Below, piece by piece: positions 1-34,819 of a stretch of DNA of 34,819 bases. The stretch's first letter is position 1. Each line of letters begins with the position of its first letter. The notes below the pieces were generated by a model. It did not search any database. It was given only the letters and a program-made list of their open reading frames with translations, and had not been told where the DNA came from. The translations under genes were made by a program, and so were the position numbers. This DNA is from Nitrospirota bacterium (GTDB lineage Bacteria; Nitrospirota; Thermodesulfovibrionia; Thermodesulfovibrionales; Dissulfurispiraceae): assembly GCA_021791055.1 (NCBI GenBank), contig JAJYXI010000050.1:1-34819 (forward strand), given 5' to 3'.

Positions 1-22
1 GTACGCTAATCTTAATTTCCAT
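1..22 (-). CDS. 5' end of a gene leaving the left edge
   Basis: Only the first seven codons are in the window. The minus strand reads ATG followed by codons for E-I-K-I-S-V and then runs off the edge. The start is well supported: the minus-strand sequence just upstream holds AAAGGAGG, a near-perfect Shine-Dalgarno, ending about 9 nt before the ATG. A TATAAT box lies further upstream at 66-71, which would give a leader of about 36 nt. No function can be named from seven residues. It is separated from the cytochrome operon to its right by a terminator, so it is probably its own transcription unit, possibly controlled by the repeat array at 148-192. Confidence 0.6.
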
Positions 23-65
23 TGGGTGCTCCTCCTTTGTTTTTTTGTTATTGGCGTAACAAAAT

Positions 66-71
66 ATTATA
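66..71 (-). promoter_or_regulatory. -10 box for the left-edge gene
   Basis: The minus strand reads a perfect TATAAT here, about 44 nt before the ATG at 22. No good -35 is seen at 16-18 nt spacing, so the promoter may need an activator. The inverted TGCA repeats 75-120 bp upstream are candidates for its binding site. This is inferred from sequence only. Confidence 0.45.
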
Positions 72-147
72 GGAGGTGCGCCCTTTTTTACCCTATTTCA
101 TTTTCACACAAGAAAGTTTACACTACCGGGTTTTCAGTTCAAGAATG

Positions 148-192
148 TTTGCAAAAATGCAAAAGCTGCAAATTTACTTGCAGAAATGCAAA
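148..192. repeat. Array of TGCA-core inverted repeats, possible operator
   Basis: Five TGCA cores lie within 45 bp (at 150, 158, 167, 179 and 187). They form two inverted repeats: TTTGCA-N4-TGCAAA (148-163) and CTGCAA-N6-TTGCAG (166-183). A further TGCAAA follows at 187-192. The array is upstream of the left-edge minus-strand gene and beyond the terminator of the cytochrome operon. It looks like a multi-site binding region for a dimeric regulator, but no regulator is identified. Confidence 0.45.
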
Positions 193-210
193 AAACAAGA
201 TGGTAAGAAA

Positions 211-238
211 TAAAATGCGGGACATTTTCTGTCCCGCA
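211..238 (-). terminator. Rho-independent terminator of the cytochrome operon
   Basis: An 8-bp GC-rich stem (217-224 with 230-237, GCGGGACA/TGTCCCGC) has a 5-nt loop. On the minus strand it is followed by ATTTTATTT. It lies 17 nt after the stop codon of the 7-heme cytochrome and ends the minus-strand unit. Confidence 0.8.
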
Positions 239-253
239 CCTATATTAAAGGTA

Positions 254-889
254 TTACTTAAGCACCGGAACTTTTTCTACCACTTTTATCTTTCCATGCT
301 CTATCTTTGGATGACACCACAGACAATCTATCTGTTTCTCATTGACATGTTTTTCGTGAATGAACTTAATATCATTATACGCCTCTGTTCTCTCCACATG
401 GCAGAAATAGCATTTCTCTTTAGGAGTCACGCCATCGCCTTTTGTTATTTCCACATGGCATTGGTTGCATTTGTAACCTGCCTTCATGACTTCTTCATGG
501 GAAAAGGTCTTACCCTTTACAACTATAGGCTGTTTAGGTGACGAATGGCATGAAGGACAACCCGTGACAGCCTGATCATGGGGAACACCCTTAAAATGGC
601 ATAGGAAACATACATTCAGGGAGACCTTAACATGCTCTCCCTGGACTATGTCTGAGTGGCAGCTTCTGCAATGAAGTTTTATGCCCTTCTTCATCTCTGT
701 AAAATGCGGCTTATGGTCAAAGTTTATCCCTCTCTTTGTAAATATTACCTTTGACTCCACCAATCTTTTATCATGACATCCAGACTGGAGGCAGTTTTTA
801 TCCGGTACATTGGTGAGAGGACGGGGATTGTATGTCCCGGCAAAAAACTTGAATTGTCCAGCAAGGGCACATTTAATCCCATAATGCAA
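254..889 (-). CDS. Seven-heme c-type cytochrome, N-terminus incomplete or unusual
   Basis: The protein carries six CXXCH heme sites (CRSCH, CFLCH, CPSCH, CNQCH, CYFCH, CLWCH). A first site spaced CX4CH (CLQSGCH) makes seven potential hemes. Many extra histidines could be distal ligands, as in NrfB/c3-type electron-transfer cytochromes. It directly follows the heme-sensor kinase gene, whose stop codon is at 900-902, in the same operon. The start is unclear. The frame is open back to an ATG at 970 inside the kinase gene, and the first start codon after the kinase stop is a TTG at 889 with no Shine-Dalgarno. Neither start gives a signal peptide or membrane helix, which c-type cytochromes need for export and heme attachment. 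The gene may be 5'-truncated or frameshifted. Electron transfer in the periplasm with the NapC-type partner is inferred. Confidence 0.75.
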   Translation of the reverse strand: MHYGIKCALAGQFKFFAGTYNPRPLTNVPDKNCLQSGCHDKRLVESKVIFTKRGINFDHKPHFTEMKKGIKLHCRSCHSDIVQGEHVKVSLNVCFLCHFKGVPHDQAVTGCPSCHSSPKQPIVVKGKTFSHEEVMKAGYKCNQCHVEITKGDGVTPKEKCYFCHVERTEAYNDIKFIHEKHVNEKQIDCLWCHPKIEHGKIKVVEKVPVLK

Positions 890-899
890 ATAAAAATTA

Positions 900-2390
900 C
901 TACTTATTTGCTGTAGTTTCCCTTTCCATCCACCGTGTGGGGAAGGTAAAACGAACAGTTGTTCCAACATCTGGCTTGCTGTCTATTATTATCTCTCCCA
1001 TGTGTTCTGCAATAATCTGTCTGACAAGGGGAAGGCCCATTCCTGTTCTTCCCTTTGTGCTGTAAAACGGCTCAAAGATTCTATGCAGTTCCTCGGTTGT
1101 CATCCCCCTGCCGGTATCGGTGATTGTCAGGAATATGCTGTCTTCCTTCGTGCCTGTTGAAATGGATATCTTTCCGCTGGATGCAGTGGCATCCGTGGCA
1201 TTATTGACAACATGTCTGATGGCTATTTTTATTAATTGTCTGTTTGCATTAAACATAAGTGGCTTATCGTATAAATTAACAGAAAGGGTAATGCCCTTTT
1301 CCTTTATCTCAGGCTCTACAAGTCTTATAGTAGAAATGACAATTTCATTTAAGTCCTCTCGTTTAAACAGAAATCTCTTGGTCTTTACCAGTTCATCAAA
1401 CTCAGCAACAATCTTTTCCATCCTCTCACATTCAAACAGGATGTCTTCAACTTTATCTTTTGGGACTCCCTCTACCTCTTTTTTGAAAATTTGACGGCAA
1501 AGTCCTCCGATAACCGTAACAGGGTTTCTGATGCGGTCAGCCACCCTCAGGCCAACCATGCCCATGGTTCGCTCGGCAACCATATCCTCCATCTCCCGAT
1601 TCAGATTTAAAATCTCCGTGCTTATGCCCTCAATCGTCTTTTTATCCGACTCAATCTTTTCATAAAACCACCCAAACCTCCTGTTAACGAGGTAAAGAAC
1701 AATGCCAAAAAATATTGTGTAAATACCAATAAAAATCGCAACTATCTTTCTGGCGCTTATAAGTGGTATCTGAACCGGTATATACGCAATGAGGGTATCC
1801 AACACATCTCCTACCCTCATATTAAATCCCGAGGCTGTGCCATATCTTTTTATTATTTCTTTTGGAGCAGCAGCAGGATCGCCATGACAGTATAGACACC
1901 CCTCTTCAATAGGTGAGCCTGCACGGGCAAGGACATAATAATTATATCCCTGTTTCTCTATCAGCCCTTTCCACTCCTTCATCTCTCTTCTGCTTCTGAA
2001 TTCGTTAATTATGCGTGTTTCAAATTCATCAGCCTTATTTTTTGGATTTCTCGGATTTAAAGAGGCATTCTTAAAGGAATAGCCAGGGAGATCCTGTAAT
2101 ACCCTTCTTGTAATACTTCCGGCAACATAAGACCTTGACATCCCTTCCAATATAAATTTGCCTGATGGTAATTCTTTCTGCAGAACGGGTCTCAATTCAT
2201 CGCCAACATAATGCCTTGTGGCGTTAAAGGTAATAAGGTAGAGCCTTGCCGTGTTGTAGGCATAGTTAATTGCATTCTGTTTCAGGATAAGGTATGTAAT
2301 AGTAGAAATTATCGGGAGAGAAACGATATAAATAAGAATTACTGCAAGGGCAAATCGTCTTTTGGGATCAAGATTTCTAAATAAGGTCAT
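900..2390 (-). CDS. Membrane heme-sensor kinase homologue (Tll0287/DUF3365 + HATPase) lacking the phospho-acceptor His
   Basis: The protein has 496 residues. Helix 1 is at about 12-36. A periplasmic domain (about 40-210) holds a single heme site, CLYCH at 165-169, in the setting typical of the Tll0287/DUF3365 heme sensor domain. Helix 2 is at about 215-236, followed by a short coiled linker and a histidine-kinase-like core. The ATPase half is intact: N box around N397, DTGRGM at 425-430, and the G2 box ending MGLPLV. The dimerisation motif reads A-D-R-I-R-N-P (284-290) where kinases have A-H-E-I-R-N-P, so Asp285 replaces the phospho-acceptor histidine. It may be an ATP-binding redox sensor without classical autophosphorylation. 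GGGGAGA just before the ATG is a good ribosome site. It sits between two multiheme cytochrome genes, suggesting it monitors redox state or ligands for them. No response regulator is nearby. Confidence 0.85.
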   Translation of the reverse strand: MTLFRNLDPKRRFALAVILIYIVSLPIISTITYLILKQNAINYAYNTARLYLITFNATRHYVGDELRPVLQKELPSGKFILEGMSRSYVAGSITRRVLQDLPGYSFKNASLNPRNPKNKADEFETRIINEFRSRREMKEWKGLIEKQGYNYYVLARAGSPIEEGCLYCHGDPAAAPKEIIKRYGTASGFNMRVGDVLDTLIAYIPVQIPLISARKIVAIFIGIYTIFFGIVLYLVNRRFGWFYEKIESDKKTIEGISTEILNLNREMEDMVAERTMGMVGLRVADRIRNPVTVIGGLCRQIFKKEVEGVPKDKVEDILFECERMEKIVAEFDELVKTKRFLFKREDLNEIVISTIRLVEPEIKEKGITLSVNLYDKPLMFNANRQLIKIAIRHVVNNATDATASSGKISISTGTKEDSIFLTITDTGRGMTTEELHRIFEPFYSTKGRTGMGLPLVRQIIAEHMGEIIIDSKPDVGTTVRFTFPTRWMERETTANK

Positions 2391-2454
2391 TCTGTCTCCC
2401 CTATTGCCTATCTCCTATATTGCCTACATTGATAGTATAGATTAGTCACAGCAA

Positions 2455-3345
2455 TTAGTAAATAAAAAGCATGGGGTCTTTAAACGAATGGCATTTGGTG
2501 CAAACGGTTCTTGCCCTGTCCTGTCCGACAACCCATGAATGAGCTTTATGGCAGTACAGACACTCAAGCCCTTTTTTCAGATGAAATCCATGCTGTCCTA
2601 CAGATGCCTCATTGCGGTGGCATTCGCTAATGCATGTGGCAGATGTAGGCTTTATTTCTCCATGCGGCTTATGGCACTGATGGCAAAGGAGGTCAGACAT
2701 ATGCCCTTTCTTAGGGATATTGGTGTGGCATTTTATGCATCTGTCTTTTGGGATCATAGAAGGTGTTTTCTCCGAGAATGAATGACACTTCAGACAGGAG
2801 AATGCCTCCATGCCTACTCCATGCACACCCTTATCCTGATGGCATTCCTGACAAGCCTCTTCATTGGGGTGGAAGTCATGCACAGTCCCTTTATGGCATA
2901 TCTTACAGTCAATCCTCTGCATAAACACATGTCGTGCGTGTCCGTATGATCTATTTAATGTGAGAGAACCTTGTGTCATCTCATCCATATGGCATTTCCT
3001 GCACGCCTTCCACGGCTTTTCACGGCCATGGGTCTGGGAAAACGGTTGATTCTGATTGCCCTTTACAACAAATGCCACAAGGAGCTGATTCTGCTCGAGA
3101 ACAGACAACTGGTGGCACTTCTGGCATATCACATCCCTGTGTTTCCCCTTCTGCCATTCTGCAAATGCCTCTTTCATCAAGTGACACGAGGCGCAGTACT
3201 GAGGCTCGTCCTGCGTATAACGATAATATCTATAACCGACAATTGCACCCAAAACAGCGACTATGACGATGGCGGCAAGGACAAAGCCCTTTAAATGCTC
3301 GAAGAGGTTCATCAGAGAATCAGGAATATCTCTGCGCTTCTTCAT
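2455..3345 (-). CDS. NapC/NirT-type membrane-anchored multiheme cytochrome c (up to 11 hemes)
   Basis: The protein has 296 residues. A short basic cytoplasmic N-terminus is followed by one membrane anchor (about 19-41). The first heme site is CASCH in the Y-C-A-S-C-H-L-M setting typical of NapC/NrfH quinol-oxidising cytochromes. Ten CXXCH sites are visible, plus one CX3CH (CISECH), giving a potential eleven hemes, compared with four in NapC/NrfH. The extra C-terminal hemes probably form a periplasmic wire. Expected role: taking electrons from menaquinol to a periplasmic partner, most simply the seven-heme cytochrome two genes downstream. It starts 3 nt after the potassium channel stop codon, with AAGAGAT of that gene's end serving as a weak ribosome site, so the two are translationally linked. 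Confidence 0.88.
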   Translation of the reverse strand: MKKRRDIPDSLMNLFEHLKGFVLAAIVIVAVLGAIVGYRYYRYTQDEPQYCASCHLMKEAFAEWQKGKHRDVICQKCHQLSVLEQNQLLVAFVVKGNQNQPFSQTHGREKPWKACRKCHMDEMTQGSLTLNRSYGHARHVFMQRIDCKICHKGTVHDFHPNEEACQECHQDKGVHGVGMEAFSCLKCHSFSEKTPSMIPKDRCIKCHTNIPKKGHMSDLLCHQCHKPHGEIKPTSATCISECHRNEASVGQHGFHLKKGLECLYCHKAHSWVVGQDRARTVCTKCHSFKDPMLFIY

Positions 3346-3348
3346 GGG

Positions 3349-4350
3349 CTATCTCTTAACACCCGCCATGTCTTCCAGTATTTTCAGCTTTGATATTTCG
3401 CCGAGTGCTATCAATGTATCGCCTGCCTTTATGGAAGTCCTGAATGTAGGATTAAACCTCATATCCCCTGTCGGCTTTTTAATTGCCACAATTATAATAC
3501 CCAACTCCCTGCCGATACCGCATTCATCCAGTGTGAGCCCGGCAAGTTTTGAGTCTTCCTGAACTGTTATCTCCTCCATCTGAAGATCGATATTTCCGCT
3601 CTTTGTTGCAAACTCTATGAAATCCACCACAGCCGGCTTTAAAACCGTATGCGCTATCCTGAGCCCTCCGATATGATAGGGAGATACGACCCTGTCGGCA
3701 CCGGCCCTCATAAGCTTCTGTTCCGAGCCTTCTTCCCCTGCCCTTGCAACAATAAAAAGATCGGGGTTCAGTTCCCGCGCACTTAATACTACAAAGAGAT
3801 TTTCAGCATCTGTCGGGAGCACGGATATTAATCCCTTAGCCCTCTCTATTCCCGCTTCCCTTAAGATTTCGTCCCTTGTGGCATCCCCTTCAAGGATGAG
3901 CATATCACCCTTTTCTTCAAAGGCATCCGGCTTTTTTTCGATCACGACAAATTTTATATTCTTCTCCTTAAGCTCCCTGCATATTATCTTTCCCATCCTG
4001 CCGTAACCGCAAACAATATAATGGTTCTTAAGCTCCCTGATCTTCTTTTCCAATCTCTTCCTCCCGAATATTTCTTTAAATTCGCCTTCAAGGATAAGTT
4101 TTGCCCCGTTATTGAGGGCATAAAGGACTGTGCCGACACCTCCTATTATAAGGACTATGGTAAACATCCTTCCTTTGTAGGATAGTTCGTGCACCTCTTT
4201 ATAGCCCACAGAGGCAAGGGTTATTATGGTCATATAAATGGAATCGAGGATGCTCCATCCTTCTATGACCATGTAACCTGTGGTTCCAAATGCTATAATA
4301 AGGGTTATAAGCAGTAAGGACAGTATCAGTCTTTTTCTGAGCTCTTCCAA
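3349..4350 (-). CDS. Two-helix potassium channel with RCK (TrkA-N/TrkA-C) domain
   Basis: The protein has 333 residues. Helix 1 is at about 8-26, pore helix and filter at about 35-52, helix 2 at about 61-80. A Rossmann RCK domain follows (GYGRMG nucleotide motif at about 115-120), with a TrkA-C ligand-binding domain at about 255-333. This is the layout of MthK-like ligand-gated K+ channels, which form tetramers in the inner membrane. The filter reads A-S-V-G-Y-K-E-V (46-53) rather than T-V-G-Y-G-D: the second glycine is a lysine. Conductance and selectivity may therefore differ, and I cannot say how. It overlaps the Mut7-C gene by 25 nt and abuts the NapC-type gene, so it is the second gene of the operon. 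Confidence 0.88.
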   Translation of the reverse strand: MEELRKRLILSLLLITLIIAFGTTGYMVIEGWSILDSIYMTIITLASVGYKEVHELSYKGRMFTIVLIIGGVGTVLYALNNGAKLILEGEFKEIFGRKRLEKKIRELKNHYIVCGYGRMGKIICRELKEKNIKFVVIEKKPDAFEEKGDMLILEGDATRDEILREAGIERAKGLISVLPTDAENLFVVLSARELNPDLFIVARAGEEGSEQKLMRAGADRVVSPYHIGGLRIAHTVLKPAVVDFIEFATKSGNIDLQMEEITVQEDSKLAGLTLDECGIGRELGIIIVAIKKPTGDMRFNPTFRTSIKAGDTLIALGEISKLKILEDMAGVKR

Positions 4351-4829
4351 TGGGCGTTAATCTCTCCTAAAATGTTCTGTATCTTTTCATCAATCAATTT
4401 TCTGTGGGAACCCTCCCAGTAAACTTTACCACAATTTTTACACCTAAAAAAAGAGTTGAAGTTCAGAAACACATGCTCGGGGACATCATCAGCTACGGAT
4501 TCGCTGTCTGCTGATACAAGTTCGCCATTACATTTTGCGCAGCGTGGATTGCCCTTGACCTTTGACCCTTGACCCTTGACCCATAATAAAACTTCTTTCA
4601 ATTGCCCTGATACCTCATTGGAGTTTATCAGGATGCAGTTATCAATTGTCTTTCTTTTAACAAGACAGGTATCCCTTGTTAGGAGTATCCTCTGTTTCTG
4701 TTTTGCAATTCTTATGATTTCATTGTCATCTATTGTTCTGAAATATAATGTATCAAAACCCAAAATCCTGAGCCATTTTGCAAGATTTCCCAGCATGGCG
4801 TCCGCAATAAACCGTTCTTCTTTTGGCAT
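4326..4829 (-). CDS. Mut7-C family RNase (PIN-like domain plus zinc ribbon)
   Basis: The protein has 167 residues. The N-terminus carries the ADAMLGNLAKWLRILGFDT motif of Mut7-C/PIN-like nucleases. A conserved acidic and LLTRDT motif follows at about 49-54. A C-terminal zinc ribbon has CAKC at about 97-100 and CKNC at about 130-133. These proteins are predicted RNases. Between the two domains, a G-Q-G-S-K-V-K-G-N stretch is encoded by a run of TTGACCC-type heptads (4551-4582), so this linker has probably grown by repeat expansion. It is the first gene of the cytochrome operon. No Shine-Dalgarno is seen; a TGTGATAAA extended -10-like box lies 8 nt before the ATG, so it may be leaderless. Confidence 0.8.
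   Translation of the reverse strand: MPKEERFIADAMLGNLAKWLRILGFDTLYFRTIDDNEIIRIAKQKQRILLTRDTCLVKRKTIDNCILINSNEVSGQLKEVLLWVKGQGSKVKGNPRCAKCNGELVSADSESVADDVPEHVFLNFNSFFRCKNCGKVYWEGSHRKLIDEKIQNILGEINAHWKSSEKD
4551..4582. repeat. In-gene heptad tandem repeat (TTGACCC)
   Basis: About four copies of TTGACCC/TTGACCT follow one another inside the Mut7-C gene. Because 7 is not a multiple of 3, successive units are read in different frames, giving a low-complexity K/G/Q/V linker. The GTCA core is shared with the repeats in purL at 26912-26946. Confidence 0.75.
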
Positions 4830-4855
4830 ATATTAAGTTTATCACATCAAAAACA

Positions 4856-4888
4856 AAGGGTCATGGAGATTTTCTCTCCATGACCCTT
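4856..4888 (-). terminator. Strong terminator after rpoC
   Basis: A perfect 14-bp stem (4856-4869 with 4875-4888) surrounds a 5-nt loop. On the minus strand it is followed by TTTGTTTTTG. It lies 22 nt after the rpoC stop codon and closes the tRNA-tuf-rpl-rpo cluster. The same hairpin separates that cluster from the Mut7-C promoter. Confidence 0.9.
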
Positions 4889-4910
4889 TTTAACTTTGGC
4901 TTATTTGCTT

Positions 4911-7900
4911 CTATTCTGTCTCGGTCTCTTCGTGTTCAAGCTGCATGGAATAGAAATCGCCCTTGATAAATGTCTCTCTGTAAACAGGCATTCCTGTACC
5001 TGCAGGGATGACCCTTCCCATTATCACATTCTCTTTCAGTCCTCTCAGATCGTCAACGGAACCGCCCAGAGCTGCCTCTGTAAGGACCCTTGTGGTCTCC
5101 TGGAATGATGCTGCCGATACCCAGCTCTCTGTTGCCAGAGATGCCTTTGTAATACCAAGAAGCAGCGGCCTGCCCCTTGCAGCCTTTCCGCCGTTGGCCT
5201 TTACCCTTTCATTCTCTTCGACAAAGACCATCCTGTCCACCTCATCACCGATGAGAAATGTGGTGTCTCCGGGCTCCTCAATGCGTATCTTCCTCATCAT
5301 CTGGCGGACAATAACCTCTATGTGCTTGTCATTAATAGAAACGCCCTGCAGTCTGTAAACCTTCTGAACCTCATCCACAAGATACCTCTGGAGCTCCTTT
5401 GGTCCGAGTATGTCGAGGATGCTGTGCGGGTTTACGGCGCCATCCATTAAAGGCTCGCCAGCCTTAACCCAGTCGCCCTCATGGACTGTGACATGCTTGC
5501 CCTTTGGAATCAGATATTCCCTTGATTCCTCTCCGCCTTTCACGACAACTACTCTCATTCCTTTATGTGCTCCCCTGAATTCAACAATACCGTCTATTTC
5601 GGTGACTATCGCCTGTTCCTTGGGCTTTCTCGCCTCAAAGAGCTCTGCAACCCTCGGCAGACCGCCTGTAATATCCTTTGTCTTTGTGGTCTCTCTCGGT
5701 ATCTTTGCGAGGATATCACCCGGAGTTACAATATCGCCCTTGTCAACGAGCAGATGGGCGCCTGACGGCAGCAAATATCTTGCAGGGTTGTTCGTCCCCG
5801 GAATCTTTCCTGTTCTGCCATGCTCGTCCTTAATGGAAACCCTCGGCCTCATATTGGCAGGATAGTCGATTATAACCTTGTGGGCAAGGCCTGTTGTCTC
5901 ATCCACCTCTTCCTTAACTGTAGCTCCTTCCACTATATCTCCGAGTGCTATCTTACCGCCTATCTCTGTCAGAATCGGCGTGGAGTAAGGATCCCACTCT
6001 ACCAGACGCTGGCCTGACTCTATCTTCTGCCCGTCCTCGGCAAAAATCCTTGCGCCATATACAAGATTGTATTTCTCTTTTTCCCTGCCTGATTTATCAA
6101 CAATAGCTATCATGGCATTTCTGTTGAGGACAATAAGAACGCCTTCTTTGTTTTTAACTGCATTGAGGTCTATAAACTTCACATATCCTGAATTCTTTGG
6201 CTCAAGGGTTGCCTGCTCGATAACCTTTGTTGCAGCGCCTCCTATATGGAATGTCCTCATGGTAAGCTGTGTGCCCGGCTCGCCGATGGATTGTGCAGCA
6301 ATAATTCCGATAGCTTCTCCTGTCTCTATGGCTTCACCCCTTGCGAGGTCCCTTCCGTAACATTTTGCGCAAACACCGATCTTGGAATTGCACATAAACA
6401 CCGACCTTATCTTCACCCTGTCGATTCCAGCTTCCACAATCTTCCTTGCCAGCTCGTCATCTATCTCCTGATTTCTATTGGCAATGGTTTCATTGGTAAT
6501 GGGATCTTTCAGGGTCTCTGCGAGTGTCCTGCCGAATATCCTGTCCTCCAAAGGCTGTATTATCTCGCCGCCCTCGATTAGTGCGGTAACCACTATGCCT
6601 TCCCTTGTTCCGCAGTCGTCTTCTGTCAGAATGACATCCTGAGCAACATCAACAAGCCTCCTTGTCAGGTATCCTGCATTAGCTGTCTTTAATGCCGTAT
6701 CCGCAAGACCTTTTCTTGCACCGTGTGTCGAGATAAAGTACTGAAGCGGTGTTAAGCCTTCCCTGAAGTTTGCAGTAATCGGGGTCTCGATAATCTCGCC
6801 TGAAGGCTTTGCCATCAATCCCCTCATACCGGCAAGCTGTCTTATCTGGGCAGTGCTTCCTCTTGCTCCCGAGTCAGCCATCATAAAGATGTTATTGAAT
6901 GTTCTTCTCTCCTTCAAATCTTCCTCGGAGAGGGGTTTGCCATCCTCGGCACCCAACTCCTTCATCATCTCATCGGCAACCCTTTCTGTCACATTTGCCC
7001 ATATATCGATGACCTTGTTGTATCTTTCACCATGTGTTATGAGACCGTCCGCGTACTGCCTCTGAACCTCCATGACCTCCTGCTCTGCTTCCCTTATCAA
7101 CTCCGCCTTCTTTGTCGGGACATGCATATCATCAATGCATATGGAGATTCCTGATCTGGTTGCATAGCCAAAGCCGAGCCTTTCGAGGTTATTCAGAAAT
7201 ACAACGGTCTCTCTCTTACCGAGCATCTTGTGTATATACTCTATCAGCTTTCCGAGCTCCTTCTTAGTCAATTCCTTGTTAATCATCGAAAATGGAATCT
7301 TCTTGGGAAGTATCTCGCTGAAGATAACCCTTCCTGCTGTTGTCTCAACAAACTCGCCGTTCATCCTGACCTTTATGCCCGCATGCTCTTCCAGAATGCC
7401 TGAATCATAAGCTACACGGACATCTTCAGGATCGGCAAATACCTTTCCTTCTCCGCGTGCGCCCTTTTTCTGTTTTGTAAGATAATAGATGCCCAGAACC
7501 ATGTCCTGAGTCGGCACAACAATAGGCTTGCCGTTTGCCGGAGAGAGCAGGTTGTTGACAGACAGCATAAGCACCCTCGCCTCTATCTGTGCCTCCATCG
7601 ACAAAGGCACATGAACAGCCATCTGGTCTCCGTCGAAGTCTGCGTTAAATGCGGTACAGACAAGGGGATGAAGCTTGATAGCCTTGCCTTCAACCAGTAT
7701 AGGGTCAAATGCCTGCATGCCAAGCCTGTGAAGGGTTGGGGCACGGTTTAATAAAACAGGATGCTCATGGATGACATCCTCAAGGGCATCCCATACTTCA
7801 GGTGTTTCCTTCTCAACAAGCCTCTTGGCCTGCTTTATTGTAGTTGCATAGCCCTTTTCTTCAAGCTTGTTGAAGACAAAGGGCTTGAAAAGCTCAAGGG

Positions 7901-9020
7901 CCATACGCTTCGGAAGTCCGCACTGGTTAAGCTGAAGCTCAGGGCCTACAACTATAACCGAACGGCCAGAATAGTCCACCCTTTTACCGAGCAGGTTCTG
8001 TCTGAATCTGCCCTGCTTGCCTTTTATCATATCGCTCAGCGACTTTAATGCCCTCTTGCCTCCAGCCTTCATTACCTTTGATTTCTTGCTGTTATCAAAA
8101 AGTGCATCAACAGCCTCCTGAAGCATCCTCTTCTCATTTTTTATTATGACGCTCGGGGCCTTAAGCTCCATCAGCCTCTTCAGTCTGTTGTTCCTGTTTA
8201 TGACCCTTCTATAAAGGTCGTTGAGGTCTGATGTCGCAAAACGGCCGCCGTCAAGTGGCACAAGCGGTCTTAAATCAGGAGGCAGCACAGGCACTATATC
8301 AAGTATCATCCATTCAGGCCTGTTTCCCGATTCTATGAACGCCTCTACTATCTTGAGCCTCTTTGTAAGTTTCTTCTTAACGCCCAGAGATGAAACAGCG
8401 TCTATCTTTTCCTTTAACTCCTTTGCCAGCGTCTCTAAATCAACCTTCTTCAGGAGCTCCCTGATGGCCTCTGCTCCCATGCCTGCCTTAAACCTGCTGC
8501 CGAACTCAGAGAGCTTTTTCTTATATTCATCGTCAGAAAGGAGCTCCTTTTCTTTTAAAGGCGTGTCTCCTGTATCGATTACAATAAACTCTTCGAAATA
8601 GAGCACCCTTTCGAGCTGTCTTATGGTCATATCAAGGAGGGTTCCAATCCTGCTCGGAACTCCCCTCAAAAGCCACACATGAGCAACAGGGGTTGCAAGC
8701 TCTATATGTCCCATCCTCTCTCTTCTGACCTTTGACTGGATTACCTCAACGCCGCACTTATCGCATATGACTCCCCTGTGCTTCATCCTCTTGTACTTGC
8801 CGCAAAGGCATTCCCAGTCCTTTACAGGCCCAAATATCTTTGCGCAGAAAAGGCCGTCGTGCTCGGGCTTGAATGTACGATAGTTTATGGTCTCCGGCTT
8901 CTTTACCTCTCCATGAGACCATTCCCTTATCTTTTCAGGGGATGCGAGCTTTATTCTTATAGCATCAAAGTCCTTCGGGTTTTTCGGCTTCTGAAAAAGG
9001 GCATAAATGTCTTCTACCAA
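4911..9020 (-). CDS. rpoC: DNA-directed RNA polymerase subunit beta'
   Basis: The catalytic NADFDGD motif (three Asp that hold the active-site Mg2+) is present, together with the N-terminal zinc site CLCG...CDKCG and the second zinc site ([17 protein letters not shown]). The frame is open to an ATG at 9062, but I chose the TTG at 9020. It lies 1 nt after the rpoB stop, has a strong GGGAGG ribosome site at proper spacing, and gives the usual V-E-D-I start. It also places the zinc cysteines at 71, 73, 86 and 89, one residue off E. coli numbering. The resulting protein has 1369 residues. The gene is last in the cluster and followed by a terminator rather than by rpsL-rpsG-fusA. Confidence 0.97.
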
Positions 9021-9021
9021 T

Positions 9022-12000
9022 CTATTCCTCCCTGTTTCTCTTTTTCTCCAGAAGCTCGACATCGAGGCCGAGGCTCTGGAGCTCTTTTATTAATACATGG
9101 AATGATTCAGGAACACCCGGCTCAAGCACAGGGTCTCCCTTCACAATGGCCTCATACATGCGGGACCTTCCACTGATATCATCGCTCTTTACTGTCAGGA
9201 ATTCCTGCAGAGTATGGGCAGCGCCGTATGCCTCCAGCGCCCAGACTTCCATCTCTCCAAGTCTCTGACCTCCGAATTGTGCCTTACCGCCAAGAGGCTG
9301 CTGGGTAACAAGTGAGTAAGGACCTATTGAACGGGCATGTATCTTGTCGGCAACAAGGTGGTGCAGTTTCAGCATATACATGCAGCCGACTGTTACAGGA
9401 CGCTTAAACGGCTCGCCTGTCTTTCCGTCATGAAGGGTTATCTGGCCTGATGTCGGAATTCCTGCTTTTTTCAGGAGGTCTTTAATCTCCTTTTCCTTTG
9501 CTCCCTCAAATACAGGTGTTGACACATGAAGGCCAAGCGCCATAGCAGCCCATCCAAGATGGGTCTCGAGTATCTGTCCCACATTCATTCTCGAAGGGAC
9601 ACCGAGGGGGTTAAGGACTATATCAACAGGCGTACCCTCAGGCAGATACGGCATATCCTCTTCAGGCAGCACCATTGATACAACACCCTTGTTACCGTGG
9701 CGGCCGGCCATTTTGTCTCCGACCTGTATCTTCCTCTTCATTGCTATATATACCTTGACGACCTTATTCACACCCGGAAGCAGCTCATCACCCTTCTTAA
9801 CCCTCTCGATCCTTTCGTGATAGCGGGTCTCAAGGTACTTTATATACTGGTTAATCTCGATATTAACCTCTTCTATTTTATTCCTGGCATCCATATCGTC
9901 GATTCTTATCCTTAACAGATGGTCGTCTTTAACCCTGCTCAGATGAGCCTCTGTGAGCTTCTTGCCCTTAGGACATACAACCTCTTTGGTCTTTGAGTCC
10001 TTTACATCTTCAGCAACCTTCTGCCCTGCCATGAGTTTCCTTATCCTTCCGGCCTTCTCTTCCTTGAGAATCTTGATCTCTTCCTCCAAATCCCTCTGGA
10101 GCTCGTTTATGCTGTCTTCCTCTATGCTCTTGGTCCTTTCGTCCTTTTCCACGCCCTTCCTCGAAAGGATCCTTACATCAACAATCGTACCTTCGATTCC
10201 CGGCGGTACATACAGGCAGCTTTCCTTTACCTCTTCTGCCTTTTCGCCGAATATTGCACGAAGAAGCTTTTCTTCAGGTGTCAGCATTGTCTCGCCCTTT
10301 GGCGTAACCTTGCCGACAAGTATATCTCCTGCCTTTACCTCTGCGCCAATCCTGATTATTCCGCTTTCATCGAGATCCCTCAATGCCTCCTCGCCCACAT
10401 TCGGAATATCCCTCGTGATTTCTTCCGGGCCGAGCTTTGTATCCCTTGATTCGACCTCGAATTCCTCGACATGTATGGATGTATAGACATCATCTTTAAC
10501 AAGCCTTTCGCTCAAAAGGATAGCGTCCTCAAAGTTGTATCCTCCCCATGGCATAAATGCGACAATTACATTCTTTCCGAGTGCCAGCTCTCCCATGTCT
10601 GTTGAAGGGCCGTCAGCCAGTATGCTTCCACGCTCAACTCTATCTCCAGCATTGACTATCGGCTTCTGGTTCATACATGTGCCCTGATTGGAGCGCTGGA
10701 ATTTAACAAGGCTATATATATCTACTCCTCCGCCGCTCTCTGTAACCCTTACAACAATCCTTGAGGAGTCAACGCTCTCAACGATACCAGCCCTCTTGGC
10801 GATGCTGAGCCATCCTGAATCCCTTGCAGCAACATGCTCCATGCCTGTTCCAACAACAGGAGCATCCGGCTTCAGCAATGGAACTGCCTGCCTCTGCATG
10901 TTCGATCCCATCAATGCCCTGTTTGCGTCGTCATTTTCGAGGAATGGAATCAAAGAGGCAGAAACACCGACAATCTGTTTTGGCGAGACATCCATATACT
11001 GGACTTCTTCTGGAGATAGCATTTTAAAGTCTCCGCCAACCCTTGCTGAAACAGCCTCGCCTAAGAGATTTCCCCGCTTATCTACCGGGGAGGTGGCCTC
11101 TGCAATAACATATCTTTCGCCCTCTATAGCAGAGAGGTACTCTATCTGGCCTGTAACGCGGCCATTGACAACCTTTCTGTAAGGGGCCTCTATAAAACCG
11201 AAATCATTGATCTTTGCATAAGATGCAAGTGATGTAATGAGTCCGATATTCGGGCCCTCAGGAGTCTCAATAGGGCATATCCTTCCGTAATGGGTTGGAT
11301 GAACGTCCCTGACCTCAAATCCGGCCCTCTCCCTGGTAAGTCCGCCGGGACCGAGGGCTGACAACCTCCTCTTATGGGTTATCTCTGACAGCGGGTTTGT
11401 CTGATCCATAAACTGGCTCAACTGGCTTGAGCCAAAGAATTCCTTAACAGCAGCCATCACAGGCTTTGCATTTATCAAATCGTGAGGCATTGCCGTATCG
11501 AGCTCTGTGAGGGTCATCTTTTCCTTTATGGCCCTCTCCATGCGCACAAGCCCTATCCTGAACTGGTTTTCGAGGAGCTCGCCTATCCCCCTTATCCTTC
11601 TGTTGCCGAGATGGTCGATATCGTCCATCTCCCCTTTGCCTGTCCTGAGATTTAAAAGATAACGCACAATCTCCACAATGTCCCTGTCTGTTAAGACCCT
11701 GACCTCAAGAGAGGTATCCATGCCGAGCTTCTCATTGATCTTCAACCTTCCCACCGGCGAGAGATCATATCTCTTCGGATCAAAGAACAGCCCTGCGAAA
11801 AGTTCCCGAGATGCAGCAGCAGTTGCAGGCTCGCCTGGCCTGAGCTTCTTGTAAATCTCTTTTAATGCATCCTCCTGTGTTGCGACCTTATCGGTAAGAA
11901 GGGTCTCCCTGAACGACGGGAGGTAGTTCACATTATCGATAAAGAGCATGTGCAGGGTATCTATCTTAAGAGAGAGTATCTTGTGGAATACCTCTTCCGT

Positions 12001-12960
12001 GATCTCCTTGTTTCCGTCAAGGATTATCTCACCGGTTGTAGGATCGACGATATCCTTAAGGGTTACCCTTCCGATAATCTCTGTTCTTGTTATAGGAATC
12101 TCCCTTATTCCGGCAGCCTCCATCTTCTTCAATGCCATTTTCGTTATTTTGCTACCCTCTTTTACAATAATCTCCTTGTTATCAGGAGAGACTATATTAT
12201 GTCTTGTCCTGATACCTGCAAGGACATCGCTCACTACCCTTGTATAATGCTCTTTGTCCTTTATCTTTATCTCCTCAACAGGATAAAAGGTCTTAAGCAG
12301 GTCTTCGTTGGAATAGCCGAGGGCCTTGAGCACGATGGTTGCAGGCAGTTTCCTGCGTCTGTCAATCCTTACATAGAGAATATCCTTTGAATCGAATTCA
12401 AAATCAAGCCATGAACCCCTTACCGGAATTACTCTCGCTGTATATAAAAGCCTTCCGCTTGCATGGGTCTTTCCCTTATCAGGAGCAAAATATACTCCCG
12501 GCGAGCGATGCAACTGGCTGACTATAACCCTTTCAGTTCCATTTATAATAAAGCTGCCTGTCTCTGTCATGATAGGTATATCGCCTATATAGACTTCCTG
12601 CTCCCTTGACTCCTTTAATATCTTCTTTCCTTTTTCGTCCTTCTCATAAACATTGAGCCTTACCTTTATCTTAAGTGGCGCAGCATAGTTTAAACCTTTG
12701 AGGAGACACTCCCTCGGTGTCATCTTTGGTTCGCCAAGGGCATACGAAATAAATTCTATTGATGCTGTATCATTATAATCCGTTATAGGGAAGACACTGC
12801 TGAAGGCTGCCTGCAGTCCCTCATCTGTCCTCGTAGCAAAAGTAATATCCTTCTGCAGAAATTTGTCAAAGGACCTTTTCTGAAACTCTACAAGATACGG
12901 CACCTCCAATACAGGCGGCACCTTACCAAAATTTAACCTCTCCCTTAAAAGCTTTGCCAT
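9022..12960 (-). CDS. rpoB: DNA-directed RNA polymerase subunit beta
   Basis: This is a full-length beta subunit of 1312 residues. The rifampicin-pocket cluster reads [20 protein letters not shown] and continues with [10 protein letters not shown], the drug-sensitive wild-type pattern. The [10 protein letters not shown] and C-terminal [23 protein letters not shown] motifs are intact. The start has AAGGAGAGCC directly before the ATG. It is separated from rplL by a 110-bp spacer that holds a long hairpin, and is immediately followed by rpoC. Confidence 0.98.
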
Positions 12961-12999
12961 GGCTCTCCTTATATTTTGTTAATGAGTTAATGCGTATAT

Positions 13000-13052
13000 G
13001 GGTAAATGAGTAAAAGGAAGAAGTTACAAACATTTCCTTTACTCATCTACCC
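13000..13052 (-). promoter_or_regulatory. Long hairpin in the rplL-rpoB spacer, built from short repeats
   Basis: The arms 13000-13019 and 13034-13052 are nearly perfect inverses (GGGTAAATGAGTAAAAGGAA against TTCCTTTACTCATCTACCC). The arms belong to a run of 7/8-bp units such as TTTACTC and CTACCCAT that fills the spacer to 13078. In E. coli an attenuator and an RNase III site lie at this position between rplL and rpoB. A similar role here is inferred from location and structure only. No U-run follows the stem, so it is more likely a processing site than a strict terminator. Confidence 0.55.
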
Positions 13053-13070
13053 ATTCTCCCATTTACTCTT

Positions 13071-13451
13071 TTACTTGATTTCTACCTTTGCTCCTTCTGC
13101 CTCGAGTTTTGCCTTCATTGCATCTGCTTCTTCCTTTGAAACGCCGGTCTTAAGAGGCTTTGGTGCTCCGTCAACAAGGTCTTTTGCCTCTTTGAGTCCG
13201 AGCCCTGTCAACTCCCTTACCACCTTAATAACCTGAATCTTCTTGTCTCCGGCAGATGCGAGGACTACATCAAAACTTGTCTTCTCCTCAACTGCCGGGG
13301 CTGCTGCAGCAGCAACCGGTGCGGCTGCAACAGCAACTGGTGCTGCTGCTGTAACACCGTATCTCTCCTCAAATTCCTTGATAAACTGTGACATATCGAG
13401 GATTGTCATGTTATCGATAAAACCAAAAACATCTTCCTTTGTAACTGCCAT
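13071..13451 (-). CDS. rplL: Ribosomal protein L7/L12
   Basis: The protein has 126 residues. The N-terminal dimerisation domain is at about 1-32, an Ala/Pro/Val-rich flexible hinge at about 33-53, and the factor-binding C-terminal domain follows, ending in the usual [13 protein letters not shown]. It forms the ribosome stalk with L10 and recruits EF-Tu and EF-G. The gene follows rplJ after 14 nt with an AGGAGG-type ribosome site, matching the standard rplJ-rplL pair. Confidence 0.97.
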
Positions 13452-13465
13452 TTAACCTTCCTCCT

Positions 13466-13987
13466 TTATGAACTTTTTTTGTTTTTTAATGCTTCCAGTG
13501 CGTATGCAAACTGCGAGAGTGTAGCATTCAATGCACCGGCCAGTTTCGACATCGGCGCCTGCATTGTGCCTGCCAATATGCCAAGAAGAACATTCTTCGG
13601 CGGAAGCTTCGACATGGCCTTGATATCATCGACAGAGCAAAGCCTTCCTTCGATAACGCCGCTTCTCACCTTGAACTTATCGTTCTTGCCGGCGTACTCA
13701 AGAACTTTCTTGGCTGCGGCAATGGGATCTTCAAAACCAAAGGTTATGCCTATTGGACCAACAAACAAATCTGTTGCTGGTTCTGCAGGGGTTCCCTTTG
13801 CAGCGATGCTGCTCAGAGTATTCTTGACAACCTTATACTCAGCGCCAACTTCCTTTAAGATTTTTCTCAGTTCAGCAATCTCTGAAACAGTGAGTCCCTT
13901 ATATTCTGTGAGAACAACCGCCTTTGATCTCGAAAACCTTTCTGATAGTTCTGCTATTTGTTGGGATTTCTTTTCTTTGGTAATCAG
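13466..13987 (-). CDS. rplJ: Ribosomal protein L10, non-canonical start codon
   Basis: This is the stalk base that binds L11/23S rRNA and the L7/L12 dimers. A naive call gives only 100 residues from a TTG at 13768, but the same frame continues upstream through the conserved L10 N-terminus (TKEKKSQQIAELSERF, then AVVLTEYKGLTV). This gives about 173 residues, the normal family length. No ATG, GTG or TTG exists in this frame between the upstream stop and 13768. A perfect AAAGGAGG lies just before ATT-CTG-ATT-ACC. CTG at 13987 has the best spacing (7 nt) and is used here; ATT at 13990 (4 nt) is the alternative. The start is thus either a rare codon or a base error. An L10 leader-like structure lies upstream. 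Confidence 0.9.
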   Translation of the reverse strand: MITKEKKSQQIAELSERFSRSKAVVLTEYKGLTVSEIAELRKILKEVGAEYKVVKNTLSSIAAKGTPAEPATDLFVGPIGITFGFEDPIAAAKKVLEYAGKNDKFKVRSGVIEGRLCSVDDIKAMSKLPPKNVLLGILAGTMQAPMSKLAGALNATLSQFAYALEALKNKKSS

Positions 13988-14022
13988 AATCCTTCCTCCT
14001 TTCCCAGAGACCTCGAAAACAG

Positions 14023-14051
14023 TGTTTAGTGATTAGTGAATTAGTGTTTAG
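14023..14051. repeat. TGTTTAG/TGATTAG heptad repeat in the rplJ leader
   Basis: Four units (TGTTTAG, TGATTAG, TGAATTAG, TGTTTAG) sit between the L10 leader structure and the rplJ ribosome site. The same type of repeat is seen at 16060-16086, 17596-17616 and 17648-17668. Confidence 0.7.
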
Positions 14052-14074
14052 TAAAATTTAACAACACTTAAAAT

Positions 14075-14142
14075 CTGTCTCGGTAGGCTGGCCAATTAAA
14101 CAACAGGGAATAAATTTTACTCCCTGTTATGCCTACTGTCTC
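14075..14142 (-). promoter_or_regulatory. L10 leader (ribosomal protein autoregulation element)
   Basis: In the 180-bp rplA-rplJ spacer the minus strand folds into an outer stem GTAGGC/GCCTAC (14131-14136 with 14083-14088). An inner hairpin AACAGGGA/TCCCTGTT sits inside it (14102-14109 with 14121-14128). An unpaired TTAATTGGCCA stretch and GCCTACCGAGACAG on the 3' side resemble the conserved part of the Rfam L10_leader. In known cases L10-(L12)4 binds this RNA to repress rplJL. The assignment rests on position and partial motif match. Confidence 0.65.
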
Positions 14143-14169
14143 TGACATTCTTAATGCAGGCAATGCCTG

Positions 14170-14859
14170 CTATGCTACTTTTAACTTTGCAATATCTATC
14201 TTTACACCAATCCCCATTGTAGAGGATATGGTAATCTTCTTTATATATTTCCCTTTTGATGTAGAAGGCTTTGCCTTTGTAACCGATTTTAAGATAGCCA
14301 TTGTATTTTCGAGCAGCTTCTCTTTGTCGAATGAAGCCTTTCCAACAGGGACATGGACAATGCCCGCCTTTTCCACCTTATATTCAACCTTACCTGCTTT
14401 TATCTCCTTTACTGCTTTTGCGATATCAAATGTGACTGTTCCCAGTTTAGGGTTAGGCATAAGCCCCCTCGGGCCAAGAATCTTGCCAAGCTTTCCGACA
14501 AGCCCCATCAAATCAGGCGTGGCAACTGTCTTGTCAAACTCAAGCCAGCCCTGCTGTATCTTTTCGACAAGGTCTTCCGCTCCAACATAGTCTGCGCCCG
14601 CATCCTTGGCTTCCTTTTCCTTTTCTCCCTTTGCAAAAACCAATACCCTTACTGTTTTGCCAGTCCCGTATGGAAGAACCACTGTTCCCCTTACCATCTG
14701 GTCAGACTTCTTCGCATCAACGCCGAGGTTTATCGCCATATCAACTGTTTCATCGAACTTTGTAAATTTGCTCTCTTTTACAAGAGCAATCGCTTCCTCT
14801 ATGGAATATTCCTTATTCAAATCTATATTTGATCTTGCACTGTCCATCTTCTTTCCCAT
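14170..14859 (-). CDS. rplA: Ribosomal protein L1
   Basis: The protein has about 229 residues, the usual length, with typical L1 motifs: an early E-A-I-A-L-V-K-E, then [11 protein letters not shown] and [18 protein letters not shown]1 binds 23S rRNA at the L1 stalk and in many bacteria represses its own operon. An ATG two codons earlier (14865) is only 2 nt from the GGAGG. The ATG at 14859 has 8-nt spacing and is preferred. It follows rplK closely; the L10 leader lies downstream. Confidence 0.96.
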
Positions 14860-14872
14860 TTTCATTCCCTCC

Positions 14873-15301
14873 TTAATCCCTTACTTCCACGCCCATGCTT
14901 CTCGCAGTCCCCTTGATTGTATTCATTGCGGACTCAAGAGAAGTGGTATTCAAGTCAGGGAGCTTTGTCTTTGCTATTTCTTCAACCTGAGCAGCGGTTA
15001 TTGCTCCAACCTTATCCTTATTTGGCACGCTGGATCCTTTAACAACACCTGCAGCTTTTTTAATTAACTCGGATGCAGGCGGTGTTTTAAGAATAAATGT
15101 AAATGACCTGTCGTTGTAAATACTTAAAACAGCAGGCACCAGTGTATCGCCCATATTCTGTGTCTGGGCATTAAACTGCTTACAAAATTCCATTATATTA
15201 ATACCATGAGGACCAAGTGCCGGACCAACAGGTGGTGCCGGGTTAGCCTTTCCTGCAGATATCACAAGCTTAACCTGTGCTACAACCTCTTTCTTAGCCA
15301 T
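14873..15301 (-). CDS. rplK: Ribosomal protein L11
   Basis: The protein has 142 residues, the standard length. The proline-rich N-terminal domain ([17 protein letters not shown]) and the rRNA-binding C-terminal domain are intact. L11 sits at the GTPase-associated centre and is needed for stringent-response sensing by RelA. A GGAGGGAGA ribosome site precedes the ATG. The gene lies between nusG and rplA in the canonical order. Confidence 0.97.
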
Positions 15302-15325
15302 CTATCTCTCCCTCCATTCCTTAAT

Positions 15326-15850
15326 TTACGCTTTTTCTGCCTGTGAAAAGGCAAGCTCCACAGGAGTCTGTCTGCCGAATATGCTGACCATGACGCGCAG
15401 CCTGCCGTGGTCCATATCAACCTCATCTATATAACCTACAAAATTACTGAACGGGCCGTCTGTTATCCTTACGCTTTCACCTTTTTCAAACTGGCTCTTA
15501 ACAACTGGCGCAGGCCCCTTTTCCAACTGCTGAAGTATTACCTCAACCTCTTCCTCAGGAAGGGGGACGGGTTTGGCTCCGCCAACAAAACCGGTAACGC
15601 GAAGGGTATTCTTGATGAGGTGCCATGTCTCGTCATCGAGCTCCATCTCAATAAGCATATATCCCGGATAGAACTTCTTATCTGTCTCTTTCTTCTTCTT
15701 GCCCTTCAGCTCTATAACCTTCTCTGTAGGGATAAGTATCCTCGTAATTTTATCCTCAAGGCCTTTGAGTTTAATCTTTTCCTCTATCGAGGCCTTTACC
15801 TTTTCTTCAAAGCCAGAATATGTGTGAACGACATACCAGTTTTTAGCCAT
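15326..15850 (-). CDS. nusG: Transcription termination/antitermination factor NusG
   Basis: The protein has 174 residues. It starts with M-A-K-N-W-Y-V-V-H-T-Y-S-G, the signature of the NGN domain that clamps onto RNA polymerase. A C-terminal KOW domain (about 120-174, with F-E-K-G-E-S-V-R-I-T-D-G-P-F) contacts Rho or ribosomal S10. The gene starts 4 nt after secE, its usual partner. Confidence 0.97.
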   Translation of the reverse strand: MAKNWYVVHTYSGFEEKVKASIEEKIKLKGLEDKITRILIPTEKVIELKGKKKKETDKKFYPGYMLIEMELDDETWHLIKNTLRVTGFVGGAKPVPLPEEEVEVILQQLEKGPAPVVKSQFEKGESVRITDGPFSNFVGYIDEVDMDHGRLRVMVSIFGRQTPVELAFSQAEKA

Positions 15851-15854
15851 ATCT

Positions 15855-16040
15855 TTACCTTACAAGTAGTTTAATTATTTTAGCGAGACCTAAATCCACA
15901 ATACCAAGAAACACCGAAACAACCACAACTGTTGTAATAACAACCCATGTGGAACCAACAAGCTCATCTTTTGAGGGGTAATTGACCTTTTTCGCCTCTA
16001 CCTTTACTTCCCTGAAAAAATTCTTTATCCTCTCAAACAT
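15855..16040 (-). CDS. secE: Preprotein translocase subunit SecE
   Basis: This is a 61-residue single-helix SecE of the short bacterial type. The amphipathic N-terminus (F-F-R-E-V-K-V-E-A-K-K-V-N-Y-P-S) is the conserved SecE element, followed by one membrane segment at about 31-58. It holds the SecY channel together. It is placed directly upstream of nusG and downstream of tRNA-Trp, as in many bacteria. Confidence 0.95.
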   Translation of the reverse strand: MFERIKNFFREVKVEAKKVNYPSKDELVGSTWVVITTVVVVSVFLGIVDLGLAKIIKLLVR

Positions 16041-16059
16041 CTCCGCTCCTTTTTCAGTC

Positions 16060-16086
16060 GTTAGTGAATAGTGAACAGTATTTAGT
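16060..16086. repeat. TTAGTGAATAGTGAAC-type repeat upstream of secE
   Basis: This is a short run of TAGTGAA-type heptads in the tRNA-Trp/secE spacer, of the same family as the repeats at 14023-14051, 17596-17616 and 17648-17668. Next to it the minus strand carries a TATAAT box (in TTTTATAATAG), so a secondary promoter for secE-nusG is possible. Confidence 0.6.
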
Positions 16087-16135
16087 TCTATTATAAAATA
16101 AATTCCTTTTTACTATTCGCTACCCACTGTTTTTG

Positions 16136-16212
16136 TGGCAGGCCAGGAGGGATTTGAACCCCCAACCCTCGGATTTGGAGTCCGACGCTCTAGCCGTTAG
16201 AGCTACTGGCCT
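16136..16212 (-). tRNA. tRNA-Trp (CCA)
   Basis: A 7-bp acceptor stem (AGGCCAG/CTGGCCT), a D arm, an anticodon loop CTCCAAA with anticodon CCA, and a GGTTCAAATCC T arm are all present. The 3' CCA is encoded. It sits between rpmG and secE, a conserved position. Confidence 0.95.
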
Positions 16213-16222
16213 AATCCAACCT

Positions 16223-16375
16223 TTACGACTTGGTCTCCTTGTGCATAGTATGTTTTCTGCAGCTCCTGCAGTACTTCTTGAGCTGAAGCTTATCCGTGGT
16301 ATTCTTCTTGTTCTTCATGCTCGAATAGTTCTTGTCCTTGCACTCTGTGCATTGAAAAAGTATTATCTCTCTCAT
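16223..16375 (-). CDS. rpmG: Ribosomal protein L33
   Basis: This is a 50-residue protein read from the minus strand between tuf and tRNA-Trp. It begins [13 protein letters not shown] and ends T-M-H-K-E-T-K-S. Two CXXC pairs (C9/C12 and C36/C39) form the zinc ribbon of the zinc-containing L33 type. It starts 3 nt after the tuf stop codon, so translation is probably coupled. The order tuf-rpmG-tRNA-Trp-secE-nusG is widespread in bacteria. Confidence 0.95.
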
Positions 16376-16378
16376 GGT

Positions 16379-17578
16379 TTACTCCAACACCTCTGTAACA
16401 ACTCCAGCACCTACTGTCCTTCCGCCCTCTCTTATTGCAAACCTCAATTCCTTCTCCATTGCTATAGGTGCTATCAGTTCAACTGTTATGTTTATATTGT
16501 CTCCGGGCATTACCATCTCTACTCCCTCAGGAAGGTGCGCTATTCCTGTCACATCTGTTGTCCTGAAGTAAAACTGCGGCCTGTATCCGTTGAAAAATGG
16601 TGTGTGCCTTCCTCCTTCTTCCTTTGTCAATACATATGCCTCTGCCTTGAACTTTGTGTGCGGGGTTATGCTCCCGGGTTTCGCCAATACCATGCCTCTT
16701 TCTACATCTTCTTTTCCTATTCCCCTGAGCAATACTCCGATGTTGTCTCCTGCCCTTCCTTCGTCAAGCAGTTTCCTGAACATCTCTACTCCGGTGGCTA
16801 CTGTCTTTCTCGTCTCTCTTATGCCTACTATTTCTACTTCTTCGCCTACTTTGACTATTCCTCTCTCTACTCTTCCCGTTACGACTGTTCCACGGCCTGA
16901 GATTGTGAATACATCTTCTATCGGCATCAGGAATGGTTTGTCTATCGGTCTTTCCGGTGTGGGCACATAGCTGTCTACTGCGTCCATGAGTTCAAGTACG
17001 CATTTGTATTCAGCGGCATCAAAGTCGTTGCTTCCGCTTTCTACTGCTTTCAATGCGCTGCCTTTGACTATGGGTATGTCGTTGCCGGGAAATCCATATT
17101 TGCTGAGTAACTCCCTTACTTCGAGCTCTACGAGGTCAAGAAGCTCGGGGTCGTCTACCATGTCTACTTTGTTCATGAATACTACTATGTATGGCACTCC
17201 TACCTGTCTTGCAAGGAGTATGTGCTCTCTTGTCTGGGGCATCGGGCCGTCTGCTGCGCTGACTACGAGTATGGCTCCGTCCATCTGGGCTGCTCCGGTT
17301 ATCATGTTCTTGACATAGTCTGCGTGTCCGGGGCAGTCAACATGGGCATAGTGCCTCTTGTCTGTTTCGTATTCGACATGGGCTGTTGCTATGGTGATTC
17401 CCCTTGCCTTTTCTTCTGGCGCATTGTCTATCTGGTCGTATGCCCTGTATTGTGCCAGTCCCTTTATTGCCAATACTTTTGTTATTGCTGCTGTCAGTGT
17501 TGTCTTTCCATGGTCTACATGCCCTATTGTCCCCACATTTACATGCGGTTTTACCCTCTCAAATTTTGCCTTGGCCAT
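16379..17578 (-). CDS. tuf: Elongation factor Tu
   Basis: The protein has 399 residues. The GTPase motifs are intact: G-H-V-D-H-G-K-T-T (P loop, about 19-27), D-C-P-G-H-A-D-Y with the catalytic His, and N-K-V-D. Domains II and III follow, ending G-V-V-T-E-V-L-E. It delivers aminoacyl-tRNA to the ribosome. It is placed after four tRNA genes exactly as tufB is in E. coli, so it is the tufB-type copy. Whether a second tuf exists in an str operon elsewhere cannot be seen. Confidence 0.97.
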
Positions 17579-17647
17579 ATCTCCTCCTTAATTCTTAGTG
17601 AATGTTTAGCGAATAGTTGTATAAAGGAACCCAACCTATTCTTCTTT

Positions 17648-17668
17648 ACTATTCACTGTTCACTGATA
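17648..17668. repeat. TATTCAC/TGTTCAC heptad repeat upstream of tuf
   Basis: Heptads of the TATTCAC type lie here. Units in the opposite orientation occur at 17596-17616 (TTAGTGAATGTTTAGCGAATAG). Together they flank a 30-bp stretch between tRNA-Thr and tuf and could fold back on each other in the tRNA-tuf transcript. Confidence 0.6.
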
Positions 17669-17681
17669 ATTACCGTTCTCA

Positions 17682-17754
17682 AGCCCATGACCGGAATTGA
17701 ACCGGTGACCTCATCCTTACCAAGGATGTGCTCTGCCGACTGAGCTACATGGGC
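17682..17754 (-). tRNA. tRNA-Thr (GGT)
   Basis: The acceptor stem is GCCCATG/CATGGGC. The anticodon stem CATCC/GGATG encloses TTGGTAA, giving anticodon GGT. The T arm has GGTTCAATTCC. No CCA is encoded. It is the last tRNA before tuf, matching thrT of the E. coli tufB operon. Confidence 0.95.
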
Positions 17755-17761
17755 GATATGG

Positions 17762-17833
17762 AGCGGGAAACGGGATTCGAACCCGCGACCCTCAGCTTGG
17801 AAGGCTGACGCTCTACCACTGAGCTACTCCCGC
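17762..17833 (-). tRNA. tRNA-Gly (TCC)
   Basis: The acceptor stem is GCGGGAG with one G-U pair at its base. The anticodon stem TCAGC/GCTGA encloses CTTCCAA, giving anticodon TCC. No CCA is encoded. It corresponds to glyT of the E. coli tufB operon. Confidence 0.95.
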
Positions 17834-17857
17834 ACACCTTAAAAATCTCAAATTTCA

Positions 17858-17884
17858 AATCCATGTTTTCGCTATGCGAAAACA

Positions 17885-17887
<3 letters not shown>
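17858..17887. repeat. Hairpin between tRNA-Tyr and tRNA-Gly
   Basis: Inverted repeat CCATGTTTTCGC-TAT-GCGAAAACATGG lies directly after the tRNA-Tyr CCA end. In the polycistronic tRNA transcript it would form an 11-12-bp hairpin, plausibly a processing boundary. No U-run follows. Confidence 0.6.
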
Positions 17888-17969
<82 letters not shown>

Positions 17970-18023
17970 TACCGCGTGTGGAGATTTCATCTCCCACGAA
18001 CCCCTCTTTTCCAATAAACAATC

Positions 18024-18099
<76 letters not shown>

Positions 18100-18110
18100 G
18101 ATAACTTATT

Positions 18111-18140
18111 AATATAAGGAAGTTATTATATACTTGTCAA
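18111..18140 (-). promoter_or_regulatory. Promoter of the tRNA-tuf-rpl-rpo cluster
   Basis: The minus strand reads a perfect TTGACA (18135-18140), then 17-18 nt, then TTATAT/TATATT (18111-18117). Transcription would start about 5-7 nt before the 5' end of tRNA-Thr(TGT), as expected for a stable-RNA promoter. Confidence 0.75.
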
Positions 18141-18191
18141 TCTTAAAATTTCAACTGGTTATAAACATTAGATAATTAGATAGGCCTGATA

Positions 18192-18243
18192 TGACAAGCA
18201 GGACTGGATTACGCTCAGGCGCTCCATCCAGTCCTGCTTGTCA
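18192..18243. repeat. 18-bp perfect inverted repeat after rlmB
   Basis: TGACAAGCAGGACTGGAT at 18192-18209 is perfectly inverted at 18226-18243, with a 16-nt centre that itself contains CGC-TCAG-GCG. It begins directly after the rlmB stop codon. It could act as the rlmB terminator, but no U-run follows on either strand. A small mobile palindromic element is the alternative. Confidence 0.75.
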
Positions 18244-18990
18244 CTATTTTAATCTCTGTCTAATAACCTCATACGATAAAATACCCGTAGCAACCGACAC
18301 ATTCAGCGAATTTACCTTTCCCCTCATGGGCAGGCTGACCACAAAATCACACATCTCCCTTACCGTCTTCCTCAACCCCTGTCCTTCCGAGCCGATAACA
18401 AAAGCCATCGGTCCCTCCATATCAATATCCCATGGCGTCAGTTCCGAGCCCGCCTCTGCACCGACTATTGTAATATTTAACTTCTTCATTTTATCTATGG
18501 CATGCTTTATATTCACAACTTCAGCAAGGTTAACATATTCCAGCGCACCCGCCGATGCCTTTGAGACAATAGGCGTAATCCCTGCCGCCCTGTGAGACTG
18601 AAATACCACCCCGTGCACACCTGCAGCATCGGCAACCCTTAAAATTGCACCGAAGTTCCGGGGGTCTTCTATACAGTCGAGGACAAGAAAAAAAAGGGTT
18701 TCTCCGCTCTTTTCAGATATGCTTAAAAGCTCATCTATGCTTAATAGCTTTTTTTGTGCAACAAGAGCAGCAATACCCTGATGTCCCTTGTGAAATTTGG
18801 TATCGAAAAAATCTTTCTCTGCAAACTCTACACGGATGCCTTCTGCCTTTGCTATTTCAATAATATTCTGGATCTGCTCATGCCTTTGCCTGGAAATATA
18901 GACAGTTTTTATCTTTCTGCCTGACTTGATTGCTTCCAAGACGGGATTAAAACCGTAGAGCCACTCTTCCTTTGCGCTTTTGTCCTTCAT
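18244..18990 (-). CDS. rlmB: 23S rRNA (guanosine-2'-O-)-methyltransferase RlmB (SpoU/TrmH family)
   Basis: The protein has 248 residues. An N-terminal substrate-binding domain (about 1-80) begins with the family's Y-G-F-N-P-V-L-E-A-I. The SPOUT methyltransferase domain with its trefoil knot follows: motif 1 D-P-R-N-F-G-A-I-L-R at about 109-118, motif 2 V-I-G-S-E-G-Q-G-L at about 199-207, and motif 3 P-M-R-G-K-V-N-S-L-N-V-S-V-A. RlmB methylates G2251 in the P loop of 23S rRNA; a tRNA target (TrmH) is less likely given the N-terminal domain. It starts 6 nt after the cysE-cysS stop codon, so the two are co-transcribed. Confidence 0.93.
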   Translation of the reverse strand: MKDKSAKEEWLYGFNPVLEAIKSGRKIKTVYISRQRHEQIQNIIEIAKAEGIRVEFAEKDFFDTKFHKGHQGIAALVAQKKLLSIDELLSISEKSGETLFFLVLDCIEDPRNFGAILRVADAAGVHGVVFQSHRAAGITPIVSKASAGALEYVNLAEVVNIKHAIDKMKKLNITIVGAEAGSELTPWDIDMEGPMAFVIGSEGQGLRKTVREMCDFVVSLPMRGKVNSLNVSVATGILSYEVIRQRLK

Positions 18991-18996
18991 TTAATC

Positions 18997-21147
18997 TTAA
19001 CTAATCTTTACCTTCCACGAAGTCCCGTCTTTTTTATCCTCAAGGATTATCCCCTTCTCCTCAAGCTCCTTCCTTATAGCATCAGCCTTTGCCCAATCCT
19101 TATTCTGCCTTGCAATTCTTCTCTCTTCTATCTTGCTTTCTATTTCTGATTCGGTCAGGGAGATTTTCTTGCTTTTAAGAAGGTCAATATTCCATTGGGC
19201 AGGCGTCCTGTTAAAGAGATTGAGGACTTCTCCTACTGTTTCGAATATATCTTTTGACCTCTTTATCAATGCCTTTGCTGCTTCTCCGGATGGCTTTGAA
19301 TCGAGGAATTTGTTTGCCTCCCTCACAAGCTCGAAAATATGCCCTATTGCCAGTGCAGTGTTGAAATCATCATCCATTGCCTCTTCAAACCTGTCCTTGA
19401 ATTTATCAAGGATAGACTCAAGTTCTACCCCCCCTTTATTCCCCCCCTTGGCAAGGGGGGGTATTGTAGTCTCAAGGGCATGCGATAGGAAATCATCGAT
19501 TCTCGCTATTGTGCTGTAATACCTTTCCAGAGAAGACTCTGCATCATGCAACTGTTCATTGGAAAATTCTATGGGACTTCTGTAATGGCTCGAAAGGATA
19601 AATAGCCTGATAACCTCTGCATCATACTTATCAAGAATCTCCCTTATCGTGAAAAAATTCCCGAGGGATTTGGACATTTTCTCCTTGTCAATGGTGATGA
19701 ACCCGTTATGCACCCAGTATTTCGCAAAGGGCTTGCCTGTATATGCCTCTGACTGCGCAATCTCGTTCTCGTGGTGCGGGAATATGAGGTCTGCGCCGCC
19801 TCCATGTATATCAATGGATTCACCAAGATGTTTTATGACCATTGCAGTGCACTCGATATGCCATCCCGGCCTTCCCTTACCCCATGGGCTATCCCACCAA
19901 GGCTCCCCTTCCTTTGATGCCTTCCACAAGGCGAAATCGACAGGGCTTTTCTTTCTTTCATCCACATCCACACGCGCGCCTGCAAGAAGCTCCTTTTGCT
20001 CCTTTTTTGAGAGCTTCCCGTATTCAGCAAATTTATCTACAGAAAAATACACGCTCTTATTTTCACCTTCAGCAACCTCATAGGCATAGCCCCTGTCTAT
20101 GAGAGTCTTGATAACCTCGATCATCTCTTTTATGTGTTCTGTTGCCTTTGGCTCAACATCTGCCCTTGCAACGCCAAGCCTGTCCATGTCTGTGTAATAT
20201 TCATCAATATATTTTTGGGCAACAGCATCCCATGCGGAGCCTTCTTCATTGGCCCTTCTGATTATCTTGTCATCGATGTCTGTAAAATTCCTCACATACC
20301 TGACATCGAATCCCTTGTATTTGAGATAGCGCCTTATCACATCAAAGACCACTGCGCTCCTTGCGTGTCCGATATGGCAGTAATCGTATACAGTAACACC
20401 GCAGGCATAAATCCCAACTTTATCCCTTATGATTGGAGTAAAGTCCTCTTTCTTGCCTGTCATGGTATTGAATATCTTCATCCTTTCACCTCTGCCTTCA
20501 AGCTTATCTATCCTGTTTTTGAGCCTCTCAATATGCTCCATCAATTCATAAAGTTTTTCATCAACAGGGTCAGAAAACCTCACATGGTCAAGGGCCTCCA
20601 CAGGCCCTTCTTCCTCTATACGCATAACCTTTTTCTTGATAATCCTTCCCGGCACGCCGACCACAATGGAATAGTCAGGGACAGACTTCAAGACAACAGA
20701 ATTGGCTCCTATCTTAACATAATCGCCGATTCTTATTGGGCCAAGTATTTTTGCACCGGCACCGACTACAACATGATTTCCAAGCGTTGGATGTCTCTTT
20801 CCCTTTTCTTTTCCTGTGCCTCCCAATGTAACGCCCTGATACAACAAAACATCTTCGCCTATTTCTGTGGTCTCTCCTATCACAACTCCCATTCCGTGGT
20901 CAATAAAAAAGCCGGCGCCAATCCTTGCAGCAGGATGAATCTCTATGCCTGTAAGAAAACGGGCAATATGAGATAACAACCTCGGCAGCAAAGGAATTTT
21001 AAACTTCCACAAGGCATGACTTATCCTGTGGATGAATATGGAATGGAAGCCGGGATATGTGAGAATAACCTCAAAAGTGTTCCTCGCAGCAGGGTCGCGC
21101 TCAAAAACCGCATGCAAATCCCTCTTTATGTCATAAAAGAAACCCAT
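18997..21147 (-). CDS. cysE-cysS: Serine O-acetyltransferase / cysteinyl-tRNA synthetase fusion
   Basis: One uninterrupted frame of 716 codons. Residues 1-about 200 are a compact CysE: helical start, then the hexapeptide left-handed beta helix with [11 protein letters not shown] and G-A-K-I-L-G-P. It makes O-acetylserine for cysteine synthesis. After a short coil, residues 223-716 are a full class I cysteinyl-tRNA synthetase, with C-H-I-G-H (HIGH), zinc ligands including W-H-I-E-C, F-P-H-H-E-N-E, K-M-S-K-S, and the anticodon-binding end. An ATG at 20481 with AGAGGTGA before it could still produce CysS alone. A palindrome-encoded insert ([13 protein letters not shown], about 562-574) sits in the C-terminal part. 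The gene looks leaderless. The fusion ties cysteine precursor supply to cysteine charging. A lost stop codon or a base error are alternatives. Confidence 0.92.
19426..19463. repeat. C7/G7 palindromic insert inside cysS
   Basis: A 38-bp element has TACCCCCCC at one end and GGGGGGGTA at the other, with a second C7 run between (CCCCCCCTTGGCAAGGGGGGG). On the coding strand it is in-frame and encodes a [11 protein letters not shown]-type peptide. This type of palindrome is, from general knowledge, dispersed in several bacterial genomes and sometimes inserted in genes. Confidence 0.75.
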
Positions 21148-21155
21148 TGTTGTGA

Positions 21156-21164
21156 ATTATAACA
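21156..21164 (-). promoter_or_regulatory. Extended -10 promoter of cysE-cysS
   Basis: The minus strand reads TGTTATAAT, an extended -10 (TGnTATAAT), with only 8 nt between TATAAT and the ATG. The expected transcription start is within 1-2 nt of the start codon, and there is no Shine-Dalgarno. Confidence 0.6.
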
Positions 21165-21218
21165 TAAACCTCTTAAGCCTTTGACTTACAAAGAAAGATA
21201 AAAGACAGGAGTACAAAT

Positions 21219-21247
21219 TTGACAACATCCAAATCCTCTGGTATAGA
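21219..21247 (+). promoter_or_regulatory. Promoter of the lipoprotein gene
   Basis: TTGACA (21219-21224), a 17-nt spacer and TATAGA (21242-21247) form a near-consensus sigma-70 promoter. The -10 box ends 6 nt before the ATG at 21254, placing the transcription start at the start codon itself. Confidence 0.75.
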
Positions 21248-21253
21248 TTTGTA

Positions 21254-21901
21254 ATGAGTAAGAGAGGACATCTATTATTAGCCGTGCAGTTGCTATTGAT
21301 TGTTATATTCCTTTTGCTGGGATGCATCAGTACCATCACTGTAAAACAGGATTCGGTAAAGTTCCGGGAAAGGGCAGAGAAACTGCCGTTAAGCGTCGGT
21401 CTTTTTCTGAGCGACACAATGAAGAATTATCTGATGCCGGGAGAAATAGCGTCCGACACCCTTAATTTTGAAATCGGCAAGGCCATTGAAGCGAGTGCAA
21501 TAGAGTCACTAAAAAAGGTTTTTCATGATGTTTCCTTGATTCAGGAAAAAGCCGCGATCAGTCCTAATATCCAAAGGATAGTTATCATTGAATTCAGCCC
21601 CTCGTCAAAATTCATATACGGCGGTGCTACGCTTTCTGAGCACACAGCCACGGTAGAATTGCTCTGCGAGGTATATGACAGAAAATGGAACATATTATGG
21701 AAAGGAACTGCTAATGGCAGTGTTACAAGGACTACCGGAGAAGCGGGTGTAGCATCTCTAATCATCGGCATGTTAGGCGAGTCTATACAGTTAAAGGAAT
21801 TAGGGAAAATTGTCAACGAAAGCCTGACCGCAGCCTTGGAAAACCTCAATGATCAGATTATGATATTAGGCAAAGATGCTATTATGGGGAATAAAAAATA
21901 A
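21254..21901 (+). CDS. Putative outer-membrane lipoprotein, unknown function
   Basis: The protein has 215 residues. A lysine/arginine start and hydrophobic stretch (about 7-22) end in L-L-L-G-C, a lipobox with Cys24 as the lipidated residue. The mature part is a mixed alpha/beta domain of about 190 residues that I cannot assign. A stretch with T-A-T-V-E-L-L-C-E-V-Y-D resembles strands of LPS-assembly-type or DUF4136-like lipoproteins only in a general way. A glycine-rich segment around 172-180 follows. The gene is monocistronic, transcribed away from cysE-cysS, and appears leaderless. It meets the zinc-ribbon gene tail to tail with 1 nt between them. Confidence 0.75.
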   Translation: MSKRGHLLLAVQLLLIVIFLLLGCISTITVKQDSVKFRERAEKLPLSVGLFLSDTMKNYLMPGEIASDTLNFEIGKAIEASAIESLKKVFHDVSLIQEKAAISPNIQRIVIIEFSPSSKFIYGGATLSEHTATVELLCEVYDRKWNILWKGTANGSVTRTTGEAGVASLIIGMLGESIQLKELGKIVNESLTAALENLNDQIMILGKDAIMGNKK

Positions 21902-21902
21902 T

Positions 21903-22100
21903 CTATCTCCACCCCGAATTCTGCTTGTGCTGGTTTGATAAGCCCTTATAAGGGTTTATTGCCATGCTTTCTGGAATAAAATCTCCGCATTTGCAGTTCC
22001 AGCCTCCTTCAACGCGCTCCTGTTCCGTAAGGACAGCGCCGCATGCAGGACAGATAAACTCGGTATTATTTTCAGAACTAAATTTTGAATATTCGCTCAT
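21903..22100 (-). CDS. Small zinc-ribbon protein
   Basis: The protein has 65 residues. A CPAC pair (about 18-21) and a CKC pair (about 37-39) would bind one zinc in a ribbon fold, between a polar N-terminus and an N-P-Y-K-G tail. It lies 20 nt downstream of the RACo-like gene on the same strand and ends 1 nt from the convergent lipoprotein gene. No Shine-Dalgarno is seen; a TAAAAT box lies 5 nt before the ATG. The function is unknown. It could be a real leaderless gene or, less likely, a chance frame; the cysteine pattern favours a real gene. Confidence 0.6.
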   Translation of the reverse strand: MSEYSKFSSENNTEFICPACGAVLTEQERVEGGWNCKCGDFIPESMAINPYKGLSNQHKQNSGWR

Positions 22101-22120
22101 GTTTTATTTTACCATATTTT

Positions 22121-24001
22121 TTATTTTAACCTGCTGGCTACTGTTGGGAACTGGCTCATGTCGGTATGGGGTAAAAAGAGGGCCGACATGTATTCATCCA
22201 TGAAGCTCCTGTAAACGGACAGCTCTATGTATGTCATCTTCGATGCAATATCTTCAGCCTCTCTCCTCAATTCCTCTGAAAGCAGGCATAGATAAGCGCC
22301 GGTTATTGATGTATTGCCCATGAACACGAATCTCTCCTTCGGAATATCAGGGAGCATGCCGAGTATTATCGCCCTCTCGACATTGATGTAATTTCCAAAG
22401 CCTCCTGCTATATAGACCTTTTCTATAGCATCCATAGTAAATCCGACCTCGCTCAGGAGGGTTTTTATTCCTGCATACAGTGCTGCCTTTGCCCTGATTA
22501 TATTTTCAACATCAACCTCTGTGAGCACTATATCTTTATTATGGGCTTCATCCCTGTAAAGCACAAACTCCAGTCCCTCTTCGCCTTGCCTTATCCTGTC
22601 TGTCTTTCCTTTGACAAACTTGCCCTTCTGGTCTATTACTCCTGTCAAAAACATCTCTGATATGGAGTCAATCATGCCTGAGCCGCAAATGCCCATTGGG
22701 TGGCCTCCGCCAATAACATTTATAGCAGGCTCATAGGTCTCAGGGTCTATTTTTACGGACTCTACTGCCCCTGATGTTGCCCTCATGCCGCACCTGACGC
22801 CGCTGCCCTCAAAGCATGGCCCCATAGAACACGCAGCGGTCATGAGCCATTCATTATTGCCGATGGCTATTTCTCCGTTGGTGCCTATGTCCATGAAGAG
22901 GGCTATCTCCGGATTTCTGTGCATCTTTGAGGCAAGGACTCCTGCAGCTATATCGCCTCCGACATAGCTTGCAACGCAGGGGACTGTATAAACCGGGGAT
23001 TGCGGATTAATTGATAGCTTTGCAGTCCCCCCCTTCCACTGCGGGAAATGGTTTAGCGTGGGGATGTATGGTTCCTCTCTTATTGAGCCCGGATTGAGTC
23101 CCCAGAATATGTGGGACATGGTTGTATTTCCTGCAATAGTTGCTGTATCTATCTCGCATGCTTCTATACTATGCCTCTCCATCAAGGAATTCACTATGGT
23201 ATTTATGTCTGTAACAACAGCGTCCCTTAGTTCATTAAGTCCCCCTCCTTCTGTAGCATAGACTATCCTTGTGATAACATCATCGCCATATCTCATCTGT
23301 GAGTTATAGGTGGAGCCGATGTCTACAATCTCTCCAGTAGAGAGATTTGCAAGATATACGACAACGGTAGTTGTTCCTATGTCCACTGCTATGCCGTGTC
23401 TTCTATTGCATGATTCAGGGTCTGTTAGAAATATCGCTTCCCCGGATACCCCTTCGCCGTTCAGATATGTAAGCTCAACATTCCAGTTGGAACTTCTAAG
23501 GATTTCCGCCATTGTGGATACGAAGCCGTGTGAGAATCTCATATTTCTCAAGCCCTTCTCATTCAACGTCCTCTTTAATCTTTCAAGGTCGCTTATGTTG
23601 TCGCTGATAGTCGGAGGCGGCAGTTCTATATAAATTCTCTTTACAGCAGGATTTATGTCAACACCGTAAGACTTTAAATATTCGACAAGGTCTTTTGTCC
23701 TTGCAATGGCTATCTTGTCTCCGACAACAAGCCTTGATTCTTTGAGTATCTCAACAAGGACATCACTTTTGGGAATCGACTGACAGGCAAGAATTATATT
23801 TGACTCCCTCTCCTTCTGTGTCAGTTTCCCGTAGGAAATTACATCACATTCTCCCTCAACAATCTTGACCTTGCACTTTCCGCATGTTCCCTTCCCGCCG
23901 CAGGAGGCAACAAGATAAATACCTGCCCTTTTTAATGCAGAATAAATGTCTTCTCTTTCCTTTAGCTTTATGACCTCATCGGATGTAAGCCTTAGCTCCA
24001 T
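22121..24001 (-). CDS. RACo-like ATP-dependent corrinoid-activator (2Fe-2S + ASKHA, DUF4445)
   Basis: The protein has 626 residues from the chosen ATG. The N-terminal [2Fe-2S] ferredoxin domain has Cys34, Cys40, Cys43 (C-G-G-K-G-T-C-G-K-C) and Cys73. A linker and a large ASKHA ATPase half follow, with V-D-I-G-T-T-T-V-V-V, A-G-N-T-T-M and M-D-I-G-T-N-G-E-I phosphate-binding loops. RACo-type proteins use ATP to reduce the cob(II)alamin of corrinoid methyl-carrier proteins, for example in the Wood-Ljungdahl pathway or in O-demethylation. No corrinoid partner is nearby. The frame extends to 24040, but the ATG at 24001 has GAGGTG 7 nt before it and begins the ferredoxin domain properly. Confidence 0.88.
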   Translation of the reverse strand: MELRLTSDEVIKLKEREDIYSALKRAGIYLVASCGGKGTCGKCKVKIVEGECDVISYGKLTQKERESNIILACQSIPKSDVLVEILKESRLVVGDKIAIARTKDLVEYLKSYGVDINPAVKRIYIELPPPTISDNISDLERLKRTLNEKGLRNMRFSHGFVSTMAEILRSSNWNVELTYLNGEGVSGEAIFLTDPESCNRRHGIAVDIGTTTVVVYLANLSTGEIVDIGSTYNSQMRYGDDVITRIVYATEGGGLNELRDAVVTDINTIVNSLMERHSIEACEIDTATIAGNTTMSHIFWGLNPGSIREEPYIPTLNHFPQWKGGTAKLSINPQSPVYTVPCVASYVGGDIAAGVLASKMHRNPEIALFMDIGTNGEIAIGNNEWLMTAACSMGPCFEGSGVRCGMRATSGAVESVKIDPETYEPAINVIGGGHPMGICGSGMIDSISEMFLTGVIDQKGKFVKGKTDRIRQGEEGLEFVLYRDEAHNKDIVLTEVDVENIIRAKAALYAGIKTLLSEVGFTMDAIEKVYIAGGFGNYINVERAIILGMLPDIPKERFVFMGNTSITGAYLCLLSEELRREAEDIASKMTYIELSVYRSFMDEYMSALFLPHTDMSQFPTVASRLK

Positions 24002-24130
24002 AAATGAACACCTCAATAAAAATTGACAGTATTTTACCATACCAGAGACCTTTTCATATCTGCCATTTTATGCAGGCATCGAGTTATGTTAAAATGACAG
24101 TGTTTAATAAGGATCCAAGGAGATAATATA

Positions 24131-27100
24131 ATGCCGAAAAAGGGACTATTGCACATGTATCGCACTCCCGCTCTTTCCGCGTACAAAAAAAATGTCCTCT
24201 TAAAAGCAGTTCGTGAGAAAATCAGCCCTGATATTCGGGATATAGGGACAGAGTTCTGTTTTAATATAGACTCCTCGGCCCCGCTTACAGACGAAGAACT
24301 GAATACCCTGAAATGGCTTCTGTCAGAAACATTTGAGCCTGATAATTTTTCCGACACAAGTTTTTTAACCGCTTCACCCATTCACCGATTTACCCATTCA
24401 CCAGTTTTTGAGGTCGGTCCGAGAATGAACTTCACTACTGCATGGTCAACCAATGCAGTCTCCATATGTCATGCCTGCGGGCTTACAAAGATAAACAGAA
24501 TAGAGCGTTCAAGACGCTATAAGCTCATATTCAGAAGTCAGAAGTCGTCAGACTTCTTGGAACTTATCCACGACAGGATGACAGAGTGCTCATACCCTGA
24601 GCCCTTAACAACATTCGAAACAGGGATAATTCCCGAACCGGTAAAAACAATCCCTCTTTTAGAAGACGGCAAATCCGCATTGATAAAGATCAACCATGAA
24701 ATGGGACTCGGGCTCGATGACTGGGATATTGATTATTATTACAACCTATTCGTCAATGACCTCAAGAGAAATCCAACGAATGTTGAGTGCTTTGATCTAA
24801 GCCAGTCAAACAGCGAGCATTCCCGCCACTGGTTTTTCAGGGGCAGGCTGATTATAGACGGCAGAGAGATTCCTGAAAGCCTGATGCAGATTGTAAAAGA
24901 GCCTTACAAAAGAAATCCGAACAACAGCGTCATTGCCTTCAAAGACAACTCGAGCGCCATCAGGGGCTATAAGATACATACAATAATGCCTGAATCCCCC
25001 GAAAAACCCTCCCCCCTTAAGGAAAAGGAACTAACCTATCACATAATATTTACTGCCGAGACTCACAATTTTCCCACAGGCGTTGCTCCATTCCCAGGCG
25101 CAGAGACAGGCACAGGCGGAAGGATAAGGGATGTCCACGCCACAGGCAGGGGAAGCCTTGTTGTTGCAGGGACTGCAGCTTATTGCGTAGGCAATCTGTT
25201 TATCCCAAATTATCCGTTGCCGTGGGAGCACGGCTCATCCATCTATCCAAAAAACCTCGCATCCCCGTTACAGATAGAAATAGAGGCGAGCAACGGCGCA
25301 TCAGATTATGGGAACAAATTTGGGGAGCCTGTAATACAGGGCTTCACAAGGTCCTTCGGATTAAAGATGCCTGACGGAGAGCGCAGGGAATGGATAAAGC
25401 CCATAATGTTCACAGGCGGCGTCGGTCAGATAGACGCAAGACATCTCGAAAAAGGCGAGCCGGAGAATGGAATGGTAGTTGTAAAAGTAGGAGGACCGGC
25501 ATACCGCATAGGAATGGGCGGCGGAGCAGCCTCAAGCATGATATCAGGGGAGAATATAGAAGAACTCGATTTCAATGCTGTACAGCGCGGGGATGCAGAG
25601 ATGGAGCAGAAATTAAATAGAGTGATAAGGGCATGTGTCGAACTGGGCAATGAAAATCCAATAATAAGCATTCATGATCAGGGAGCAGGCGGAAACTGCA
25701 ATGTAGTCAAAGAGATTATCCATCCTTCAGGCGCAAACATAGATATAAGAAAAATTATCCTCGGCGACAATACACTTTCTGTCCTTGAAATATGGGGCGC
25801 GGAATACCAGGAACAGGATGCACTACTCATACATTCGAGCAGAATCGAATTATTTGAAGGTTTATGTAAAAGGGAAAAGGTTCCTGTTGCAGTTATAGGT
25901 GAAATAACAGGGGACGGCTATATAGTGCTTTACGATGGGAATGATGATTCAATTATCGAGCATCTCAGTCTTGAGAAGGTCTTAGGCGACATGCCGCAAA
26001 AGACATTTCACCTTGAGCGCGTAGCTTCCAATAATCAGCCCCTCCGTCTGCCTGACAATATAACAGTACTGGATGCCATTGACAGGGTGCTAAGGCTTGT
26101 TTCTGTGGGTTCAAAAAGGTTTCTCACGAATAAAGTTGACAGGTCTGTTACAGGCCTTATTGCAAGACAGCAGTGTGCTGGGCCGCTTCAGCTCACCGTA
26201 TCTGATGTGGCGGTTATTGCACAAAGTCATTTCGGCCATGAATCGGGATTATCAGGAGCAGCCATATCCATCGGAGAACAACCCATAAAAGGACTCATCA
26301 ATCCATCGGCAATGGCGAGGATGAGCGTTGGAGAGGCGCTGACAAATATTGTATGGGCAAAGATAAGTTCATTGCGCGACATAAAATGCTCTGCAAACTG
26401 GATGTGGGCGCCCAAGCTTACCGGCGAGGGCGCAAAGCTCTACGATGCAGCAATTGCCATGAGGGATATTATGCTGGAGCTGGGCATTGCCGTTGATGGA
26501 GGCAAGGACAGCCTTTCTATGGCAGCAAAAGTGGTACATCCATCAGGAGATGTCGAGACCGTAAAATCACCCGGCGCCCTTGTAATCTCTGCCTACGCCA
26601 CATGCCCTGATATTACAAGGGTCATCACTCCTGATTTAAAAATGCATGGCAAAAGCAAACTTATTTACATAGATTTAGGCAGTGGCAAAAATAGGCTTGG
26701 AGGCTCTGCACTTGCTCATTGTTACAAACAGGTAGGCGATGAATCACCTGATGTGGACAACACCCAATTGCTCAAGGATGCCTTCAATGCTGTTCAAGAG
26801 CTGATAGATAAGGAGCTTATATTATCAGGGCATGACAGGAGCGACGGCGGACTCGCCACGACTCTGCTTGAGATGGCATTTGCAGGAAACTGCGGAATGG
26901 AGATAACTTTAAGTCAGGAGTCAGGGGTCAAGAGTCAAGAGTCAGAAAAAGGTGTTATGCCAATTTTATTCTCCGAGGAACTTGGGCTTGTAATCGAATA
27001 CATGCCTGATAAGGAAGATTCGATAGTCGCAATACTTGAAAATTACTCTGTCCCTTGCCAGATTATTGGCAGAACTTCAACAGAAAAAAGAATCGAAATA

Positions 27101-28120
27101 AATCTCATGACTCACGACTCTGGACTCTTGACTATCCTTGATGAAGACATGAGAAGACTCAGGGCCATATGGGAGGAGACCAGCCATCAACTGGATATGC
27201 TTCAGGCAAATCCTGAATGCGTCCTTGAAGAAAAGGAAATTATTTACGACAGGACCGGCTCCTCATATCACATATCTTTCAAACCAGAACAGACACCCGA
27301 AATAATCTTAAAGAGAGATTTAAAACCGGCAGTAGCAATAATCAGAGAGGAAGGAAGTAACGGCGACAGAGAAATGACATCAGCATTTTACCTTGCAGGA
27401 TTCGAGCCTTGGGATGTCACAATGACAGATTTGCTGAATGAAAAAATAGACCTCTCCCAATTTAAAGGCATAGTCTTTGTGGGCGGCTTCAGTTATGCAG
27501 ATGTCCTTGATTCAGCAAAGGGCTGGGCAGGAACAATAAGGTTCAACAAAAAGCTTTATGAGCAGTTCCAGACTTTTTATAGCAGAACCGACACATTCAG
27601 TCTCGGCGTATGCAATGGATGCCAGTTGATGGCACTTTTAGGATGGGTTCCGTGGCAGGGTATTGACGATAAATTCCAGCCGAGGTTTATCCATAATAAA
27701 TCAGGGAGATTCGAATCAAGATTCGCCACTATAAAGATTTTAGAAAGTCCTTCAATAATGCTGAAGGGCATGGAAGGCTCTGTCTTAGGCGTCTGGATAG
27801 CGCATGGAGAGGGGCTTGCCCATTTCCCCGACAAAAAAATACTGGATGAAGTATTAGAGAGAAAACTCGCACCAATCAGATATGTGGACGACAACGGAGA
27901 AGTCACGGAAAAATATCCGTTCAATCCCAACGGCTCGCCTCTTGGCATTGCATCGCTTTGCACACCTGATGGGAGACATCTTGCCATAATGCCACATCCG
28001 GAAAGGACATTCCTGAAATGGCAGTGGGCATGGATGCCGGAGGAGATGAAGAAAAACCTCAATGCATCCCCATGGTTAAAGATGTTCCAGAATGCAAGGG
28101 AGTGGTGTGCCAGAACATAA
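24131..28120 (+). CDS. purL: Phosphoribosylformylglycinamidine synthase, single-chain type
   Basis: The protein has 1329 residues, the large single-chain PurL of proteobacterial type (about 1295 in E. coli), not the PurLQS complex. It converts FGAR, glutamine and ATP to FGAM, step four of purine synthesis. Order: N-terminal domain, linker, two AIRS-like synthetase halves (H-N-F-P-T-G at about 312; D-G-G-K-D-S around 790), and a C-terminal glutaminase with Cys1161 (G-V-C-N-G-C), His1289 and Glu1291. AAGGAGATAATA precedes the ATG. Compared with E. coli, extra residues fall in variable loops encoded by short tandem repeats at 24372-24403, 24533-24557, 26912-26946 and 27107-27134. Catalytic regions are untouched, so the enzyme is expected to work. 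A small gene and a DUF2784 gene follow on the same strand. Confidence 0.97.
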   Translation: MPKKGLLHMYRTPALSAYKKNVLLKAVREKISPDIRDIGTEFCFNIDSSAPLTDEELNTLKWLLSETFEPDNFSDTSFLTASPIHRFTHSPVFEVGPRMNFTTAWSTNAVSICHACGLTKINRIERSRRYKLIFRSQKSSDFLELIHDRMTECSYPEPLTTFETGIIPEPVKTIPLLEDGKSALIKINHEMGLGLDDWDIDYYYNLFVNDLKRNPTNVECFDLSQSNSEHSRHWFFRGRLIIDGREIPESLMQIVKEPYKRNPNNSVIAFKDNSSAIRGYKIHTIMPESPEKPSPLKEKELTYHIIFTAETHNFPTGVAPFPGAETGTGGRIRDVHATGRGSLVVAGTAAYCVGNLFIPNYPLPWEHGSSIYPKNLASPLQIEIEASNGASDYGNKFGEPVIQGFTRSFGLKMPDGERREWIKPIMFTGGVGQIDARHLEKGEPENGMVVVKVGGPAYRIGMGGGAASSMISGENIEELDFNAVQRGDAEMEQKLNRVIRACVELGNENPIISIHDQGAGGNCNVVKEIIHPSGANIDIRKIILGDNTLSVLEIWGAEYQEQDALLIHSSRIELFEGLCKREKVPVAVIGEITGDGYIVLYDGNDDSIIEHLSLEKVLGDMPQKTFHLERVASNNQPLRLPDNITVLDAIDRVLRLVSVGSKRFLTNKVDRSVTGLIARQQCAGPLQLTVSDVAVIAQSHFGHESGLSGAAISIGEQPIKGLINPSAMARMSVGEALTNIVWAKISSLRDIKCSANWMWAPKLTGEGAKLYDAAIAMRDIMLELGIAVDGGKDSLSMAAKVVHPSGDVETVKSPGALVISAYATCPDITRVITPDLKMHGKSKLIYIDLGSGKNRLGGSALAHCYKQVGDESPDVDNTQLLKDAFNAVQELIDKELILSGHDRSDGGLATTLLEMAFAGNCGMEITLSQESGVKSQESEKGVMPILFSEELGLVIEYMPDKEDSIVAILENYSVPCQIIGRTSTEKRIEINLMTHDSGLLTILDEDMRRLRAIWEETSHQLDMLQANPECVLEEKEIIYDRTGSSYHISFKPEQTPEIILKRDLKPAVAIIREEGSNGDREMTSAFYLAGFEPWDVTMTDLLNEKIDLSQFKGIVFVGGFSYADVLDSAKGWAGTIRFNKKLYEQFQTFYSRTDTFSLGVCNGCQLMALLGWVPWQGIDDKFQPRFIHNKSGRFESRFATIKILESPSIMLKGMEGSVLGVWIAHGEGLAHFPDKKILDEVLERKLAPIRYVDDNGEVTEKYPFNPNGSPLGIASLCTPDGRHLAIMPHPERTFLKWQWAWMPEEMKKNLNASPWLKMFQNAREWCART
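24372..24403. repeat. ATTCACC-type octad repeat inside purL
   Basis: Four 8-bp units (CTTCACCC, ATTCACCG, ATTTACCC, ATTCACCA) encode S-P-I-H-R-F-T-H-S-P. The unit ATTTACCC also occurs in the rplL-rpoB spacer repeats. Confidence 0.75.
24533..24557. repeat. AGAAGTC heptad inverted repeat inside purL
   Basis: Two tandem AGAAGTC units are followed after 4 nt by the inverse GACTTCT. They encode part of F-R-S-Q-K-S-S-D-F in a loop that varies between PurL proteins. Confidence 0.65.
26912..26946. repeat. AGTCAGG/AGTCAAG heptad repeat inside purL
   Basis: Five units (AGTCAGG, AGTCAGG, GGTCAAG, AGTCAAG, AGTCAG) encode S-Q-E-S-G-V-K-S-Q-E-S-E-K. They sit just before the conserved L-F-S-E-E-L-G segment. 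Confidence 0.8.
27107..27134. repeat. NNGACTC heptad repeat inside purL, inverse of the previous array
   Basis: Four units (ATGACTC, ACGACTC, TGGACTC, TTGACTA) are the reverse complement of the AGTCANG heptads 160 bp upstream. The two arrays could pair as a long imperfect hairpin. They encode M-T-H-D-S-G-L-L-T-I. Confidence 0.75.
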
Positions 28121-28171
28121 GATAGAACATAAGATTAAAAATATACATAAACACTGGAGGAGATTCGAAAG

Positions 28172-28390
28172 ATGATTAAAAAAACCCATGTGAAGTCCTT
28201 CTACAACGGCGTGTTTGTTACCTGTTATGAATGCAAGGATGTAAAGTATGTAGCAAACCAGCATGGTGACTGGGATGTATATGAAGGTGAATACGAAAGA
28301 GGGAAAAGGACAAGGACAATTCCAAAAGAGTCCGAGGAGATTAGGCAAATCATCAGCGAACACCAAAGACATGCAAGAGGAAGGCGGTAG
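28172..28390 (+). CDS. Small hypothetical protein
   Basis: The protein has 72 residues and is highly charged. One CXXC pair (T-C-Y-E-C, about 18-22) is followed by an acidic/aromatic stretch and a basic tail rich in R and K. No helix or signal peptide is seen. It starts 51 nt after purL on the same strand, with a GGAGGA ribosome site about 10 nt before the ATG, so it is probably co-transcribed with purL. I do not recognise the family. The basic tail would suit nucleic-acid binding, but that is a guess. Confidence 0.65.
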   Translation: MIKKTHVKSFYNGVFVTCYECKDVKYVANQHGDWDVYEGEYERGKRTRTIPKESEEIRQIISEHQRHARGRR

Positions 28391-28420
28391 GTTCATAAGA
28401 TATCGGACAACTGGAAATCA

Positions 28421-28777
28421 ATGCCTTATAAAATCCTTGCAGACATAGTTGTCCTTATCCATTTCCTGTGGATAGTATTTCTAATATTCGGCGCATTCTT
28501 AGGTGTAAAACACAAGGCTGTAAAGGTCTTTCATATCTCAGGTCTCATCTTTGCCTTCATCATCCAGATATTCGACTGGTACTGTCCCCTTACCCATCTT
28601 GAGGTCTGGCTAAGGTCAAAACATGACCCTGCTCTCGCCTATACGGGATCATTCATTCCACACTATATAGAGAAAATCGTGTACATTGAACTCCCTCGTT
28701 ATACCATCTTTATACTCACCGTCATTTTATGCGGATTCAATGCGTGGTTTTATATCAAGAAGAAGAAAAATGCTTAA
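28421..28777 (+). CDS. DUF2784 family membrane protein
   Basis: The protein has 118 residues with three to four hydrophobic segments (about 5-27, 36-55, 95-112). It has the DUF2784 hallmarks: an early H-F-L-W-I-V-F-L-I-F-G, and D-W-Y-C-P-L-T-H-L-E in the middle, followed by F-I-P-H-Y. Proteins of this family are small inner-membrane proteins of unknown function, often near membrane or lipid genes. It follows the 72-residue gene after 30 nt. Only a weak ribosome site (CTGGAAA) is visible. Confidence 0.88.
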   Translation: MPYKILADIVVLIHFLWIVFLIFGAFLGVKHKAVKVFHISGLIFAFIIQIFDWYCPLTHLEVWLRSKHDPALAYTGSFIPHYIEKIVYIELPRYTIFILTVILCGFNAWFYIKKKKNA

Positions 28778-28784
28778 ATAATTA

Positions 28785-28806
28785 TAGCAGGTATGCATAC
28801 CTGCTA
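28785..28806. repeat. 22-bp perfect palindrome between convergent genes
   Basis: TAGCAGGTATG and its exact inverse meet without a spacer, in the 48-bp gap between DUF2784 and nfi. A bidirectional terminator or a binding site is possible; the sequence does not decide. No T-run is present. Confidence 0.7.
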
Positions 28807-28825
28807 CGCTCAAGAGCCGATATCA

Positions 28826-29482
28826 TTATTTGGGTTTAAGCTTCTTTGAAAGATAATCTGCCCTTCTGAGGGGCTCAGGTATCCTGTATTTAAAAACGCA
28901 TTTCATCACTATCTCTATAGACGAATCAATATCAATCATATGCCCGGGGGAGACAAAGACAGGCTTTACATTGCTCCGTGTTCTTAATACGGCACCGACT
29001 TTCATACCTTTGTAATAAAGATATGTCCAGATCCCCTTTGTAACATCAGGCTCCTTAAATTCCCCTATAAGTCTTGATTTTGCGCAGCCAATGGTTGAAA
29101 TGTTCAAAAGCACACCGATATGGGATGCAATGCCTATTCCCTTTGGATGGGCTATGCCCTGACCGTCAAAGAGTATTACATCAGGTTTTGCATCCAATTT
29201 CCCGATGGCATTAATAATGGCATGTCCTTCTCTAAAAGAAAGCATTCCAGGGATATAAGGGAATCTTATTTTTTCGATAGAAAAAGCATCCTTTATATGC
29301 CTTAACTCTGGATATTCGTATAGAGCTGCAACTGCTATAACTTTATCGCCGGCAAAAGCCGCATCAACCGCTGCAATTAATTCAGGTGTCTTTTTCAGAG
29401 GTATAATCTTCACCCTCTTTCTCAGGACATCCTGAATTTTCTTTGCCTCTAAAATGTCCTTTGGCCATAAATTTTTTCTCAT
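28826..29482 (-). CDS. nfi: Endonuclease V (deoxyinosine 3'-endonuclease)
   Basis: The protein has 218 residues. Family motifs are clear: A-A-V-D-A-A-F with the metal-binding Asp, F-P-Y-I-P-G-M-L-S-F-R-E-G (wedge region and Glu), and D-G-Q-G-I-A-H-P-K-G-I-G-I-A-S-H-I-G-V with the second Asp. The enzyme nicks DNA one base 3' of deaminated bases, mainly inosine. The ATG at 29482 is preferred over the TTG one codon upstream. TATAAT ends 6 nt before that ATG and no Shine-Dalgarno is seen, so the mRNA is probably leaderless. It is divergent from the malic enzyme gene. Confidence 0.93.
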   Translation of the reverse strand: MRKNLWPKDILEAKKIQDVLRKRVKIIPLKKTPELIAAVDAAFAGDKVIAVAALYEYPELRHIKDAFSIEKIRFPYIPGMLSFREGHAIINAIGKLDAKPDVILFDGQGIAHPKGIGIASHIGVLLNISTIGCAKSRLIGEFKEPDVTKGIWTYLYYKGMKVGAVLRTRSNVKPVFVSPGHMIDIDSSIEIVMKCVFKYRIPEPLRRADYLSKKLKPK

Positions 29483-29488
29483 CAAATA

Positions 29489-29519
29489 ATTATACCTGAC
29501 ATTTAATCTAAGTTATAAT
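29489..29519. promoter_or_regulatory. Back-to-back -10 boxes of nfi and the malic enzyme
   Basis: In a 43-bp divergent gap, TATAAT occurs on the minus strand (29489-29494) and on the plus strand (29514-29519). Each is exactly 6 nt from its own ATG. Each -35 region would lie in or beyond the other gene's -10, so the two promoters should compete. No clear TTGACA is present on either side. Confidence 0.7.
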
Positions 29520-29525
29520 TAACCT

Positions 29526-30932
29526 ATGAAGGTTCCAGGCCCAAGCTACAGCATAACTTTGAGAATAGAGGTCATCAACAAACCCGGAATGTTCGGAAAA
29601 GTCGCAACTGCCATCGGAAATGCAGGAGGCGATATAGGCGCCGTTGATATTGTAAGTGTAGGCAGAGGGGTAATAGTCAGGGATATTAATGTAAATGCAA
29701 GGGACGAGACACACGAAAAAGAGATAGTCGAGAGTGTAAAGAAAATAGATGGCGTTAAAATCCTTCATGTCTCTGACATGACATTTCTCCTGCACCACGG
29801 CGGCAAGATAGAGATACATAACAAAGTTCCTGTGAGAAACAGAAATGACCTGTCCATGGTTTACACCCCCGGAGTTGCGAGGGTCTGTACAGCAATACAC
29901 CATGATAAGGAAAGGGCCTACAGGTTCACCATAAAAAGAAACTCCGTTGCAATCATTACTGACGGAAGCGCTGTGCTCGGCCTGGGGGATATTGGGCCGG
30001 AGGCAGCAATGCCTGTAATGGAAGGAAAAGCAATGCTCTTTAAAGAGTTTGCAGACATCGATGCATTTCCCATCGCTCTTTCAACAAAGGATCCTGATGA
30101 GATAATAAAGGTCGTGAAATACATATCACCAGCCTTTGGAGGAATCAATCTTGAGGACATATCTGCACCGAGATGTTTTGAAATAGAGGAGAAACTTAAG
30201 ATAGAGCTTGATATTCCTGTATTCCACGATGACCAGCACGGCACAGCAGTGGTAATCCTCGCAGCTTTGATTAACGCAGTTAAGGTTGTCGGGAAAAGAT
30301 TAGAAGATTTAAAGGCAGTAATATCCGGTGCAGGCGCTGCAGGGACAGCAACATGTAAGATGCTTATAAAAATCGGCATAAAAGACATCATTGTCTGTGA
30401 CAGGGCAGGCGCCATTTATAAAGGCAGGAAAGAGCATATGAATCCAATAAAGGAATGGATTTCTGAAAATACAAATCCGGAAATGATAAAGGGAAGCCTT
30501 TCTGGTGTAATGGCTGGTGCAGATGTATTTATAGGTGTATCGGCGCCAAACCTCATAAGTATTGCTGATATAAAGAAGATGTCCCGGGACCCGATAGTAT
30601 TTGCCCTTGCAAATCCTGAGCCTGAGATTTCTCCGGAAGATGCCATACCCCATGCAAGGATATTTGCAACAGGCAGGTCGGATTATCCTAACCAGATAAA
30701 CAATATGCTCTGTTTTCCGGGGCTCTTCAGGGGACTCCTGAATTCAAGGGCTAAAGAGGTTAACGACGAGATAAAGTTAGCTGCTTCAATGGCAATAGCA
30801 TCAATGGTGGACGAAAAGGAATTAAGCGAAGACTACATAGTGCCGAGCATATTTGACAGAAGGGTAGTTACTGAGGTCGCTGCCAAAGTCTCAGATGCAG
30901 CACATAAAACAGGAGTTGCAAGAAGGGATTGA
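29526..30932 (+). CDS. NAD(P)-dependent malic enzyme with N-terminal ACT domain
   Basis: The protein has 468 residues. An ACT-like regulatory domain comes first (about 8-84; T-L-R-I-E-V-I-N-K-P-G-M-F-G start). A malic-enzyme core follows, with Y-T-P-G-V-A, the catalytic Lys segment E-G-K-A-M-L-F, F-H-D-D-Q-H-G-T-A and the Rossmann G-A-G-A-A-G-T-A. The reaction converts malate to pyruvate and CO2 with NAD(P)H. The ACT domain suggests allosteric control by an amino acid or other small ligand, not identified here. TATAAT ends 6 nt before the ATG and no Shine-Dalgarno is visible, so the mRNA is probably leaderless. Its stop codon overlaps the start of the downstream NTPase. Confidence 0.93.
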   Translation: MKVPGPSYSITLRIEVINKPGMFGKVATAIGNAGGDIGAVDIVSVGRGVIVRDINVNARDETHEKEIVESVKKIDGVKILHVSDMTFLLHHGGKIEIHNKVPVRNRNDLSMVYTPGVARVCTAIHHDKERAYRFTIKRNSVAIITDGSAVLGLGDIGPEAAMPVMEGKAMLFKEFADIDAFPIALSTKDPDEIIKVVKYISPAFGGINLEDISAPRCFEIEEKLKIELDIPVFHDDQHGTAVVILAALINAVKVVGKRLEDLKAVISGAGAAGTATCKMLIKIGIKDIIVCDRAGAIYKGRKEHMNPIKEWISENTNPEMIKGSLSGVMAGADVFIGVSAPNLISIADIKKMSRDPIVFALANPEPEISPEDAIPHARIFATGRSDYPNQINNMLCFPGLFRGLLNSRAKEVNDEIKLAASMAIASMVDEKELSEDYIVPSIFDRRVVTEVAAKVSDAAHKTGVARRD

Positions 30933-31447
30933 TAATAAAAAACATTCTCATCACAGGTCTTCCCGGTGTAGGCAAGACAACCCTTATTAGAAGGCTCGCT
31001 GAAGAACTTAAAAATTTTCATCCAGCTGGTTTTTATACAGCAGAGATCAGGGAAGGAGGCATCAGAAAGGGGTTTGAACTTATAAGCCTTGACGGGAAAA
31101 AGGGACTTCTTTCCCACATTGATATAAAAAGCCCTTACAGGGTCAGCAAGTACTGCGTTGACATTAAAGGCTTTGAGAGTTTTCTTGACTCCATCGCATT
31201 CTTAGACCCTGCAACCCGTCTCATTATCATTGATGAAATCGGAAAAATGGAGTGCTTCTCTGATAAATTCAGAAACCTCATAAAAGAGATCCTCGATTCC
31301 GATAAATTGGTTATTGCAACCATTGCCCTTAAAGGCACAGGAATAATTTCTGATATAAAGAAAAGGGATGATATAAAGCTTTTTGAGATTACTCAGAGCA
31401 ACAGGAATTCTTTATTATCAGAAATTTTAAAAGAGATAAAGATTTAA
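30929..31447 (+). CDS. THEP1-type nucleoside-triphosphatase
   Basis: The protein has 172 residues. Walker A G-L-P-G-V-G-K-T-T is at about 9-17 and a Walker B-like I-I-I-D-E-I-G-K-M-E at about 97-106; both are signatures of the THEP1/NTPase_1 (DUF265) family. Members hydrolyse NTPs in vitro and are suspected to act on nucleic acids or RNA ends; the role is unsettled. It starts with TTG in a TTGA overlap with the malic enzyme stop codon, so translation is coupled to that gene. No metabolic link between the two is known. Confidence 0.88.
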   Translation: MIIKNILITGLPGVGKTTLIRRLAEELKNFHPAGFYTAEIREGGIRKGFELISLDGKKGLLSHIDIKSPYRVSKYCVDIKGFESFLDSIAFLDPATRLIIIDEIGKMECFSDKFRNLIKEILDSDKLVIATIALKGTGIISDIKKRDDIKLFEITQSNRNSLLSEILKEIKI

Positions 31448-31510
31448 TCTTTCCTTGCAAAGCATGGGTTTTTATTTTACAATTAATTCCAATATAAAAG
31501 GACATAAGAC

Positions 31511-32032
31511 ATGGTAAAAAACAGATTATTACTTGCTAAGATTGGAAGTATCCTTATGGCTTTCTGGATAATAACTTTTTGTTATAGCAAAGCAGAAGGT
31601 GCAGACTGGAAACTATATGCCGAAAACCAGAATTTCTATTTTTATCACAATGTGGAAGCACAAGACCCATTAAAAAATATCCTCGATATTTTCAGGAAAA
31701 AAATCGTTAAGGCATGGACAAAACGTGTCATAAAAGGCGATAAAGGCAGAGATTGGCAGATACAGGAAAACAAAAGGCTTGGAATATCTACAAAAGGCTA
31801 TGACAATTACGAGTACACGATATTTCTAAAGGAAATAAACTGCTCAGATAGCATGGTTCGCCCAATATCAGAAGCTGACTACACAAAAGAAAGGAATTTA
31901 CTGAGCAAGGCTGAATTTCCATATGCAGAATGGAAACATATCATCCCGGAATCAGATGATGAACTGTTACTTAAAGCTGTATGCACTCTGTCAAAAACTG
32001 AAACAACCGAAACTGAAACAAAACAATACTGA
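31511..32032 (+). CDS. Secreted protein of the surface-adhesin E-like family
   Basis: The protein has 173 residues. A signal peptide (about 1-31, ending A-E-G-A) precedes a domain that starts D-W-K-L-Y-A-E. It continues with F-Y-F-Y, V-K-A-W-T-K-R-V, E-I-N-C-S-D and a C-terminal W-K-H-I-I-P-E-S-D-D-E-L-L-L-K-A-V-C, the pattern of the Adhesin_E-type domain found in many deltaproteobacterial exported proteins. Two cysteines could form a disulfide. The tail is rich in T, E and K. A weak GGA lies about 10 nt upstream of the ATG. Function is unknown beyond export. It is followed at once by tRNA-Ala. Confidence 0.78.
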   Translation: MVKNRLLLAKIGSILMAFWIITFCYSKAEGADWKLYAENQNFYFYHNVEAQDPLKNILDIFRKKIVKAWTKRVIKGDKGRDWQIQENKRLGISTKGYDNYEYTIFLKEINCSDSMVRPISEADYTKERNLLSKAEFPYAEWKHIIPESDDELLLKAVCTLSKTETTETETKQY

Positions 32033-32046
32033 TAGAAGATTAGAAG

Positions 32047-32119
<73 letters not shown>

Positions 32120-32131
32120 AAACCATTGTAA

Positions 32132-32146
32132 TTTAAAGCATTTAGG
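32132..32146. repeat. Direct repeat, left copy (candidate att or integrase site)
   Basis: TTTAAAGCATTTAGG is identical to 33276-33290. This copy overlaps the integrase stop codon and lies 13 nt from the tRNA-Ala 5' end. It is followed by CATTTGC. Confidence 0.6.
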
Positions 32147-33254
32147 CATTTGCTGTCAAGTTACTTTTGGTTACTGTCATAGAATTGTAATACTTTTGCT
32201 GATTTTGGCCTTCATTTTGAGGCGTTTTGCCGTTCAAAAAATTATCATATTTTTTGACTGCCTCTACCTTATGGCTCGGTGCTAAATGAGCATACCTTAA
32301 TGTCATGGTCAGGGTCTTATGCCCTAAAAGCTCCTTGACTGTGGTTAAATCCACTCCGGCCATGACAAGATGACTTGCAAAGGTATGTCTTAAATCATGA
32401 AAATGAAAATCCTTAATCCCTGCCCTTCTGCAAGCTGTAGCAAATGCCCGTTTAACATCGCCGTAAGGCTTTCCTGTGGTGTTATCATAAAAGACATAGG
32501 AAACATCAAGCCTTCTGGTAATACCCTGCAAAATGCCTCTCAGTGTGTCATTGATTGGTATTTCCCTTCTCTCTCCGTTCTTAGTCTTGTCCAGTAGAAT
32601 GAAACCATGCCTGAGGTCAATATTCGCATCCCATCGGAGATTCAGTATCTCGCCTTTCCTCATGCCGGTATTCAGTGCGGTAATCACGATTGGCTTTAAG
32701 TGAGGCTCACACGCATTAATTAAGGCTTGGCACTCCTCTTTTGACAGATACCGCAAACGCTTATTATTCTCTTTGAGCATTTTTACTTTTGGGATCGCCG
32801 TGCCGTCAATCATTTTCCAATCGGCTGCCTTTGTGAACATGTGAGCTAAAACAGCTATTTTTCTGTTTACCGTTGCCGGTTTATTGCCTTTATTCAGCAT
32901 TTCGGACTGGTATTGCTCTATAACCTCAGTTGAGAAATCGTTTAAAAATAAATCCCCGAATTTCTTAACCAGTTGAGCAATAAGATAGCTTTTCCAGCGT
33001 TTAAACGCCTTCTGCCGTCCCTCCGCCCATGCTTTATACTTCTCCGATAGCTCGATAAAGGTGTATTCCTTCGGCTTTTCCTCATCCCTCATTTCGGAGA
33101 TCCATTTACCGATTGCAATTTTACCCTTAATTGCATCGTAAATTGTTTGCGCTGCCTGTTTATTTGATGTTCCTGTAGACCGCTGGTACTGCCTTTTGTT
33201 TACACAAAAACTCATCCACCATATCGGTGAATCCTTACGCTTGTAAAGTCCCAT
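32142..33254 (-). CDS. Tyrosine site-specific integrase
   Basis: The protein has 370 residues. An N-terminal arm-binding-like segment has Y-K-R-K-D-S-P-I-W-W-M-S-F, a core-binding SAM-like domain lies at about 60-150, and the catalytic domain covers about 165-340. Catalytic residues are visible: R199 (T-G-M-R-K-G-E), K223 or K225, H286 and R289 (H-D-L-R-H-T-F), H312 (L-G-H-K) and nucleophile Y321 (R-Y-A-H). AAGGAGGATAGTTT precedes the ATG. The gene is flanked by a 15-bp direct repeat and sits on the 5' side of tRNA-Ala, which is unusual because islands normally target the tRNA 3' end. It is likely the mark of a small mobile element or integrated island; intactness of the catalytic set suggests it may be active. 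Confidence 0.93.
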   Translation of the reverse strand: MGLYKRKDSPIWWMSFCVNKRQYQRSTGTSNKQAAQTIYDAIKGKIAIGKWISEMRDEEKPKEYTFIELSEKYKAWAEGRQKAFKRWKSYLIAQLVKKFGDLFLNDFSTEVIEQYQSEMLNKGNKPATVNRKIAVLAHMFTKAADWKMIDGTAIPKVKMLKENNKRLRYLSKEECQALINACEPHLKPIVITALNTGMRKGEILNLRWDANIDLRHGFILLDKTKNGERREIPINDTLRGILQGITRRLDVSYVFYDNTTGKPYGDVKRAFATACRRAGIKDFHFHDLRHTFASHLVMAGVDLTTVKELLGHKTLTMTLRYAHLAPSHKVEAVKKYDNFLNGKTPQNEGQNQQKYYNSMTVTKSNLTANA

Positions 33255-33275
33255 AAACTATCCTCCTTTCTTGCT

Positions 33276-33290
33276 TTTAAAGCATTTAGG
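33276..33290. repeat. Direct repeat, right copy (candidate att or integrase site)
   Basis: This is the second copy of TTTAAAGCATTTAGG, just upstream of the integrase ribosome site. It lies inside a TGCTTT-T-AAAGCA inverted repeat (33272-33284). A related inverted element, ATGCCTAAA, lies at 33332-33340. Confidence 0.6.
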
Positions 33291-33319
33291 ACCCAACAAG
33301 GCTTGCAAATACCACGGTA

Positions 33320-33328
33320 ATTATAACA
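33320..33328 (-). promoter_or_regulatory. Extended -10 promoter of the integrase gene
   Basis: The minus strand reads TGTTATAAT, giving a leader of about 58 nt that includes the direct repeat. ATGCATG and ATGCAT palindromic words overlap and flank it, so the integrase or an excisionase could repress the promoter. This is inferred. Confidence 0.5.
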
Positions 33329-33340
33329 TGCATGCCTAAA

Positions 33341-33597
33341 GTCCCTATATACGTATGCATTTTGACGAGGATTTTTTTCACGGAAATGCTTAATTTTTAA
33401 GAAAAGATTAAGAGAAGTTGTTAAAAATTTACTGACAGGCTTGTTAAGAACTTCTGTTAAAGGAATTGGGAATGGATACAGCCAAAAACTGTTTATATCG
33501 GATTACAGAGATGCCCTACAATCGATTTTTTTGAGGTAGGACGATATAAACATCGTCCTAAAAAGGGAATAAGGTCTATTGTTTATTCAGCCCTGGC
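33341..33597. other. AT-rich non-coding stretch with one hairpin
   Basis: No gene is seen between the integrase promoter and the 78-residue gene. One 9-bp hairpin (TAGGACGAT/ATCGTCCTA, 33537-33545 with 33552-33560) is present. It has no U-run on the 3' side in either direction, so it is a weak terminator candidate for the small-gene chain to the right. Confidence 0.5.
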
Positions 33598-33834
33598 TTA
33601 CTCTTTTTCAAAAATAAATCGTTTGATTTGACGCCAAAGGGATCCAGGAAACTGAAATAAAAATATGATAAATGGAATAAGAAGGAAACAACTCACCAGC
33701 CACAACAATCTTTTTGTTGGGCTGTTAAACAAATACGGCCTCTTACTCCTTAAATCATCTGAAAACATTAAAAGCACAAACGAAAGAAGTACACCAACTA
33801 AATATAAAGCGATACGATAATAAGTTCCATCCAT
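33598..33834 (-). CDS. Small membrane protein, unknown
   Basis: The protein has 78 residues with two hydrophobic segments (about 7-24 and 43-62) and a basic C-terminus. The predicted form is a two-helix hairpin in the inner membrane. A strong AGGAGGA ribosome site precedes the ATG. It follows the 100-residue gene after 17 nt on the same strand, so they form one unit. I do not recognise a family. Confidence 0.65.
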   Translation of the reverse strand: MDGTYYRIALYLVGVLLSFVLLMFSDDLRSKRPYLFNSPTKRLLWLVSCFLLIPFIIFLFQFPGSLWRQIKRFIFEKE

Positions 33835-33851
33835 ACCGTCCTCCTGTTCTA

Positions 33852-34154
33852 TTATACAGGGGATTGCAAATTTTTAAGAATACTAAACATATCTATCCCA
33901 TACTTTTTTGCAAGCCCGTATATTGCAGGTCTGATATAATCTTCACCCCTGCCTTTGCAAATTTTAACAACCTCGTGCTCAAGGTGCCTTCTGAGAATAT
34001 CGATATCCAGCTCTCCTATTTCGTCAAGGGATTTCTCTACAAGGTTTAGCTCCCTGTTGAATATAACAGGCGGTGCAACAATAAAGAATATCTCAAGCCT
34101 TAAAAGCCTGCTGGCAAGCCTTATGTATCTATCATCAAAATTAATCTTTTCCAT
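33852..34154 (-). CDS. Hypothetical protein
   Basis: The protein has 100 residues and is mostly helical by composition. A hydrophobic patch (F-F-I-V-A-P-P-V-I-F) lies at about 23-32, and an alternating charged helix with H-L-E-H-E-V-V-K-I-C-K at about 57-67. CAGGAGGAAAAGCG before the ATG is a very good ribosome site. There is no signal peptide and no recognised domain. It is co-transcribed with the small membrane protein gene. Confidence 0.65.
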   Translation of the reverse strand: MEKINFDDRYIRLASRLLRLEIFFIVAPPVIFNRELNLVEKSLDEIGELDIDILRRHLEHEVVKICKGRGEDYIRPAIYGLAKKYGIDMFSILKNLQSPV

Positions 34155-34205
34155 CGCTTTTCCTCCTGTTTCTCTTAAATAAGTATAAAATAAAAGCTAT
34201 AATAA

Positions 34206-34370
34206 TCATCGTCTCTTAGTGCTAATATTTGTCAAAATGAAGGCTATCTGCCCTTTCCTGTCCTTAAAAGGCCCTCCACAAAGGTCTCTCATCTTTACAG
34301 TGAGTATACAGAACTGAATTGCGTAACAATTATTGCATTTAGAATTCATAATGCTTTCGAGATAACCCAT
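34206..34370 (-). CDS. 54-residue cysteine-rich peptide
   Basis: This minus-strand frame starts M-G-Y-L-E-S-I-M-N-S-K-C-N-N-C and has four cysteines (12, 15, 21 and 31), the last in L-C-G-G-P-F. A strong AGGAGGA is placed 5 nt before the ATG. It lies 12 nt after the stop codon of the 115-residue gene and 51 nt before the next gene of the chain. The spacing C-X2-C-X5-C...C-G-G-P loosely resembles metal or Fe-S cluster sites. I do not recognise a family, and the function is unknown. Confidence 0.55.
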   Translation of the reverse strand: MGYLESIMNSKCNNCYAIQFCILTVKMRDLCGGPFKDRKGQIAFILTNISTKRR

Positions 34371-34382
34371 AGAGTCCTCCTG

Positions 34383-34730
34383 TCATTTTTTGCCATCTTT
34401 CAGATCAAGAACGGATTGAACATAAATGGCTATGTTTACGAACTTCTGAGGTCTAAACATATGTCTTGGGATTGTGATTCCCTTGATCTCATAATTCTCG
34501 ACATCGAAAGTAATATATGTTTCCATCACGTTATCGTCGGGTTCGGGTTCAGGTATTGCTTTCTGGTGATAGATATCCTCTAAAGATAGTGTCCAGTCTT
34601 GTTTCAGGGAAAGAATTTGTCCTATCTGGATCTTGCCCGTTCCTTTGGGCGGAATATTCCTGTGTCTACAAACAAACTCGTCTGTTAACTTATGAGGTCG
34701 GATGTCAATAGTGGATACCAATTCACTCAT
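34383..34730 (-). CDS. Hypothetical protein, start possibly supplied by an IS end
   Basis: The protein has 115 residues, soluble, with no recognised domain. Its middle holds a P-E-P-E-P-D-D-N stretch. Its ATG overlaps the stop codon of the IS3-type transposase fragment (ATGA). An IS3 element should carry its terminal inverted repeat after the transposase stop, so the first 15-25 codons (up to about M-S-E-L-V-S-T-I-D-I-R-P-H-K) may be IS end sequence rather than original coding sequence. The gene may therefore be a 5'-truncated remnant. GAGG about 9 nt upstream could still act as a ribosome site. Confidence 0.55.
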   Translation of the reverse strand: MSELVSTIDIRPHKLTDEFVCRHRNIPPKGTGKIQIGQILSLKQDWTLSLEDIYHQKAIPEPEPDDNVMETYITFDVENYEIKGITIPRHMFRPQKFVNIAIYVQSVLDLKDGKK

Positions 34731-34819
34731 GCTGCAATCCTCGTTTGATAAAACTTTTTCTCATAAGCAACTGGCGCTAAATACCCCAGCTTTGCCTGTT
34801 TCCTCTGCCGATTGTAAAA
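34727..34819 (-). mobile_element. 3' end of an IS3-family transposase (OrfB)
   Basis: The minus strand reads F-Y-N-R-Q-R-K-Q-A-K-L-G-Y-L-A-P-V-A-Y-E-K-K-F-Y and ends T-R-I-A-A-stop. This is the C-terminal pattern of DDE transposases of the IS3 family (Y-N-x-x-R-x-x-x-x-L-G-Y-x-x-P-x-x-Y). The catalytic part lies beyond the right edge, so completeness cannot be judged. Confidence 0.8.

Follow-up and report, generated by a model that had tools for sequence, protein, structure and literature searches.

A CTG start codon conserved in the ribosomal protein L10 gene rplJ of most Thermodesulfovibrionia

In bacteria, a known case of a conserved rare start codon is the essential translation gene infC, which starts with AUU, AUA or AUC and against whose start IF3 discriminates. 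Other rare bacterial starts are usually dismissed as noise or misannotation. CUG makes up 0.024% of the annotated bacterial start codons, and in E. coli reporters it reached 0.86% of the activity of AUG (PMC11497404). Moreover, compensation between the start codon and the Shine-Dalgarno (SD) sequence is known in general, and in other bacteria substitutions that lead to AUG are favoured (PMC5622118). The ribosomal protein L10 is encoded in the same operon as L12, which is present in several copies, namely four, per ribosome (PMC2904383). In B. subtilis, the L10-binding structure of the leader RNA competes with an alternative pairing that is used for attenuation (PMC4538822). No description of an rplJ gene with a CUG (CTG) start was found in the literature searched; since most subscription journals were not covered, this is only weak evidence of novelty.

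The start codon of rplJ in the window and in its relatives

In the window, which is the whole stretch of 34,819 nucleotides that was analysed, the genes rplK-rplA-rplJ-rplL-rpoB-rpoC follow each other on the minus strand, and this order fits the neighbourhood expected for L10 (Table 1). The rplJ frame meets the requirement for membership in the L10 family (PF00466, E = 1.5e-26, 93.6 bits, gathering score 22.8), and the PF00466 search identified it as the sole L10 copy in the genome. According to a preliminary description made from the sequence alone, this frame lacks ATG, GTG and TTG up to residue 74, so that an essential ribosomal gene adjoining an L10 leader has a rare start codon. Both claims held. 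The translation of the window revealed none of the three codons between the upstream stop and codon 74 counted from CTG, where the first common start, a TTG at 13768, is located. On the minus strand, the SD sequence AAAGGAGG (14002-13995) is followed by AAGG, ATT (13990-13988), CTG (13987-13985) and ATT (13984-13982), and the frame continues after the CTG with ATT ACC AAA GAA AAG AAA TCC CAA. The order ATT-CTG-ATT behind the SD had also been described correctly, and the span singled out at that time (13982-13995) includes the CTG and the ATT behind it as well as a part of the SD. The choice between CTG and ATT had been left undecided.

Table 1. Features of the rplJ locus in the window
Feature	Position	Strand	Basis or remark
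rplJ, ribosomal protein L10, 173 aa from CTG	13466..13987	minus	PF00466 match, translation, class alignment (173 genes)
rplJ start codon CTG	13985..13987	minus	class start column and few changes on the tree
Shine-Dalgarno AAAGGAGG	13995..14002	minus	7 nt before CTG; within the order-wide conserved motif GTCTCTGGGAAAGGAGG
rplL (L12), ATG start, next operon gene	13071..13451	minus	ATG in 58/58 relatives
rplA (L1), ATG start, upstream of the leader	14170..14865	minus	ATG in every relative scored
Leader element A, GTCAGAGACAGTAGG	14132..14146	minus	5' side of the L10-leader core; pairs with B or C
Leader element B, CCTACCGAGAC	14077..14087	minus	3' side of the L10-leader core; covaries with A
Leader element C, GTCTCTG	14005..14011	minus	directly upstream of the SD; complementary to A

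For the comparison, rplJ genes were sampled from relatives at the genus, family, order, class and phylum level and supplemented with 74 leader-motif matches in named genomes, which are mostly Nitrospirota or Thermodesulfovibrionales records. The few remaining motif matches, for instance in Clostridia records, are mostly without L10 at the match and apparently due to chance. After removal of duplicates, 173 distinct genes of the class were obtained, L10-bearing motif matches being counted as class members, and 31 rplJ genes of the phylum from outside this class served as the comparison set; beyond Nitrospirota, only the motif scan was performed. The start was chosen by a script as the in-frame NTG codon with the best SD, which was available in every gene.

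Within the class, the start column contains CTG in 143 of the 173 genes, ATG in 19 and TTG in 11, and the codons CTA, CTC, CTT, TTA and GTG are absent. None of the 31 genes from outside the class has CTG at this position (ATG 11, GTG 10, TTG 10). Among the rplJ genes of the same family (n = 27), the homologous codon is CTG in 24 cases, TTG in two and ATG in one. The finding that would have refuted the preliminary description, relatives all having ATG at the homologous codon, was looked for and not obtained, as the relatives mostly have CTG. CTG is used by the families f1, f2, f5-f7, f9-f13, c14, c15, c16, c17, c19 and c41 and by a part of f4, ATG by f3, f8 and the other part of f4, and TTG by c18, c40 and a few single genomes. 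Thus, the criterion derived from infC, one rare start at the homologous position in many genera, is met for most of the class families sampled.

The surroundings of the CTG are much less uniform, with 21 forms of the preceding and 12 forms of the following codon among the CTG genes. The distance between GGAGG and CTG ranges from 5 to 9 nt over the class (mostly 6), and the sequence upstream of the CTG is therefore not coding. Furthermore, many genomes contain an in-frame stop one to two codons before the CTG, and the next common start follows 24-60 codons further on. For instance, the loci L155, L135 and L095 read TAA-CTG-AAC, TAG-CTG-AAA and TAG-CTG-AAC, respectively, and have their next common start at codon 33-36. 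A start upstream of the CTG was also tested and rejected. By contrast with the start column, the conserved internal leucine columns of L10 use all six codons, with a CTG share of about 20-40%. On the L10 tree, 11 changes of the start codon occurred within the class, compared with 44-61 changes of the conserved internal leucine codons and 20-37 of two-fold codons; this tree was built from one short protein. The identity of the codon and its conservation across the class show that rplJ starts at a genuine CTG, by which the ambiguity between CTG and ATT is resolved in favour of CTG. This start is likely to be ancestral to the class, which is Thermodesulfovibrionia (Nitrospirota) judging from record titles such as Thermodesulfovibrionales, and to have been kept across most of it. 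In one assembly (G205:C83:10247-10539), the L10 match falls into two overlapping pieces, suggesting a frameshift of rplJ in that assembly.

The start codon also goes along with the quality of the ribosome-binding site. The CTG genes have a near-perfect SD (mean -12.0 kcal/mol), whereas the SD of the class ATG genes is weaker (mean -9.9) and the spacing is mostly 3-5. With the identical motif GTCTCTGGGAAAGGAGG, the distance is 5-7 nt for CTG and 1-4 nt for ATG. We infer that a site whose overall strength is held low would show such a pattern. However, few independent changes (about 11 on the tree) underlie this association of the start codon with SD strength.

The leader RNA between rplA and rplJ

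The region upstream of rplJ contains the L10-leader core AGACAG-YAGG / UUAAU / CCUACCGAG, which meets the criterion set for the core. The gathering criterion of the Rfam covariance model RF00557 was not met, and no match to this model was found in the window. In relatives, RF00557 aligns to the leader core with scores below the threshold of 44 bits (31.9 in L085, 30.2 in L088 and 21.6 in L033). Rfam matches to U6, sraA and IS009 in the leader region were sub-threshold and were rejected as chance matches.

The elements A and B covary (TAGG/CCTA, CAGG/CCTG and CGGG/CCCG). Moreover, a helix of 8-13 nt between A and C exists in most, if not nearly all, leader-bearing genomes of the class. A compensating change in this helix is present in L110 and L130 (CGGAGAC with GTCTCCG), while L144 and L154 have a mismatch at the same position. 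In family f10, A and C pair in a shifted register (CTGCTGTC/GACAGCAG in L085), and the swap control for this family was modest, with 7.5 for the own pairs and 5.9 and 6.8 for the swapped ones. The A-B and A-C pairings are mutually exclusive. In the predicted minimum free energy fold of this locus, the A-C helix is formed and the SD is free (0.92), and blocking of A lowers the predicted accessibility of the SD to 0.50; this effect is small or absent in other loci. A switch between A-B and A-C therefore remains a suggestion.

Several other structures were observed in the leaders. On the minus strand of the window, a stable hairpin (AACAGGGAGTAAAATTTATTCCCTGTT, 14094-14129) is followed by GTTT and may be a part of the apical arm of the leader or an attenuator. 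In the f4 loci with ATG (L093, L099, L115 and L123), CTCC or TCCTCC occurs just upstream of GGTCTCTGGGAAAGGAGG; this stretch might mask the SD through base pairing, which would place element C in the loop. In L032, L034, L029 and L033 (f2, f12 and f9), a hairpin CTTTCCC-(C)GTCTCT-GGGAAAG extends over the 5' portion of the SD and also holds element C in its loop, which makes it a possible SD-sequestering alternative.

The leader and the CTG can be separated from each other. In all ten genomes of family f11, the rplA stop lies 1-3 nt before the CTG, the leader is absent and the CTG is kept; therefore, the leader is not what preserves the CTG. The four c19 genes also have CTG with only 37-101 nt between rplA and rplJ. 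Conversely, f8 and a part of f4 combine the complete leader motif with an ATG start, and it follows that neither of the two requires the other. The earlier idea that a weak start acts together with the leader thus has to be qualified, because mutual dependence does not exist. The position of the rplA stop next to the CTG in the f11 loci (L035, L036, L098, L103, L105, L109, L113, L118, L128 and L129) suggests translational coupling of rplJ to rplA.

Explanations for the conserved CTG

In our view, the CTG, preceded by a near-perfect SD, would be a start codon of deliberately low strength, at which the ordinary fMet-tRNA would read CUG despite mispairing at the first position. The weak codon may keep the initiation of L10 low relative to that of the downstream L12, which starts with ATG and of which several copies per L10 are required. 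Since L12 is needed in several copies, a weak rplJ start in front of the ATG of rplL could be inferred to be a simple way of setting the ratio. The CTG would also render L10 synthesis sensitive to the fidelity of initiation (IF3), and the limit that it imposes would act beside the L10 leader, which would carry the autoregulation. The likely and best explanation, in our opinion, is that a weak start restricts L10 in relation to L12 and that autoregulation operates alongside. However, the weak initiation, the stoichiometry and the IF3 sensitivity are inferred and no expression data are available; the limitation of L10 synthesis proposed in the preliminary description thus remains an inference, too. 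It can be objected that the weakness of CUG is taken from E. coli, and it is possible that with a perfect SD the site is not weak. Moreover, f3, f8, a part of f4, c18 and c40 do manage with ATG or TTG. According to a bolder reading, for and against which we see equally good grounds, CUG would be a hard-wired setting of the stoichiometry, low L10 initiation being selected throughout the class and the ATG lineages having compensated through a weaker SD or spacing.

Some explanations accept the CTG as the start without regulation by its weakness. The codon could be conserved through base pairing in the leader RNA, as the start adjoins the leader, most of the class has the leader motif together with CTG, and f3 has lost the A-C helix and has ATG. 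This is unlikely because the leader-less f11 and the c19 genes with their short intergenic regions retain CTG without exception, while f8 and a part of f4 have ATG despite the full leader motif. It is also improbable, though somewhat less so, that the CTG is a historical relic under weak selection, in which the strong SD compensates and nothing is regulated. Indeed, a near-perfect SD and an optimal spacing accompany the CTG, and such compensation is known generally (PMC5622118). However, AUG is only one base away and is favoured elsewhere (PMC5622118), yet about 11 changes occurred class-wide and none of them led to GTG. Furthermore, the class might have an altered initiation machinery for which CUG is an ordinary start, as CTG is retained over the whole class. 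There is very little room for this explanation. In the same loci, rplL (58/58) and rpoB (54/54) start with ATG, and neither rplA (55 scored) nor rplK (48 scored) has a CTG start. The full-length open reading frames of the S10-alpha ribosomal cluster of this genome begin with ATG, GTG or TTG; these genes were identified by order and size and not tested one by one, and the claim of gene specificity is limited to this cluster and to the neighbouring genes in relatives. The initiator tRNA, a confirmed tRNA-Met, has a single exact standard anticodon arm (GGGCTCATAACCC), and a variant initiator tRNA was sought in this genome but not found. The infC gene of this genome (L259 1485-1487, contig C29) starts with ATA after GGAGGTGATAGC, and this rare codon is expected with a working IF3 discrimination. 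The infC starts were obtained at 17 of 30 loci, the strict motif having missed 13, and comprise 16 ATA (own genome and 15 relatives) and one ATC. For the loci scored, the class thus also keeps the known IF3-type rare start in infC, and the parallel to infC that had been drawn for rplJ is apt.

The remaining alternatives question the codon itself, and both can be practically ruled out. Translation from a flanking ATT would be conceivable, since ATT is a known start of infC and is located here on both sides of the CTG. However, among the 143 CTG genes, ATT precedes the CTG in only 6 and follows it in only 21, and both positions vary widely; because of this variability, ATT was rejected as the rplJ start. 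A sequencing or assembly error could be suspected in a draft assembly of 87 contigs, but the CTG is present in 142 other distinct genes, including those of the single-contig genomes G002, G035, G051, G130, G192 and G283.

If the weak-start explanation is correct, a class-wide CUG in an essential and highly expressed gene would mean that a rare start can be a stable regulatory setting. The natural lineages with ATG and short spacing or with a lost leader could be used for testing the role of the start codon. Moreover, gene callers that accept only ATG, GTG and TTG would truncate L10 (here at codon 74) or misplace its start throughout the class.

Comparison with known systems

The L10 leader that mediates autoregulation of rplJL in E. 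coli and B. subtilis (RF00557) is associated with the same gene and shares the core AGACAGYAGG, the UUAAU stretch and CCUACCGAG with the leader described here. The competition in the B. subtilis leader is analogous to that between the A-B and A-C pairings in the class. Unlike in B. subtilis, the alternative partner C abuts the SD, and translational control is therefore likelier than attenuation in the class. The sporadic CUG starts of bacteria are similar in that the initiator tRNA reads CUG (PMC11497404), but they are scattered over single genes, whereas in rplJ a single essential gene has CUG throughout a whole class. A further parallel is infC, which resembles rplJ in having a conserved rare start in an essential translation gene. 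The two genes differ in that the codon is CUG in rplJ and that L10 does not inspect start codons. Thus, a direct autoregulation of the IF3 type does not apply to rplJ, and only a sensitivity to IF3 is possible.
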